From NCBI RefSeq assembly GCF_000711295.1, contig NZ_JOMJ01000003.1:1127501-1191500 (forward strand): a DNA stretch of 64,000 bases, in the 5' to 3' direction. The position numbers and the translations under genes were made by a program. Source of the DNA: Desulfohalovibrio reitneri (GTDB lineage: Bacteria > Desulfobacterota > Desulfovibrionia > Desulfovibrionales > Desulfovibrionaceae). Within the stretch, counting starts at the first letter, position 1. Each line of letters starts with the position of its first letter. Shown here in pieces: positions 1 to 64,000 of this stretch. The notes beneath the pieces were generated by a model. It had not been told where the DNA came from. It made no database searches and saw only the letters and a list, made by a program, of their open reading frames with translations.

Positions 1-19
1 AACGACAAGGAGGGGCAGC

Positions 20-2434
20 ATGCGTAACCGCATATCACTCAACGCTAAACTCGTGTTCGGTCTCATCGGGCTGGTGGTGCTGACCATCGTGGTCCTCACT
101 TCCATCAACCTGTGGCAGGCCAAGAATTCCCTTGAGAACTTCGCCCACACCACCGTCAGGTCCGTGGCCGAGTCGGTCATGCGCGACCTGGAGGGGCAGA
201 ACAGCCTGACCCAGGAAAAAGTCAGCGCCGACCTGGCACTGCTGCAGCAGATCCTGGACGCCAACGGCATCGTCCGCACCGACGATGACAACATGGAAAC
301 CATGACCGTGACCAACCAGGTCACGAGCGAAAAAGAACAAGTGACCATGCCCACCCTCAAGGCGGGCTATTCCTCCCTGTACGACCCGTCCATCGTGGAC
401 AAGCTGCAGGAAATGGTTGGCGGCACGGCCACCATTTTCCAACTCCACGACGACAAGCTCATCCGGGTCTCCACCAACGTGCTCAAGCTCGACGGCGAGC
501 GGGCAACCGGAACCTACATCCCCTCATCCAGCCCGGTATTTAAGACCATTATGAAGGGCGAAACCTTTCGCGGCCGGGCCTACGTGGTGAACCAGTGGTA
601 CATTACCGCCTACAAACCCCTGACGAATATCGCCGGCAAGATCGTTGGCGTGGCCTATGTGGGCCGCCGCATCGTCACCCCCGAGGTCAAGAACACCATC
701 CTCAATGCCGACATCCAGGGCGAGGGCTACGCGTACGCGGTCGCAGGCGACGGGACCTTCCTGGTCCACCCCGACGAGGAGATCGTCGGCACCAAGGCCA
801 GCGAGGTCGGCCTGGGCGACGAGTTCATGGACGCTGACGACGAGTTCTTCAGGTACACTTTCAAAGGCGAGCCCAAGACCGCCTACGTCCACCACTTCAA
901 GCCCTGGGACTGGCACGTGGCCGTGGGCATGGACGACAAGGACATGCTGCTCGGCGCGGACAAGCGCATGCTCACCGCCTCCTCTCTGGGCGCGGTTGGC
1001 ATGCTGGCCCTGAGCGTGGTGCTGGCTTTCATCATCCTGCGGGTCATCAGCAAGCCGCTGCGCCAGCTTGAAAGCTACACTTCCAAAGTGGCCGAGGGCG
1101 ATTTCACCGCCTCCATCGATTACCAGGCCAACGACGCCGTCTCACGCACCATCGAGTCCGTGCGCAACATGGTGGAGCAGATCAAGCAGCGCCTCGGCTT
1201 CGCCCAGGGCATCCTGGAGGGCATGCCCATGCCCTGCGTGGTGGTGGCCCCCGACGAGAAGGTGACCTACGGCAACCAGAAACTCATGGACCTGTTGGGA
1301 CGCGACACCTGCGCCGAGGACTGCTACGGGCAGACCGCGGGAGAACTCCTCTACGGCGATTCAGCCAAGGAAACCCTCTCCAGGAAGGCGCTTAAGGAAC
1401 GGGACCACCAGGAACGCGAGGTCTCCTACACCTCCCAGGCAGGCAAGGAACTGCAACTGGCGGTCTCATCCACCCCCATCTACGACCTGGACGGGGAGCT
1501 GCAGGGCGCTTTCACCACCTACTACGACCTGACCGAGATCCGCGCCCAGGAGCAGCGCATCCGCGAACAGAACGAACGCATCGCCAGGGTGGCCAGCCAG
1601 GCCGGAGAGATCGCCGAGCAGGTTTCCTCCGCCTCCCAGGAGCTGTCCTCCCAGGTGGAGCAGGCCAGCCGTGGCGCGGAGCAGCAAAGCGAACGCGTCC
1701 AGGAGACCGCTTCCTCCATGGAGGAGATGAACGCCACCGTGCTGGAGGTGGCCCGCAACGCCACCGAGGCCTCGGGCAGCGCCGAGCAGGCCATGTCCAA
1801 GGCCAAGCACGGCGAGGACGTGGTCAAGCGGGTCATCACCTCCATCGAGGGCGTGCGCGACCAGACCGAGGGGTTGCGCGGCAACATGAATAAATTGGGT
1901 GAGCAGGCCCAGTCCATCGGCGAGGTCATCACGGTCATCGAGGACATAGCCGACCAGACCAACCTGCTGGCGCTCAACGCGGCCATCGAGGCGGCCAGGG
2001 CCGGCGACGCCGGGCGCGGCTTCGCCGTGGTGGCCGACGAGGTCCGCAAGCTGGCGGAAAAGACCATGAACGCCACCAAGGAAGTGGGCGAAGCCATCGC
2101 GGCCATCCAGAAGGGGGCCGAGACCTCGGTGGAAGCCACCCAGAGCGCGGCCAAGGCGGTGGTGGAGTCCACCGAGTTGGCCGAAGAATCCGGCCAGGCC
2201 CTGGGCGAGATCGTCTCCATCGTGGAAGGCACCGCCTCCCAGGTCTCCTCCATCGCCACCGCGGCCGAGCAGCAATCGGCCACCTCCGAGGAGATCAACC
2301 GGGCCGTCGAGGACATAAACCGCATCTCCAGCGAGACCGCCCAGGGCATGCAGGAATCCGCCCGGGCCGTGTCCGACCTGGCCCAGCGATCCTCCGAACT
2401 GATGGACCTGATGGACGAACTGCGCAAGGAGTAA
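20..2434 (+). CDS. Methyl-accepting chemotaxis protein (Cache-HAMP-PAS-MCP)
   Basis: This 804-residue transmembrane chemoreceptor would signal to a CheA/CheW complex. A hydrophobic segment at about residues 12-34 and a second at about 320-342 bracket a periplasmic ligand-binding region that looks like a Cache domain ([19 protein letters not shown]). A HAMP segment follows, then a PAS-like domain at about 395-515 (GMPMPCVVV). The C-terminal signalling coiled coil has the conserved hairpin tip [18 protein letters not shown] at about 645-662. The ATG at 20 is preceded by AAGGAGG, which fixes the start. It appears monocistronic, ending at a strong hairpin terminator. The ligand cannot be read from the sequence. 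Confidence 0.95.
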
Positions 2435-2458
2435 CCCTCCCGCACGCCATGAACCGCG

Positions 2459-2492
2459 AAAAGGCCGGAGAGCAAGCTCCCCGGCCTTTTTT
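2459..2492 (+). terminator. Hairpin terminator, likely bidirectional
   Basis: AAAAGGCCGG and CCGGCCTTTTTT flank a short inner stem (GAGC/GCTC). The run of T on the plus strand ends the chemoreceptor transcript. The A run on the other side gives the minus-strand LigD polymerase gene the same signal. Confidence 0.85.
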
Positions 2493-2517
2493 CGTCGGCC
2501 CCCTTGCGGGGAGGCGT

Positions 2518-3423
2518 TCAATCCTTGGCCGCCAGCCTCCTCCGCGCCCCGTCCAGGGAGGCGGCGCGGCGGTACATGCCCTTCCAGGGGTCGCCATGGC
2601 GCGACAGCCGGTCCGGCACGTCGCGCAAGCTGAAGGAACGCGGGCCCACGTCCGGGGCCGCCACCTCCTCCCAGGTCAGAGGCGCGGCCACCGGCGCGCC
2701 CGGCTTGGCACGCAGGGAGTACGGGGCCACGGTGGTGTGGCCGTAGGAGTTGCGCAGCCAGTCCAGAAAGAGCCGCCCCCCGCGCTTCTTTTTTCGCTGC
2801 TCGGTGGTGTACTCGTCCGGTTTGCGGGCGGCCAGCCGTTCCGCCGCCCGGCGGGCCACCTCGCGCACTTCGTCGAAATCCTCTCTCGGCCGCAGGGGCG
2901 CCACCACGTGCATCCCCTTGGAGCCGGTGGTCATGGGAAAGCCGGTCAGCCCCATTTCCCGCAGCATCTCCCGCAGGTCGGCAGCGGCCCGGCGCACCAC
3001 GCCGAACTCTCCGCCCTCGGGCGGGTCCATGTCGAAGACCAGCCGGTCGGCCAGGCGCACGTCGTCGGCCCGGCTGCCCCACATGTGCAGCACCAGCGTC
3101 CCCTGGTCCGCCAGAAAGGCCAGGTCGGCGGCGCGGCGTGCCACCACGTGGTCCACGTGGCCGCCTTCCTTGTCCACCGTGACCCGCTCCATCCAGTCCG
3201 GAAAATGGTCCGGGGCGTCCTGCTGGTAGAAGCCGAAGGCGTCGATGCCATCCGGAAAGCGGCGCAGGGTCAGGGGCCTGCCCCCGGCGTGACGCAGCAA
3301 ATCCTCGGCCACGGCCTCGTAGTAGTCCATGATCATGCCCTTGGTGATGCCGTCGTCCGGGTAGAGGACCTTATCCTCGCGCGAGGCCTCGAAGGAATAG
3401 GGGCCGTAGGTCCGCTTGCTCAC
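2518..3423 (-). CDS. Stand-alone LigD polymerase (primase-polymerase) domain protein
   Basis: The 301-residue protein corresponds to the archaeo-eukaryotic primase-type polymerase module of bacterial LigD, which adds nucleotides or ribonucleotides at broken DNA ends during non-homologous end joining. The metal-binding pair is visible as FDMDPPEG (Asp131, Asp133), preceded by HMWGSR and followed by the GSKGMHVVAPL motif. A longer ATG reading exists, but the GTG at 3423 overlaps the ligase stop codon (GTGA) and begins directly with SKRTYGPYSFE, as the family does. It is the last gene of a three-gene chain. In most bacteria this module is fused to the ligase; here it is separate. Confidence 0.93.
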   Translation of the reverse strand: MSKRTYGPYSFEASREDKVLYPDDGITKGMIMDYYEAVAEDLLRHAGGRPLTLRRFPDGIDAFGFYQQDAPDHFPDWMERVTVDKEGGHVDHVVARRAADLAFLADQGTLVLHMWGSRADDVRLADRLVFDMDPPEGGEFGVVRRAAADLREMLREMGLTGFPMTTGSKGMHVVAPLRPREDFDEVREVARRAAERLAARKPDEYTTEQRKKKRGGRLFLDWLRNSYGHTTVAPYSLRAKPGAPVAAPLTWEEVAAPDVGPRSFSLRDVPDRLSRHGDPWKGMYRRAASLDGARRRLAAKD

Positions 3424-4424
3424 GCCTCCTCCCGCACAACCTGCCGAGGCGCCTTGTCGCGCCGCAGCCCGAGGAACCTGGGGTGGCGCAGCCGCCCCTT
3501 GCCGGTCCATTCGGTGAAGCCAACCTCCCCCACGTATTCCGGCTCCACCCAGTGCACCCCTTTGCTGGGCAACTGACCGCTTTCCACCGGCGGTTCGGCC
3601 CGCTCGATGTCCGCCAGTGTTTCACGGAAGGAGCGCAGGAACTCGTTGTCGAAGCCGGTGCCCACCTGCCCGGCGTACCGCAGTGAGTCCCCGTCGTAAT
3701 ACCCCAGCAGCAACGCGCCGAAACCGACGCGCTCGCCCTCGGGCTCGGTGAAACCGCAGATAACGAACTCCTGCCGCCGGCCGCACTTGAACTTGAGCCA
3801 GTCGCGCGAGCGCTTGCCCGTGTAGGCGGCGTCACGCCGCTTGGCGATGATGCCTTCCCACCCCTTGCGGCAGGCCTGCCTGTGGTAGTCCACGCCCTCC
3901 TGGTTGCGGTGGGCGGTGTAGCGGATGGGATCCTCGTACTCCAAAAGGACCTTGAGGACCTTCTTGCGGTCCACCAACGGCAGGGAGGAGAGGTCCAGAC
4001 CGTCGCAGACCGGCAGGTCAAAGAGATAGAGATAGACCGCCACACGGCTGGACCGGGCCTCCTCCGGGTCCTTGACCTGCATGCGCCGCTGCAGCCGCTT
4101 AAAGCTGGTCACCTGCCCGCTGAAGGCCACCACCTCGCCATCGGCCACGAAGTCCGGCGTGCCGTGGGCGTGCATGGCACGTAGCGCGTCAACCAGTTCC
4201 GGGTAGGTGCGGTTGAGCTCTTTCCGGTTGCGGGAGTACAGCCGCACCTTGCCGCCCTTGCGCACCACAAGGCAGCGCTCGCCGTCCAGCTTGCGCTCGA
4301 AAATCCAGTCCGGGGAAGAGAAATGGTTGTGCGTCAGAGTGGCCAGCATGGGCGGCAGGTATTCGGCTTCAGCCCGGGGCAGCCCAGCCGCCCGCTCGCC
4401 GAGTACGTCCTGCGGCAGGCTCAC
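3420..4424 (-). CDS. ATP-dependent DNA ligase (LigD ligase module)
   Basis: The 334-residue protein is an ATP-dependent DNA ligase of the LigD type that seals nicks at repaired double-strand breaks. Motif I is ERKLDGER with Lys45 as the expected adenylated residue; later motifs include GEVVAF, GWEGIIAKRRD and DWLKFKC, followed by an OB-fold C-terminal part (GFTEPEGERVGFGALLLGYY). Its ATG overlaps the stop of the upstream phosphoesterase gene (ATGA), and its stop overlaps the GTG of the polymerase gene. The three proteins are therefore translationally coupled and probably act as one complex. No Ku gene lies in the window. Confidence 0.95.
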   Translation of the reverse strand: MSLPQDVLGERAAGLPRAEAEYLPPMLATLTHNHFSSPDWIFERKLDGERCLVVRKGGKVRLYSRNRKELNRTYPELVDALRAMHAHGTPDFVADGEVVAFSGQVTSFKRLQRRMQVKDPEEARSSRVAVYLYLFDLPVCDGLDLSSLPLVDRKKVLKVLLEYEDPIRYTAHRNQEGVDYHRQACRKGWEGIIAKRRDAAYTGKRSRDWLKFKCGRRQEFVICGFTEPEGERVGFGALLLGYYDGDSLRYAGQVGTGFDNEFLRSFRETLADIERAEPPVESGQLPSKGVHWVEPEYVGEVGFTEWTGKGRLRHPRFLGLRRDKAPRQVVREEA

Positions 4425-5050
4425 GACGCGCCTCCTTCCCGCTCGGCCATGGCCTCGGCCATCTCCTTCACGGTGAGGCCGGAAAGCACGGACTCGGGCT
4501 CGGTGCTCACGGGGTTGCGGCGGGCGTCGGCCTCCTCATCGTCCTCCTTGATGAACAGCCAGTTGCGCTCATCCCCGCGCATCCTGGTGTGAATAAGCGA
4601 GTAGCCGCCGCGCAGCTTGCTCCCCTTGAGCCAAACCCGGGCATGCCCCTTGTCCAGGGCCTTTTCCAGGGAGAGGCTCCGGCCGTCCTTCTCGCTGCGG
4701 TTCTCGAACTCGCCCGCGTCCCAGACGATGACCGTTCCCCCGCCGTACTCGTCCTTGGGAATGACGCCTTCGAAACGGGCGTACTCCAGGGGGTGATCCT
4801 CGGTTCGAACGGCCAGCCGCTTGTTGCTGGGGTCGGTGCTGGGGCCTTTGGGCACGGCCCAGGAAACCAGGACGCCGCTCTCGGTCTCCAGGCGGAAGTC
4901 CCAATGCATGTGGGAGGCGTCGTGCTGCTGGATGACGAATACGGGCGCGCCGCCTTCTCCACCTTTTTTCCCGGCGGGTTCCGGGGTTTTGGAGAAGTCA
5001 CGCTTTCCCTTGTACTCGCGCAGCTTGTCGAAATCGATGTCCATGCCCAT
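4421..5050 (-). CDS. LigD 3'-phosphoesterase domain protein
   Basis: The 209-residue protein matches the phosphoesterase module of LigD, which removes 3' phosphate or ribonucleotide ends before ligation. The active-site signature is FVIQQHDASHMHWDFRLE, containing the expected His, His and Asp, followed by VSWAVPKGPS and EDHPLEYARFEG. Its C-terminus (STEPESVLSGLTVKEMAE) resembles the linker that joins this module to the ligase in fused LigD proteins, which suggests fission of a once-fused gene. The ATG at 5050 is chosen because GAGGAG lies 8 bases upstream. The gene leads the phosphoesterase-ligase-polymerase operon. Confidence 0.93.
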   Translation of the reverse strand: MGMDIDFDKLREYKGKRDFSKTPEPAGKKGGEGGAPVFVIQQHDASHMHWDFRLETESGVLVSWAVPKGPSTDPSNKRLAVRTEDHPLEYARFEGVIPKDEYGGGTVIVWDAGEFENRSEKDGRSLSLEKALDKGHARVWLKGSKLRGGYSLIHTRMRGDERNWLFIKEDDEEADARRNPVSTEPESVLSGLTVKEMAEAMAEREGGAS

Positions 5051-5215
5051 GGAACACTCCTCAACCTGCACAATAGCAGGGAGAAGGCCAGGGACAAAGG
5101 GAGAAAGCGGGGATAAGGCGGGGAGCCGGAGCGGTTCCCCCGTTATACGGAGGAAGGACCAAACCGTTTGCCGAACCCATCTCCCGGCTCGAAACAAACC
5201 GGGATTCGCGGCCCC

Positions 5216-7419
<2,204 letters not shown>

Positions 7420-7507
7420 TCATGTCGCGGCTTGTGGGCCTGTGATTCGCAAACCCGGACAATAGCCGCCCCCGGCCCCGCTGTCGAGGGGGGGCCGCAC
7501 AACGAAC

Positions 7508-7542
7508 GAGGCCCCGCCCGCCGAAACGGCGGACGGGGCCTC
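7508..7542 (-). terminator. Hairpin terminator downstream of nikK
   Basis: A 15-bp near-perfect stem (GAGGCCCCGCCCGCC with GGCGGACGGGGCCTC, loop GAAAC) lies 24 bases past the nikK stop. The T tract on the minus strand is weak, so it may be a pause or a stabiliser of the transcript end rather than a strong terminator. Confidence 0.6.
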
Positions 7543-7566
7543 GCGCGCGGGAGTACCTGCGTGCGG

Positions 7567-8337
7567 CTACTTGGACTTCCAAGGGTGCATGTAGGTCCAC
7601 AGCACCGCGCCCAGCTCCACGGGCTTGTCCGCGCCGGAGGGGTCCTTGAGGGTGTAGTCCGCGGTATTCAGGGCGGCGAAGCCCCACCAGCCCGGCTCGG
7701 GGCAGGCGAAGGAGAAGACGCCGTTCCCGTCCGCGGTGACCACCTGGGTGACGTGATATTCCGAGGGGGCTTCGAAGCGGCCCCGGTTGTACAGTTCAAC
7801 CTCCACCTCGGCGTGGGGCACGGGTTCGCCGTCCAGCAGCACCTTTCCGGTGAACACGTTGCCCGCGTAATTGCCGAAGGGCCGGGTCAAGGGCATGATC
7901 TCGGTCTTCAGCCCCAGGGGCTCGGCCCAGCCGGACTCGCCTCCGTAGGCGGGCATGATGGTCTGGGTGTAGTGGATGATGAAGGCGTCCTCGGCAGGTT
8001 CCCAATAGGGCTTGGGCTCCATGACGAAACGGTACGTGCCGGGCCGCTTGGCGCTGTACTCAGCGCGCCAGGCGGGGTGGCTCATGACCGATGCCTTCTT
8101 CAGGTCGTCCAGCAGGTCTGTGCGCTGCCCGCCCGCCTCCACGAAAAAGGCCTCGGGCTTGACCAGTTCCATGCCCACGCCCTCGAAGGGATGGGAGAAG
8201 GAAAGATCGAGTTCCACCGTGCGGCTGCCCGCCGTGAATCCGGGGTCCGAGGGGATGACCATGCCGAAGTGGGCCAGGGCGGGAACAGCCAGGGCCAGGG
8301 TGAGGGCCAGGGCCAGCGTGAAAACCGTGATGCGCAT
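7567..8337 (-). CDS. nikK: NikK-like periplasmic DUF4198 protein of nickel ECF transporter
   Basis: The 256-residue protein has a clear signal peptide (MRITVFTLALALTLALAVPALA, cut before HFGM) and a DUF4198-type beta-rich body. In deltaproteobacteria such proteins accompany NikM/L/Q/O nickel transporters and are thought to deliver metal in the periplasm. Several histidines in the mature part (HFGMVIPSD, SFSHPF, MHPWKSK) could bind metal. AAGGAG lies 6 bases before the ATG at 8337, which rules out two in-frame upstream ATGs. The gene follows nikO after a 147-bp gap that carries an inverted repeat, so it may also be transcribed on its own. The role rests on family and context. Confidence 0.82.
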   Translation of the reverse strand: MRITVFTLALALTLALAVPALAHFGMVIPSDPGFTAGSRTVELDLSFSHPFEGVGMELVKPEAFFVEAGGQRTDLLDDLKKASVMSHPAWRAEYSAKRPGTYRFVMEPKPYWEPAEDAFIIHYTQTIMPAYGGESGWAEPLGLKTEIMPLTRPFGNYAGNVFTGKVLLDGEPVPHAEVEVELYNRGRFEAPSEYHVTQVVTADGNGVFSFACPEPGWWGFAALNTADYTLKDPSGADKPVELGAVLWTYMHPWKSK

Positions 8338-8374
8338 GTCCGACTCCTTTTCCATGCTGTGTGTTCGACCACTG

Positions 8375-8401
8375 GTTACACGATTCAATTTGACGTGTCA
8401 C
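8375..8401. promoter_or_regulatory. Candidate NikR-type operator upstream of nikK
   Basis: The inverted repeat GTTACAC-N13-GTGTCAC has half-sites that match at 6 of 7 positions when one is reverse-complemented. Spacing and composition resemble the NikR sites described for Desulfovibrio-like bacteria (GTGTTAC-N13/14-GTAACAC). It lies 38 to 64 bases upstream of the nikK start. The match is by eye; the regulator is not in the window. Confidence 0.5.
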
Positions 8402-8484
8402 TATGGGGATATAAAAATTCAATCATGGCGATGCAGTCGGAAAGAGCGGCCGAAAAAACCAATCGGCGCGACCGAATGGAGTGG

Positions 8485-9219
8485 CTAGAGCGTCCCGTCG
8501 CCGTGGCTGTGCGGGTGGTCGCCCAGGGGATGCGCGTGGGGATGATGGTGCACCGCCGGGCGTTCGCGGCGGGCCAGGCGGCCTTCCTCCAGGGCGGCGT
8601 AGGTGTCCACCAGCCGGGCCAGGAAGTCGTAGTCGTGGGAGACCACCACCAGCCCGGTGTCCAGCCCGCCCAGCACCTCCAAGAGATGGTCGCGGGCGCG
8701 GGGGTCGAGGTCGTTGCTGGGTTCGTCCAGCAGCAGCAGGCGCGGCCGCATGGAGAGGACGGTGGCCAGGGCAGCCAGCTTCATCTCCCCGCCGGACAGG
8801 GTGTGGCTGAGGCGGTCGGCCAGGTGCGGCAGGCCCAACCGGTCCAGGGTCTCCTCCGCCCTTTCCCTTGCCTCTTGGGGGGGCAGGCCAAGGTTCAGCG
8901 GCCCGAAGGCCACGTCCTCCAGCACGGTGGGGCTGAAGAGCTGGTCCTCGCTGCGCTGGAAAAGCAGGTTGACCTCGCGCCGCAGCTCCCGGAAATCCTT
9001 TTCCGCGGCCATTTCCCGCCCGCGTAGCAGCACGGAGCCGGACCCGGCGCGCTTGAGGCCCACCATGAGGTGCAGCAGGGTGGTCTTGCCTGAGCCGTTG
9101 GCCCCCAGCAGCCCCAGCCGTTCGCCCTCCTCCAGGTCCAGGTCCACGCCGTCCAGCAGCAGGCCTTCGGCGCGCGGGTGGCGATAGGTCAGGGAGCGGA
9201 GTTGCAGCAGCGCGGACAT
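8485..9219 (-). CDS. nikO: ECF nickel transporter ATPase NikO (CbiO-like)
   Basis: The 244-residue ABC ATPase energises nickel (or cobalt) import with the NikQ and NikM membrane proteins. Walker A is GANGSGKTT, the Q-loop is LLFQRSEDQLFSPTV (typical of ECF ATPases), the signature is LSGGEMK and Walker B is LLLLDEPSNDLD. The last ~20 residues form a His-rich tail (HHHPHAHPLGDHPHSHGDG) absent from most CbiO proteins, which may bind metal on the cytoplasmic side. The stop codon is ten bases below the nikQ cluster of starts, consistent with one operon nikM-L-Q-O. Confidence 0.92.
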   Translation of the reverse strand: MSALLQLRSLTYRHPRAEGLLLDGVDLDLEEGERLGLLGANGSGKTTLLHLMVGLKRAGSGSVLLRGREMAAEKDFRELRREVNLLFQRSEDQLFSPTVLEDVAFGPLNLGLPPQEARERAEETLDRLGLPHLADRLSHTLSGGEMKLAALATVLSMRPRLLLLDEPSNDLDPRARDHLLEVLGGLDTGLVVVSHDYDFLARLVDTYAALEEGRLARRERPAVHHHPHAHPLGDHPHSHGDGTL

Positions 9220-9229
9220 GGGCGGTTTC

Positions 9230-9982
9230 CTAGCGGATTATCTCGACGGCGGCCAGCCCGGCCAGCAGGGCCAGCATGGCGGAGGTGAAGAGCAGGTCCG
9301 CCCCGCCCATTCCCCGACGCGGCAGAGAACGGAAGCGTCCGTCGAAGCAGCGGGCGAGCATGGCCGTCTCCAGCCGCTCGGCGCGCTCCAGCCCGCGCAC
9401 CAGCACCATGCCCACCAGGTGGGCGGTGGTGCGGTAGGTGTGGCGGTTGGTCCCGGGGGAGAATCCCCGCGCCCGGGCAGCGGTGCGCAGCCGCTCGAAC
9501 TCCCGCGCCAGGGCGTGAATCTGCGTGGCCGCGAAGACCAGCAGCAGGCAGAGCCGCCTGGGCGCGCCAAGCCCCTGCAGCGCCCGGCCGAGCAGCGGCG
9601 CGGGAATGGTGGCCAGCAGGGCGGCCATGGCCAGGATGGCCGCCGTAGCCTTGAGCCCCAGAAGCCCGGCCAGCTCCAGCCCCTGCCGGGTGGCGGTCAG
9701 CGGGCCCACGGAGAAAACGGGGTCGCCCGCCACGGAAAAGGGGGTAAAGAGCACCAGGAAGAGCACGAACGCTTCGGCCGCGGCCAACCTGGGCAGGAGC
9801 GTCCGAAGCGAGGGGCGGGAAAGAAGCAGCCAGCCAAGGGCCAGGACGCATCCGGCCAGGGCCGTGGCGCGGCTTTGGCAGAAAGCCATGAGCAGGGTGA
9901 AGGCCAAGGCGAGGACAACGCGCGCCCTGGGGTCCAGGCGGTGGATGGGGGAATCGCCCCCGCTGGCCCGGTCCTCCAGCAC
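9230..9982 (-). CDS. nikQ: ECF nickel transporter T-component NikQ (CbiQ-like)
   Basis: The 250-residue membrane protein is the energy-coupling (T) subunit linking the ATPase NikO to the substrate subunit NikM. It has several hydrophobic segments and the coupling-helix motif in the ARARGF region (LRTAARARGFSPG) plus a second, ERAERLETAMLARCFDG. It starts at a GTG immediately after the nikL TAG stop with no intergenic base. It precedes nikO. Confidence 0.92.
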   Translation of the reverse strand: MLEDRASGGDSPIHRLDPRARVVLALAFTLLMAFCQSRATALAGCVLALGWLLLSRPSLRTLLPRLAAAEAFVLFLVLFTPFSVAGDPVFSVGPLTATRQGLELAGLLGLKATAAILAMAALLATIPAPLLGRALQGLGAPRRLCLLLVFAATQIHALAREFERLRTAARARGFSPGTNRHTYRTTAHLVGMVLVRGLERAERLETAMLARCFDGRFRSLPRRGMGGADLLFTSAMLALLAGLAAVEIIR

Positions 9983-10594
9983 CTAGCCGTCCCCGCCTTT
10001 GCGGCGGGAAGCGCCGAGAACCCAGGCTCCGGCCAGCCCCACGATCCAGCCCAGGCCGCCGACCACCTCGGCCAGTCCCGGCCCGGATTCGCGGCGGGCC
10101 AGCATGTCCTTCACGGGGCGCACCTGGGCGGCGACTTCCGCGGAGATGATGCGCCGCAACTCCGCGCGGCTGACGGACATCTCCTCACCGCTGGCAGGCT
10201 CCGCGGCTTCCTCAACCTTGGGCGCGGCCGCTTCCGTTGTCTCCACCCCCATTGCCGAAGCGATCTCGGTGGCCGGGACCACCCATTCGTCCCGGTGGCC
10301 CTGCCCAGCCTCCAGCGCAACGGTCAGGTCCATGGAGCCGTCGCGGGCCTCGTCCGGCACGGGCAACACTGCCTCCCCCCTGTCGTCCGTGGCGGTTTCG
10401 GCCAGTTCCGCGCCGCTTGGTCCCAAGGCCAGCACGCGGCAGTCCTTGGCTGGACCGCCGCCAGGAAAGGTGCCGGACACGTGAATGGACTCGCCCTCCA
10501 CATAGGCGAATACGTTGACGCGGTGGGCCTGGGCTCCGGCGGCCAGAAACACGAGCAGCGCGAAAGCGAGGGGAAGGATTGGCGAACGGCGCAT
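9983..10594 (-). CDS. nikL: NikL-like accessory membrane protein of nickel transporter
   Basis: The 203-residue protein has an N-terminal signal or anchor (MRRSPILPLAFALLVFLAAG), an extracytoplasmic beta-rich region starting AHRVNVFAYVEGE, a Glu/Ala-rich stretch, and one C-terminal membrane helix (VVGGLGWIVGLAGAWVLGA). This architecture is that of NikL, the small partner of NikM in deltaproteobacterial nickel ECF systems. The ATG at 10594 is 11 bases past the nikM stop, with TGGAG as ribosome site. Longer upstream readings in this frame overlap nikM and are discarded. Confidence 0.85.
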   Translation of the reverse strand: MRRSPILPLAFALLVFLAAGAQAHRVNVFAYVEGESIHVSGTFPGGGPAKDCRVLALGPSGAELAETATDDRGEAVLPVPDEARDGSMDLTVALEAGQGHRDEWVVPATEIASAMGVETTEAAAPKVEEAAEPASGEEMSVSRAELRRIISAEVAAQVRPVKDMLARRESGPGLAEVVGGLGWIVGLAGAWVLGASRRKGGDG

Positions 10595-10605
10595 GGCGGC
10601 TCCAG

Positions 10606-11208
10606 TCAGGTGGCGGAGTGCAACAGCCCGGGCCGCACCCGGGCCAGGTAGCCCACGGCCGCGGCCGTAACCAGCCCTTCCACGGCCATGACCGGCAGGT
10701 GGGCCAGGAAGAGGGCCTTGGCGGCGGGCACGAAAGCCTCGCCGGACAGGGCCAGGGCCAGGGCGGTCAGCAAGCCGGACAGCCCAACGGCCAAAAAGCC
10801 GCAGGCGAAGGCGGCGGCGGTCCTTGCCCTCCCCTGGCGCAGCAAAAAGGGACGGAAGGCGGCGAAGCAGGCCACGGCGGGCAGGGCCATGTCCACGGCG
10901 TTGACGCCCAGCACCACCAGCCCGCCGAACTGGAACAACGCGGCCTGCAGCACCAGCGCCGCCAGGATGGCCGGAAAGGCGGCCCAGCCGAGGATGGCCC
11001 CCAGCAGGCCGTTGAGCACGAGGTGGGCGTTGGCCGGGCCGATGGGCACATGGACCAGGGAGGCGATGAAGAAGGCGGCCGTGAGCAGGGCCGTGGGCAT
11101 GATGCGCGCCTCGTCCAGCCGCCGCAGTCCCAGGGCCGTGCCGGCCACGGTCAGGCCCCAGCCTGCGGCCAGCAGGACCGGGGAGAGTACGCCTTCCGCG
11201 ATGTGCAT
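10606..11208 (-). CDS. nikM: ECF nickel transporter substrate-binding membrane protein NikM (CbiM-like)
   Basis: The 200-residue polytopic protein is the S-component that binds the metal ion. Start at ATG 11208 gives the N-terminus MHIAEGVLSP; in CbiM/NikM the first Met and His2 form part of the metal site, so the longer in-frame start at 11244 is rejected. His64-type motif HVPIGPANAHLVLNG is present. No strong ribosome site is visible. Only 57 bases separate it from the rpmA terminator, so its promoter is compact or it depends on read-through. Confidence 0.9.
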   Translation of the reverse strand: MHIAEGVLSPVLLAAGWGLTVAGTALGLRRLDEARIMPTALLTAAFFIASLVHVPIGPANAHLVLNGLLGAILGWAAFPAILAALVLQAALFQFGGLVVLGVNAVDMALPAVACFAAFRPFLLRQGRARTAAAFACGFLAVGLSGLLTALALALSGEAFVPAAKALFLAHLPVMAVEGLVTAAAVGYLARVRPGLLHSAT

Positions 11209-11264
11209 GGCTGGGGCGTAGCACACTTGCCCAAAGCTTGCCACCCCTTGCGTTCGCTCACGCG

Positions 11265-11295
11265 AAAAAGGCGGCCCGGCATGTGCCGGGCCGCC
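11265..11295 (-). terminator. rplU-rpmA terminator
   Basis: A 12-bp perfect stem (GGCGGCCCGGCA/TGCCGGGCCGCC) is followed on the minus strand by TTTTT at 11269-11265. It stands about 25 bases after the rpmA stop and insulates the nik operon. Confidence 0.9.
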
Positions 11296-11320
11296 TGAAA
11301 AACAATTCGATTCCGCGGGG

Positions 11321-11590
11321 CTAGGCTTCGACGGGGTCGATATGCACGCGGGTCTTGGTGGTGTTGTTGCGGCGGTACTTCTCGTAGCGCACCTTGCCGT
11401 CCACCAGGGCGAAGAGGGTCCAATCGCGGCCGGTGCCCACGTTCTCGCCGGGGTGGATCCTGGTGCCCAGCTGGCGCACCAGAATATTGCCGGCTGTGAC
11501 CTGCTGGCCGCCGTAGCGCTTTACGCCGCGCCTTTGTCCTTGCGAGTCGCGGCCGTTGCGGGAGCTGCCGCCTGCTTTCTTATGTGCCAT
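11321..11590 (-). CDS. rpmA: 50S ribosomal protein L27
   Basis: The 89-residue protein begins [18 protein letters not shown], the canonical L27 N-terminus that reaches toward the peptidyl-transferase centre, and continues [19 protein letters not shown]. It lies 9 bases after rplU in the usual rplU-rpmA order and ends at a strong terminator. Confidence 0.98.
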
Positions 11591-11599
11591 GGCTGCCTC

Positions 11600-11908
11600 C
11601 TAGGCGCTGATGGCCTTGACCTTGAGGGTGGTGAATTCCTGGCGATGGCCGTTCTTGACGGCCGACTTTTTGCGCCGGCGCTTCTTGAAGACGATGCACT
11701 TCTTGCCCCGTCCGTGAGCCAGCACTTCGCAGGTGACCTTGGCCTTTTCCAGATAGGGCGCGCCAACCTCGGCCTTGTCGCCGCCGACCATGAGGACCTT
11801 GTCCAGGACCAGCTCCGAGCCTTCCTCGGCCTGGATGCGCTCCACGTTGAAGCGCCAGCCTTCCTCGACCCGGTGTTGCTTGCCGCCCGATTCGATAATC
11901 GCAAACAT
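11600..11908 (-). CDS. rplU: 50S ribosomal protein L21
   Basis: The 102-residue protein has the L21 signature MFAIIESGGKQHRVEEG at its start and KKCIVFKKRRRKKS near the end. GGAGG lies upstream of the ATG at 11908. A near-consensus promoter sits 30-60 bases further upstream. It binds 23S rRNA in the large subunit. Confidence 0.98.
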   Translation of the reverse strand: MFAIIESGGKQHRVEEGWRFNVERIQAEEGSELVLDKVLMVGGDKAEVGAPYLEKAKVTCEVLAHGRGKKCIVFKKRRRKKSAVKNGHRQEFTTLKVKAISA

Positions 11909-11938
11909 GATTTTTTCCTCCGCGAAAAGAGAAGGGAG

Positions 11939-11967
11939 TAATTAGAGGATTCAGGCCCGCCAGTCAA
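11939..11967 (-). promoter_or_regulatory. Sigma70-type promoter of rplU-rpmA
   Basis: Read on the minus strand, TTGACT (11967-11962), 17 bases, then TAATTA (11944-11939). Spacing is ideal and the site is about 31 bases above the rplU start. Confidence 0.75.
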
Positions 11968-12087
11968 CCCTTGGCCGGTGCTTTTTTCACTCCCCCGCCT
12001 ATCCCCGCTCCCTGCCCGTTGCATCCCTCGCGTCGGCGTGTATGCTCCAAGAGTATCCAAAAAACCACTTCCAAGCCAGGAGAAGCC

Positions 12088-13224
12088 GTGACGACCAGGA
12101 CCTTCAACCTGCCGCGCGACCATCGACAGCACACCGACGTCTATTTCCTGCACGCTTCCGAGGTCCTCAAGAAAGAGGACATCAACCCGTACGTGACCAT
12201 GCAGGTCTTCATGCGCGACGGCCCCGGCCGCGCCCACGGCCTGGACGAGGCCGTGGAGATGCTCGAGGCGTATTCCAACCTCAAGGGCAACCACGGACAC
12301 GTGGACGCCCTGCCCGAAGGCTCGCCCTACCAGCCCGGCGACACCTTCATGCACATCCACGCCTATCTCCAGGACATCATCGAACTGGAAACCATGTACC
12401 TCGGCGCCATTTCCCGGGAGACCTCCTGGGCCAACGGCGGCGGGGCCATCGACTTCGGGGCCATGCTCGACGACGCCAAGGCCATCCGCGACCTTTGCCC
12501 GGACAAGACCCTCGTCTACTTCGGCGCGCGCCACTGGCACTACTCCGAGGACGACGCCGTTGCCCGCGCCCTCATCCAGGAGGCGGGCTGGGACAGCGCC
12601 TCCACCGACTTCGGCGCGCGGGCCGCCGGACAAAGCAAGGGGGTGGGCACGGTGCCGCACGCCCTGGTCCTGGCCTTCGGCTTCGAGATGGGCCCCTCCC
12701 GCGCCACGGCCGAGGCCACCGCCGCCTTCGACCGCCACATCGAGCCGGAGAGCCCGCGCATCGCCCTCATCGACACATTCGGCAAGGAAATCGACGACGC
12801 CCTGGCCACGGCGCGCGTTCTGGGAGAGAACCTGTTCGCCGTGCGCCTGGACACCGCCGGGGAGATCATCGCCCAGGGCGGCCGCCCCTCCCGCGAGGCA
12901 GAGGCGCACTACACAGCGGGACGCGGCGTGCGTACGGTTTCCGCCCGCGCCCTGCGCGACGCGTTGGACGCCGAGGGCTTTGAGGATGTGGGCATCGTGC
13001 TTTCCTCCGGCTTCGGCAACGTGGACAAGGTGCGGGCCTTTGTGGAGGAGGAGAACCGGAACGGACGGCTTTTCGAGGCCCTCGGGATAGGCGGAATATT
13101 CCCCGGCCGCCACGCCACGGCCGACGTGGTGCGCGCCGCCGACACCCACAAAGCCCGCCTCCGCCACTTCGCCAAGACGGGCCGCCACTACAAACCCAAT
13201 CCGGCAATGCGCCGGGTCTTTTAG
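12088..13224 (+). CDS. pncB: Nicotinate phosphoribosyltransferase
   Basis: The 378-residue enzyme joins nicotinate to PRPP to give nicotinate mononucleotide in NAD salvage. It resembles the shorter archaeal-type family: TDVYFLHASEVL near the N-terminus, FGARHWHY containing the probable phosphorylated His, ASTDFGARAAG, VPHALVLAF, and IALIDTFGKE in the phosphate-binding barrel. The GTG at 12088 follows CAGGAGA and is preferred to an upstream in-frame ATG at 11971, which lacks a ribosome site. The nicotinamidase gene starts 14 bases downstream, so the pair converts nicotinamide to nicotinate mononucleotide. Confidence 0.92.
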   Translation: MTTRTFNLPRDHRQHTDVYFLHASEVLKKEDINPYVTMQVFMRDGPGRAHGLDEAVEMLEAYSNLKGNHGHVDALPEGSPYQPGDTFMHIHAYLQDIIELETMYLGAISRETSWANGGGAIDFGAMLDDAKAIRDLCPDKTLVYFGARHWHYSEDDAVARALIQEAGWDSASTDFGARAAGQSKGVGTVPHALVLAFGFEMGPSRATAEATAAFDRHIEPESPRIALIDTFGKEIDDALATARVLGENLFAVRLDTAGEIIAQGGRPSREAEAHYTAGRGVRTVSARALRDALDAEGFEDVGIVLSSGFGNVDKVRAFVEEENRNGRLFEALGIGGIFPGRHATADVVRAADTHKARLRHFAKTGRHYKPNPAMRRVF

Positions 13225-13238
13225 CCAGGAGGGACACC

Positions 13239-13787
13239 ATGGCTGACAAAGCGCTCGTCATCATCGACATGCTCAACGACTTCGTCCGCGAGGACGCCCC
13301 GTTGCGCGTGCCAGGGGCGGATATCCTCGTTCCTGTCATCGACAACATCGCCCAGCGCTTCCGCGGCGAGGGCGAGAATGTCATTTTCCTGTGCGACGCC
13401 CACGACCCGGACGACCCCGAGTTCCAGGACTGGCCCGCTCACGCCGTGCGGGACACCGAGGGCGCCGAAGTGGTCGAGAGCCTGGCCGTGACCAACGAGG
13501 ACAGGGTGATCAAGAAAAAGCACATCGACATCGCCAAAGAGCCGCAGTTCTTCAAAGAGTTGGAATCGCTGAAGGTGGAGACGGTCTATGTGACCGGCGT
13601 GGCAACCGAACACTGCGTGCTCACGGCGGTGCGGGCCCTGCGGGACCAGGGATACCAGGTGCTGGTCATCACCGACGCCGTCGCCGGGGTGGATAAGGAC
13701 GAAGCCCGGAAGGCGCTGCGGGAGATGCTTGAGCTGGGCGCCTCGGAACAGGGCGCCGTGCAGACCCTCAACGAGTTCGACCACTAG
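13239..13787 (+). CDS. pncA: Nicotinamidase / isochorismatase-family hydrolase
   Basis: The 182-residue protein is an isochorismatase-fold amidase, most likely hydrolysing nicotinamide to nicotinate. The catalytic Asp is in VIIDMLNDFV, the Lys in the KKKHIDI region and the nucleophilic Cys in VATEHCVLTAV. The metal-site region reads CDAHDPDDPEF, with a second His in WPAHAV. GGAGG precedes the ATG. Substrate is inferred from the adjacent nicotinate phosphoribosyltransferase. Its TAG stop overlaps the TAG of the convergent comF. Confidence 0.88.
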   Translation: MADKALVIIDMLNDFVREDAPLRVPGADILVPVIDNIAQRFRGEGENVIFLCDAHDPDDPEFQDWPAHAVRDTEGAEVVESLAVTNEDRVIKKKHIDIAKEPQFFKELESLKVETVYVTGVATEHCVLTAVRALRDQGYQVLVITDAVAGVDKDEARKALREMLELGASEQGAVQTLNEFDH

Positions 13788-14544
13788 CCCCGCGCGCGGG
13801 CCAGCACCAGCACGTCGCACCTCTCGGCCCGGCGCGGCGCAGGGTCCGGGCGCACTCCACAAGGGTGGCGCAGGTGGTGGACACGTCGTCCACCAGCAGA
13901 ACCCGCCTGCCTCGCGTCCGTTCCGCGTCCGCCCGGAAAGCGCCCTTGAGGTTGGTCAGCCGCCTGGCCCGGGCCAGTTCCACCTGCGGGGTGGTGTGGC
14001 GCACCCGTTCGAGCAGGTCCGCCTCCAGCGGCGCGCCCAGGCGGCGGGCCACCGGCCGGGCAAGCTCCAGGCTCTGGTTGTAGCCGCGCCAGAGCAGCCG
14101 CCTGGGGTGCAGGGGCACCGGCGCCAGCACGTCCGGAGGGTGTTCCTCCCCGGCCCGGGCCAGCCAGGTTTCGGCCAGCATGCGGCCCAGTTCGCCGCCC
14201 CGTCCCAGAGCGCGGCCGAACTTGTAGGCCTTGAGCATCTCGGCCAGAAGGCCCTCGTACGCGCCGTGGAAAACCAGCCGGTCCCAGGGCGGGGGCTGGC
14301 GCAGGCAGGCCCCGCAGGGATGCGGCGGAGAGGCCGCGTCCTCGAAGGGCTCGCCGCAGGAGGGGCAGTAGCCCGACTCCCGCCTGGCGAGGTCGGCGGA
14401 GCAGGCGGGGCAAAAGCGGCCGCGCTCCGGCCTGGGGATCACCAAACCGCATCCGGGGCAGCGCACCTCCAGCAGGCCGCTGGCCGCCAGCAGCCGCCGC
14501 CCCGCGTTCCGGGCGTCCCAGAAGGCCCCGGCCAAGGCGTTCAC
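13784..14544 (-). CDS. comF: ComF-family phosphoribosyltransferase-like protein with 3' frameshift
   Basis: A zinc-ribbon N-terminus (CPGC, CPAC, CPSC, CGAC) precedes a PRTase domain with the PRPP-binding motif VLLVDDVSTTCATL; ComF proteins act in DNA uptake or metabolism of retrieved DNA. The main frame runs from GTG 14544 (overlapping the upstream stop as GTGA) but after LRRAG changes into an unrelated tail ending at 13768. A one-base shift near 13826-13832 restores the expected ending AERCDVLVLARARG and the stop at 13784. The coordinates follow the restored reading. Either a real 1-base deletion in a G/C run or a sequencing error explains it. Confidence 0.85.
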
Positions 14545-15134
14545 AACAGCCCCAGCCACCCCTTGCGCCCGTATTCGCGCAGTGCGTCCATGGCCCCGGC
14601 GTCCGCCTCCAGGTCGCCGGGCTGGTCCTTGCCGCGCAGGGCCAGCGGCTCGGCCGGGACGATGTTGAACGTCACCAGCCAGTACTTCAGCGTCAGCATC
14701 AGCCCGTCGAAGAGCTTCTCCCCGGTGGGCCGCCCGGCCACCAGGGCCACCGGGGCGGTGCGCCGGGGCAGGGAGCGCAGTTCCCCGTCCCCCTCCATCC
14801 AGCGCAGGTACCATGGCTGGGAGCGGTCCACGAAGGTCTTGGCCACACCGGGCATGTGGTAGAAGAAGATGGGCGAGGCGAAGGCCACCATGGGCGCGCG
14901 CATCAAGTCCTCATACACATCCACCACCCCGGATGAGTCCGGCAGCACGCAGCGGCCGCCCAGATCGCGGCGGCAGCCGTAGCAGCCCCGGCAGGGCATC
15001 ACGTCCAGGGAGCGCAGGTGGACCACCCGGGCCGAACCGCCCGCGCTCTCCACCCCTTCGGCCATGGCCCGCGCGGCGGCGTCGGAGTTGCCCCCGGCGC
15101 GGGGGCTGCCCGCCAGTATCAGCGCATCGGACAC
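14541..15134 (-). CDS. NAD(P)H-dependent FMN reductase / flavodoxin-fold oxidoreductase
   Basis: The 197-residue protein has the flavodoxin-fold phosphate loop GSPRAGGNSD at the N-terminus and a CRGCYGCRRD cysteine cluster at about residues 45-54, as in iron-sulfur flavoprotein and NADPH:FMN reductase relatives. It carries FASPIFFYHMPG for flavin contact. The GTG at 15134 follows AAGGAGG and sits just before the stop of the small TusA-like gene, so translation is coupled. It is part of a redox-flavoured operon. The physiological acceptor is not evident. Confidence 0.85.
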   Translation of the reverse strand: MSDALILAGSPRAGGNSDAAARAMAEGVESAGGSARVVHLRSLDVMPCRGCYGCRRDLGGRCVLPDSSGVVDVYEDLMRAPMVAFASPIFFYHMPGVAKTFVDRSQPWYLRWMEGDGELRSLPRRTAPVALVAGRPTGEKLFDGLMLTLKYWLVTFNIVPAEPLALRGKDQPGDLEADAGAMDALREYGRKGWLGLL

Positions 15135-15135
15135 C

Positions 15136-15378
15136 TCAGGCCTCCTTTTCCGCGCGGCGGAGGCGCACCAGGGAGTGCTCGCCCCGGTCCTCCACGTCCA
15201 GATTCCAGCCCGCGACCGCACCGGTGTGGTGCCGGATCTGCCCCACGGTGCGGGTGTCCACCAGCGCCTCCAGGATGTCCTGGCGGGGGAAACGGAGGTA
15301 CCAACTTACCTCCACGCCCACGCCTCAGCACCTGCCGGTCAGGTCGAGATAGAGCTTGCGACCGCCGTCCTCGCCCAT
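15136..15378 (-). CDS. TusA/SirA-like candidate selenoprotein with in-frame UGA
   Basis: Reading from the ATG at 15378 (preceded by CCAGGAG) gives RKLYLDLTGRC, then an in-frame TGA at 15327-15325, then an uninterrupted 62-codon continuation to 15136. With the TGA read as selenocysteine the protein is 80 residues, the normal TusA/SirA size. The Cys aligns with the TusA active-site Cys, and ILEALVDTRTVGQIRHHTG aligns with the second half of that fold at almost the same distance. The family CPxP motif becomes Cys-Sec-Gly-Val. A hairpin fitting a bacterial SECIS lies directly downstream. TusA-family proteins relay sulfur as persulfides. If Sec is not inserted, only a 17-residue peptide or a GTG-started 61-residue fragment (15321) would be made. 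Function is inference. Confidence 0.72.
15292..15315 (-). promoter_or_regulatory. Candidate bacterial SECIS hairpin
   Basis: On the minus strand, GGAGGTA-AGTTGG-TACCTCC forms 7 Watson-Crick pairs plus two G-U pairs at the base. The 6-base loop begins 18 bases after the TGA and has G as its second base. Stem position, loop distance and loop G all fit the known rules for SelB-recognised elements. Confidence 0.7.
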
Positions 15379-15380
15379 GG

Positions 15381-16004
15381 TCACTCCTGGAAGTAGGGGT
15401 TGTGGTTCTTCTCGTCGCCCACGGTGGTCTCGATCATGTGCCCGGCGTACACCGTGGTCTCGTCCGGCAGGGTGAATATCTTCCGCCGCACCGAGTCCTT
15501 GAGGGTCTCCAGGTCGCCGCCGGGGAAGTCCACCCGGCCGATGGAACGGTAGAAAAGCAGATCGCCCACAAAGACGCAGCCCGCGTCCGGGAAGTGGAAG
15601 CTGACGCTGCCCGTGGTGTGGCCGGGAGTGGACAGCACGTGGCAGGGAAGCCCCGCGAATTCGTACTCCCCTTCCTCGATGGGCTCGTAGTCGAACTCGT
15701 CCACCTGCGGCAGCCCCATGAAGCCGCCCCGGCCCAGCTCGGTGCGCATGAGGTACTCGTCCCCCGGCGGGGCGTAGGCCTTGGTCCCTGTGCGACTGGT
15801 CAGGGCGCTGGCGCCGTAGATGTGGTCGAAGTGCAGGTGGGTGATGAGCACCGCGTCCAGAGCCAGCTTTTCGCGGTCGAGAAAGCTGGTCAGCGGGCCG
15901 GGCTCGCCGCCCGGGTCCACGGCTACGGCGCGTCCCCCGTTGTCCAGCAGGTAGCAGTTGGTCTCCAAGGGGCCGATGGGAAAGGTGGTTACGCGCGGGC
16001 TCAT
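15381..16004 (-). CDS. Metallo-beta-lactamase-fold hydrolase (glyoxalase II-like)
   Basis: The 207-residue protein has the binuclear metal motif THLHFDH (HxHxDH) at about residues 56-62, STPGHTTGS for the next His, and VGDLLF with the bridging Asp; the last metal His is in YAGHMIETT. It resembles hydroxyacylglutathione hydrolase-type thioesterases but lacks the C-terminal helical domain. Its ATG overlaps the nitroreductase stop (ATGA), and the candidate selenoprotein starts 3 bases after its own stop. A thioester or persulfide substrate is possible but unproven. Confidence 0.9.
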   Translation of the reverse strand: MSPRVTTFPIGPLETNCYLLDNGGRAVAVDPGGEPGPLTSFLDREKLALDAVLITHLHFDHIYGASALTSRTGTKAYAPPGDEYLMRTELGRGGFMGLPQVDEFDYEPIEEGEYEFAGLPCHVLSTPGHTTGSVSFHFPDAGCVFVGDLLFYRSIGRVDFPGGDLETLKDSVRRKIFTLPDETTVYAGHMIETTVGDEKNHNPYFQE

Positions 16005-16528
16005 GCCAGGGGCTCCAGCAGCAGGTCGTCGAGGGGTTTGCGGTCGGAGGAGCCCTTCTGGTCGGGCCGCCCCACGGCGAGGAGGGCCATCATCTCGTAG
16101 CGGGCGGGGTCCAGGCCGGCGGCCTCCACCACATCCGGCTCGTGGTTGATGATCTCACCCAGCCAGACCGCGCCCAGGCCCAGGGCGTGCACGGCCAGCA
16201 GCATGTTCTGGATGCAAGCCCCGGCGCCCTGGTTGTCCTTGCGGTCGTCGTACTTGGCCTCGCGGTCCAGGTAGACGCCGATGAGCACCTTGGCCCGGCG
16301 CACGACGTGGCCGTACTTGGTCTGTTCAGCCAGGGCCTCCTGCCGCCGGTCGCCCGCCCTGACCACCAGAAAGCGCCAGGGCTGGTTGTTCAGCCCGCTG
16401 GGGGCCCAGCGGCCCGCTTCGAGCACGGTTTCGATTTCCTCGCGGGCGACGTCCTCGTCCGTGTAGGCGCGGATGCTGCGGCGCTGGTGCATGGCCTCCA
16501 GCACCGCGTCCTTCTGTTCTTCCTTCAT
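16001..16528 (-). CDS. Nitroreductase-family FMN oxidoreductase
   Basis: The 175-residue flavoenzyme has the family start HQRRSIRAY followed by APSGLNNQPWRFLVV (FMN contact) and the GAGACIQNMLLAVHALGLGAVWLG helix pair. It is at the shorter end of the nitroreductase family. The ATG at 16528 is preceded by GGAGG at good spacing. It leads the five-gene operon that also encodes a hydrolase, the candidate selenoprotein, an FMN reductase and ComF. The substrate is unknown. Confidence 0.9.
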   Translation of the reverse strand: MKEEQKDAVLEAMHQRRSIRAYTDEDVAREEIETVLEAGRWAPSGLNNQPWRFLVVRAGDRRQEALAEQTKYGHVVRRAKVLIGVYLDREAKYDDRKDNQGAGACIQNMLLAVHALGLGAVWLGEIINHEPDVVEAAGLDPARYEMMALLAVGRPDQKGSSDRKPLDDLLLEPLA

Positions 16529-16603
16529 GATACCTCCAGGGGCATTCCATACATTCTCGCCCGGCGATTGCCAACGCGCGGGCCAGTGCCTACTGTAGCA
16601 GGC

Positions 16604-17380
16604 ATGAACAGGAATACCACCCGCCGCAGCCTGATCAAGGCCGTGGCCTGCCTCTGCGCGGGCATGGCCTGCGGGACGCTGTGGCCGTTGCGCGGCGTCT
16701 GGGCGGCCGCCTCCACGGCGCCCTCCTTCCCCACCCGCACGGTGGAGCGGGGAACATTCCGGTTCGACCCGGAAACCGGCGACCTGTCCTGGGAGAACAA
16801 GGGCCGGGAGCCCTACCGGCTGGTGGTGGACGGGCTGGTGGAGAATCCTCTGGAGTTGTCCTACGGCCAGTTGCGCGGGCTGCCGCGCACGGAGCAGGTT
16901 TCGGACTTCCACTGCGTGGAGGGCTGGAGCCTCGAGGACATTCCCTGGGCGGGCTTCTCCCCGGCGGAACTCATCAAGCGCGCCCGTCCCAAGCCGGACG
17001 CCGCCTGGGTGGTGCTGCACTCCCTGGGGGCCACCAGCTTCACGCCCGAGGGGCAGAGCCACTACGTGGAGTGCTTCCCTCTGGCCGACCTGACCGCCCC
17101 CGGGCTGGACTACCTTTTCGCCCTGGACCTGGGCGGCGAGCCCCTGCCCGGCGACCGGGGCGCGCCGCTGCGTCTGGTGACGCCTTTCGACCTGGCCTAC
17201 AAGTCCATCAAGTTCGTGCGCCGGGTGGAGTTCACCCCCCGACCGCGCCGGGGCTGGTGGTCCCTGGCCAACTCCGCCTACCCGGTTTTCGCGCCCGTGC
17301 CGCCCAGGCGGCTGGACGAGCCGGAGCCCGAACGCACGCCCTACTCGGAGCGGTCCGGCTGGCCGCCGATTTCCTCGTGA
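16604..17380 (+). CDS. Tat-exported molybdopterin-binding oxidoreductase (sulfite oxidase fold)
   Basis: The 258-residue protein carries a twin-arginine leader (RRSLIKAVAC) and a sulfite-oxidase-type molybdopterin domain. The expected Mo-ligating Cys is in DFHCVEGWS at about residue 105, with GAPLRLVTPFDLAYKSIKF as the cofactor-binding region downstream. It is related to the MsrP/YedY group, but no heme partner gene is adjacent and the substrate cannot be told. The start is set by the leader; the ribosome site (AGCAGG) is weak. Its 3' end overlaps trmI convergently by 40 bases. Confidence 0.87.
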   Translation: MNRNTTRRSLIKAVACLCAGMACGTLWPLRGVWAAASTAPSFPTRTVERGTFRFDPETGDLSWENKGREPYRLVVDGLVENPLELSYGQLRGLPRTEQVSDFHCVEGWSLEDIPWAGFSPAELIKRARPKPDAAWVVLHSLGATSFTPEGQSHYVECFPLADLTAPGLDYLFALDLGGEPLPGDRGAPLRLVTPFDLAYKSIKFVRRVEFTPRPRRGWWSLANSAYPVFAPVPPRRLDEPEPERTPYSERSGWPPISS

Positions 17381-18243
17381 GCGGCTCCTGGCGTCTCCGG
17401 CGCTTCCACATCCGGCTCGGCACTGGCTTCGGCTTCCGCCGCCGGCTCGGACTCGGCCGCCTCCACCTTGGCCTCCGCAGCCGGAGCGTGGCGCGCGAAC
17501 ACCAGGAACCCGGTGTGGGCCACCATGCGGTCCTCGGGACGGAAGCGGTCCGGCACCGGCTTGTAGCGGCGCAGCAGAATCTCCAGACACTCCACGTCGG
17601 CGAAAGGCCCCTGTTCAAGCCCCTCCAGCAAACGCGAGACCTGGTTGGTGGTGGGCAACAGGAACCCGAAGGGCGCGCCCGGCTTGACCGCGGCCGCGGC
17701 CTGCTCCAGGTAGTCCCACGGCGTGCGAACGTCCAGGAACAGGGCGTCGGCGAGCGGGCAGTCGAAACCCTCGGAAATGTCCGCCACCCGCGTCTCGGCG
17801 CGGCCGTCGTCCAGCCCGGCCCAGGCCAGGTTGCGCGCGGCCAGCTTGGAGAACTCCTCCCGCCGCTCGAAGGTGTACACCTTTCCCGTGGGCCCCACGG
17901 ACCAAGCCAGGGCCATGGTCAGCGAGCCCGAGCCGGAGCCCGCCTCGATGACAGTCTTGCCCGGCCCGATGGAGAGGCGCATGAGGATGTAGCCGATCTC
18001 CTTGGGGTAGATGATCTGGGTCTGCCGTTTGACGTGCTTGCACAGATCGTACAGCGTGGGATGGTGGATGCGGTAGGGGCGGCCCATGTGGGTGCGGGCC
18101 ACGCCGCCGAAACCGGCCCCGGCCACGTCCTCCATGGACAGGCGGCCGTCGTTGGTGTGCAGCGGCTGGGACGGGTCCAGCCTGCGCAGGTAACGCTTGC
18201 CCTTGGGGCTGACAAGAAGTACCAATTCGCCGGTCTCGATCAT
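17341..18243 (-). CDS. trmI: tRNA (adenine-58-N1)-methyltransferase TrmI
   Basis: The 300-residue SAM-dependent enzyme modifies A58 in the tRNA T-loop. The N-terminal beta domain (GELVLLVSPKGKRYL) is followed by IYPKEIGYILMRL and the SAM site EAGSGSGSLTMAL. The last 45 or so residues are an Ala/Glu/Pro-rich acidic tail not seen in the core family. The tail region covers the 40-base overlap with the convergent molybdoprotein gene, which may be why it is low in complexity. Confidence 0.93.
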   Translation of the reverse strand: MIETGELVLLVSPKGKRYLRRLDPSQPLHTNDGRLSMEDVAGAGFGGVARTHMGRPYRIHHPTLYDLCKHVKRQTQIIYPKEIGYILMRLSIGPGKTVIEAGSGSGSLTMALAWSVGPTGKVYTFERREEFSKLAARNLAWAGLDDGRAETRVADISEGFDCPLADALFLDVRTPWDYLEQAAAAVKPGAPFGFLLPTTNQVSRLLEGLEQGPFADVECLEILLRRYKPVPDRFRPEDRMVAHTGFLVFARHAPAAEAKVEAAESEPAAEAEASAEPDVEAPETPGAAHEEIGGQPDRSE

Positions 18244-18306
18244 TTCAGGGTCCTCCGTGGGCTGGAATGCCTACGTTGACCCGTTTCTCCCGTCAAGGCA
18301 AACCGC

Positions 18307-19269
18307 ATGCAGCACGTTTTCGGACCCGTCACCTCATCCCGCCTGGGCCGCTCCCTGGGCCTGGACCTTTTGGGCGCGCCCATCTGCTCCATGGACTGCC
18401 TCTACTGCGAGGTGGGCCCCACCCGGGAGCTGACCAGCCACCGCGCCGCCTACGTTCCCGCCGCCAAACTCCTCGACGAGCTGGCCCAGTGGGCCCGACG
18501 ACACGACGCGCCGGACGTTGTCACCCTGGGCGGCATGGGCGAGCCCTGCCTCAACCTGGAGCTGGAACAGATCATCGAAGGCTGCCGAGGCGTGCTGCCC
18601 GGCGTGCCCGTGGCCGTGCTGACCAACTCAACACCCCTGGCCGACCCGGCCGTGCGGGCCGAGTTGGCCGGGGCCGACCTGGTGCTGCCCTCCCTGGACT
18701 CCCTGGTGGAATCCGAGTTCGCCGCCCTGAACCGCCCGGCCGGGGGCGTTACCGCCCGCGCCACGGCCGAAGCGCTGCTGGCCTTCCGGGAGGAGTTCGC
18801 CGGACGCGTCTACCTGGAAGTCCTGCTGGCCTCGGGCATCAACGACTCCGAGGCCAACCTGGAGCTTCTGCGCGATTTCACGGCCAAGCTGCGGCCCCAC
18901 CGGGTGGACGTGACCACCCTCTCCCGGCCGGGCACCTCGTCCCGCGCCAAGGCCGCGGACGCCGACGCGCTGGAGCGGTTCCAGGCCGCCCTGGACGCCG
19001 GGGCACAGCCCGAAAGCCACGGTATGGCCGCCCAACACCCCGAAACCACCCCACGGTCGATGGAATCCGGCAGGCGCGAGTTGACGGATGAGCCGATTCG
19101 GGAAATACTTCTGTCTACGCTCAGGCGTCGACCGCAGACGCCTGACCAAATTTCAGGCGCATTGGCACTGCCCGAGGAGCGCGTTCGCCGCGAGCTGGCC
19201 GAAATGGCCCAGGACGGCCTGATTGACTGCCGAGACGAATTTTACGCGCCCTCAGGCTTTTTCGAGTGA
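18307..19269 (+). CDS. Radical SAM protein
   Basis: The 320-residue protein has the cluster motif CSMDCLYC at about residues 28-35 and a TIM-barrel core with VVTLGGMGEPCLN. The C-terminal ~70 residues look like a small winged-helix (ILLSTLRRRPQTPDQISGAL). Such proteins are annotated as wyosine-like or Fe-S oxidoreductases; the substrate is not known. It diverges from trmI across 63 bases. RNase G follows after 45 bases on the same strand. Confidence 0.88.
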   Translation: MQHVFGPVTSSRLGRSLGLDLLGAPICSMDCLYCEVGPTRELTSHRAAYVPAAKLLDELAQWARRHDAPDVVTLGGMGEPCLNLELEQIIEGCRGVLPGVPVAVLTNSTPLADPAVRAELAGADLVLPSLDSLVESEFAALNRPAGGVTARATAEALLAFREEFAGRVYLEVLLASGINDSEANLELLRDFTAKLRPHRVDVTTLSRPGTSSRAKAADADALERFQAALDAGAQPESHGMAAQHPETTPRSMESGRRELTDEPIREILLSTLRRRPQTPDQISGALALPEERVRRELAEMAQDGLIDCRDEFYAPSGFFE

Positions 19270-19314
19270 CGCATCCGGGCCGCTTTGCCCGGAACAACTT
19301 TTTCGAGGTTCTTT

Positions 19315-20802
19315 ATGACCACGGGTAAGAAAGCCCGGCGCAAGATGTTTCTCAGCGTCTTGCCCGGAGAGATGGTGGAGCTCGTCATCACCGAGGAAGG
19401 ACGCATCCAGGAATACTACGTCGAGATGCTCCACCAGGCCAAAACCAAAGGCAACATCTACAAAGGCTACATCCATAACGTCGACTCCTCGCTACAAGCC
19501 GCGTTCGTCAACTACGGCGCGGACAAAAACGGTTTCCTGCAAATCGACGAGGTCCATCCGGAATACTACCAGGGCAAGGCGCAGATACCCAACCGCTCGC
19601 GCTTTCCCCTCATCCAGAACGTGCTCAAGCCCGGCCAGGAACTCCTGGTGCAGGTGGTCAAGGAACCCACAGGCACCAAGGGCGCCTTCGTTACCACCTA
19701 CCTCTCCCTGCCGGGCCGCTACTTCGTCCTCACCCCCGGCCGCGACCAGACCGGCGTTTCCCGCAAGATCGACGACGAACAGGAACGCGAGCGCCTCAAG
19801 GAGCTGGTGGAAAAGCTCGACCCCGGCGAGGGCCTGGGCCTCATCGTGCGCACCGTCTCCTCCGGCCAGTCCCAGAAGTCCCTGACCAAGGACGTCAACT
19901 ACCTCAAACGCCTCTGGAAAGAGGTCCGCAAAAAGGGCACTGAGGTCAAGGCGCCCTCCCTGGTCTATCAGGACCTGGAGCTCTCCGCCCGCGCCGTGCG
20001 CGACTACCTCACCCCCGACGTGGCCGAGATATGGGTGGACGAGAAGGAGACCGGCAAGCAGATCAACCAGATGGTCAACCTCGTCTTTCCCCGCCGCAAG
20101 GCCATGGTCAAAATCCACGAGGACACGGACAACACCCTCTGGGAACGCTTCAACCTGCAAAAGCAGCTGGACGAGATCTACGGCCGCAACGTCACGCTCC
20201 CCTCCGGCGGCCAGCTGGTCATCGACCAGACCGAAGCCCTCACCGCCATCGACATCAACTCCGGACGCATCGGCGGCAAGAAGAACTTCAAGGAAATGGC
20301 CCTGCGTCTCAACACCGAGGCGGCCGAGGAAATCGCCCGCCAGCTCCGCCTGCGCGACCTGGGCGGGCAGTTCGTGGTGGACTTCATCGAGATGAAGGAC
20401 AAAAAGCACGTCGCCGAAGTGGAAAAAACCATGCGCCAGGCCATGAAGGGCGACCGCGCCCGCACCGACGTGGGACGCATCTCCCGCTTCGGCCTCATGG
20501 AAATAGTCCGCCAGCGCATGGGCTCCTCGGCCATCTCCTCCAACTTCGAGGCCTGCCCCTGCTGCTCCGGCCGTGGCCTGCGCCGCAACCTGGAATGGCA
20601 GGCCCTCAAGGCGCTCAAGGCCATCTACACCAAGCTCTCCGGCGGCAAGCACAACGGCGAACTGCCCTTCGAGACCAACGCCGAACTGGCCGCCTACCTG
20701 CTCAACACCAAGCGGGCCAAGCTCCTCGAATTCGAGGAGGAATTCGGCGTCAGCATCCGCGTCGTCCCCGCGCCATCCGGCCCCGCGCCGGCCGGACAGT
20801 AG
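19315..20802 (+). CDS. rng: Ribonuclease G (RNase E/G family)
   Basis: The 495-residue endonuclease processes rRNA and decays mRNA. It has an N-terminal S1 RNA-binding domain (GNIYKGYIHNVDSSLQAAFVNYG), the catalytic DNase-I-like region with TAIDINSGR and VVDFIEM (metal-binding Asp residues) and the zinc-link cysteines CPCCSGRG. It lacks the long degradosome-binding tail of RNase E. The ATG at 19315 is chosen over one 30 bases upstream because GAGG precedes it and the protein begins MTTGKKARRKMFLSV. queH follows 10 bases later. Confidence 0.95.
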   Translation: MTTGKKARRKMFLSVLPGEMVELVITEEGRIQEYYVEMLHQAKTKGNIYKGYIHNVDSSLQAAFVNYGADKNGFLQIDEVHPEYYQGKAQIPNRSRFPLIQNVLKPGQELLVQVVKEPTGTKGAFVTTYLSLPGRYFVLTPGRDQTGVSRKIDDEQERERLKELVEKLDPGEGLGLIVRTVSSGQSQKSLTKDVNYLKRLWKEVRKKGTEVKAPSLVYQDLELSARAVRDYLTPDVAEIWVDEKETGKQINQMVNLVFPRRKAMVKIHEDTDNTLWERFNLQKQLDEIYGRNVTLPSGGQLVIDQTEALTAIDINSGRIGGKKNFKEMALRLNTEAAEEIARQLRLRDLGGQFVVDFIEMKDKKHVAEVEKTMRQAMKGDRARTDVGRISRFGLMEIVRQRMGSSAISSNFEACPCCSGRGLRRNLEWQALKALKAIYTKLSGGKHNGELPFETNAELAAYLLNTKRAKLLEFEEEFGVSIRVVPAPSGPAPAGQ

Positions 20803-20812
20803 AGGCCGCCGC

Positions 20813-21373
20813 ATGGCCGCGCCCCGCGTCCTGGTCCACGTCTGCTGCGGACCCTGCGCCGCCTACACCATCCCCGCCCTGCGGGAGGAAGGCTTTCAGG
20901 TCACCGCGCTGTACTTCAACCCCAACATCCACCCCGTTGAAGAATACGTGCGCCGACGCGACGCCTTCCTCGACCACGCCGAGGACCTGGGCGCGGACAA
21001 GGTCATCGTCAAGGACGCCGACTACGATCCCCAGGCCTGGTTCCGCGAAATCACCTTCCGCGAAACCAACCGCTGCTTCCACTGCGCCCGCATCCGCCTG
21101 GAAAAGACCTCCTTCATCGCCAAGCGCGGCCAGTTCGACCACTTCACCACCACCCTCCTCTACTCCAAACACCAAAAACACGACGAAATCGCCGCCCTCG
21201 GCCGCGACCTCGGCCCCGAATCCGCGGCCAAAGCCCGCTTCCTCTACCGCGACTTCAGAGAAGGCTGGCAACAAGGCATCCACCGCTCCAAAGACCTGGG
21301 CATGTACCGCCAGGACTACTGCGGCTGCCTGTATTCTGATTTGGAGCGGCGGAAGAAGCTGTTGGCGAAATAG
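20813..21373 (+). CDS. queH: Epoxyqueuosine reductase QueH
   Basis: The 186-residue iron-sulfur protein carries out the last step of queuosine synthesis in tRNA, replacing QueG. The cysteine sets are VCCGPC near the N-terminus, CFHC at about residue 90 and YCGC near the C-terminus, as in the DUF208/QueH family. It follows rng closely, and queD lies elsewhere in the window (49978). A 40-base perfect palindrome and a dispersed hairpin element lie just downstream. Confidence 0.95.
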   Translation: MAAPRVLVHVCCGPCAAYTIPALREEGFQVTALYFNPNIHPVEEYVRRRDAFLDHAEDLGADKVIVKDADYDPQAWFREITFRETNRCFHCARIRLEKTSFIAKRGQFDHFTTTLLYSKHQKHDEIAALGRDLGPESAAKARFLYRDFREGWQQGIHRSKDLGMYRQDYCGCLYSDLERRKKLLAK

Positions 21374-21380
21374 CTCTCTT

Positions 21381-21420
21381 CCTTCTTTTCAGGTGCGCGG
21401 CCGCGCACCTGAAAAGAAGG
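21381..21420. repeat. 40-bp perfect palindrome
   Basis: CCTTCTTTTCAGGTGCGCGG is followed at once by its exact reverse complement, with no spacer. It sits 8 bases after the queH stop. In RNA it would form a very stable hairpin without a T tract, so it may act as a processing or stabilising structure. Confidence 0.85.
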
Positions 21421-21547
21421 AGGGAGGATTTCGCCCTTCGGGCGACCAGGGGGCTACGCGCCCCTGGACCCTGCGGCAAGATAATCTTGCATGTGTATTC
21501 GCGAGATGGTGCGTGGTGTTGGCGCGGGGAGGGAGCACTCCGGCGGG
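21408..21547. repeat. Dispersed multi-hairpin intergenic repeat, copy A
   Basis: This segment is closely similar to 44155-44288. It contains three hairpins in a row: CGCCC-TTC-GGGCG, CCAGGGG...CCCCTGG and GCAAG-ATAAT-CTTGC, followed by a conserved TTCGCGAGATGG block. Both copies lie just downstream of the last gene of a plus-strand gene group and upstream of an insertion sequence. Confidence 0.8.
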
Positions 21548-21653
21548 TGTTCGATTAGCAGTACTCGGACAAAATGATTCATCAAGCTAATCTTCGATGA
21601 AATAATCGGTGTCCATCTTTTTAATTTCATACGTTTGAACAACGGAGACTCCA
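21548..21653. other. AT-richer intergenic flank left of ISL3 element
   Basis: No gene is supported on its own. Reading the minus strand, the sequence encodes VGVSVVQTYEIKKMDTDYFIED before a TAG, with AT-rich codons unlike the surrounding genes. With the insertion sequence removed this frame joins an open stretch on the other flank (QWERKEKPFKK). It may be the tail of a broken gene or chance. Confidence 0.3.
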
Positions 21654-23001
21654 ACCTTTTTGGTCCTTCCGGAATTGTCGTGGGTAGCAGCCTGAGGTAG
21701 TCCTCTGTTCCAGAGGAGACATTGCTCATGAGGGACATCGATTTCTATGCTCAGATTCTTGGCATTGACCACCCCTGGCATGTGGATGACGTGAAGCTCC
21801 AGACTGAGGCTGGGCGTGTGGATGTATGGATCGATCATGAGCCTGGCGCTCTTTGGGCTTGCCCAGAGTGCGGGCGAGAGTTGGCTTGCCGGGATCATGC
21901 CGAAGAACGGACATGGAGACATCTTGATACCTGCCAGTTCAAGACATTTCTCCATGCACGTATTCCACGGGTTAACTGTCCTGATCATGGCGTACGCCAA
22001 GCGCAAGTTCCCTGGGCGGCTCCCCATTCTCGATTCACCCTGCTCATGGAGCGCATGGCCATTGACGTAATTTCGGCCTGCTCGACCATCGAAGGCGCTC
22101 GCAAGCTGTTGCGTATTTCCTGGGATGAGACCTGGGGGATCATGGAACGAGCCGTCAAAAGAGGCTTGAGCCGCAAGGAACAGCGCAAGATCCACTACCT
22201 CGGGGTGGACGAGAAGGCTTTCCGCAAGGGACACAAGTACATGACCGTCGTCTGCGATCTGATGAGGGGCACAGTTGAGCATGTTGCTGAAGATCGCCGA
22301 ACGGCGAGCCTCGAGGCGTATTATCAAAGCCTGAGTAGCGAGCAGCTGGAAGCAGTGCGGGCCGTGAGCATGGACATGTGGCAGCCGTATTTTTCGGCCA
22401 CTATGAAGTGGATCCCTGAGGCAAGCCGGAAAATCGTCTTTGACCGTTTCCACGTCATGCAGCACGTGGGGAAAGCGGTGGACACTGTCCGGCGTCAGGA
22501 ACACAAGGCCCTGATGGCCGAAGGGGAGTCAACCCTCAAGGGCACCAGATACTTGTGGCTTTACGGCGAAAGCCGGCTTCCGGATAAGCACAAACCTCGG
22601 TTCGATGACCTCAAGCAGGCCAACCTGAAGACGGCCAAAGCCTGGGCCATGAAGGAAAGCCTGCAGGATCTATGGGGCTACATGAGCCCTGGTTGGGCAA
22701 AGAGGTTCCTGGAGAGGTGGTGCGGTTGGGCCACGCGATCCCGGATCACGCCGATGAAGAAGGTGGCCCAGACCTTGAGAGCTCACATGGACAACGTGGT
22801 AACCTTTTGCCGGCATCGGATTACCAACGCCGTGGCCGAGGGACTGAACAGCAAGATCATGGCAATCAAACGCCGAGCTTGCGGCTACAGGAACAAAGAG
22901 CACTTCAAGACGGCGATCTACTTCTTCTGTGGTGGATTGGACCTCTATCCGGCCTGCAAAACCGGAGCCACCCACTGAAATCCCGGAAGGACCACCTTTT
23001 T
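21654..23001 (+). mobile_element. ISL3-family insertion sequence with 8-bp target duplication
   Basis: The element spans 21662-22993. Its ends are imperfect inverted repeats beginning GGTCCTTCCGG (about 20 of 24 positions match). They are flanked on both sides by the identical octamer ACCTTTTT (21654-21661 and 22994-23001), the target-site length of this family. The single transposase gene is intact, so the copy is recent and probably active. Confidence 0.93.
21728..22978 (+). CDS. ISL3-family transposase
   Basis: The 416-residue transposase has an N-terminal zinc-finger-like segment (CPECGRELACRDH, then CPDHG) and the ISL3 DDE core: GVDEKAFRKGHKY, VSMDMWQPY and DRFHVMQHV, with a downstream acidic residue near NAVAEGLNSKIMAIKRRACGYRN. 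The ATG at 21728 has GAGGAG nine bases upstream; a TTG two codons earlier is too close to that site. It fills the element almost end to end. Confidence 0.95.
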   Translation: MRDIDFYAQILGIDHPWHVDDVKLQTEAGRVDVWIDHEPGALWACPECGRELACRDHAEERTWRHLDTCQFKTFLHARIPRVNCPDHGVRQAQVPWAAPHSRFTLLMERMAIDVISACSTIEGARKLLRISWDETWGIMERAVKRGLSRKEQRKIHYLGVDEKAFRKGHKYMTVVCDLMRGTVEHVAEDRRTASLEAYYQSLSSEQLEAVRAVSMDMWQPYFSATMKWIPEASRKIVFDRFHVMQHVGKAVDTVRRQEHKALMAEGESTLKGTRYLWLYGESRLPDKHKPRFDDLKQANLKTAKAWAMKESLQDLWGYMSPGWAKRFLERWCGWATRSRITPMKKVAQTLRAHMDNVVTFCRHRITNAVAEGLNSKIMAIKRRACGYRNKEHFKTAIYFFCGGLDLYPACKTGATH

Positions 23002-23087
23002 AAAGGGTTTTTCCTTCCTCTCCCACTGCCCTGAACGCACAACCCCGCCAGCCACTTTCCATTCCCTTGCCTCCCCCTGAAAAGAAG

Positions 23088-23125
23088 GGGGTTGAGCGAG
23101 GCCCGGGACTCGCTCAACCCCGTTT
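23088..23125 (+). terminator. Strong hairpin, probable terminator
   Basis: GGGGTTGAGCGAG and CTCGCTCAACCCC form a perfect 13-bp stem with an 8-base loop, then GTTTTC. It lies between the ISL3 element and hemW, and would stop transcription leaving the element. Confidence 0.7.
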
Positions 23126-23176
23126 TCATATTCCCTTCCATTTGCCCTTTCTCCGTCCATCAGGCAGGAGGCGGCT

Positions 23177-24322
23177 ATGCTGTTGTATTTGCATGTGCCG
23201 TTTTGCCGCCGCAAGTGCGAGTACTGCGCGTTTTATTCCGTGGTGCCGGACATGGATGCTTTCGAGGTGTTTGGCCGGGCGGTGGAGTTGGAGGCGCGGT
23301 ATTGGGGGGAGAAGCTGGGTCGGCCGAGGCTGACCAGTTTGTATGTGGGCGGTGGGACGCCTTCGATGATGCCGCCGTGGCTTGTGCAGCGAGTGCTCCG
23401 GGCGGTGCGGGACAATTTCGATCTGGACCGCAGGGCGGAGGTGTCGTTCGAGGCCAACCCGGATTCGGTGGACACGGGTTTGCTGGGGGAGTTGCACGAT
23501 CTGGGTGTGAACAGGTTGTCGCTGGGCGTGCAGTCCTTGAACGACGAGGAGCTCAAGGCGCTGGGCCGGCCGCATACCCGGTCGCAGGCCATCGCGGCGG
23601 TGGACATGGCGCGCATGGCGGGGTTTCGGAACCTGAACCTGGATTTCATCTGGGGGGTACCGGGGCAGCGGCTGGCGGGTTGGCTGAAGCAGCTGCGGTT
23701 TGTCTGCGACGAGTTGGGGCCGGGGCACCTGTCCTGTTACAGCCTGACGGTGGAGGAAGGCACGCCCTTGGCGGAGAAGGAGGCTGAAGGGGGGTTTTCA
23801 CCACCCGGCGACCGGGAGCAGGCGCGGATTTTCGTCAAGGGGGCGGAGTACCTGGAGGAACGGGGGTACCTGCACTACGAGATTTCGAACTTCGCCAGGA
23901 TGGGTTTCGTCTGCCGCCACAACCTCGGGTACTGGGAGGGGAAGGATTATCTGGGCATGGGCCCGTCGGCCGTGTCCACCATCAAGGGGGCGCGCTGGGA
24001 GCACCCGCGCGATGTGGCGGCCTGGGCGGAGCAGGCGGAGAAGGGAATGCTTGGCAGCGAGGCGGAGCGGCTGGACCGCGAGACGCGGGTGCGGGAGCTG
24101 GTGATGCTTTCCCTGCGCACTTCGCGGGGACTGGACCTGAAGCGTTATAAAAAGGTTTCCGGCAGGAATTTCGTGCGGGAGCACAACGCCTTGTTAACGG
24201 TGCTACGGCAGCACGAACTGGTGCGCATCACCAAGGACTATGTCCGCCTTACCAAGAACGGCATGCTGGTCTCCAACGCCATTCTGGAAAAGATACTCTA
24301 CAACGACGAAGAAGAAGAGTAG
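23177..24322 (+). CDS. hemW: Radical SAM protein HemW (heme chaperone, HemN-like)
   Basis: The 381-residue protein has the cluster motif CRRKCEYCAFYS right at the N-terminus (residues 9-20), the GGGTPSMM block, FEANPDSVDTGLL and RLSLGVQSLNDEELKALGR. It ends with the HemN-type C-terminal domain. It starts at the cluster region without the N-terminal extension of coproporphyrinogen dehydrogenase HemN, so it is called HemW, a heme-binding protein. GGAGG precedes the ATG. Confidence 0.9.
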   Translation: MLLYLHVPFCRRKCEYCAFYSVVPDMDAFEVFGRAVELEARYWGEKLGRPRLTSLYVGGGTPSMMPPWLVQRVLRAVRDNFDLDRRAEVSFEANPDSVDTGLLGELHDLGVNRLSLGVQSLNDEELKALGRPHTRSQAIAAVDMARMAGFRNLNLDFIWGVPGQRLAGWLKQLRFVCDELGPGHLSCYSLTVEEGTPLAEKEAEGGFSPPGDREQARIFVKGAEYLEERGYLHYEISNFARMGFVCRHNLGYWEGKDYLGMGPSAVSTIKGARWEHPRDVAAWAEQAEKGMLGSEAERLDRETRVRELVMLSLRTSRGLDLKRYKKVSGRNFVREHNALLTVLRQHELVRITKDYVRLTKNGMLVSNAILEKILYNDEEEE

Positions 24323-24735
24323 TTTCCTTCCGTTTTCTTCCGGCGTGACTCTTCGTCCGCATCGACGCGTTGCGGGGAGCCGTGCAGCGGGCAGGTGTCC
24401 GGCGCCTGAACGCCGCGCACCTCGCACCCGCATGTATATTTCTTCTTTTCGAGATGGTTTGACACGTATTCTCCATTGCGCGGCCCGCCGCATGCCGGCT
24501 GATGAATCGGCCGAGCACACGGCTGTCGGCTCCGTGCGTCCTTTTTGCAAGGCTGTAACGCGGCCTGCGCGGCGAACGCAAGGACAATCGCCCGGACCGG
24601 GCGAAACAGCCCTCCTTCAAGCCCTCGTTGCGCATGCCCCGGCATTCCCGCTCTTTTCCCCGTGCCGCCTTGCCCTCATCCTTCGGCGGGTGTACTCTCC
24701 CGTAGGTGCAACGCAAGACAGACACGGAGCCGACC
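24323..24735. other. 413-base stretch without a supported gene
   Basis: Open frames exist on both strands, but none has a credible start, domain or codon pattern. No tRNA or riboswitch fold was recognised. A TTGACA at about 24461 lacks a matching -10 box. It may hold the promoter of the small secreted protein downstream. Confidence 0.5.
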
Positions 24736-27145
<2,410 letters not shown>

Positions 27146-27174
27146 CAAGGACACTCGGAACAACGACACCCCCT

Positions 27175-27206
27175 GGGGAGGGCGGCCAAGCCGCCCTCCC
27201 CTTTTT
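27175..27206 (+). terminator. Rho-independent terminator after eno
   Basis: GGGGAGGGCGGC-CAA-GCCGCCCTCCCC, a perfect 12-bp stem, then TTTTT on the plus strand, 30 bases after the enolase stop. Confidence 0.93.
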
Positions 27207-27295
27207 CAATCGCGTCCGGCGGGTTGCGCTTGGTGGCGTCCCCTTGTAGTGAGCGGTCTTTCACGAGCGACACCCCAGCCCGGAGGAATCCCGCC

Positions 27296-28153
27296 ATGAT
27301 CCTGCTGGACGGCAAGGCCACGTCCCAGACCATACGTACCGAACTGGCCGGGGAGGTGCGCGCCCTGGCCGAGAAGCACGGCCGTCCGCCCGGACTGGCC
27401 GTGGTCATCGTGGGCGAGGACCCCGCCTCCAAGGTCTACGTGCGCATGAAGGTCAAGGCCTGCCACGAGACCGGTATCCTCTCGCGCCACCTGGAACTGC
27501 CCGAATCCACTTCCCAGGCCGAGCTGGAGCGGGTGGTGGACGACCTCAACGCCGACCCGTCCATCGACGGCATCCTGGTGCAGCTCCCCCTGCCCCGCCA
27601 GCTGGACGCCCAGCCCATCCTGGACCGCATCAACCCGGACAAGGACGTGGACGGCTTCCACCCCGTGAACGTGGGCCGGCTGGCCCTGGGCCTGCCCGGC
27701 TTCGTTTCCTGCACCCCGGCGGGCTGCATGGAACTGCTGCGCCGCTACGGCCTGCGGCCCGAGGGCAAGCACGCCGTCATCGTGGGACGCTCCAACATCG
27801 TGGGCAAGCCCCTGGCGCTGCTGCTGCAGCAACCCACCGAGATGGGCAACGCCACGGTCACGGTCTGCCACTCGCGCACCCCGGACCTGGCCGAGCACAC
27901 CCGTCGAGCTGACTTCCTCTTCGCCGCCATCGGCAAGCCGGGCATGATCTCCGGCGACATGGTCAAGGACGGGGCCGTGGTGGTGGACGTGGGCATCAGC
28001 CGCACAGACGACGGGCTTAAGGGCGACTGCGACTTCGAGGCCATGCGCGACAGGGTTTCGGCCATCACCCCGGTTCCCGGCGGCGTGGGGCCCATGACCA
28101 TCGCCATGCTGCTGCGCAACACTGTGGATTCCTGCGCCCGGCGGCTGGGCTGA
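27296..28153 (+). CDS. folD: Methylene-tetrahydrofolate dehydrogenase / cyclohydrolase
   Basis: The 285-residue bifunctional enzyme interconverts methylene-, methenyl- and formyl-tetrahydrofolate. It shows VGEDPASKVYVRMKVKAC (catalytic Lys and Tyr), GILVQLPLP, PDKDVDGFHP, the NADP loop GRSNIVGKP and the C-terminal TPVPGGVGPMT. GGAGG lies upstream of the ATG at 27296; a longer in-frame start is not needed. Confidence 0.97.
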   Translation: MILLDGKATSQTIRTELAGEVRALAEKHGRPPGLAVVIVGEDPASKVYVRMKVKACHETGILSRHLELPESTSQAELERVVDDLNADPSIDGILVQLPLPRQLDAQPILDRINPDKDVDGFHPVNVGRLALGLPGFVSCTPAGCMELLRRYGLRPEGKHAVIVGRSNIVGKPLALLLQQPTEMGNATVTVCHSRTPDLAEHTRRADFLFAAIGKPGMISGDMVKDGAVVVDVGISRTDDGLKGDCDFEAMRDRVSAITPVPGGVGPMTIAMLLRNTVDSCARRLG

Positions 28154-28237
28154 TTCACCCGGCTTTTCCACCGGACAGCCTTGGAACCGCTTTCCGTGCT
28201 GTGTTATCCTTGGGGTAAAAACCCAAGGAGGCACCGC

Positions 28238-28693
28238 ATGGCCATCACCATCACCAGCGCCGCGTTCGACGACGGCAAACCCATCCCGAAGAAATACACC
28301 TGCGACGGCAAGGACCTTTCCCCGCCCCTGGCCTTCTCCGGCCTGCCCGGCGGCACGGCCTCCGTGGCCCTGATCTGCGACGACCCCGACGCCCCGGGCG
28401 GCACCTTCACCCACTGGGTGCTCTTCGACCTGCCCCCGGACACCGCCGGTCTTGAGGAGGGCATGGCCGCGGCCACCCTGCCCGGCAAGGCCGCTCACGG
28501 AGTCAATTCCTTCGGCAAAGCCACCTATGGCGGCCCCTGCCCGCCGGGCGGCACGCACCGCTACTATTTCACGCTCTACGCCCTGGACCGCGAACTGGGT
28601 CTGGACGAAGGGGTGGACAAGGACGCCGTACTGCACGCCATGCAGGGACACGTGCTGGACAAGGGGGAATTCATGGGAACCTACGCCAGATGA
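28238..28693 (+). CDS. YbhB/YbcL-family PEBP-like protein
   Basis: The 151-residue protein belongs to the phosphatidylethanolamine-binding/Raf-kinase-inhibitor-like fold. Conserved blocks are CDGKDLSPPL, CDDPDAPGG, FTHWVLFDLP, GGPCPPGGTHRYYFTLYALD near the ligand pocket. CAAGGAGG lies before the ATG at 28238. The cellular role of bacterial members is not settled. It has no signal peptide. Confidence 0.92.
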   Translation: MAITITSAAFDDGKPIPKKYTCDGKDLSPPLAFSGLPGGTASVALICDDPDAPGGTFTHWVLFDLPPDTAGLEEGMAAATLPGKAAHGVNSFGKATYGGPCPPGGTHRYYFTLYALDRELGLDEGVDKDAVLHAMQGHVLDKGEFMGTYAR

Positions 28694-28723
28694 GCGGTCC
28701 GGGAACGGGCCGCCTCGGACAGC

Positions 28724-29842
28724 TCAGGGCGAGTAGGTGATGCGGTAGACGAGGCCCGCCTCGTCGTCGGACAGGAGCATGGAGCCGTCCGGCAGCCGCA
28801 GCAGGTCAACCGGCCGCCCCCAGGCCTGCCCGGTCTCCTGGTTCAGCCAGCCGGAGATGAAGGGCTCGTAGCCCTGCGGCTCGTCGTCCTCGTTCAGCCT
28901 CACCCGCGTGACGCGGTAGCCGATGGGCGTGGTGCGGTTCCAGGAGCCGTGCTCGGCGATGAGGATGTCGCCGCGCATGGATTCCGGGAACATGGGGCCG
29001 GTAACGAAGCGCATGCCCAGCGACGCCACGTGGGCGGGCAGTTCCACCTGGGCCGGAGTGAAGCGGGAGCAGTCCACCCGCCCCGCGTAGCGCGGGTCCG
29101 GGGTGTTCTTCCCGAAACAGTAGGGATAGCCGTAGTGGTTGCCCGCTTCGGCGGCGCGGTTCAGTTCGTCCGGCGGTCGCTCGTCACCCAGCCAGTCCCG
29201 GCCGTTGTCCGTGAACCACAAGACCCCGGTGTCGGGGTTCCAATCGAAGCCCACGGTGTTGCGGATTCCCCTGGCCACGGTTTGCAGGCCGGAGCCGTCG
29301 GGCCGCATGCGGTGGAGGGCGGCGTAGGGCTCGGGCGGGGCGCAGACGTTGCACGGCGCGCCCACCGGCACGTACAGCCAGCCGTCCGGGCCGAAGGCGA
29401 TGTACTTCCAACCGTGGCGGCGGTCCTCGGGAAAGGAGTCGTTGACCACCCGGGGGAACGGCGGGTCGGTCAGCCGGTACTCAATGTCCTCCAGCAGGGT
29501 GACACGGTCGATCTCGGCGATGTAGAGGTCTCCGCCCCGGAAGGCCACGCCGTTGGGCTGGGCCATGGCCTCGGTCAGGGGCAGCACGTCCTCGCCGAAA
29601 CCGTCGCGGTCCAAATCGCGCACGGCGTAGACCCGCGTTCCCCGGGTGCCAACGAACAGCGTCCGCTCGCCCAGGGCCAGGGAACGCGCACCGGGCACCT
29701 CGGCGTAGATGGAGATGGAGAAGCCCTCGGGCAGGGAGAGGGTGCTCAACTCGTCCCGCCAGTCCCCGGGCTCCGCGGCCGCGGGCGCGGCCCAAACCAG
29801 CAGGAGCAGCAACAGTGGAAGGTTACCAGGAAACCGGAGCAT
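28724..29842 (-). CDS. Exported PQQ-dependent sugar (sorbosone-type) dehydrogenase-like protein
   Basis: The 372-residue protein has a signal peptide (FPGNLPLLLLLLVWAAPAAA) and a six-bladed propeller with motifs of the soluble glucose/sorbosone dehydrogenase family: PNGVAFRGGDLYIAE, GWLYVPVGAPCNVC, GIRNTVGFDWNP, LWFTDNGRDWLGD and HGSWNRTTPIGY. Such enzymes oxidise sugars with PQQ in the periplasm, but many relatives have unknown substrates or cofactors. No PQQ genes are in the window. The ribosome site is weak (AAGAAA). The upstream longer reading lies inside the racemase gene and is not used. Confidence 0.87.
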   Translation of the reverse strand: MLRFPGNLPLLLLLLVWAAPAAAEPGDWRDELSTLSLPEGFSISIYAEVPGARSLALGERTLFVGTRGTRVYAVRDLDRDGFGEDVLPLTEAMAQPNGVAFRGGDLYIAEIDRVTLLEDIEYRLTDPPFPRVVNDSFPEDRRHGWKYIAFGPDGWLYVPVGAPCNVCAPPEPYAALHRMRPDGSGLQTVARGIRNTVGFDWNPDTGVLWFTDNGRDWLGDERPPDELNRAAEAGNHYGYPYCFGKNTPDPRYAGRVDCSRFTPAQVELPAHVASLGMRFVTGPMFPESMRGDILIAEHGSWNRTTPIGYRVTRVRLNEDDEPQGYEPFISGWLNQETGQAWGRPVDLLRLPDGSMLLSDDEAGLVYRITYSP

Positions 29843-29862
29843 GATTTCTTGTATCCCGGCCT

Positions 29863-30573
29863 TCAGGTTCCGGCAACCTCTTCGCCCAGGCAGAAGGTGG
29901 CCGCGGCCCGGGCGTGCAGGGCTGTGGTGTCCAAGAGCGGCAGGGGCGAGTCCTGTGGCCGGACCAGCAGCGGAATCTCGGTGCAGCCCAGCACCACGGC
30001 CTCCGCCCCGCCCCCGGCCAGCCCGCCGATGATCTCCACGTAGCGCGCCAGGGACTCGGGGCGGAACTCGCCCCGGCACAGTTCCTCGAAGATAACCCGG
30101 TGGACGAACTCCCGCTCCTCGTCCGGGGGAATGTCCACGGTCACGCCGAAGCGCTCGGAAAAGACGGTGTGGTAGATGTCGCGCTCCATGGTGAAGCGGG
30201 TGCCCAGCAGCCCCACGCGGGAGTACCCCCGGCGGACGGCCTCCTCGCCCGTGGCCTCCACGATGTCCAGCAATGGCACCGAGGACGCCTCGCGCACGGC
30301 CGGGGCCACCACATGCATGGTGTTGGTGGCGATGAGCAGGCACTCCGCCCCGGCCCGCTCCAGCCCCGAGCCCGCCTCTGCCAGCCTGGTGCCCAGCCCG
30401 CTCCAGTCGTCCTTCCGCTGCATGTCGGCTATCTCCTGGAACTCGAAGGAATGCAGCAGGATGGGGGCGGAGTGCAGTCCGCCAAGGCTCTCGGCCACGG
30501 CCTGATTAATGAGCCGGTAGTACTCCAGGGTGGATTCCCAACTCATGCCGCCGAGAATGCCGATGGTACGCAC
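29863..30573 (-). CDS. Aspartate/glutamate racemase family protein (YgeA-like)
   Basis: The 236-residue protein begins RTIGILGGMSWESTLEYY. In this subfamily the first catalytic Cys of the racemase fold is replaced by Thr (TNTMH), as in E. coli YgeA, while the second is kept (VLGCTEIPLLV). It probably racemises one or more amino acids with broad specificity. The GTG at 30573 follows AAGGAG. It is the third gene of the group that starts at panB. Confidence 0.88.
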   Translation of the reverse strand: MRTIGILGGMSWESTLEYYRLINQAVAESLGGLHSAPILLHSFEFQEIADMQRKDDWSGLGTRLAEAGSGLERAGAECLLIATNTMHVVAPAVREASSVPLLDIVEATGEEAVRRGYSRVGLLGTRFTMERDIYHTVFSERFGVTVDIPPDEEREFVHRVIFEELCRGEFRPESLARYVEIIGGLAGGGAEAVVLGCTEIPLLVRPQDSPLPLLDTTALHARAAATFCLGEEVAGT

Positions 30574-30587
30574 GCGGGGCTCCTTGC

Positions 30588-31544
30588 TCAGATGGTGGTG
30601 ACGTAGAATACCCAGGTGACGAAGGACATGGCCAGCACCCGCAACCCCTGGCTGAATACCATCAGCCGCAGGGCCAGTGCCGGAGTGTAAATGCCCGCGT
30701 AGTACGGGAACTGGTGCCGGAAGGCGCGCATGGGGCTGGAGAGGATGTTGCCCACCAGAAGCGCCAGCACGATCTCCCGCGCGGGCAGGCTGCCCGCCTC
30801 CAGCAGCGCGCCCGCCACCGCCAGCCCCGCGGTGAACTCCGAGGCGATCTGGAAAACCACGATGGAGAAGGTCTTGGGATGCAGCCAGGACAGCAGCCCC
30901 ACGTTGTTGGCCAGGAAGGACTCCAGCTGGTCGAACAGCCCGGTGCGGTTGGCGAAGAATATGGCCGTGTAGACCGGCACGGTGATGAAGAGGATGCGCG
31001 GGATGCGCTTTTTGAATCGCCGGAAGGCTTTGCCCAGGGCGGAGGCGAAGGACTTGGGCCCGGCCTCGTCCAGGCGGCAGACCACGCAGCCCTCGGGAAT
31101 GGGCGGCAGGGTCAGCCGCCCCACCGCGATGATGACGGCCGTGCGCAGAACGGCCGCGCACAGGGAGAGCCCCACGTACCAGGCCGCGGCCATGCCGATG
31201 AAGGGCAGGGTGATGAAGAAGACCGTGGGCAAGTGCAGCAGGTAGGTGGGCAGGGCGTTGAAAAGATTGGAGAGCACCAGCTCGGTGCGGTCGATCTTCC
31301 CTTCCTTGTGCGCCTCGGCCAGCATGGTGTTGGCCGAGACACCGGAGAAGAAGGCCATGGAGAAGGAGGCCCCGGCCACGTCCTTGAGCTTGGCCAGCCG
31401 GATGAGCGGCGAGGCGATGCGGGCCATGGCGTGGGTCCAGTTGAGCGCCTCGATGAGGTTGCCCACGATGAGGCCCAGGGAAATGAAGAAGGTGAGGCGG
31501 AGAAGGGGCCAGCCCAGCCCGTCCCACAGCGAGGCCGGGTCCAT
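30588..31544 (-). CDS. Nucleoside-recognition (gate) domain membrane protein
   Basis: The 318-residue protein has about eight hydrophobic segments and the gate-domain pattern found in nucleoside transporters and spore maturation proteins (FSMAFFSGVSANTMLAEAHKEG; LLVGNILSSPMRAFRHQFPYY). A cytoplasmic loop contains EGCVVCRLDE. Its ATG overlaps the panB stop (TGATG). Transport substrate is unknown. Confidence 0.85.
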   Translation of the reverse strand: MDPASLWDGLGWPLLRLTFFISLGLIVGNLIEALNWTHAMARIASPLIRLAKLKDVAGASFSMAFFSGVSANTMLAEAHKEGKIDRTELVLSNLFNALPTYLLHLPTVFFITLPFIGMAAAWYVGLSLCAAVLRTAVIIAVGRLTLPPIPEGCVVCRLDEAGPKSFASALGKAFRRFKKRIPRILFITVPVYTAIFFANRTGLFDQLESFLANNVGLLSWLHPKTFSIVVFQIASEFTAGLAVAGALLEAGSLPAREIVLALLVGNILSSPMRAFRHQFPYYAGIYTPALALRLMVFSQGLRVLAMSFVTWVFYVTTI

Positions 31545-32377
31545 CACAGCTCCTCGAGCTTCTCCCGTTCCTCGCCCGAGAGGCGGAACTCGTGCTCGGG
31601 GCCGGGAAAGCCGCCCTGGCGCACGTCTTTGACGTAGGCAGCCAGAGCCTCAGCGGAGGCCGAGCCCAGCTCGGCGTAGCGTTTGACGAAGCGCGGGGTG
31701 AAGCGGTCGAAGAGGCCCAGGACGTCGTGGATGACCAGCACCTGTCCGTCGCAGCCCGGCCCGGCGCCGATGCCGATGGTGGGGATGTCCAGCCGCGACG
31801 TGACCAGCTCGGCCACCTCGGAGGGAACGGCCTCAAGCACCAGGGAGAAGCAGCCCGCCCGCTCCAGGTCGCGAGCCTCCTGAAGCAGCACCCTGGCGGC
31901 CTCAGCGCTGCGCGCCTGGGCCTTGAACCCGCCAATCTCGGCCAGCCGCTGCGGGGTGAGCCCAACGTGGCCCATGACCGGCACCCCGGCCCGCGCCAGC
32001 GCGCGCACCGCCTCAAGGTGCTTGGCGCCCTCCAGCTTGACAGCCCGAGCCCCGCCCTCGGCCAGAAAGCGCAGGCCGTTCTCCACCGCCTGTTCCACGG
32101 AAACGGCGTAGGAGCCGAAGGGCATGTCGCCCACCACCAGGGCGCTCTTGGCCGTACGGGCCACGGCCTTGGTGTGGTGGAGCATGTCCTCCATGGTAAC
32201 GGAGAGGGTGTCCTCGTAGCCCAGCACCACCATGCCCAGGGAATCGCCCACCAGCAAAACGTCCGCCCCGGCTCGCTCGGCCAGGGTGGCCGTGGCGGCG
32301 TCGTAGGCGGTGAGCATGGCGATCTTGTCTCCGCCCTTGCGGGCGGCCAGTTCCGGCGCGGTCAGCTGCCTGGCCAT
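31544..32377 (-). CDS. panB: 3-methyl-2-oxobutanoate hydroxymethyltransferase
   Basis: The 277-residue TIM-barrel enzyme makes ketopantoate from ketoisovalerate and methylene-tetrahydrofolate, the committed step to pantothenate. Conserved stretches are MLTAYDAATA, VGDSLGMVVLGYEDTLSVT, GAKAV-type region ARAVKLEGA, VMGHVGLTPQ and IGIGAGPGCDGQVLVIHD. The product feeds coaX elsewhere in the window, and folD supplies its folate cofactor, though neither is linked in an operon. Confidence 0.97.
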   Translation of the reverse strand: MARQLTAPELAARKGGDKIAMLTAYDAATATLAERAGADVLLVGDSLGMVVLGYEDTLSVTMEDMLHHTKAVARTAKSALVVGDMPFGSYAVSVEQAVENGLRFLAEGGARAVKLEGAKHLEAVRALARAGVPVMGHVGLTPQRLAEIGGFKAQARSAEAARVLLQEARDLERAGCFSLVLEAVPSEVAELVTSRLDIPTIGIGAGPGCDGQVLVIHDVLGLFDRFTPRFVKRYAELGSASAEALAAYVKDVRQGGFPGPEHEFRLSGEEREKLEEL

Positions 32378-32450
32378 GGGCTGTCTCCGGGTTGGGGGTG
32401 GCGGAAGGTGGACAACCTACCCCTTTTGCCGGTCCAAGAAAACCCCGGCA

Positions 32451-32477
32451 AAGAAAAAGCCCGCCTGGGGCGGGCTT
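32451..32477 (-). terminator. Terminator of the first repressor gene
   Basis: AAGCCCGCC and GGCGGGCTT pair around a 3-base loop; on the minus strand the stem is followed by TTTCTTT. It lies about 50 bases past the repressor stop. Confidence 0.85.
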
Positions 32478-32528
32478 GTGCAGAGCCATCGGCCCACCCG
32501 GTTTCCCGGGCGGGAATGCAAGGCGTCG

Positions 32529-33212
32529 CTAGAGTTCCTGCAGCACCCAGACCACCCGGCCCACGATGCGCTCCTCGGCCTTGGCGGCCTCCAGGGTCTG
32601 CTCAGGGTGTTCGGCGTTCTCGCTGCGCATGATGAAACGGTTGTTGTCCGCGTCAAAATAGACACGCTTGAGCACCAACCCCTCGTGGGGCACGTGCAGC
32701 CCGTAGATTTCGCCGGAGCGAACCCGCTTGTTCTCGGCGTCCAGCCCCAGGTAGGCCCCGCGGCGGATGATGGGCTCCATTCCGGAGCCGTCCACGCGCA
32801 CCACCAGGATGGAAGGCTTGTGGAAGGTCTCGGGCAGGGCAAGCTGGCTGACGTAGTCCGGCTGCCACTGCCCCTCCTCCCCGCGCACACCGCTCATGGA
32901 GGAGACGTTGACGACCCGGCTGCGGGACGGGCTTTTGCCATAGGTGGTGGCGGTCTCGGCCACGCCCTGGAAATTGGCCGAACTGTCGGCCATTTCCGGC
33001 TTGAGGTACATGGGATCCATGCCGTCGGACAGCCAGTCCGGGTTGAGGCCGTGGCTGCGGAACAGTTTGAGGAACCAGTCCGACGGCACCGAGTTGCGCC
33101 GCTTGGCGTCGGATATGCTCGACTGCCTGATGGACAGGATGTTGGCCAGCTCCACCTGGGTTCTGGCCCCGGTGGCTTTCTTGATACGCTCCAGCGTTTC
33201 GTCGAAGCTCAT
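32529..33212 (-). CDS. HTH / S24-like repressor 1 (CI type, no catalytic Ser)
   Basis: The 227-residue protein joins an N-terminal CI-type helix-turn-helix (ARTQVELANILSIRQSSISDAKRR) to a C-terminal LexA/CI-like fold (GSGMEPIIRRGAYLGLD ... LVLKRVYF). In self-cleaving relatives the residue before the Met is Ser; here it is Gly, while the Lys is kept. It is clearly paralogous to the next gene (shared C-terminus GRV-W-QEL). The ATG at 33212 is preceded by GAGGGGAAG. It is probably a DNA-binding regulator; no phage structural gene is near. Confidence 0.85.
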   Translation of the reverse strand: MSFDETLERIKKATGARTQVELANILSIRQSSISDAKRRNSVPSDWFLKLFRSHGLNPDWLSDGMDPMYLKPEMADSSANFQGVAETATTYGKSPSRSRVVNVSSMSGVRGEEGQWQPDYVSQLALPETFHKPSILVVRVDGSGMEPIIRRGAYLGLDAENKRVRSGEIYGLHVPHEGLVLKRVYFDADNNRFIMRSENAEHPEQTLEAAKAEERIVGRVVWVLQEL

Positions 33213-33648
33213 GGTACTTCCCCTCGTGGCTTCAGTTACGGTTTCGGCGCCGATATCCGCTTCTTCATGAATCCGGGGCGCCACATGATGACGACCCCCT
33301 TCCCCGGCACACTGCCTGCATCAGAAACGCGGGAACCGTCAAATCCATGACCTTATTCGCCACCCGCCTCCAGAGTACGGGCAGCCCGCTTGACATTGCT
33401 TACGATTCGAACAACATATCATGCCCATGGCCCCCCATGCCTAGGACGGCCGCGATTATGGGCGGGTCTCGTATCCAACTTTCTATTACCCTGAGGAAAG
33501 AATGGCAAGTCAATCTTTTTCCTCAGGCGATAATTTTCACACTTTTTTGGTATATTTTTTCCCCACAGCGGCCCCCCCCACGCACGCCGGACCACCGGCA
33601 AGGAAGTCGCCTCCGGAGCGGGGCGGACGCGAAGGGAGTTGGGAATGG
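33213..33648. other. 436-base regulatory intergenic region
   Basis: No gene is supported. The stretch is AT-rich in its upper half, has a candidate minus-strand promoter with an overlapping inverted repeat (33484-33527), and leaves a leader of roughly 260 bases before repressor 1. Confidence 0.6.
33484..33527 (-). promoter_or_regulatory. Candidate promoter and operator of repressor 1
   Basis: The inverted repeat CCTGAGGAAA-N18-TTTCCTCAGG (33490-33499 and 33518-33527) spans a minus-strand promoter-like pair: TTGACT at 33513-33508 and GTAATA at 33489-33484, 18 bases apart. A repressor bound here would block transcription, suggesting autoregulation or cross-regulation by the neighbouring repressors. 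Confidence 0.5.
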
Positions 33649-34341
33649 CTACAATTCCTGCACCACCCAGGCCACGCGGCCGATGAGACGGTCGCTTTTC
33701 TGGGCCAGGGGCAGTCTGTCGCCCGGAGCGGCGGCGTCCTCGCCCTTGAGGATGAGGGCGTCTTCCGAGAGGTCCAGAAAGACCCGCCGCAGGACCATGC
33801 CCATGCCCGGGATGGCCACGGCGTAGACGTCCCCCTCCTGCACGCCGCGCCTGGCCAGGTCCACGCCCACCAGGGCCCCCCTGCGCACGGTGGGGGCCAT
33901 GCCGGAATCCTGCATGCGCACGGCCAGCACGTCCTGGCGGGCCAGGTTGGCGGGCACGCCCACCCTGCCCAGCTCCGGGGCGGTCCATCGGCCCTCGGCA
34001 CCCATCTCCCCGTCCTGGCTGTGCACGGTGATCATGGATACACCGCCGTAGCCCGTGGTCGATTCGGCCACGCCCTCGGCGTCGGCTTCGTCCGCTCCGG
34101 TCAGGCTGCGCGGCGGCTCGCCCGCCACCAGCCAGCGGGGGTTCCAGCCGTCCAGGGCCAGGCTCAGAACCCAGGAGGCGGGTACGCGGCGGTTCTTCTT
34201 GGCGTCGGACACGCTGGACTGGCGGATGCCCAGCCTGGCGGCCAGTTCCACCTGGGTGCGGGCGCCCGAGGCCGTCTGCACGCGATGGAATATCTCTTCG
34301 AAATGTTCGGGATTGCGTAATGTTTCCAAGCCAATATCCAT
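33649..34341 (-). CDS. HTH / S24-like repressor 2 (CI type, Ser and Lys absent)
   Basis: This 230-residue paralogue of repressor 1 has HTH GARTQVELAARLGIRQSSVSDAKKN and C-terminal QDSGMAPTVRRGALVGVD. The expected nucleophile position is Gly and the general-base Lys is Arg (GMVLRRVFL), so self-cleavage looks impossible. AAGGGGTGG precedes the ATG at 34341. It diverges from repressor 3 over 240 bases of AT-rich DNA. Confidence 0.85.
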   Translation of the reverse strand: MDIGLETLRNPEHFEEIFHRVQTASGARTQVELAARLGIRQSSVSDAKKNRRVPASWVLSLALDGWNPRWLVAGEPPRSLTGADEADAEGVAESTTGYGGVSMITVHSQDGEMGAEGRWTAPELGRVGVPANLARQDVLAVRMQDSGMAPTVRRGALVGVDLARRGVQEGDVYAVAIPGMGMVLRRVFLDLSEDALILKGEDAAAPGDRLPLAQKSDRLIGRVAWVVQEL

Positions 34342-34480
34342 AGAACCACCCCTTTCCTTCGGATTATGCAATTCAAGGTTGCGCTTTTTCCGAGCATGTA
34401 GCAACACATTGCGAATACTGGCAAGCGGAATATGAATGCGGCCCAACGAAATGAGGCATGGCGCAAGTCAGTATTTATCA

Positions 34481-34510
34481 TTTGAACTTTCGATTCAAAA
34501 AAGCGATACG
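34481..34510 (+). promoter_or_regulatory. Candidate promoter and operator of repressor 3
   Basis: TTGAAC (34482-34487), 17 bases, GATACG (34505-34510) forms a promoter-like pair on the plus strand. The inverted repeat TTTGAA-N7-TTCAAA (34481-34499) overlaps it. A start of transcription near 34517 would favour the downstream ATG at 34581. Confidence 0.45.
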
Positions 34511-34580
34511 GAGCCCAGGCATGCACCAGGCGGAGCGGGGACAGGATTTCGTTGGCGAACCCACCTTTTCTTACGGCGAA

Positions 34581-35318
34581 ATGAACGAAGAACAATTCGA
34601 GGAATGCTTCAAGCGCCTCAAAGAGGCCCTTGGCGTGCGCAACGCCAGCGAGCTGGCCAAGGCGCTGCGCATCAGCCACCAGGGAGTCTCCTCGGCCAGG
34701 CAGCGCAGGCAGATTCCCATGAGTTGGCTGCGCTACGCCGCCGAGTCCGAAGGCGTCTCCATCGACTGGCTGCTCTACGGGCGCGGCGGCATGCGCCGGG
34801 AATCCGGCCCGAGGCGGGTTGAGGCGGAAACCGGCGGCCCCGCCCGGGCCGATCACTCCGGACGCGAGCCTGAATCCTCCGGCTACGGCACACCCCGCGT
34901 GTTCCAGGCAGGGGAGGTGGTCGTCCCGCCACGGGTTGAGCCGCGCCTTCTGCGGGACTCCCTGCTGTTCGAGGAATCACCGGAACAGCCCGGGGTCTGC
35001 TTCCAGCACTTCTGGCTCTCCAGGCTGGGCACCATCGCCTCCATGGCGGTCATGCCCATGCACGGCCGACACATGGAGCCCAGCCTGGTGCGGGGCGACC
35101 TGCTCCTGCTGGACCGCTCCCAGACAGAGATCATCCCCGGCTCGGTGTACGCGGTGGCCATGGGCGAGGAGGTGGTGATCAAGCGGCTGGAACGGCTGCC
35201 CGGCGAACTGGTCCTGGGCAACGACAACCCGGATTGCGAGGACGTCCGTGTGCCGTACCCCAGCGATGACCTGCGCGTGCTGGCCCGGGTGGTGTGGTCG
35301 GGGAGATGCCTGGCCTGA
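34581..35318 (+). CDS. HTH / S24-like repressor 3
   Basis: The 245-residue protein has an N-terminal HTH (VRNASELAKALRISHQGVSSARQRR), a Gly/Pro/Glu-rich linker and a C-terminal S24-like fold (HGRHMEPSLVRGDLLLLDRS ... EVVIKRLERLPGELVLGNDN). The usual catalytic Ser is His here; the Lys is kept. It is more distant from repressors 1 and 2 than they are from each other. Upstream in-frame starts (34458, 34521) lie before or at the predicted transcription start, so 34581 is preferred with moderate certainty. Confidence 0.8.
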   Translation: MNEEQFEECFKRLKEALGVRNASELAKALRISHQGVSSARQRRQIPMSWLRYAAESEGVSIDWLLYGRGGMRRESGPRRVEAETGGPARADHSGREPESSGYGTPRVFQAGEVVVPPRVEPRLLRDSLLFEESPEQPGVCFQHFWLSRLGTIASMAVMPMHGRHMEPSLVRGDLLLLDRSQTEIIPGSVYAVAMGEEVVIKRLERLPGELVLGNDNPDCEDVRVPYPSDDLRVLARVVWSGRCLA

Positions 35319-35485
35319 ACCCGGCGTTTCCCGTCCGCACCGGACTGTGACTGGCGCATACCACAAGAATGATTCAACCCTTTCCACGACTTCGACAACG
35401 CCTTCGCGCATACGCGCTTCCAATCAGACCCGGCTGGTGTTACAGAAAAACCGTTCCGCGATTCTTCACAACCGGAGTCTTTTTC

Positions 35486-36460
35486 ATGCGCTTCCCGCCA
35501 CTTCTCATCCTGCTCCTGTTCCTTCTCGCTGTGCCGCACCCCGCCAACGCCCAGCAGAGAGCCACCATCTCGATGGGGTCCGGGGCATTCGGCCTGCCAT
35601 TGACCTCCGCCCAGCAGATCGGCGCCTTCAAACAGAACGGCATCGACCTGGAGATCAGCCACCACGGCAAGGGCGCCAAAGCCATGGCCGAATTCCTCGC
35701 CAAGGGATACGACTTCGGCTGGACCAGCGGACTCCCCATCACCAAGGCCGCCTTCGACCACGACGGCTTCTGCCTCCTGGCCAGCCTGGGCTCCACCGGC
35801 AAGCTCTTCGAGGTTTGGGCCGACCGCGGCAAGGGAATCACCACCGTTGGCGACCTGCGGGGAAAGCGCATCGGCGTCACCGGACGCGGCAGGGGGAGCG
35901 ACTACTACCTGTACGCCCTGCTCCTGAAAAACGGCATCGAGATCTCCGAGGTGGAAGTGGTTCCCATGAAGCGCAAGGAGCTGCCCGCGGCCCTGTCCAA
36001 GAGCGAGGTGGACGCCGTTTCCGAGCAGCCATCCCGCATGCGCGAGGCCAGCGAGGTCCTGGGCGGCGACCTGGTGGTCTTCGCGGACGACACGGTTTTC
36101 CTGCGCCACGTCTTTCTCCTCGCCAGGAAGGACTTCGTGCGCGCAAACCCCGACCTGGCCGTGGCCATGCTTCGCTCACTGGACCAGGGCATCCAGCACC
36201 TGCGGGACAACCCGGGGCGGGCCGTGGACTTCATCTCCGCTAAGCTGGACCTTGACCCCCGGAAGGTCCGCGAGCTCATGGAGGACACCGACTACCGGCT
36301 CTCCCTGGACCAGTCACTCTACCCCACCATGGAGAACTACGCCCAGTGGCTCATACAAACGGGAGTGGTAAAGCGGGGGCCGCTGCCCGACTTCACGAAC
36401 ATCTTCTGCCCCGACCCCCTCATGTCCATTGATCCGGGCAGAGTGACCATCATCCACTGA
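35486..36460 (+). CDS. Periplasmic ABC-type substrate-binding protein (NMT1/SsuA-like)
   Basis: The 324-residue protein has a signal peptide (MRFPPLLILLLFLLAVPHPANA) and a two-lobe binding fold like those for nitrate, sulfonate or pyrimidine precursors: LPLTSAQQIGAFKQNGIDLE, AMAEFLAKGYDFGWTSG, DLRGKRIGVTGRGRGSD. No permease or ATPase gene accompanies it. Its stop overlaps the ATG of a histidine kinase (TGATG), which suggests it works as the sensing partner of that kinase. The ligand is unknown. CGGAG lies before the ATG at 35486. Confidence 0.87.
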   Translation: MRFPPLLILLLFLLAVPHPANAQQRATISMGSGAFGLPLTSAQQIGAFKQNGIDLEISHHGKGAKAMAEFLAKGYDFGWTSGLPITKAAFDHDGFCLLASLGSTGKLFEVWADRGKGITTVGDLRGKRIGVTGRGRGSDYYLYALLLKNGIEISEVEVVPMKRKELPAALSKSEVDAVSEQPSRMREASEVLGGDLVVFADDTVFLRHVFLLARKDFVRANPDLAVAMLRSLDQGIQHLRDNPGRAVDFISAKLDLDPRKVRELMEDTDYRLSLDQSLYPTMENYAQWLIQTGVVKRGPLPDFTNIFCPDPLMSIDPGRVTIIH

Positions 36461-37863
36461 TGACCATCCGCGGCAAGCTCCGCCTTCTCGGCTTGTTGGC
36501 CCTGGCGCAGGCCGTTCTCCTGCTGGGACTTTTTCTCTGGGTGCAGACCCGCGAGGCCTCCTACACCCGTATGCGGGACGTGAGCATGGACATCGTCATG
36601 GCCTGCTCCAACCTCAACCGGCTGGCCTTCGAAGCCGACCCGCAAAACCTCCGCCGCGTCACCAATCAATGGCGCGTCCTGCACGGCCGCGTATTGGACC
36701 TCACCGCCCGCTACCAGCGCGTCAGCCGGGAGGTGGGGCAGGACGTGGAGGCCATCCGCGACACTCTGGGCAAGGCGGACGCCGTATTCAAGCAGGCCAG
36801 CCGGGCCATCGACACCGGCATCCCCGGCCAGGAGTTCCGCCTCTCCATGGTCTCCTTCTTCACCCAGCAGACCGAGTCCGTGGCCAAACACCTGGCCGCC
36901 AGGGCCGAGGCCCTGTCCAAGCGCAGCAAACAGACCAGCTTCCTGGCCACGGTCATGGCCATCGCTGTATTCGGCCTCAGCCTGCTGGTCCTCGTCCACC
37001 GCATCGGCATTTCCATCCAGCGGCCCATCGAGGCCCTGCGCGACGACATGCGCCGCATGACCTACGCCGACGAAAACCACCGCGCCCGCGTCATCAGCGA
37101 CGACGAAATGGGCGAGCTGGCCCGCGACTGCAACGCCATGGTGGACAGGCTGCGGGAGATGACCGTCTCTATGGACTCCCTCACCGAGGAGTCCCGGCTG
37201 CGGCGGCAAAGCGAGCAGAAGGTCCGCAGGCTCATCAGCATGCTTCTGCGCAACTCCGAGCGGGAGCGCAAGGCCCTGGGCAGCGAACTGCACGACGGGG
37301 TGGTGCAGTCCCTGGTGGGGGCCGGCCTCATCCTGGAGGAGCAGGCCCAGGTGGCCAAGCTGAAGGACGAGGAGATCGATCCCAGACGGCTGGCCCTGGC
37401 CTCGGACGTCATCAAGGAACAGGTGCGGGAACTGCGCCGCCTGATCATGGACCTGCGCCCCACGGTTCTGGACGACCTGGGCCTGGACCAGGCCCTGCAC
37501 TGGCTCTGCCGCCAGTACGCCACCAACTACCCGGACACGGAGTACGAGTACATGCCCGAGGAAGAGCTGCCCCCGGTGCCGGACGACGCCGCGGCCTGCC
37601 TCTTCCGAGTGGCCCAGGAAGCCCTCAGCAACGGCACCCGCCACGGCCTGGCCAGCCACATCGACATCAAGGTCTGGTCCGAGGACCACATGCTCAACCT
37701 GGAGGTGCGGGACGACGGCCAGGGCTTCGACCAGACGGACGTGGACCGGGGACACGGCCTGGCCATCATGCGGGAACGGCTGGAACTTCTGGGCGGCGAC
37801 CTGGTCCTGGATTCCGAACCGGGCGAGGGAACCAGCCTGCGAGCCACCGTCCCCCTTGCCTGA
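36460..37863 (+). CDS. Membrane histidine kinase, NarL-partner type (HisKA_3)
   Basis: The 467-residue sensor has TM1 near residues 8-26 and TM2 near 165-185, enclosing a helical periplasmic region, then HAMP (RPIEALRDDMRRM). The phospho-acceptor region reads ERKALGSELHDGVVQSL with His at about 279. The ATPase domain has AQEALSN, RDDGQGFD and GHGLAIMRERLELLGG. No response regulator is adjacent. It is coupled to the preceding binding protein and likely receives its signal. Confidence 0.93.
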   Translation: MTIRGKLRLLGLLALAQAVLLLGLFLWVQTREASYTRMRDVSMDIVMACSNLNRLAFEADPQNLRRVTNQWRVLHGRVLDLTARYQRVSREVGQDVEAIRDTLGKADAVFKQASRAIDTGIPGQEFRLSMVSFFTQQTESVAKHLAARAEALSKRSKQTSFLATVMAIAVFGLSLLVLVHRIGISIQRPIEALRDDMRRMTYADENHRARVISDDEMGELARDCNAMVDRLREMTVSMDSLTEESRLRRQSEQKVRRLISMLLRNSERERKALGSELHDGVVQSLVGAGLILEEQAQVAKLKDEEIDPRRLALASDVIKEQVRELRRLIMDLRPTVLDDLGLDQALHWLCRQYATNYPDTEYEYMPEEELPPVPDDAAACLFRVAQEALSNGTRHGLASHIDIKVWSEDHMLNLEVRDDGQGFDQTDVDRGHGLAIMRERLELLGGDLVLDSEPGEGTSLRATVPLA

Positions 37864-37906
37864 ACAAGGCGGCTGGCGTACCTAGGCCCTCCCAGGGAGG
37901 ATCGCC

Positions 37907-39274
37907 ATGCGGCCCATCAATCCGGCCATTTTCCGCAAGTACGACATCCGGGGCATCGTGGACCAGGACTTCGACCCGGAATGGGTTGAGCGCCTGGGCC
38001 TGGCCTGCGGCCGCTTCTTCCGCGAGGACGGCCGCACCCGCGCCGCCGTGGCCCGCGACGCCCGCCACACCTCGCCCGCCTACGCCGAGGCCGCCGCCCT
38101 GGGCCTGGCCATGGCCGGGCTGGACGTGGTCCTTCTGGACCGTCTGCCCACTCCGGCCTTCTACTTCGCCACCCGCCACCTGGACCTGTGGGCGGGCGTC
38201 ATGATCACCGCCTCCCACAACCCGCCGGAATACAACGGCTTCAAGATTCTGCGCGGGGAGCGCTGCGTGTACGGCGACGACATCCAGGCCATCCGCGCCC
38301 TCATGGAGGAGGAGCCGGCCCCGGCCGAACGCGCCGGCATCGTCAGCCGCCACGACATCCTCCCCGCGTACCTGGACGCCCTGGCCGAACGCTCCTCCCT
38401 GGCGCGGCCCGTGAAGGTCGTGGTGGACGGCGGCAACGGCGCGGCCGGGGACGTGGCGGCCGAGGCCCTGCGTAGGGCGGGCGCTGAGGTTATCGAGCTG
38501 TACTGCGCCCCGGACCCGGACCTGCCCAACCACCACCCCGACCCCTCGGTGGCCGAGAACACCCGCGACCTGGCCGAGGCCGTGCGGAAAAGCGGCGCGG
38601 ACCTGGGACTGGGACTGGACGGCGACGGCGACCGCGTGGGGCTGGTGGACGAAACCGGCGGCCTGTGGCCCAACGACCGGGTGGCCGCCCTGCTGGCCCG
38701 CGAGTGCCTCTCCCGCCACCCCGGGGCCACCGTGCTGGGCGACGTGAAGTGCTCCCACCTCTTCTTCCGCGACGTGGAGAACCACGGCGGCAATCCGGTC
38801 ATGGCCGCCACCGGCCACTCCTTGATGAAGGCGAAAATGGCCGAACTGGGCGCGGCCTTCGGCGGGGAACTGTCCGGGCACATGTTCTTCGGCGCGGACT
38901 TTTTCGGCTACGACGACGCCGCCCTTGCCTGCCTCAAGCTGGCGGAGATCGCCTCCCGCGCGGACGGCCCCGTCTCCTCCCTGCCGCGCGGCTGGCCAGA
39001 GACCCACGCCACGCCGGAGATGCGCATCGAGACCCCGGAAGGGACCAACTTCGACGTCGTGCGCCGGGCGGTGGACCACTTCTCCGGGCGCTACCCCACC
39101 TCCACTATCGACGGGGTGCGCGTGGACTTCGGCGACGGCTGGGCGCTGGTGCGAGCCTCCAACACCCAAAGCGTGGTGGTGGTGCGCTGCGAGGCGGAGA
39201 CCGCCGAGCGGCTGGCGGAAATCCGCGCCGAGGTCGAGGACCGGGTTCGCGGCTGGATCGACGCGCCCGTCTAG
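37907..39274 (+). CDS. Phosphomannomutase / phosphoglucomutase
   Basis: The 455-residue enzyme of the alpha-D-phosphohexomutase family interconverts hexose 1- and 6-phosphates for polysaccharide precursors. It shows [10 protein letters not shown], the phosphoserine loop [15 protein letters not shown], metal loop [10 protein letters not shown] and the sugar-binding [15 protein letters not shown] is upstream of the ATG. It is AlgC-like, and the second mutase gene follows 79 bases later. Confidence 0.93.
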
Positions 39275-39353
39275 CCGTTCGCACCGGGCGTATTGGAAAA
39301 AGGGCGCGCTTGCGCTATCCTCGCCGCGATTAGCCGAACTCCAAGGAGGAGCA

Positions 39354-41006
39354 ATGTCCCCGAGCCCCCTGGCCGGCAAGCCCGCGCCCGACGAACTGCT
39401 GGTCCACATCCCGCGCCTTGTGGCGGCCTACTACGAATACAAGCCCGACCCGGACAAGCCCGCCGAACGGGTCAGCTTCGGCACCTCCGGCCACCGGGGG
39501 TCCAGCCTGTCGCGCTCCTTCAACCTGGACCACATCCTGGCCGTGACCCAGGCGGTCTGCGACTATCGCCGCGAAAAGGGCATCACCGGCCCCCTTTTCC
39601 TGGGCATGGACACCCACGGCCTGTCCGAACCGGCCCACATGACCGCCCTGGCCGTGCTTGCGGCCAACGGCGTGCGCGTCATCCCGCAGGAAAATCACGG
39701 CTATACCCCCACCCCGGCCGTCTCCCACGCCATCCTCGACCACAACCGCTCCGGCCCCGCCGCCAAGGCCGACGGCATCGTCATCACCCCCTCCCACAAC
39801 CCCCCGGAGGACGGCGGCTTCAAGTACAATCCGCCCGAAGGCGGCCCAGCCGGATCGGACGTCACAACCTGGATCGAGGCCCGGGCCGGGGACATCATGC
39901 GCCAGGGCCGCACCGCCGTGCGCCGCATGGATTTCGAGGAGGCCATGGCCGCGGAGACCACCGAGCCGCGCGACCTAGTCACGCCCTACGTCTCCCAGCT
40001 GGGCGACGTGGTGGACATGGAGGCCATCCGCTCGGCCGGGCTGAAGATAGGCGTGGACCCGCTGGGCGGCGCCTCCATCGATTACTGGAAGGCCATCGCC
40101 GAGCACTGGGGCCTGGACATCGAGGTGGTGGGCGGCCGGGTGGACCCCACCTTTTCCTTCATGCCCGTGGACAAGGACGGCGTCATCCGCATGGACTGCT
40201 CGTCCAGCTACGCCATGGCCGGACTCATCGAACTCAAGGACCGTTTCGACATAGCCCTGGGCAACGACCCGGACACCGACCGCCACGGCATCGTCACCCG
40301 CTCCGCCGGACTGCTCAACCCCAACCACTACCTCGCGGTGTGCGTGGACTACCTCTTCCGCCACCGCCCCGGCTGGCCGGAGACCGCCAAGGTGGGCAAA
40401 ACCCTGGTCTCCAGCTCCATGATCGACCGGGTGGCCGCCGACCTGGGCCGCGAGCTGGCCGAGGTGCCGGTGGGCTTCAAGTGGTTCGTGGACGGGCTGC
40501 TTTCCGGCGAATACGGCTTCGGCGGCGAGGAGAGCGCCGGGGCCTCCTTCCTGCGCCGAGACGGCACCGTGTGGACCACGGACAAGGACGGCATCATCCT
40601 TTGCCTGCTGGCCTGCGAGATAACCGCCCGCACTGGCCGCGACCCGGCCGAGTTGTACGCCGAGTTGGAAAAGATGCACGGCTCCCCCGTCTACGAGCGG
40701 CTGCAGGCCCCGGCCAATCGCGAGCAAAAGGCCGTGCTCAAGAACCTCTCCCCGGAGGACGTGCCCGCGGACAGCCTGGCGGGCGAGCCCATCATCGCCA
40801 AGATGACCCGCGCCCCGGCCAACGACGCCCCCATCGGCGGCCTGAAGGTGGTGGCGGAGAACGGCTGGTTCGCCGCCCGGCCCTCCGGCACCGAGGACAT
40901 CTACAAGATTTACACCGAAAGCTTCCTGGGCCCGGACCACCTGGCCCGCATACAGAAGGAGGCCCAGGCCATGGTGGCCGAGGCCTTCCAAAAGGCCGGA
41001 GCGTAA
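39354..41006 (+). CDS. pgm: Phosphoglucomutase (alpha-D-glucose phosphate-specific)
   Basis: The 550-residue enzyme converts glucose 1-phosphate and glucose 6-phosphate. It has [17 protein letters not shown] at the N-terminus, the phosphoserine loop [21 protein letters not shown], the metal loop [35 protein letters not shown] and [12 protein letters not shown] at the end. AAGGAGGAG precedes the ATG at 39354. With the preceding mutase it would channel carbon into glycogen or surface glycans. Confidence 0.95.
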
Positions 41007-41021
41007 GGACCCCACTCCCGT

Positions 41022-42263
41022 ATGAAGAAAATCCTGCTGCTTCTCCTCGCCCTGGCTGTCGCCGGGGGCGGGGCATGGTACCTGTTCGGCTCCGGCGAAA
41101 AGAAAGGGCGCGTCGAGGTCCTGGAAACGGCCCAGGTGGAGCGCGACTCCGTGCGCAAGGTCCTGGAGGCCACCGGCATCATCAAGGCCGAGGTGGGCGC
41201 GCAGATCAAGATCGGCGCGCGCTCCACCGGCGAGATCGAGGACATGCTGGTGCGCATCGGCGACCGGGTGCAAAAGGGCGACCTCATCGCGGTCATCGAC
41301 TCCCGCGAGGAAAAGGCCCAACTCGACGAGTCCAATGCCAGGCTGGCCCGCGCCAGGGCCGAGCTGGAGCGCGTGCGCCGCGTCTACCCTCTGCAGATAG
41401 AGGAGGCCGAGGCCGAGCTGCGGCTGTCCCAGGCCGAATTGGAGTTCGCCGAAAAAACCCTGCGCCGCCAGAAACGGCTCGTGGAGCAGGACCTCCAGGC
41501 CGTGGAGGAGCTTGACAAGGCGGAGCGCGACGCCCGCACCGCCGCCAAGCGCGTGGCCGCCAGGCAAGCCACCCTGCGCCGGCTGAACGAAGAATACGAG
41601 CGCGAACTGAACAAGGCCGGGGAGTCCGTGCGGGAGGCCCAGGCCGCCCTGGAGTCAGCCCGGGTCCGCATCTCCTACACCGAAATCCACTCCCCCATCG
41701 ACGGCATTGTTTCCCAGGTCACGGCGCAGGAGGGCGAAACCGTGGTCTCCGGGCTGCAGGTCTCCAACCTCATCACCGTGCTGGACCCCACCCGGCTGGA
41801 AATGTGGATCTACGTGGACGAGACCGACGTGGGGCAGGTCGAGCGGGGCATGCCCGTGGAGTTCACCGTGGACGCCCACCCGGACACCACCTTTCACGGC
41901 ACCATCGACCGCATCTACCCCGAGCCGGAAATCCGCGACAACATCGTCTACTACCAGGCCATCGTGGACCTGGACGAGGAAGAGGCCGGACAACTCCGGC
42001 CGGAAATGACCACCCAGTGCCAAATCGTTGTCCAGGAACTGCAAGACGTGGTCAGCCTGCCCAACACCGCCCTCAAATGGGTTGGCGAAAAGAAGGTCGT
42101 ATTCCGGGTCGGGCAGGACGGCGCGGCCGAACAGATCGACCCCGACCTGGGCCTGGAAGGCCTGGAGCGCAGCCAGATTCTCTCCGGCCTGGCTCCGGGC
42201 GATGACGTGGCCACCAGGATCGTGCTGCCCGAAGGCGCCAAAACCGCCGGAGGCGGGCAGTGA
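41022..42263 (+). CDS. HlyD/MacA-family efflux periplasmic adaptor
   Basis: The 413-residue protein has one N-terminal membrane anchor (ILLLLLALAVAGGGAWYLFG), lipoyl-like halves (GARSTGEIEDMLVRIGDRVQKGDLIAVIDS; IHSPIDGIVSQVTAQEGETV) around a long alpha-helical hairpin rich in Glu/Arg/Ala (residues ~100-200), and beta-barrel domains. It bridges the inner-membrane ABC transporter to an outer-membrane channel. It overlaps the ATPase gene by 4 bases (GTGA). Confidence 0.93.
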   Translation: MKKILLLLLALAVAGGGAWYLFGSGEKKGRVEVLETAQVERDSVRKVLEATGIIKAEVGAQIKIGARSTGEIEDMLVRIGDRVQKGDLIAVIDSREEKAQLDESNARLARARAELERVRRVYPLQIEEAEAELRLSQAELEFAEKTLRRQKRLVEQDLQAVEELDKAERDARTAAKRVAARQATLRRLNEEYERELNKAGESVREAQAALESARVRISYTEIHSPIDGIVSQVTAQEGETVVSGLQVSNLITVLDPTRLEMWIYVDETDVGQVERGMPVEFTVDAHPDTTFHGTIDRIYPEPEIRDNIVYYQAIVDLDEEEAGQLRPEMTTQCQIVVQELQDVVSLPNTALKWVGEKKVVFRVGQDGAAEQIDPDLGLEGLERSQILSGLAPGDDVATRIVLPEGAKTAGGGQ

Positions 42264-42940
42264 GCCAGCCACTGGTCAGGCTGCGGGACATCCGCAAGGA
42301 GTACCGCCAAGCCGACACGGCGGTGGAGGTCCTCAAGGGCATCAGCCTGGACATCTCCGAAGGCGAGTTCGTTGCCCTGCAGGGGGCCTCCGGCTCGGGC
42401 AAGTCCACCCTGCTGCACATCCTCGGCCTGCTGGAAAGCCCCTCCTCCGGCGAATACTCCATCGCCGGCAGGGAGGCGGCCAACCTGGACGACGACGAGC
42501 GCAGCGACCTGCGTAACCAGCTCCTGGGCTTCGTGTTCCAAAGCTTCTACCTGGTGCCCTACGCCACCGCCCTGGACAACGTGCTCCTGCCCGGCCTCTA
42601 CGCCGCCTCCCCCTCCGGCGAGCTGCGCGAGCGCGCCGAGGAAATCCTCGGCCAGGTGGGGCTGGCCGACCGCGCCTCCTTCCGCCCGGCCCAGCTCTCC
42701 GGCGGCCAGCAGCAGCGCGTGGCCCTGGCCCGCGCCCTCATCAACGACCCCAAGCTCATCCTGGCGGACGAACCCACCGGCCAGCTCGACTCCTCCACCT
42801 CCGAGGAAATCATGGGCCTGCTCTCCCGCATCCACGGCCAGGGACGCACCGTGGTGGTCGTCACCCACGACGAATTGACAGCCAGCTATGCTGGCCGCCG
42901 CATCACCATGGTGGACGGCCTTGTCTCGAACCAGGAATAG
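42260..42940 (+). CDS. ABC transporter ATPase (MacB/LolD type)
   Basis: The 226-residue ATPase has Walker [10 protein letters not shown], signature LSGGQQQR, Walker [13 protein letters not shown] and the H-loop VVVVTHDE. It belongs to the group powering MacB- or LolCDE-like permeases. It starts at a GTG overlapping the adaptor stop. Together with the adaptor and the permease it forms a tripartite export system; the cargo (macrolide, peptide or lipoprotein) is not evident. Confidence 0.94.
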
Positions 42941-44156
42941 CCCCCTCCTGGCCTGGCACGTCGTCGGCCAGGCCCTGCGCGCCCTCTGGGCTTTCAAGCT
43001 GCGCTCCGCCTTCGTCATCTGCGCCACCGCCCTGGGCATCGCCTCCCTCACCGTCATCGTAGCCTCGGTGGACGGGGCCCAGAAAATGGCCCGCGAGATC
43101 ACCGAGCAGTTCGGCCCGGACGCGGCCTTCATCCTGGGCGGCGACATCTTCAACCGCGCCGTGGGCCAGCGCGTCCTCACCCTCTCCTGGGACGACGCCC
43201 GCAAGCTGCGCCAGTCACTGCCCGGGGCCAAGATGGTCGTGCCAATGCGCGCCGTGGGCGAAGTCACCGCCCGCTACGGCGGCAACCACATCACCCTGGA
43301 CAACGTCATCGGCTCCACGGAAAACTACGCCCTGGCCTGGGACTGGCCCCTGGAGGAAGGCCGCGACATCTCCCGCGAGGACGTGGACCGGGCAGCCAAG
43401 ATCGCCCTCATCGGCTCCGAGCCCGCGGAGGAACTCTTCGGGCGCCAGTCCCCCATCGGCAAGACCATCTTCGTCAAGAACATGCCCTTCCAGATCGTGG
43501 GCAGCCTCACCGAGCGCGGCTTCAGCGGCCGCCGCTCGCCCGACAACCGCATTATCCTCCCCCTGACAACCCTCACCCAGCGCTTCAACCTCGACCGCAA
43601 CTACTTCCGCGCCCTCCGCATCAAGTTCCACGACGTGGAGAACATGCAGGCCAACGCCGCCAATCTGCGCTCCTATCTCCGCCACCTCCACGACCTCGAA
43701 CCCGGCGAGAGCGACGACTTCACCATCCTCACCGCCGACGAAGTCCTCAAGTTCCTCTCCATGCTCAAGGGCAGTCTTGTCGCCTTCCTGGGCGTCACAG
43801 CGGCCGTGGCCATCCTGGTGGGCGGCTTCGTCCTGGCCAACCTCTTCTACTTAAGCGTCAGCGAACGCTCCCGCGAAATCGGCATCCGCCGCGCCTTCGG
43901 CGCGCGCAAAGGCGCCATCCTCTTGCAATTCCTGGCCGAAGCCGTGGGCCTCACCGTCACCGGCTCCCTCCTGGGCCAGGGACTCGGCCTGGCCCTAGGC
44001 CAACTCCTGGTCCGGCTCGACATCCTGCAAATTGAACTCTCCTGGAAAATCTTCCTCCTCTCCCTCGGCTCCGCCCTGGCCATCGGCATCATTTTCGGCC
44101 TCCGCCCCGCCCGCCGCGCCGCCGCGCTGGATCCCATAGAGGCGTTGAAGGGGTAG
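42888..44156 (+). CDS. MacB/FtsX-type ABC transporter permease
   Basis: The protein of up to 422 residues has an N-terminal membrane helix (LRSAFVICATALGIASLTVIVAS), a large periplasmic MacB-core domain (DAAFILGGDIF ... IGKTIFVKNMPFQIVGSL) and three C-terminal helices with the coupling motif ERSREIGIRRAFGARKGAILLQF. Start is uncertain: the ATG at 42888 overlaps the ATPase gene by 53 bases, while a TTG at 42921 would give a more typical short N-terminus. It completes the adaptor-ATPase-permease operon. Confidence 0.9.
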   Translation: MLAAASPWWTALSRTRNSPLLAWHVVGQALRALWAFKLRSAFVICATALGIASLTVIVASVDGAQKMAREITEQFGPDAAFILGGDIFNRAVGQRVLTLSWDDARKLRQSLPGAKMVVPMRAVGEVTARYGGNHITLDNVIGSTENYALAWDWPLEEGRDISREDVDRAAKIALIGSEPAEELFGRQSPIGKTIFVKNMPFQIVGSLTERGFSGRRSPDNRIILPLTTLTQRFNLDRNYFRALRIKFHDVENMQANAANLRSYLRHLHDLEPGESDDFTILTADEVLKFLSMLKGSLVAFLGVTAAVAILVGGFVLANLFYLSVSERSREIGIRRAFGARKGAILLQFLAEAVGLTVTGSLLGQGLGLALGQLLVRLDILQIELSWKIFLLSLGSALAIGIIFGLRPARRAAALDPIEALKG

Positions 44157-44288
44157 GAAGAGAAGAAGGAAGATTTCTCCCTTCGGGCGACCAGGGGGCT
44201 TCGCGCCCCCTGGACCCTGCGGCAAAATAATTTTGCATTTGGGTTCGCGAGATGGCGCACGGTGGGGCGCGGAGAGGGAGTATCCCGG
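44155..44288. repeat. Dispersed multi-hairpin intergenic repeat, copy B
   Basis: This matches copy A (21408-21547) along most of its length. Hairpins are CCC-TTC-GGG, CCAGGGGGC-TTCGC-GCCCCCTGG and GCAAA-ATAAT-TTTGC. The closing pair of the last stem is G-C in copy A and A-T in copy B, a compensatory change. It begins right at the permease stop. Confidence 0.8.
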
Positions 44289-44476
44289 CGTGCTTGCGCT
44301 CAGGGGCGCGTTTCCTCGGTAAAACGCCGCCCCGGCCGTTTGGCTTCGCATACGTTGAACGCGAAATTGAGCAGGTATCCCTCGGCAGCCACATGCCCGT
44401 ACCAAGCCCCCGAGCGAAGCGAGACCCAAGTGCATTTTTTGGAAGGATGGCGGGGGAGGGGGAGGAAGGAATATCC
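44289..44476. other. Intergenic DNA between repeat copy B and IS3 element
   Basis: Nothing is supported as a gene. It contains a short inverted GAGCGAAGCGAG motif and a T-run at 44436-44441. It shows no sign of the missing 3' part of the YHS gene that lies on the other side of the IS3 element. Confidence 0.5.
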
Positions 44477-44545
44477 TGCCCCCAGTTTGAAACAGCCTTG
44501 ATTTAAGTGGAAGTCCGTGGCTTCTCAACAGGCAGGAGGTTTGCC

Positions 44546-44818
44546 ATGAAGCGACGGAAGTGGACCCCGGAGCAGAAGACTCGGGTCGTCCTCGAAGGCC
44601 TTCGAGGACGACCCGTGGGCGAAGTGTGCGCCGAGTACGCCATCTCGCAGAACCAGTACTACAAGTGGCGCGATCAATTCCTTGCCCAGGCGCACAAAGC
44701 GTTCGAGACCGAGCACGGCGCACAGCCTACGGCCAAGCTTGAGCGCGAGAACATGAAGCTCAAAAGCCTGATCGGTGAGTTGACCATTGAGCTAAAAAAA
44801 AGCGGGCCGTTCGGATGA
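44546..44818 (+). CDS. IS3-family transposase OrfA
   Basis: The 90-residue protein has a Tnp_1-type helix-turn-helix (RRKWTPEQKTRVVLEGL ... YAISQNQYYKWRDQF) followed by a leucine-zipper-like stretch (AKLERENMKLKSLIGELTIELKK). AGGAGG precedes the ATG at 44546. The 3' end contains an A8 run (44794-44801); orfB is in the -1 frame, so slippage can fuse the two products into the full transposase. Confidence 0.93.
   Translation: MKRRKWTPEQKTRVVLEGLRGRPVGEVCAEYAISQNQYYKWRDQFLAQAHKAFETEHGAQPTAKLERENMKLKSLIGELTIELKKSGPFG
44794..44801 (+). promoter_or_regulatory. Candidate -1 frameshift site of the IS3 element
   Basis: A run of eight A followed by G lies 20 bases before the orfA stop. The orfB frame is open from just after a TGA at 44788, so a -1 slip here yields ELKKKRAVRMKRGPYAK. 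Such A-rich sites are the normal switch in IS3-family elements. Confidence 0.7.
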
Positions 44819-45591
44819 AGCGTGGACCATATGCAAAGGTCGCCGAGCGCAACGCCGACCTCCTGGCCCGCATTCGCGGCATCAAGGCCGACCATCCGTT
44901 CTGGGGATACCGTCGGGTCTGGGCGTTTCTGCGCTTCGTGGACGGCGTAGTCGTCGGCAAAAATCGCGTCTACCGGCTCATGAGCGAGCATGACCTCACG
45001 GTGAAGCCCAACCTGCGACTCAAGGCCAAACGCAGGCCGACCGGCGTCAAGCCCCGGCCCACGCGACCCAACGAGTGGTGGGGTATCGACATGACCAAAA
45101 TCAAGATTGACGGCTACGGCTGGCTGTACGTGGTCATTGTGCTTGATTGGCGCACCAAGAAGGTCGTCGGCCATTACGCCGGCGACCAGGCCAAGGCGTG
45201 GCATTGGCTCTCGGCGCTCAACGCGGCTGTCGGCAGGCAGTTCCCCGAAGGCGTGCGCGACGGCGGTCTTCATCTCATGGCCGACAACGGCTGCCAGCCG
45301 ACCTCGGCGAGCTTCATGAAGGCTTGCCGCGTCATGGACATCAAACTCGCCTTCACCAGCTACAACAACCCAAAAGGCAATGCCGACACCGAGCGCTTCA
45401 TGCGCACCATGAAGGAAGAGCTGGTCTGGATTAATGAATGGCGTAGCCCGACGGCCTTTTGCCAAGCCTTGGGCTCCTGGATCGAAGAATACAACCAAGG
45501 CTACCTGCACTCGGCGCTGGGGTATAAAACCCCGGTGACAACCGAGCAGGAACTGATCAACTCGCGGACTCTCTTAAAAAAGGCTTGCTAA
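44815..45591 (+). CDS. IS3-family transposase OrfB (integrase core)
   Basis: The 258-residue product has the rve-type DDE core: first Asp in WWGIDMTKI, second in HLMADNGCQPTS, and Glu in NPKGNADTERFMRTMKEEL. The N-terminal HTH_21-like part reads DHPFWGYRRVWAFLR. It overlaps orfA by 4 bases (ATGA). Both reading frames are intact, so the element may still move. Confidence 0.95.
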   Translation: MKRGPYAKVAERNADLLARIRGIKADHPFWGYRRVWAFLRFVDGVVVGKNRVYRLMSEHDLTVKPNLRLKAKRRPTGVKPRPTRPNEWWGIDMTKIKIDGYGWLYVVIVLDWRTKKVVGHYAGDQAKAWHWLSALNAAVGRQFPEGVRDGGLHLMADNGCQPTSASFMKACRVMDIKLAFTSYNNPKGNADTERFMRTMKEELVWINEWRSPTAFCQALGSWIEEYNQGYLHSALGYKTPVTTEQELINSRTLLKKAC

Positions 45592-46007
45592 ACCGGGGGC
45601 AGTACATGGTTTCGTTCCCACTTTTGCTGGATGTCGTGGTCGTAGTTGAGGTAGAGGCGGCCGTTGACGATTTTCCAGGCGGTGGGGTCGACGTCCGCAG
45701 TGTAGCCCTGGGCCACTGCCCAGGCGCAGTAGCCGCCGTAGGCCGGGGCGTATTTCTCCGGATTCTCCATAAACATCGCGCGATGCTGTTCGGAGGCGAA
45801 TCGCCAGGTGGTGCCGTTCCATTCGAACTCATAGTCGCCCAGGCCCTCCACGGCCTCTTCCTGGATGAAGTAGGCCACGGGGTCGTAACCGTGGATGGCC
45901 AAGTCGGCGAGGAAGGTGGAGTTGACCGGTTCGTCGGCCGACAACTGGGCTGGGACGGCCAACGCCAGGAGCAGCCCCAGCATGAGGGCGGCGAGGGTTT
46001 TGATCAT
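45588..46007 (-). CDS. Secreted YHS-domain protein, 3' end truncated by IS3 element
   Basis: The 139-residue reading has a signal peptide (MIKTLAALMLGLLLALAVPAQLSA) and a YHS-like domain: IHGYDPVAYF, WRFASEQHRAMFMENPEKYAPAYGGYCAWAVAQG, WKIVNGRLYLNYD. Relatives continue past this point with about 15-20 more residues (a Trp-containing tail). Here the last four residues (LPPV) and the stop come from the right inverted repeat of the insertion sequence. The protein may still fold. Its ATG overlaps the stop of the next gene upstream (ATGA). Confidence 0.85.
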   Translation of the reverse strand: MIKTLAALMLGLLLALAVPAQLSADEPVNSTFLADLAIHGYDPVAYFIQEEAVEGLGDYEFEWNGTTWRFASEQHRAMFMENPEKYAPAYGGYCAWAVAQGYTADVDPTAWKIVNGRLYLNYDHDIQQKWERNHVLPPV

Positions 46008-46315
46008 GGCTTTTCCTTGCGGCTGAACCCGGCGGCGAAGTGTTCCTTGCGCGTGGGGCAGTCGTCGTTGAACGGGGAGAGGACGAGTTTGCCCTCCTCC
46101 ACCTTGGCTTTGTAGCAGCCTTCGGCTCCCGGGCAATCCGGGGCGTCGGAGTCGTTGACCACCACCAGGCTGTTTTCCACGGCGCGCCAAGTGCCTCGGA
46201 TGTCCTCTCCACCCGGGTAGCTCAGGGAGTAGCGGCCGTCCTCCTCGATGCGGAGACGTGATTTCTGCTGCGGGTTGGTCCAGTCGCCGACGAGGGAACT
46301 GCTGTTCACGACCAT
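46004..46315 (-). CDS. Small protein of unknown function, lipocalin-like pattern
   Basis: The 103-residue protein has no signal peptide. Alternating hydrophobic strands (SLVGDWTNPQQKSRLRIEEDG, YSLSYPGG, IRGTWRAVENSLVVV) and three cysteines (DCPGAEGC, DDCPT) suggest a small beta-barrel, similar in pattern to lipocalin-like domains. It overlaps the YHS gene by 4 bases, and the two are co-translated. No function is proposed. Confidence 0.75.
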   Translation of the reverse strand: MVVNSSSLVGDWTNPQQKSRLRIEEDGRYSLSYPGGEDIRGTWRAVENSLVVVNDSDAPDCPGAEGCYKAKVEEGKLVLSPFNDDCPTRKEHFAAGFSRKEKP

Positions 46316-46483
46316 TGAGCGCTCCTTTGGAGATTTTCGCTACAATCTATCATCCCGTGCGGGCCTTCGGAAGGGGGGTTCCGGGAAATCGTCCGCCATG
46401 CTGTTCCGTTTACCTTTGAAGCCCTTTGCGCTATCCTCGTCTGCTAAACATAACACATTGAAATAACTCTTTTTCGGAGCCCC

Positions 46484-49400
46484 ATGTCCACCTTCGTCCA
46501 CTTGCACTGCCACACCGAATATTCCCTTCTGGACGGCGCCATCCGTCTTGACGACCTCTGCACGAAGGCCAAGGACTTCGGCATGCCCGCCGCGGCCATC
46601 ACCGACCACGGCAACATGTTCGGCGCGGTGGAGTTCTACATGAAGGCCAAGGATTACGGCATCAAGCCCATCCTCGGCTGCGAGGTTTACGTGGCCCCGA
46701 ACGGCCGCACCGACCGTTCGGCCAACTCGGCCAAGGCGGCCGGGTTCCACCTGGTGCTGCTGGCCAGGAACAACGCGGGCTACAAGAACCTGCTCAAGCT
46801 GGTCAGCGAGGGCTTTCTGACCGGCTTCCACTACAAGCCGCGCATCGACTTCGACCTGCTGCGAAACCACTGCGAGGGGCTGACCGCCCTGTCCGCCTGC
46901 CTGGCGGGCGAGGTTCCCCGGGCCATTCTGGGGCAGGGCATGGACCACGCCCGCGAGGTGGTCAAGCGCCACGCCGACCTTTTTCCGGGCCATTTCTACC
47001 TGGAGTTGCAGTCCAACGGCATCCAGGAGCAGTTTACGGTCAACGACCGGCTCAAGGAGCTGGCGGGCGACCTGTCCCTGCCGCTGGTGGCCACCAACGA
47101 CTGCCACTACCTGGAATCCTCCGACGTCCAGGCCCACGAGGTGCTGCTCTGCATCCAGACCGCGGCCACCATCGACGACCCCGGCCGCATGCAGTTCGGC
47201 ACCGACTCCCTCTACTACCGCTCCCCGGAGGAGATGGAGCGGGAGTTCTCGGACACGCCCGAGGCGGTGGCCAACTCCCTGCGCATCGCCGAGGAATGCG
47301 ATGTGGAGCTGGACCTCAAGAGCCTGCACTTCCCGGTCTACGACCTGCCCGAGGGCATGACCCTGGACGAGGAGTTCCGCCGCCTGTGCCGCGACGGCCT
47401 GAAGAAGCGGCTGGAGCTGGTGGAGCCGGACAGGCACGAGGCCTACTGGGAGCGGCTGGAGTACGAGCTGGGCGTCATCTGCGAGATGCAGTTCCCAGCC
47501 TACTTCCTCATCGTGCAGGACTTCATCAACTGGGCCAAGGACAACAACATCCCGGTGGGGCCGGGACGCGGTTCGGCCGCAGGGTCGCTGGTGGCCTACG
47601 CCCTGCGCATCACCAACATCGACCCCATGCCCTACAACCTGCTTTTCGAGCGGTTTTTGAACGTCGAGCGCGTGTCCATGCCGGACATCGACATCGACTT
47701 CTGCGAACGCCGCCGCCTGGAGGTCATCCGCGACTACGTGACCCCCAAGTACGGCGAGGACGCGGTGGCCCAGATCACCACCTTCGGCAAGATGAAGGCC
47801 AAGGCGGTGGTGCGCGACGTGGCCCGGGCCATGGGCTTCACCTTCGGGGAGGCGGACAAGATCGCCAAGCTCATCCCCGAAGAGCTGAAGATGACCATCG
47901 ACAAGGCCATGGAGAAGGAGCCGGAGCTTCGCACCATCTACGAGACCGATCCCAAGGTGAAGAAGCTGCTGGACGTCTCCCGCAGGCTGGAGGGGCTGTG
48001 CCGCCACGCCTCCACCCACGCCGCGGGCGTGGTCATCTCGGACAAGCCCATGACCGAGTACCTCCCCCTCTACAAAGGGAAGAAGGGGGAAATCGTGACC
48101 CAGTTCGACATGAAGAAGGTCGAGAAGGTCGGCCTCATCAAGTTCGACTTCCTCGGCCTGCGCACCATGACCGTCATCCAGGACAGCCTGGACAACATCG
48201 CCCGCCAGGGCATCACCCCGCCCGACCTGGACACCCTGCCCCTGACCGACCAGAAGACCTTCGACCTCTTCTCGCGCGGCGACACGGACGGCGTCTTCCA
48301 GGTGGAGTCAGGGGGCATGCGCGGCTACCTCAAGAAGCTGCGTCCCAACTGCTTCGAGGACCTCATCGCCATGCTGGCGCTGTACCGGCCCGGTCCGCTT
48401 TCCTCGGGCATGGTGGAGATGTTCATCGACCGCAAGCACGGCCGCGAGAAGGTGGAGTACCCCCACCCCTCCCTGGAGGAGACCCTGAAGCCCACCTACG
48501 GGGTCATGGTCTACCAGGAGCAGGTCATGAAGACCGCCCAGGTCATCGCCAACTACTCCCTGGGCGAGGGCGACATCCTCCGCCGGGCCATGGGCAAGAA
48601 GATCGAGGAGGAGATGGCCAAGCAGCGGGTGCGCTTTCTGGAGGGCGCCCGCGAGAACGAGATTCCCGACTCCACGGCCAACGAGATATTCGACCTCATG
48701 GAGAAGTTCGCTGCCTACGGCTTCAACAAGTCGCACTCGGCCGCCTACGCCATGATCTCCTACCACACGGGGTACCTCAAGACGCACTACCCAATGGAGT
48801 TCATGGCCGCGCTCATGACCTCGGAAATCGAAAACCAGGACAAGATTCTCAAGTACATCACCTGTTGCCGGGACATGGACATCCCGGTCAAGGGACCGGA
48901 CATAAACCACTCCCGCTACCAGTTCATCGTGGAGGGGGCCGAGGGGGACAAGGGCGTCCGCTTCGGCCTGGGCTCCATCAAGAACGTGGGCCAGGCGGCC
49001 ATTCAGGAGATCGTGGACCAGCGGGAGGAAGGCGGCCCCTACACGTCCCTGCTGGACCTCTGCACCCGGGTGGACCTGCGCAAGATGACCAAGCGGGTGC
49101 TGGAGCACCTGGTCAAGGCCGGGGCCATGGACTGCCTGGGCACCACCCGCGCCGCCCTGCTGGCCGGTCTGGAAAGGGTGCACGCCCAGGCCCAGAAACA
49201 GCAGAAGGAGCGCGACTCCGGCCAGCTCTCCATGATGGGCCTACTGCCGGAACAGCCGCGGAAGCTGCCCGGCCTGGGCATCAACTGCGAGGAGCAGACC
49301 CTGGAGGAGATGGAGGACGAGAAGATCCTCCGCTTCGAAAAGGACGCCCTGGGGCTGTACCTCTCCTCCCACCCCCTGCTGGCCCACCGCTCGGAGATAC

Positions 49401-49993
49401 GGCGGCTGCGGCTGGCCACCCTGGAGGAATGCGCCGAGATGGGCGCGGAGGCCGAGGTCAAGGTGGCCTGCATCATCACCTCCAAGCAGGAGAAGTACAC
49501 CAAGAAGGGCGACAAGATGGCCATCTGCTGGATCGAGGACCTGACCTCATCCTGCGAGATGCTGGTATTCCCTCGCGCCTTCGAACAGATGCGCCACCTG
49601 CTGGACGAGGACCAGCCCCTGCTGGTCACGGCCAAGATAGCCCCCAGCGAGGACGATGACGACGTGGACGAGGAGACCCCCAAAAAGGCCAAGCTCTTCG
49701 CCGAATCGGCCAAGCCCCTCTCCGAGGCCCAGGCCTCCTCCTCGGAGCCGGTTACCCTGGCCCTGGACGTTGTGGGGCTGCCCCCCGAGCGGCTGGACGG
49801 CCTGGGCGAGGTGCTGGCCAGCCATCCCGGCCACGCCCCGGTGTACCTCTGCCTGCGGGTGGACGGGGCGGTCTGCCGCCTGGAGCTGGACTCCAAATAC
49901 AAGGTCTACCCCTCCTCCGACTTCCACAAGGCCGTGGAGGCCTGGCGGAAGGAACTCTGCGCCAATGGAGACGTGACATGCCGTACCGGCTGA
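46484..49993 (+). CDS. dnaE: DNA polymerase III alpha subunit
   Basis: The 1169-residue replicative polymerase starts with a PHP domain (VHLHCHTEYSLLDGA, ITDHGNMFG), followed by the C-family polymerase core with catalytic Asp residues in MPDIDIDFCERRR (about residue 403) and PGRGSAAGSLVAYAL. It ends with tandem HhH and OB-fold parts (VACIITSKQEKYTKKGDKM). CGGAG lies before the ATG. Its 3' end overlaps queD by 16 bases. Confidence 0.98.
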   Translation: MSTFVHLHCHTEYSLLDGAIRLDDLCTKAKDFGMPAAAITDHGNMFGAVEFYMKAKDYGIKPILGCEVYVAPNGRTDRSANSAKAAGFHLVLLARNNAGYKNLLKLVSEGFLTGFHYKPRIDFDLLRNHCEGLTALSACLAGEVPRAILGQGMDHAREVVKRHADLFPGHFYLELQSNGIQEQFTVNDRLKELAGDLSLPLVATNDCHYLESSDVQAHEVLLCIQTAATIDDPGRMQFGTDSLYYRSPEEMEREFSDTPEAVANSLRIAEECDVELDLKSLHFPVYDLPEGMTLDEEFRRLCRDGLKKRLELVEPDRHEAYWERLEYELGVICEMQFPAYFLIVQDFINWAKDNNIPVGPGRGSAAGSLVAYALRITNIDPMPYNLLFERFLNVERVSMPDIDIDFCERRRLEVIRDYVTPKYGEDAVAQITTFGKMKAKAVVRDVARAMGFTFGEADKIAKLIPEELKMTIDKAMEKEPELRTIYETDPKVKKLLDVSRRLEGLCRHASTHAAGVVISDKPMTEYLPLYKGKKGEIVTQFDMKKVEKVGLIKFDFLGLRTMTVIQDSLDNIARQGITPPDLDTLPLTDQKTFDLFSRGDTDGVFQVESGGMRGYLKKLRPNCFEDLIAMLALYRPGPLSSGMVEMFIDRKHGREKVEYPHPSLEETLKPTYGVMVYQEQVMKTAQVIANYSLGEGDILRRAMGKKIEEEMAKQRVRFLEGARENEIPDSTANEIFDLMEKFAAYGFNKSHSAAYAMISYHTGYLKTHYPMEFMAALMTSEIENQDKILKYITCCRDMDIPVKGPDINHSRYQFIVEGAEGDKGVRFGLGSIKNVGQAAIQEIVDQREEGGPYTSLLDLCTRVDLRKMTKRVLEHLVKAGAMDCLGTTRAALLAGLERVHAQAQKQQKERDSGQLSMMGLLPEQPRKLPGLGINCEEQTLEEMEDEKILRFEKDALGLYLSSHPLLAHRSEIRRLRLATLEECAEMGAEAEVKVACIITSKQEKYTKKGDKMAICWIEDLTSSCEMLVFPRAFEQMRHLLDEDQPLLVTAKIAPSEDDDDVDEETPKKAKLFAESAKPLSEAQASSSEPVTLALDVVGLPPERLDGLGEVLASHPGHAPVYLCLRVDGAVCRLELDSKYKVYPSSDFHKAVEAWRKELCANGDVTCRTG

Positions 49994-50364
49994 AGGTCGA
50001 GAAATCCTTTTCCGCCGCCCACCAAATTCTGGAGCAGGGCGGCAAGTGCGAGCGCATGCACGGCCACAACTTCCAGGTGACCGTGCTGGTGGAGGGCCAC
50101 GAACCGGACCCGGCCACCGGCATGCTGCTGGACTTCGGCGTGCTCAAGGCGGAGCTTTCGGCCGTGCTGGACGAGCTGGACCACTCCCACCTCAACCAGC
50201 TGCCCGCCTTCGAGGGCCGCTCCGTGTCCTCGGAGCGCATCGCCCGCCACATCCACGACCGCCTGGCCGAGCGGCTGGCGGACCACGCCGGGGTGCGCAT
50301 CGCGGAGGTGGAGGTGGGCGAGAAGCCGGGCCAGTCCGCGGCCTACATCCCGGAGGCGGGCTGA
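49978..50364 (+). CDS. queD: 6-carboxy-tetrahydropterin synthase QueD (PTPS family)
   Basis: The 128-residue enzyme makes the carboxy-tetrahydropterin intermediate of queuosine synthesis. Zinc ligands are the His in FSAAHQI and the pair in MHGHNF; the catalytic Cys is in GGKCERMHGH. The distal DELDHSHLNQL and EVEVGEKPGQSAAY motifs are intact. It overlaps dnaE by 16 bases and touches dtd (TGATG). queH, a later step, is at 20813. Confidence 0.93.
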   Translation: MPYRLKVEKSFSAAHQILEQGGKCERMHGHNFQVTVLVEGHEPDPATGMLLDFGVLKAELSAVLDELDHSHLNQLPAFEGRSVSSERIARHIHDRLAERLADHAGVRIAEVEVGEKPGQSAAYIPEAG

Positions 50365-50831
50365 TGCGGCTGCTGGCGCAGCGCGTCTCCCGCGCCCGGG
50401 TGGAGAGCGGGGGCGGGACGCTGGGCGAGATCGGGCCGGGGTTGTGCGTGCTGGTCGGCTTCGGCCGCGGCGACGGCGAGGACCTGCCCGGCTCGCCGAT
50501 CTGGGAAAAGATGCTCGCCAAGCTCATGGGCCTGCGCATCTTCGAGGACGAGGCGGGCAAGCTGAACCTGAGCCTGGAGGACACCGGCGGCGGGCTGCTG
50601 CTGGTCTCCCAGTTCACCCTGTACGCGGACTGCCGCAAGGGCCGCCGCCCCTCCTTCCACGTGGCCTGCCCGCCGGAAACGGCCGAGGGGCTGTACGACC
50701 GGCTGGTGGCGGACTGCTCCGCCCGGCTGCCGGGCCGGGTTCAGTCCGGCCGCTTCGCCGCCTCCATGAACGTGGAGCTGGTCAACCACGGTCCGGTGAC
50801 CATCCTGCTGGATTCCGAAAAACTCGCCTGA
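50364..50831 (+). CDS. dtd: D-aminoacyl-tRNA deacylase
   Basis: The 155-residue enzyme removes D-amino acids and glycine from mischarged tRNA. The family motifs LLVSQFTLYADCRKGRRPSF and the C-terminal NVELVNHGPVTILLDS (cross-subunit GP motif, here HGPVT) are intact. Its ATG overlaps the queD stop. The longer upstream readings in this frame are inside queD. Confidence 0.96.
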   Translation: MRLLAQRVSRARVESGGGTLGEIGPGLCVLVGFGRGDGEDLPGSPIWEKMLAKLMGLRIFEDEAGKLNLSLEDTGGGLLLVSQFTLYADCRKGRRPSFHVACPPETAEGLYDRLVADCSARLPGRVQSGRFAASMNVELVNHGPVTILLDSEKLA

Positions 50832-50962
50832 TTCCCCGCCTCCTTTGCCCGCCCTTTTATAAAAGCCGGACGGGGGTTTGCCTTTCCGCGCGGAAACGTG
50901 GAATATGGCCGCCATCGGTATGAACGGCCGAAGCGCGCACGCGCTTCTCTGGGAGGGCGTCC

Positions 50963-51388
50963 ATGGCTGAATTCCTGTTGCGCAGCGATGCGCTTCCCGC
51001 CTCGGCCCGGCGGCTGTCCAAGGCGGCCTGCGCCATCCTGGGGGCCAGCATCGGGGACGCCGACCTGCTGCACGACCTGGATTTGGCCGTCACCGAAGGG
51101 TGCGCCAATGTGGTGTGCCACGCTTACGGCGGCCGCCCCGGAAACCTGGAGGTCCGCCTGCTCCTTGAAGAGGAGGGCGGCTTCGTGGAGGTGGAGATAG
51201 CCGACTGGGGCATGGGGCTCGACCCCGAGGCCCCCATCCGCGACCCCGGCCCGGAGGCCGAATGCGGGCGGGGTCTGTTCATCATGGCCTCGCTGGCGGA
51301 CGAGTTCGACGTCCGCCGGGTGGAGGGGCGCACATTGGTGCGCATGCGCAAACGCGTGGGAGAAGCGGCATGGAAGGGCTCGCAATAG
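50963..51388 (+). CDS. Anti-sigma regulatory factor (RsbW-like kinase)
   Basis: The 141-residue protein is a GHKL ATPase of the SpoIIAB/RsbW class: [20 protein letters not shown] (N-box), [11 protein letters not shown] (G1) and [16 protein letters not shown] (G2). It would bind a sigma factor or another partner and phosphorylate the STAS antagonist encoded next, which it overlaps by 19 bases. GGAGG is near the ATG. No partner-switching sigma factor is in the window. Confidence 0.92.
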
Positions 51389-51702
51389 ACCCCGGCGACG
51401 GCTGCCTGAAGCTGACCTACAGCGGCGAAATCGTCATCGACACCGTGACCGAATTGTCCCGGCGGGCCGTGGACGCGGTGGAGAACAGCCCGGCGGAGCG
51501 CGTGGTGCTGGACCTCTCGGACGTGCCCTTCATCGACAGTTCCGGCATCGGCTTTCTGGTCTCCCTGGACACCCGGCTGCAAAGCTTGGGCAAGAAGCTC
51601 TACCTCTGCTGCCCCGGCTCCCAGGTGCGCAAGACCCTCTCCCTGGTGCAGCTGCACCGCTATTTCAACTTCATCGACCATATCGACGACTTGCCAGCCT
51701 GA
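51370..51702 (+). CDS. STAS-domain anti-sigma factor antagonist (RsbV-like)
   Basis: The 110-residue protein has the phosphorylatable Ser motif [16 protein letters not shown]. It would release the partner of the RsbW-like kinase when dephosphorylated. GGGAGA precedes the ATG at 51370. The ATG of the next gene overlaps its stop (TGATG), linking this switch to a glycosyltransferase. Confidence 0.93.
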
Positions 51703-53399
51703 TGGCCGACCCCAAACCGACCACCGCCCCCGGAGGCGAAACCGACCTCCTCCTCGACCTGAACGGCCGCTCCCAGCCGCTTTTGGGGCGCGGGGGGGCG
51801 CGCACGGAGACCCGGCCCGTGGAGGGGTTTCTGGCCCGGGAGACGCCCGGCCTGCCGGTGCTCTTGGGCGCGGGGCTGGGGCACGGCTTGCGGAAGCTGC
51901 TGGCCGGGTACGACGGCCCGGTGGCCGTGGTGGACAAGGAGGCGGCCATCCAGGCGCACTCTCCCGCGCGACGGGAGGCCGAGGCCTCGGGCCGGGTGCT
52001 GTGGCTGGACGGGGAGGACGCCCGGGAAGCCCTGGCCGAGCTGACCCGCTGGCAGATGGAGAACGGCGGCGCGCCGCTCGTCCCCCTGCCCCACCCAGTC
52101 TACCTGCGGCTGGACCCGGACCACTACACCGGGCTCAAGCGCGGGCTGGAGGCCTCCAGCCGCTTCAATTTCTGGGAGAAGGCGCGCTACGCCAAGTTCA
52201 CCGGCGACACCCCGCGCGTGCTGCTCATCTCCTCCCGCTATTTCCTCATGGGCGAGATAATGGCCGCCTGCGAGCGCATGGGCGTGGAGCACCGCTTTCT
52301 GGACCTCTCCGCCAGCGAGGGCGAGGACGGCGAGGTGGGCCGGGCGGATTTCGTGGAGGAGCTGCTGCGGTCGGTGCTGGAATTCAAGCCGGACTTCGTC
52401 TTCACCATCAACCACCTGGGCGTGGACCGCGAGGGGGTGCTGACCGACCTGCTTGCGCGGCTGGAGCTGCCGCTGGCCTCCTGGTTCGTGGATAACCCCC
52501 ACCTCATCCTCTACATCTACGACAACCTCACCTCCCCCTGGACCACGGTCTTCACCTGGGACGCGGACAACCTGGACTCCCTGGCCGAACTGGGCTTCCC
52601 CAATGTGCGCTACCTGCCCCTGGGAACGGACGTCCACCGCTTCCGGCCGGACGCCCCACCCGGGCCGGATTCCTGGCGGTCGCGGGTTTCCTTCGTGGGC
52701 AACTCCATGGTGCACAAGGTGGCCCGGCGGCTGGAGGTGGCCGCTCCCCCGCCCGAACTACGCGAGGCCTACCCGAAAATCGCCGCTGGCTTCGGCGGGA
52801 GCGAGGACTGGAGTGTGCGGGCCTTCATGGAGCGCAGCCACCCGGACTTCATGCCCGCCTTCGAGTCCCTGGGGACCACCGAGCGCAAGCTGGCCTTCGA
52901 GACCCTGGTCACCTGGGAATCCACCCGCGCCTACCGGCTGGCCTGCGTGCGGTCCACCCTGCCATTCACCCCCCTCATCGTGGGAGACCCCTACTGGAAG
53001 GAAAGCCTGCCAGGCGAGGGGAGCGGCTGGCGCTACCACTCCGAGCTCGGCTACTACGACGACCTGCCTCGCTTCTATCCCCTCTCGGAAGTCAACTTCA
53101 ACTGCACCTCCAAGCAGATGAAGGGCGCGGTCAACCAGCGCGTCTTCGACGTGCCCGCCTCCGGGGCCTTCCTTCTCACCGACCACCGCCGCCAGATGGA
53201 GGACCTGTTCGAGCCGGGGCGGGAGGTGGTATTCTACACCTCCCCGGAGGAAGCCTCGGAGCTGGCCGCCCGCTACCTGGACGACCCGGCCGCCCGCGCC
53301 CGGGTTGCCGAGGCGGCCCGGCAACGGGTGCTGGCCGAGCATACCTACGACCACCGCCTGGCCGAACTGCTGGAAGCAATGCGCTCCATCTATGGATAG
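51702..53399 (+). CDS. CgeB-like glycosyltransferase
   Basis: The 565-residue protein has an N-terminal region of unclear type (residues 1-150, Ala/Gly/Leu-rich, [15 protein letters not shown]) and a GT-B-like half: [46 protein letters not shown], and the C-terminal Glyco_trans_1_2 pattern [23 protein letters not shown]. It sits between the anti-sigma pair and flagellar hook genes, so flagellin or surface glycosylation is plausible but unproven. Confidence 0.82.
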
Positions 53400-53405
53400 A
53401 TAGCC

Positions 53406-54779
53406 GTGGCCGACCCCATCCTCATCCTCCAGATGCAGCGCATGGGCGACCTGGTGCTGACCTTCCCCCTGGTCCACTGGCTGCGGCGCCTGCACCCGGA
53501 GCGGGAAATCTGGGTGGTGGGGGAGGAATCCTTCTTCAAGGACCTCTACCCGGTGTCGCCCGGCGCGGTCTTCTTTCCCTGGGGGGCGGCGGACAAGCTG
53601 GCCACCCGGCGCTACGCAGCCGTGGTCAACCTCTCCATACGCGAGCGGGCGGCCGAACTGGCCGGTCGGCTGGAGACCGACCTGCTCCTGGGCCCCCACC
53701 TGGACGCGGACGGCGCGCGGCGCATCCGGGGGGAGTGGCAAATCTACCGCGCCTCGCTGGTGCACAACAACCGGCACAACCTCTTCCACTGGGCCGACCT
53801 CAACGCCCTGGACACGGTTCCCCTCGAACGCATGGCCGCCACCCGCTGGGAACACCCCAGGGTGGGCCAGGGCGAGGCCGTGGGCGTCTTCCTCGGAGCC
53901 AGCGAACCGGCCAAACGGCCTAAGGAATCCTTCTGGGCCGACCTGATAGGGGAACTCTTCGCCCGCCGCCTGCGGCCGGTCATCCTGGGCGGCCCGGCCG
54001 AGGCCGGGGAAGGCGAACGGCTGGCCCGGGCCTTCGGCGGCAAGATCCTCAACCTAGCGGGCAAGACCGGCCTGGCGGAGCTGGTGGGCGCGCTGCGCAC
54101 CCTGGCCCTGCTGGTCACTCCGGACACCGGCCCCATGCACCTGGCGGCCTGGATGGGCACCCCGGTGCTCAACCTTTCCATGGGGCCGGTCCACCCCTGG
54201 GAGACCGGCCCCCACCCCGAGGGGCACACCGTGGCCCGGACCGGGCTTTCCTGCCTGGGCTGCTGGCGCTGCACCCGCCCCGCCCTGCTCTGCCGGGAGC
54301 GCTTCCGCCCCGCGGCCGTGGCCCACCTGTGCCGCCGCCTGCTGCGCGCGCCCGGAACCATGCCCCCCCAGCCCCCCGGACTGCGGCTGGCCGCCACCGC
54401 CCGCGACCGCTTCGGCCTCTACGACCTCAGCCCGGCCGGACCGGCCTCCCCGCGTCTGGTGCTCGACCGCTTCTGGCAGGGCTTCTTCGGCCGCGCCTTC
54501 GGCCTGTGGGACGAGGCCGAGGCGGCCGTCAGGCTGGACGCCCTGCGCGAGGCCGCGCCGCAATCCGCCGAGGCCATGGCCGCCCGCCTGCCCCTTCTGC
54601 ACAGGGTGCTGGGGCGCGGCCTGCGCGACCCGGCCACTCCGTTTTGGGACCAGGCCCCGCCCCTGTTCCGCTCCCTCACAGGCTACCTGCAGACCATGCT
54701 GGACAACGCCGACCACTCCCCCGCCGCGCGCAAGCGCGCACTTGGCCTGGCCGAGTCCCTCTCCGCCCTGCTGGCTTGA
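53406..54779 (+). CDS. Glycosyltransferase family 9 (heptosyltransferase-like) protein
   Basis: The 457-residue protein has the GT9 features IQMQRMGDLVLTFPLVHWLRR-type N-terminus, LGASEPAKRPKE, VILGGPAEAGEGERLA and the donor site VTPDTGPMHLAAWMGTPVLNL. The C-terminal ~120 residues are Ala/Arg-rich and not part of the core. It begins at a GTG 6 bases after the previous gene. In this context it may act on LPS or on flagellin with its neighbour. Confidence 0.88.
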   Translation: MADPILILQMQRMGDLVLTFPLVHWLRRLHPEREIWVVGEESFFKDLYPVSPGAVFFPWGAADKLATRRYAAVVNLSIRERAAELAGRLETDLLLGPHLDADGARRIRGEWQIYRASLVHNNRHNLFHWADLNALDTVPLERMAATRWEHPRVGQGEAVGVFLGASEPAKRPKESFWADLIGELFARRLRPVILGGPAEAGEGERLARAFGGKILNLAGKTGLAELVGALRTLALLVTPDTGPMHLAAWMGTPVLNLSMGPVHPWETGPHPEGHTVARTGLSCLGCWRCTRPALLCRERFRPAAVAHLCRRLLRAPGTMPPQPPGLRLAATARDRFGLYDLSPAGPASPRLVLDRFWQGFFGRAFGLWDEAEAAVRLDALREAAPQSAEAMAARLPLLHRVLGRGLRDPATPFWDQAPPLFRSLTGYLQTMLDNADHSPAARKRALGLAESLSALLA

Positions 54780-54857
54780 TTGTCCGGCAGGGAAAAAACT
54801 GCCCCTCCCCGCCCTGACGCGCTCTCCAAGTAGCTGGAATCACAAGGCCAGCCAGAC

Positions 54858-54873
54858 TGGTACACGCCTTGTA
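54858..54873 (+). promoter_or_regulatory. Weak sigma54-like site upstream of fliK
   Basis: TGGTAC-N5-TTGTA resembles the -24/-12 consensus TGGCAC-N5-TTGC with two mismatches, one in the -12 GC. It lies 27 bases before the fliK ATG. Confidence 0.3.
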
Positions 54874-54899
54874 CTTTCCCCGGCAAAGGAGTTCACGCC

Positions 54900-56714
54900 A
54901 TGCAGATTTTTCCTTCCCATAGCCAAAAGGAGTCCTCCGGGGAGGGCCTGTTTTCCTTGCGGGCCGATACCCGCCGCGGAGCGGACAGCTTCGCCGAGCT
55001 CATGGGCTCCGCCGCCAGCGCCGTGCGCGCTGCGGCCGAAAACCGCCGCGAGCGGAGCGACTCCGAGACCATCCGCCTGGACGACTCCCGCCAGTCCGCC
55101 CGCCAGGCGGCCGAGGACGCGGAGCACGCCGCCCGGCGGCGCGTGGAGGACGCCCGTTCCGCCGCCGAACAACAGGCTGGGCGCGGCGGCGCCGAGGTGA
55201 ACCGCGAGGCGTTCCGCCGTGTGGAGGGCTCCGGGGAGCTGAAGCCGCACGAGGTCAAGATGACCGAGGACGACTTCGGGGAGCTCCAGGGCAAACTGGC
55301 CCAGCTCGGCTTCTCCAAGGAGGAGATCGAGGGGCTGCGCGAGAAGCTGCGCAGCGACGAGGGCCTGACCTGGGGCGAAATGGTTGAGCGCATCATGGCC
55401 AAGAGCAAGGAACTGCTCGAGACGGGCCAGGGCGCGGAACTCTCCACGGTGCAGAAACAGCAGTTGGACTCCTTTTTCCAAAAGATCGGCTTCTCGGCCG
55501 ACGAATCCGCCGACCTCATGGACGACTTGGCCAACGGCAAGTTCAGCAGCGTCCTGGAGGTTGTGGACAAACAAATTTCCAGCCTGCCCCAGGACAAGCT
55601 GCTCAAGCTCAACCCCAAGGGCGTGCACGCCCTGGTGGAGTCGCTGAACCTTTCCAAGGAGGCAAGCGACAAGCTCAAATCGCTGTTCAAAGGCGAGGAC
55701 AGCCGCGAGGTGGGGCTGAACGAGCTGAAGAACATGCTTTCTGAGATGCGCAAGGAGGTGGAGCTTGACCAGAAGCAGAAGCTCGACCTGCTGCGCGAAG
55801 TGAAAACCGCGGTGGAGGACGCCCTCAAGGCGGCCATCCAAAAGGCCTCCGGCCAGCAGGCGGACGAGGATTCGGCCAAGGTCATCGCCGCGGGCAGGGA
55901 CAAGACGGCCATGGAGCAGTTCCTGGGCAAGAAGGAGAACGGGGACGCCAAGGAAGCCGGTGCCGACGCCAAGAACGGCGGCGAAGCGGACAAGGGGAGC
56001 GCCTCCGAGGAGTTGGTCAACGCCCGCAAGGACGGCTCCAAGGACCAGGGCCACTGGAGCGAACAGGAGAACCAGCGCCAAGCCGAACAGAAGAACGCCT
56101 TCGACGAGCTGTGGTCCAAGGTGGAGAAGGAGATCGAGGACCCGGCCGTGCGCCAGGTCTTCGCCGACGCCAGGGCCGAAGTGCAAAACGCCAGGGCCGA
56201 GGCCAAGGCCTCCCTGTCGCAGCAGGCCCGCGCCAGCCTGGCTGACCAGCACTCCGAGGAAATTTTCCGGCAGGTCCGCGAGGGGATGCTGAAGAACATG
56301 CCTGGCGGCGGCAAGCAGCTCACCCTGGAGCTGGAGCCGCGCGAACTGGGCCGGCTGACCGTGGCCCTGCAGGTGCAGGGCAAGGAGGTCAAGGCCCTCA
56401 TCCGCACCGAGAACAACGACGTGACCCGCGTCCTGGCCGAACAGATGGCCCAGGTGAAGCAGACCCTGGAACAGCAGGGCATGAAGGTCACGGAGATGGA
56501 CGTCCAGACCGGGCTTTCCCGAGAGGACGCCATGGGCCGCCAGTGGAAGGACGCGGAGCAGCACAACCTGGAGCAGCAGCGCCAGGCCATGGCCGAAATC
56601 CGCACCCGCATGCGCAACCTCCGTCAGGAGTCGGTGCGGGGCGACGCCTTGCAGGAACAGATGGCCGAGATCAGACGGCTGGCCTCGGAAAACGGCATCA
56701 GCCTGATCGCCTAG
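54900..56714 (+). CDS. fliK: Flagellar hook-length control protein FliK
   Basis: The 604-residue protein is low in complexity over most of its length (Ala/Glu/Lys/Asp-rich, predicted helical) and ends in the conserved hook-length domain at about residues 470-545 (LTLELEPRELGRLTVALQVQ ... VTRVLAEQMAQVKQTLEQQGMKV). It is exported and measures the hook. AAAGGAG precedes the ATG. It heads the fliK-flgD-flgE group. Confidence 0.92.
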   Translation: MQIFPSHSQKESSGEGLFSLRADTRRGADSFAELMGSAASAVRAAAENRRERSDSETIRLDDSRQSARQAAEDAEHAARRRVEDARSAAEQQAGRGGAEVNREAFRRVEGSGELKPHEVKMTEDDFGELQGKLAQLGFSKEEIEGLREKLRSDEGLTWGEMVERIMAKSKELLETGQGAELSTVQKQQLDSFFQKIGFSADESADLMDDLANGKFSSVLEVVDKQISSLPQDKLLKLNPKGVHALVESLNLSKEASDKLKSLFKGEDSREVGLNELKNMLSEMRKEVELDQKQKLDLLREVKTAVEDALKAAIQKASGQQADEDSAKVIAAGRDKTAMEQFLGKKENGDAKEAGADAKNGGEADKGSASEELVNARKDGSKDQGHWSEQENQRQAEQKNAFDELWSKVEKEIEDPAVRQVFADARAEVQNARAEAKASLSQQARASLADQHSEEIFRQVREGMLKNMPGGGKQLTLELEPRELGRLTVALQVQGKEVKALIRTENNDVTRVLAEQMAQVKQTLEQQGMKVTEMDVQTGLSREDAMGRQWKDAEQHNLEQQRQAMAEIRTRMRNLRQESVRGDALQEQMAEIRRLASENGISLIA

Positions 56715-56733
56715 CCGTCACGGAGAACATCGC

Positions 56734-57486
56734 ATGTACGCTTTTCAGGAAATAGGACGCGCCGAACAGGAATTCACGGTCGACCCCTCCAAGCAGGAGA
56801 TCAACAAGGAGCTTGGCCGCGACACGTTCCTGCAGCTCCTGACCGCCCAGCTGGGCAACCAGGATCCCCTGAACCCCATGAAGGACAAGGAGTTCACCGC
56901 CCAGTTGGCCCAATTCTCCTCCCTGGAGCAGTTGACCAACATCAACGAGGGCATCGGCGACATGAACGAGGCCTCCAAGAGGCAGGAAATGCTCTCCGCG
57001 GTCAGCTTCATCGGCAAGCAGGTGCGCGCCGAGGGCAACACCTTGAGCAAGTACGGCGACTACTCCTCCACCGTCTACTACGGGCTGGAGGAGCCGGTCA
57101 CCAACGTCAACGTGAACATCTTCGACTCCTGGGGCAACGTCATCCGCACCATCCAGGGCGGCGCCATGCAGGGCGGCATGTACGAGTTCCAGTGGGACGG
57201 CAAGGACTGGCAGGGCAACAAAGCCCCGGACGGCACATACACCGTTTCCATCTCCGCCGAGGGCGCCGACGGGCAACCCGTGATGGTGGACACCGAGGTC
57301 AACGGCACCGTGGCCGGCGTCTCCACCTACGAGGGCCAGCACTACCTGCGCCTGCGGGACGGCCGCACCGTCAAGTTCATGGATGTCCAGGAAGTGGTCA
57401 ATCCCGCAGCTCCCCCCGCCGACGGCGGCGAGGAGGAGACCGGCGGAGGCGACGAATCCCAGGAAAGCGAAGAGACAACGCAATAA
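56734..57486 (+). CDS. flgD: Flagellar hook assembly (capping) protein FlgD
   Basis: The 250-residue protein has the N-terminal FlgD signature LGRDTFLQLLTAQLGNQDPLNPM followed by EFTAQLAQFSSLEQLTNIN, and a central Ig-like FlgD-N region (GNVIRTIQGGAMQGGMYEFQWDGKD). The C-terminal ~25 residues are Glu/Gly-rich. It lies 19 bases after fliK and caps the growing hook. Confidence 0.95.
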   Translation: MYAFQEIGRAEQEFTVDPSKQEINKELGRDTFLQLLTAQLGNQDPLNPMKDKEFTAQLAQFSSLEQLTNINEGIGDMNEASKRQEMLSAVSFIGKQVRAEGNTLSKYGDYSSTVYYGLEEPVTNVNVNIFDSWGNVIRTIQGGAMQGGMYEFQWDGKDWQGNKAPDGTYTVSISAEGADGQPVMVDTEVNGTVAGVSTYEGQHYLRLRDGRTVKFMDVQEVVNPAAPPADGGEEETGGGDESQESEETTQ

Positions 57487-57540
57487 CCCTTTCGGGTCGG
57501 CAGCAACGGGTCAACCGAAGAGCGAGTCAAGGAGGAAAAC

Positions 57541-59208
57541 ATGGGTCTTTCAGCAGCACTCTTTTCCGGCATCACGGGCCTTGGCGCCCATGGCGAGAAA
57601 ATGTCCGTGCTGGGCAACAACATCGCCAACGTCAACACCATCGGCTTCAAGGCCGCCCGCATGCACTTCGAGGACGCGGTCAGCCAGGACATCTCCACCT
57701 CCCAGGGTGTGGGCCAGGTGGGGCGCGGCGTGCGGCTGGGGGCGGTCTACGCCGACTTCAGCCAGGGCTCCTTCGAGAACACCAACGAGTCCACCGACCT
57801 GGCCGTGGGCGGCGAGGGTTTCTTCATCGTCCGCGACGCCAACTCGGAACAGGACTTCTACACCCGCTCGGGCAACTTCCGCTTCGACAAAAACGGCAAC
57901 TTGGTCAGCCCGCAGGGATACGTCCTGCAAGGCTGGGAGGTGGAGGACAGCAACACAACCAGCGCGGCCCAGACCAACCAGACGGAATCCAGTTCCGCCG
58001 CGCAGGAAACGCGCATCGTGGGCGTGCCCACCGACATCCAGCTGGAGAATTTCCAGTCGCCGCCCAAGGAGACCAGCCGGGTCTCGGTCATCACCAACCT
58101 CGACTCCGGCGAAACCTCCCGGTCCGAGGATCCCAACAATCCCTTCTTCGCCATGCACCAGGTGTGGAACGGGCAGGCCGAGGATCCCATCGGCGATTCC
58201 CAGTTCGCCTATTCCACCACCGTGCAAATCTACGACGAGAACGGCTCCTCCCACAACATGACCGTCTACTACGACCCCGTGGACGTCTCCAACGCGGGCG
58301 GCCGCAAGGTCTGGGAGTACATCGTCACCGTGGACCCGGCGGAGGACGGGCGGCTGCTGTCCAACGGCACGGCCATGAACACCACCTCCGCGGCCGGACT
58401 GCTGGGCACGGGCACGCTGACCTTCAACGCCGCGGGCGAGCTGACCGGCGTGTCCTCGTACCAGCTGCAGGCGGGCGAGATTAATGGCGACCTCAAGGCC
58501 CTTTCCAACTGGAAGGTGCCGGAGAGCGGCTTCTCCCAGAACGGCTACCCCACCTTCGTGGCCAACTTCCTGGGCCGGGAGAACGCCAGCTTCAACAACG
58601 CCTCCCAGGCTGACAGCTCCAAGGTCCTCATCGAGATGGACTTCGGCATGCGCAACCAGCAGACCCAATGGGGCGGGCTGAACGCCACCAACTCCAACGC
58701 AGCCCTGTTCTCCATCAACAACCCCTCCACCAGCGGCGGCGCGGTGCAGAACCTGCCCAACTTCGGAGACACGGAGCGGTCTGCCCTGGCCTCCACCTCC
58801 TTCTCCTCGGGCTCCACCACCATCCAGCAGTCGCAGGACGGCTACAACGCGGGCTTCCTGCAGAACATCTCGGTGGACCGCGACGGCGTCATGACCGGCC
58901 GGTTCTCCAACGGACAGGTGCAGGAGCTGTATGTGGTCTCACTGGCCAACTTCAACAATCTCAACGGATTGCGGAGAGACGGGGGCAACCTCTACCTGGA
59001 GACCAGGGAGTCGGGACCGGCCATCACCAACCGGCCCAACACCGCCGGGCTGGGCTCCATCCAGTCCAACTCCCTGGAGCAGTCCAACGTGGACCTGGCC
59101 ACCGAGTTCGTGACCATGATCACCACGCAGCGCGGCTTCCAGGCCAACTCCAAGGTCATCACCACCACCGACACCATGCTCGGCGAACTCATCGCCCTCA
59201 AGCGCTAA
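57541..59208 (+). CDS. flgE: Flagellar hook protein FlgE
   Basis: The 555-residue protein has the rod/hook N-terminal signature LFSGITGLGAHGEKMSVLGNNIANVNTIGFK and the C-terminal SNVDLATEFVTMITTQRGFQANSKVITTTD. The central variable domain (residues ~130-420) is longer than in E. coli FlgE (402 residues total), as often in this lineage. AAGGAGGAAAAC precedes the ATG. A terminator lies 73 bases past the stop. Confidence 0.97.
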   Translation: MGLSAALFSGITGLGAHGEKMSVLGNNIANVNTIGFKAARMHFEDAVSQDISTSQGVGQVGRGVRLGAVYADFSQGSFENTNESTDLAVGGEGFFIVRDANSEQDFYTRSGNFRFDKNGNLVSPQGYVLQGWEVEDSNTTSAAQTNQTESSSAAQETRIVGVPTDIQLENFQSPPKETSRVSVITNLDSGETSRSEDPNNPFFAMHQVWNGQAEDPIGDSQFAYSTTVQIYDENGSSHNMTVYYDPVDVSNAGGRKVWEYIVTVDPAEDGRLLSNGTAMNTTSAAGLLGTGTLTFNAAGELTGVSSYQLQAGEINGDLKALSNWKVPESGFSQNGYPTFVANFLGRENASFNNASQADSSKVLIEMDFGMRNQQTQWGGLNATNSNAALFSINNPSTSGGAVQNLPNFGDTERSALASTSFSSGSTTIQQSQDGYNAGFLQNISVDRDGVMTGRFSNGQVQELYVVSLANFNNLNGLRRDGGNLYLETRESGPAITNRPNTAGLGSIQSNSLEQSNVDLATEFVTMITTQRGFQANSKVITTTDTMLGELIALKR

Positions 59209-59280
59209 GCACCAGTCGACCCCGACTCGCTCCATACAGGGGGCCGCCGTCCGACCCGCGGCGGCTCCCGCTACAAAGCG

Positions 59281-59313
59281 AAAACCCCTTCCGTATCCCC
59301 GGGAGGGGTTTTT
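59281..59313 (+). terminator. Terminator after flgE
   Basis: AACCCCTTCC and GGGAGGGGTT pair (one G-U) around an 8-base loop, followed by TTT. It separates the hook operon from the convergent flaG gene. Confidence 0.85.
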
Positions 59314-59359
59314 CGCATGGGCCTCGCCGCGCCCCATGTCGTCCGGGCCGTCCCGACGC

Positions 59360-59713
59360 CTAGTAGGTCTTGTCCAGAAGGCCCCTGGCCATGTCGCGGA
59401 TGGAGCGGGACAGCTTCAGGAGGTCGTCCGGCGGCAGCTTGCGCACCACCTTGCCCGACCCAGGGTCCACGATCTCCACCTGCACGGTGTCCGACTCCTC
59501 GTCCACCTTGAAGCGCAGTTTCAGGCCGATGGAGGCCAGCGTTTCCTCCGCCTGCCCCCGTGCCTCGTCCAGCACGCGCTTGTCCCTGGCTTCCTGGAAG
59601 TCCAGCGGGCGCTTGCGCGCTTCGGCCGGAATCTCCGCCGGGCGCGCGCGGGGCTTTTCCACCCCTCCCTGGGAGCGCGCGTCGTCGAACCGCAGGGTGT
59701 GTATGGTGCTCAT
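59360..59713 (-). CDS. flaG: FlaG-family flagellar protein
   Basis: The 117-residue protein has a polar, Arg/Glu-rich N-terminal half and the FlaG domain at its C-terminus (LKLRFKVDEESDTVQVEIVDPGSGKVVRKLPPDDLLKL). FlaG proteins affect flagellar filament length. GGGAGG precedes the ATG at 59713. A sigma28-like promoter lies about 60-85 bases upstream. It diverges from the flagellin gene. Confidence 0.9.
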   Translation of the reverse strand: MSTIHTLRFDDARSQGGVEKPRARPAEIPAEARKRPLDFQEARDKRVLDEARGQAEETLASIGLKLRFKVDEESDTVQVEIVDPGSGKVVRKLPPDDLLKLSRSIRDMARGLLDKTY

Positions 59714-59770
59714 TTCGTTCCCTCCCTGGATGTCCGGCGGCGCATTCCTTTGCCCGCCTATCCGACTCTC

Positions 59771-59798
59771 TTTTCGGCCCCGCGGCACCGGTTCTTTA
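59771..59798 (-). promoter_or_regulatory. Sigma28-like promoter of flaG
   Basis: On the minus strand TAAA (59798-59795), 16 bases, GCCGAAAA (59778-59771). The -10 matches the flagellar consensus GCCGATAA at 7 of 8 bases. Confidence 0.55.
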
Positions 59799-59937
59799 GC
59801 GCGGCGGAAAAAAACCCGCCCGCGTGGGAACGATCTGCCCTCCCCCGCGGTATAGGGGGCCGCGCGCACCGGCCAGGACCTGGGAAAAAACTGCCACACT
59901 GCACACAATACACCGTATAAACTGAAAAAGTTTCCGT

Positions 59938-59953
59938 TGGCACGGCCCGTGCT
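59938..59953 (+). promoter_or_regulatory. Sigma54-like promoter of flagellin
   Basis: TGGCAC-N5-GTGCT keeps the GG and GC dinucleotides of the -24/-12 consensus at the correct 10-base gap; only the first T of TTGC differs. It lies 56 bases before the flagellin ATG. Confidence 0.7.
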
Positions 59954-60008
59954 TTCTCCAGACAAACCCCAAGGAACGGCAGGAGAGAGCAACAAGGAGG
60001 TTTTCGTC

Positions 60009-60908
60009 ATGTCTTTGGTAATCAACCACAACCTCATGGCCATGAACGCCTCGAGGAATCTGAATGACGCCTACGGCGGCCTCAGCACCTCGGTTCGGCG
60101 CCTTTCGTCCGGCCTGCGCATCGGCACGGCCGCCGACGACGCCGCCGGACTGGCCATCCGCGAGCTTATGCGCGCGGACATCGCGTCCCTCAACCAGGGC
60201 GTGCGCAACGCCCAGGACGCCATCTCGATGATCCAGACCGCTGACGGCGCGCTGCAGGTCATCGACGAAAAGCTGATCCGCATGAAGGAGCTGGCGGAAC
60301 AGGCGTCCACGGGTACCTACAACTCCGACCAGCGCCTGATCATCGACTCCGAGTATCAGGCCATGGCTTCGGAAATCACCCGAATCGCCAACGCAACGGA
60401 CTTCAACGGCATCCAGCTTCTCAACGGACAGCTTTCCTCGGATACCTTCAACGGAAACGGGCTGGTCTCCACCGGCAGGCTGAAGGTCCACTTCGGCACC
60501 GGCAACTCCTCGGCCGAGGACTACTACTACGTCCAGATCGGCACCTCCACGGCCTCCTCGCTGGGGCTGGGGCTGGGCAGCGACCTGACCAACACCGCCG
60601 GAGCGTCCATCTCCACGCAGGCCCTGGCGCAGACCGCCCTGGACCAGATCAACGAGGCCATCATCTCCAAGGACAAGATCCGGGCCCATCTCGGTTCCAT
60701 GCAGAACCGCCTGGAAAACACCATCACCAACCTGCAGATCCAGTCCGAGAACCTGATGGCCTCGGAATCGCGCATCTCCGACGTGGACGTGGCCACCGAG
60801 ATGACCGAGTTCGTGCGGCAGCAGATCCTCTCGCAGTCCGCCGTGGCCATGCTGGCCCAGGCCAACAGCCTGCCCAGAATGGCCATGCAGCTCATCGGCG
60901 GCGGCTAG
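60009..60908 (+). CDS. fliC: Flagellin
   Basis: The 299-residue filament protein has the N-terminal D0/D1 region (INHNLMAMNASRNLNDAYGGL, RLSSGLRIGTAADDAAGLAI) and the C-terminal partner (ESRISDVDVATEMTEFVRQQILSQSAVAMLAQAN). The variable centre is very short, so it is a minimal flagellin. AACAAGGAGG lies 10 bases before the ATG. A sigma54-like promoter is upstream. Serines and threonines in the centre could be glycosylated by the neighbouring transferases. Confidence 0.97.
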   Translation: MSLVINHNLMAMNASRNLNDAYGGLSTSVRRLSSGLRIGTAADDAAGLAIRELMRADIASLNQGVRNAQDAISMIQTADGALQVIDEKLIRMKELAEQASTGTYNSDQRLIIDSEYQAMASEITRIANATDFNGIQLLNGQLSSDTFNGNGLVSTGRLKVHFGTGNSSAEDYYYVQIGTSTASSLGLGLGSDLTNTAGASISTQALAQTALDQINEAIISKDKIRAHLGSMQNRLENTITNLQIQSENLMASESRISDVDVATEMTEFVRQQILSQSAVAMLAQANSLPRMAMQLIGGG

Positions 60909-60913
60909 TAGGC

Positions 60914-60947
60914 GATAACGGAGGGCCGCGACCGGCCCGCCGTTATC
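60914..60947 (+). repeat. Long imperfect hairpin after flagellin
   Basis: GATAACGG...GGGCC and GGCCC...CCGTTATC pair over about 13 positions with one bulge on each side. There is no T tract. It may protect the 3' end of the abundant flagellin mRNA. Confidence 0.6.
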
Positions 60948-61001
60948 CATGAGGAACGAAGGCTACGCCTCTCCCCCGGGGGTCCGGCCGTTCTTCCGCG
61001 C

Positions 61002-61033
61002 AAGCCCCTTCCTCCCCAGGGAAGGGGCTTTTT
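61002..61033 (+). terminator. Flagellin terminator
   Basis: AAGCCCCTTCC and GGAAGGGGCTT form a perfect 11-bp stem followed by TTT on the plus strand, just before the 3' end of the convergent rnc gene. Confidence 0.88.
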
Positions 61034-61741
61034 CTATTCGGCGTCGTGAGAGAGTTCGGTGAGGGCCAGGCGGGCGGATTCCTGTTCCGCGGTCTTCTTG
61101 CTGGAGGCCTGGGCCTCGAAGGAGCGGCCATCCGGCAGGTCCACCCGGACGCGGTAGATCTTGGCGTGATCCGGGCCTTCCGCGCCCACCAGGGAGTAGA
61201 CGGGGCGCGCCCGGAAAAGGGTCTGGGTGACTTCCTGCAGGGCGGTCTTGTGGTCTTTGGCGTGGGGCAATTCGGCCGACTCCGGCCACAGTCCCGCCAG
61301 AAGCCGGGAAACCACCTTGCGCGAAGCCTCGAACCCGCCGTCCACGAATACCGCGCCCATGATGGCCTCGAAGGCGTCGGCCAGCAGGGAATCGCGGTCG
61401 CGGCCGCCCTGGGACTCCTCGCCCCGGCCCAGGTAGATGTAGTCGGGCAGGGCGATCTCCCTGGCCAGGCGGGCCAGGGCGGGCTCGCGCACCAAGCGCG
61501 CGCGCAACCGGGTCAGCCGCCCTTCCCGCTCGCCGGGAAAGCGGGCGTACAGTTCTTCGGAGACGCACAGCTCCAGCACGGCGTCGCCCAGAAACTCCAG
61601 CCGTTCGTTGCTCTCACCGCCGTGGGCGGACTCGTTTATCCAGGAGGAATGGGTCAGGGCCAGGCGCAGCAGCGCCTCGTCGGAAAACCCGTGCCCCAGC
61701 CGCTCTTCCAGTCCGGATGTGTCGGTCCGCGGCGCGGTCAT
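61034..61741 (-). CDS. rnc: Ribonuclease III
   Basis: The 235-residue double-strand RNA endonuclease has the catalytic signature [14 protein letters not shown] and [15 protein letters not shown], followed by a C-terminal dsRNA-binding domain ([14 protein letters not shown] ... [16 protein letters not shown]). Its ATG at 61741 overlaps the rnhA stop (ATGA). Earlier in-frame starts lie within rnhA and are rejected. Confidence 0.97.
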
Positions 61742-62202
61742 GTCCCGTACCCCTCGTCCGCTGGCAGACCGTCCCGCTGGGCCGCCGCCCTGGCCAGCTC
61801 GTCGCAGCGTTCGTTCTCGGGATGCCCGGCGTGGCCCTTGAGCCAATGGAACTGGACATCGTGGCGGGAAAGCAGCGGATCGAGCCGGGTCCACAGGTCG
61901 CGGTTCTTGACCGGCTTCTTGGCGGCCGTCTTCCAGCCGTTGCGCTTCCAGCCCTTGAGCCAGCCCTGGGTGATGGCCTTCTGCACGTACTGCGAGTCGG
62001 TGTAGAGCTCCACCCGGCATGGTTCGCGCAAGGCCTCCAGGGCCTCGATCACGGCCAAAAGCTCCATGCGGTTATTGGTGGTGCGGCCGTACCCGCCGTG
62101 CAGTTCCTTTTCCGAGCCGCTGTACTCAAGCAGCGCGCACCAGCCGCCCGGCCCCGGGTTGCCCAGGCACGAGCCGTCCGTATGGACGCGGACCTCTTTC
62201 AC
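61738..62202 (-). CDS. rnhA: Ribonuclease HI
   Basis: The 154-residue enzyme degrades RNA in RNA-DNA hybrids. Catalytic residues are in [15 protein letters not shown] (Asp), [13 protein letters not shown] (Glu), LYTDSQYV (Asp) and NERCDELAR (Asp). The GTG at 62202 overlaps the stop of the upstream gene (GTGA), and GAGGGGG is about 10 bases away. Confidence 0.96.
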
Positions 62203-62732
62203 GATGGATTTTCCCCCTCCCGCACAGCGGGGTCTTTTCCTGAAATTTCCTCCAGCCGCTCCCATATGGCGGCCAGCAGCAGCACCAGGCCGCTCTGCCA
62301 CTCCTCGTCTTGCCAAAAATCATTCAGATGGTTGGCGCGCAGGTCGTCCAGAAACTCCTCACCCAGGGCCGACCCCAAAAGCGGAGGCAGCCGCAGCACG
62401 ATTTCTTCACTGGCGGGCGAAAGCCCCACGTAGAGCGTCTTCTGGTCCGACTCGGGCCGCGGCGCCGGCCCTTCCACCACCCGCAGCCTGAAGGAGATGC
62501 CGTAGCGGGAGTGCAGGGCGTCGCGGAATCCCTTCACGAAGGAGAGCTGCTCGTCCGAGAGGTAGCCACCGGTGTCGGCCACGTCCTGCTTGCGCTCTAT
62601 CTCGGAGATGACCCGCTGGTTGTTCTCCCAAAAGGCCCAGATGACGGCCGCGAAGATGGCGAAAAGCGCCACGATGCGGATGAACCGCTCCAGGCCGGAG
62701 GACTGCTTGAGGGAGGGAAAGAGTCTGGACAT
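62199..62732 (-). CDS. Membrane-anchored protein of unknown function
   Basis: The 177-residue protein has one N-terminal membrane helix ([19 protein letters not shown]), then a soluble domain. The segment from [16 protein letters not shown] to WERLEEISG has a weak resemblance to the TPM fold (strand-helix pattern, [22 protein letters not shown]) but no firm family match. It is translationally coupled to rnhA. The ATG at 62732 is chosen for the membrane segment; longer upstream readings are GC-rich noise. Confidence 0.72.
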
Positions 62733-62807
62733 GGGATGAACCGCTCCGTGGGCGAGCCCATACTGTACCGCAACGCCCCCGATGGCAAGGGCCTCGGCCG
62801 GGGGAAC

Positions 62808-62841
62808 GAAAACGGGCGGCGTCCGCGTGGGGACGCCGCCC
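62808..62841 (-). terminator. Terminator after gap
   Basis: GGGCGGCGTCC and GGACGCCGCCC make a perfect 11-bp stem; on the minus strand GTTTTC follows. It lies about 30 bases beyond the gap stop. Confidence 0.85.
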
Positions 62842-62872
62842 GGTCGTTGCGGATGTTGGCTTCCCGGCGGGC

Positions 62873-63862
62873 CTACAGGGAGGCGGCCACCTTCTTCACC
62901 AGCCGCAGCAGCTGGTGGGTGAAGCCGGCCTCGTTGTCGTACCAGACGATGACCTTGACCTGGGTGCCGCCCTGCACGCGGGTGCACAGGCCGTCCACCA
63001 CTCCTCCGTGGGTGTCCCCGATGTAGTCGCAGGAAACCAGCGGAATCTCGGTGTAGCCCAGGTGCTCGTCTGCCGCGTCCTTGAAGGCCTGGTTGACCTC
63101 GTCAGCGGTGGTGGCCTTGTCCACCTCCACCACCAAGTCCACCAGGGAGCCGTCCGGGGTAGGCACGCGCACGGCCATGCCGTCCAGCTTGCCGTCCAGC
63201 TCGGGCAGCACCAGGCCCACGGCCTTGGCCGCGCCGGTGGTGGTGGGCAGCATGGACACGGCCGCGGCCCGGCCACGGCGCAGGTCCTTGTGGGAGCCGT
63301 CCAGAATGCGCTGGCTCATGGTGTAGGAGTGCACGGTGGTCATCTGGCCGTGCTTGATGCCGAACTTCTCGTGCAGCACCTTGGCCGCGGGGGCCAGGCA
63401 GTTGGTGGTGCAGGAGGCGTTGGAGACGATTTTGTGGGCAGCGGGGTCGTAGTCGTCGTCGTTGACGCCCATGACCACGGTCACGTCCGGCTTCTTGCCC
63501 GGCGCGGAAATGACCACCTTCTTGGCGCCGCAGGCCAGGTGCTTCTCGCAGGACTCGCGGTCGGTGAACTTGCCGGTGGACTCCACCACCAAGTCGCACC
63601 CCTCGTCGCCCCAGGTCCACTCACCCGGCGCGTTGCGGGTGACTTTTATCTTGCGGCCGGCGATGACGATGCCCTCGTCCCAGGTGCCGACCTCACCGGG
63701 GAAGGTGCCGTGCACGGAGTCGTACTTGAAGAGGTGGGCCAGATCCTCGTTGGAGGCGCGGGCGTTGATTACGCCCAGCTCGAGCGTGCCGTCCTCCGCC
63801 ATGATGCGCGCCAGATAGCGTCCGATGCGGCCCCAGCCGTTCATGCCGATGCGTACGGGCAT
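62873..63862 (-). CDS. gap: Glyceraldehyde-3-phosphate dehydrogenase, type I
   Basis: The 329-residue enzyme oxidises glyceraldehyde 3-phosphate with NAD. The Rossmann loop is GMNGWGRIGR (Trp in place of the usual Phe), the catalytic Cys is in SNASCTTNCLAP and its His in TTVHSYTMSQ. Also present are RAAAVSMLPTTTGAAKAVG and the C-terminal WYDNEAGFTHQLLRL. GAGGGAAG lies before the ATG. enolase is elsewhere in the window. Confidence 0.97.
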   Translation of the reverse strand: MPVRIGMNGWGRIGRYLARIMAEDGTLELGVINARASNEDLAHLFKYDSVHGTFPGEVGTWDEGIVIAGRKIKVTRNAPGEWTWGDEGCDLVVESTGKFTDRESCEKHLACGAKKVVISAPGKKPDVTVVMGVNDDDYDPAAHKIVSNASCTTNCLAPAAKVLHEKFGIKHGQMTTVHSYTMSQRILDGSHKDLRRGRAAAVSMLPTTTGAAKAVGLVLPELDGKLDGMAVRVPTPDGSLVDLVVEVDKATTADEVNQAFKDAADEHLGYTEIPLVSCDYIGDTHGGVVDGLCTRVQGGTQVKVIVWYDNEAGFTHQLLRLVKKVAASL

Positions 63863-63941
63863 ATGTTCTTCCCTCGCTGTTGTGGGGTGAGTGTTTCAGC
63901 GTATTTTTCTCGCACGGGCCGCCTCCGCGGGCCATGACAAA

Positions 63942-64000
63942 CTAGGCCGCTCCCTTGCAGCCCAGGACGTGCTCGATCTTGTGGGTGACCATGTCTTTGA
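63942..64000 (-). CDS. 3' end of an unidentified gene (runs off the window)
   Basis: Only the last 18 codons and a TAG stop are visible, reading KDMVTHKIEHVLGCKGAA. The gene lies upstream of gap on the same strand with 79 bases between. A class II fructose-bisphosphate aldolase would fit the usual neighbourhood of gap in this group, but the visible tail is too short to prove it. Confidence 0.4.
   Translation of the reverse strand, partial: KDMVTHKIEHVLGCKGAA

Follow-up and report, generated by a model that had tools for sequence, protein, structure and literature searches.

A probable selenoprotein family with a predicted TusA-like fold in Desulfovibrionales

The DNA analysed here (the window) is a stretch of 64,000 nucleotides from Desulfohalovibrio reitneri, and the feature under study is an 80-residue frame on its minus strand, with a single internal TGA read as selenocysteine (Sec). 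The coordinates of this frame, of the elements within it and of its neighbours are reported in Table 1. With TGA translated as U, the product is MGEDGGRKLYLDLTGRC-U-GVGVEVSWYLRFPRQDILEALVDTRTVGQIRHHTGAVAGWNLDVEDRGEHSLVRLRRAEKEA-stop. A preliminary description, made from the sequence of the window, had proposed that an ATG with the ribosome site CCAGGAG opens a frame which, read through the TGA, gives 80 residues and ends just before a coupled gene. Both statements were confirmed on the minus strand, where the ribosome site lies just 5' of the ATG and the GTG of the downstream gene is found one base past the terminal TGA. The plus strand of the same interval was also considered as a possible coding strand, and was rejected because its translation is unrelated to the selenoprotein.

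Table 1. Genes and sequence elements at the selenoprotein locus, in positions of the window
Feature	Coordinates	Strand	Remarks
Nitroreductase-family flavoprotein	16001..16528	-	Pfam Nitroreductase 4.1e-31; first gene of the conserved cluster
MBL-fold hydrolase, GloB / ETHE1-like group	15381..16004	-	Pfam Lactamase_B 3.2e-34; immediately upstream of the selenoprotein gene
Ribosome-binding site CCAGGAG	15384..15390	-	Overlaps the 3' end of the upstream MBL gene
Probable selenoprotein gene	ATG 15378..15376 to terminal TGA 15138..15136	-	80 residues, Sec18
Putative Sec codon 18, in-frame TGA	15325..15327	-	Directly after Cys17, CUG motif
SECIS-like stem-loop, intragenic	15294..15313	-	GGAGGUA-AGUUGG-UACCUCC, 11 bases after the UGA
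NADPH-dependent FMN reductase / flavodoxin-like	14541..15134	-	Pfam FMN_red 4.1e-14; coupled downstream, GTG 15134
ComF-like gene	13768..14553	-	By sequence resemblance; 5' boundary approximate; end of the conserved cluster

The gene is part of a recurring order, namely nitroreductase, MBL hydrolase, selenoprotein, FMN reductase and comF. Among the 78 loci with enough flank, the MBL gene was found upstream in 54 and the nitroreductase-family gene in 46, while downstream the FMN reductase and the ComF-like gene were present in 58 and 57 of 76 loci, respectively. The solved structures nearest to the product of the MBL gene are MBL/hydroxyacylglutathione hydrolases, and the nitroreductase-family protein matched 3e39 at 3.7e-62. 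The FMN reductase contains a compact CxxCxxCx7C cluster of cysteines (PCRGCYGCRRDLGGRC) that recalls iron-sulfur flavoproteins, and for this reason it may hold an Fe-S cluster. A Desulfonatronovibrio and a Desulfohalobiaceae bin have an extra gene ahead of the selenoprotein, which by eye resembles a glycosyltransferase. About a quarter of the distinct loci are without the flavoprotein operon. In a second group of 22 distinct loci, from Solidesulfovibrio and others, none of the operon partners was found and the gene is located elsewhere; in some of these cases it stands behind a small membrane gene that appears, by eye, GDT1/UPF0016-like (L072 4003-4275, L097 4930-5202). Genes for a cysteine desulfurase, MnmA or DsrE were not seen in the cluster. 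Elsewhere in the window, inspection by eye suggested a cobalt/nickel uptake cluster with CbiM-, CbiQ- and CbiO-like frames and a DUF4198-like protein (7567-11244, minus strand), and a nicotinate phosphoribosyltransferase-like gene beside an isochorismatase-like one (11971-13787, plus strand), likely an NAD salvage pair. An ISL3-like transposase was also recognized by eye (21722-22978, plus strand); similar translations of flanking repeats (RIHMQDYLAAGSRG / RIQMQNYFAAGSRG) are found near a cysteine paralogue of the selenoprotein located elsewhere in the genome, and copies of this element may therefore have moved neighbouring genes.

Homologues of the frame were searched for in other genomes both as proteins and by a DNA signature. 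A six-frame protein search of 99 genomes of the family detected them in 51, nearly all with exactly one internal TGA, and the two stop-free homologues in this search are Cys paralogues. The signature scan, carried out on genome contigs and allowing TGN at the Sec codon, returned 67 loci; translation showed 13 of them, from Bacteroidota, Helicobacter, Spirochaetia and other groups, to be chance matches, and these were discarded. The true homologues, which number dozens, all carry TGA, with no TGC, TGT or TGG, and belong to Desulfovibrio, Pseudodesulfovibrio, Solidesulfovibrio, Humidesulfovibrio, Halodesulfovibrio, Nitratidesulfovibrio, Fundidesulfovibrio, Desulfonatronovibrio, Desulfonatronospira and a Desulfohalobiaceae bin. 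In 85 distinct homologous genes, each followed through to its terminal codon, the codon at this internal position was TGA without exception, whereas their true stops were mixed (51 TGA, 22 TAG and 12 TAA), and this removes stop-codon bias as an explanation. Coding conservation among the homologues was evident on both sides of the TGA; the frame through it, which was expected to persist in related genomes, is thus conserved and unbroken in many of them. The family profile matched 168 of 348 Desulfovibrionales genomes, about half, a slightly generous count since a few of the matches are Cys paralogues. To look outside the order, 395 genomes of the phylum were sampled, and matches were confined to the window's own family.

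The stem-loop had been described as a 7-bp hairpin beginning 11 bases after the TGA, with G as the second base of the loop AGUUGG, and it was recovered exactly so, its arms being 15313-15307 and 15300-15294. Its conservation in relatives, the other part of that proposal, was evaluated on 86 distinct sequences, and the hairpin turned out to be conserved with compensatory changes. The six consensus pairs were formed in 99.2% of the cells, against 44-74% when the partner was slid, and 37 changes on both sides were counted. None of 1000 column shuffles matched either the level of pairing or the number of both-side changes, while the number of pair types was not unusual (133 of 1000 shuffles); these shuffles ignore relatedness, and the sequences with either pair state span several genera. 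The clearest pair is that between position 1 of a Val/Ile codon and position 3 of a Tyr/His codon: A was accompanied by U in 34 cases out of 34, and G by C or U in 52 out of 52 (C 39, U 13). Control third bases of the same genes leaned in the opposite direction, with 60 C versus 28 T when accompanied by A. At another pair, G-C is replaced by C-G in three sequences. The folding energy of the hairpin in the window falls in the lowest 3% of synonymous recodings, and two of the five sequences tested in this way were unexceptional, so that folding energy is a weaker argument for a SECIS element than covariation. The same stem-loop encodes a nearly invariant helix motif, E-V/I-G-W-Y-L-R. The Cys sister family lacks this motif, and it is therefore possible to hypothesize that in the Sec clade the motif is partly held by the SECIS that it encodes, possibly a clean case of an RNA structure shaping a protein sequence.

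The presence of selA, selB, selC and selD had been indicated as a check on this reading, and all four are in the genome: selA at E 1e-159, selB at 352.8 bits (above the cut-off), selC (tRNA-Sec) at 82.5 bits, and a selD with one in-frame TGA, which is thus itself a selenoprotein gene and has a comparable hairpin after its UGA. Of the 168 Desulfovibrionales genomes matching the family, 156 possess selA (Fisher p 3e-9, phylogeny ignored), and the remaining 12 are draft assemblies, 63-96% complete.

Cysteine homologues, which were also to be expected if the TGA encodes Sec, do exist; they form a paralogous clade of their own, in which Cys falls precisely in the Sec column. Profile searches found stop-free relatives in 28 of the 99 genomes, one match being spurious, and the 27 paralogues share the motif D[LV]xxxxCGL[VI]P. 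Comparison by hhalign relates them to the Sec family over the full length (98.3% probable, E 1e-14, 77 columns), and in a tree the Sec and Cys rows split cleanly with support 100/99, on few columns and with no outgroup. A Cys form within the Sec clade itself was found neither by the signature scan nor in the tree. The paralogue of this same genome lies outside the window (G000:C3:1743738-1743980; L143/L173). In 15 of the 27 loci the Cys paralogue is directly behind mnmE, a gene for the modification of the tRNA wobble uridine, and sulfur from TusA reaches this tRNA position too, by way of MnmA. This location suggests that the Cys paralogue may be a TusA-like sulfur carrier, so far undescribed, that acts in tRNA modification.

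We also evaluated whether the TGA could be a real stop, in which case the product would end after 17 residues and translation would restart at GTG 15321, or the gene would be decaying. This GTG is three bases past the TGA and opens a 61-residue frame, and a start at this position had been named in the preliminary description as the outcome that would speak against its own reading. However, the GTG is not kept as a start: in relatives the codon is GTG, GTC, GTA, CTG, CTC or ATA, while the DLRxKC motif that precedes it has been retained. The co-occurrence with selA and the Cys at the same column in the paralogues also speak against a stop. We rejected plain termination, decay and restart on the constancy of the internal TGA compared with the mixed terminal stops, and we consider them scarcely credible. 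The internal TGA is not a chance occurrence, given its invariance despite varying true stops, the covariation of the hairpin and the conservation of the frame on its two sides. From the sequence data, codon 18 is almost certainly decoded as Sec through the SECIS hairpin within the coding sequence.

The preliminary description had also assigned the product to a TusA/SirA-like type. The AlphaFold model (51 rows, pLDDT 83.6) predicts for the 80 residues a TusA/SirA-type fold with the order b-a-b-a-b-b, the elements being b8-12, a20-28, b35-41, a42-52, b58-64 and b68-75. By VIA-align, in a comparison that speaks only for the families listed in it, the top match was the SirA-like 3hz7 (Z 9.7, rmsd 1.9 over 69 residues), followed by the YeeD/TsuB domain (Z 9.2 and 8.9), TusA of E. 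coli (Z 8.0), Smr domains (up to Z 7.8) and Alba (Z 7.2). The predicted fold shares a common IF3-like arrangement with Smr and Alba. Foldseek alone gave no E-value below 0.001 for the model. In the model Sec18 immediately precedes helix 1, and a conserved Asp lies six residues ahead of it; the spacing Asp-x5-Cys/Sec is common to the Sec family, the Cys paralogues and TusA; judging from topology and spacing, Sec would occupy, in the loop before helix 1, the place of the catalytic Cys of TusA.

At the sequence level the relation is more distant. The Pfam TusA model (PF01206) did not match the selenoprotein in its own genome, and a Pfam search with 34 family members returned nothing coherent. With hhalign, the comparison with TusA gave 16.5% (E 0.0015) for the Sec family, the Cys region remaining outside the alignment, and 23.6% (E 0.00086) for the Cys paralogues. 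The CPxP motif is absent from the selenoprotein, which has C-U-G-V/L-G in its place, the Cys paralogues having C-G-L-x-P. A search of the PDB by sequence profile produced weak PIH1D1 matches only, which were taken as chance. The earlier assignment therefore stands as regards size, fold and where the redox residue lies. On the evidence of the model, the selenoprotein appears TusA-like in fold and active-site place and, since the Pfam model is silent, profile similarity is weak and CPxP is missing, it is not a member of TusA by sequence. We conclude that the feature is very probably a genuine selenoprotein with a TusA-like fold.

Concerning its function, Sec18 might work in a sulfur/selenium relay, a mechanism to which we would assign not quite an even chance. 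Sec18 would accept sulfane sulfur (or selenium) from a persulfide donor to form a Sec-bound persulfide, and the bound atom would then be passed on in the manner of TusA. Otherwise Cys17 would close a Cys-Sec selenylsulfide, releasing the atom as sulfide, and the two flavoproteins encoded in the operon, FMN reductase and nitroreductase, would reduce the selenylsulfide again. Within this superfamily, the Cys paralogues beside mnmE would be the branch with a housekeeping role in sulfur relay. A more complete version of this proposal, in which the protein would be the first TusA-type selenol carrier, with Sec18 carrying the sulfane sulfur or selenium, the vicinal Cys releasing it, the relay drawing on flavoproteins for electrons in these sulfate reducers and the Cys sisters serving the tRNA wobble uridine, seems to us rather unlikely as a whole.

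The protein could instead be a thiol-disulfide or peroxide oxidoreductase and not a sulfur carrier, Cys17-Sec18 cycling between the selenol/thiol and the selenylsulfide with electrons from the FMN reductase or the nitroreductase. The C-terminal Gly-Cys-Sec-Gly of mammalian thioredoxin reductase is a model for such cycling. The Cys-Sec pair is invariant in the alignments, whereas the vicinal Cys is missing in 23 of the 27 Cys paralogues, and it follows that the pair was probably selected together with Sec; moreover, the gene lies between two flavoprotein genes in most genomes, and most bacterial selenoproteins are relatives of thiol oxidoreductases (PMC13188914). The predicted fold, however, is TusA-like and not thioredoxin-like, and the Cys paralogue is tied to mnmE, a tRNA-modification gene. 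We regard the oxidoreductase as a serious possibility, although not as the expected one. A dedicated selenium carrier, whose selenol would bind selenium and deliver it to SelD or another acceptor, as suggested for YedF, appears distinctly improbable. It is true that the TusA-domain protein YedF has been connected with selenium metabolism through its gene neighbours and its pattern of co-occurrence (PMC5322559, PMC2432076), and that the only PF01206 match in the genome is a 270-aa open frame of about YedF size, a separate gene with no internal stop. But the selenoprotein gene does not adjoin selD, selA or selB in this genome, and it is missing from 122 of the 278 selA-bearing Desulfovibrionales genomes, indicating that it is dispensable for Sec synthesis.

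An inventory of selenoproteins from 2026 comprises 119 families, with none listed as TusA-like (PMC13188914), and a survey of 2006 reported eight selenoproteins in D. vulgaris and seven in D. desulfuricans, none of this type (PMC1794560). The family had no match in NCBIfam (June 2026) or Pfam, and a Sec-containing TusA was not found in the open-licence literature; the family is therefore unlisted in all three collections, the inventory, Pfam and NCBIfam. With it the 119 known families would gain what seems to be their first TusA-like fold, in a protein widespread among the Desulfovibrionales, a well-studied order of sulfate reducers. It should be noted that gene callers treating TGA as a stop would cut the protein at residue 17 or place its start late. 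The Sec clade, associated with flavoproteins, and its Cys sister clade, associated with mnmE, are a natural pair for asking what a sulfur-transfer-like protein gains from selenium in a sulfide-rich cell.

Among known selenoproteins, an adjacent Cys-Sec pair (CU motif) also occurs in KCU-star/DUF466, HgcA, SaoL, SaoC and CopZ-like form 2, but these are listed in other domain families, none of them as TusA-like (PMC13188914). YedF, composed of a TusA domain and a DsrE-like domain, brings a TusA-type domain with a suspected selenium/sulfur role into Sec-using bacteria (PMC5322559); unlike the selenoprotein it has Cys in a CPxP motif and a second domain. The members of the TusA/SirA/YeeD family (PF01206) are similar to the selenoprotein in size and predicted fold, and in both the redox residue stands ahead of helix 1, six positions past a conserved Asp that closes strand 1. 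The selenoprotein differs in that Sec takes the place of Cys, a further Cys precedes it and CPxP is lacking. The Cys paralogues agree with the selenoprotein in full-length homology and in the Cys/Sec column, but differ from it by the lack of Sec and of the SECIS-coupled helix-1 motif, by a C-terminal tail of their own with an invariant Leu and by their frequent position behind mnmE.
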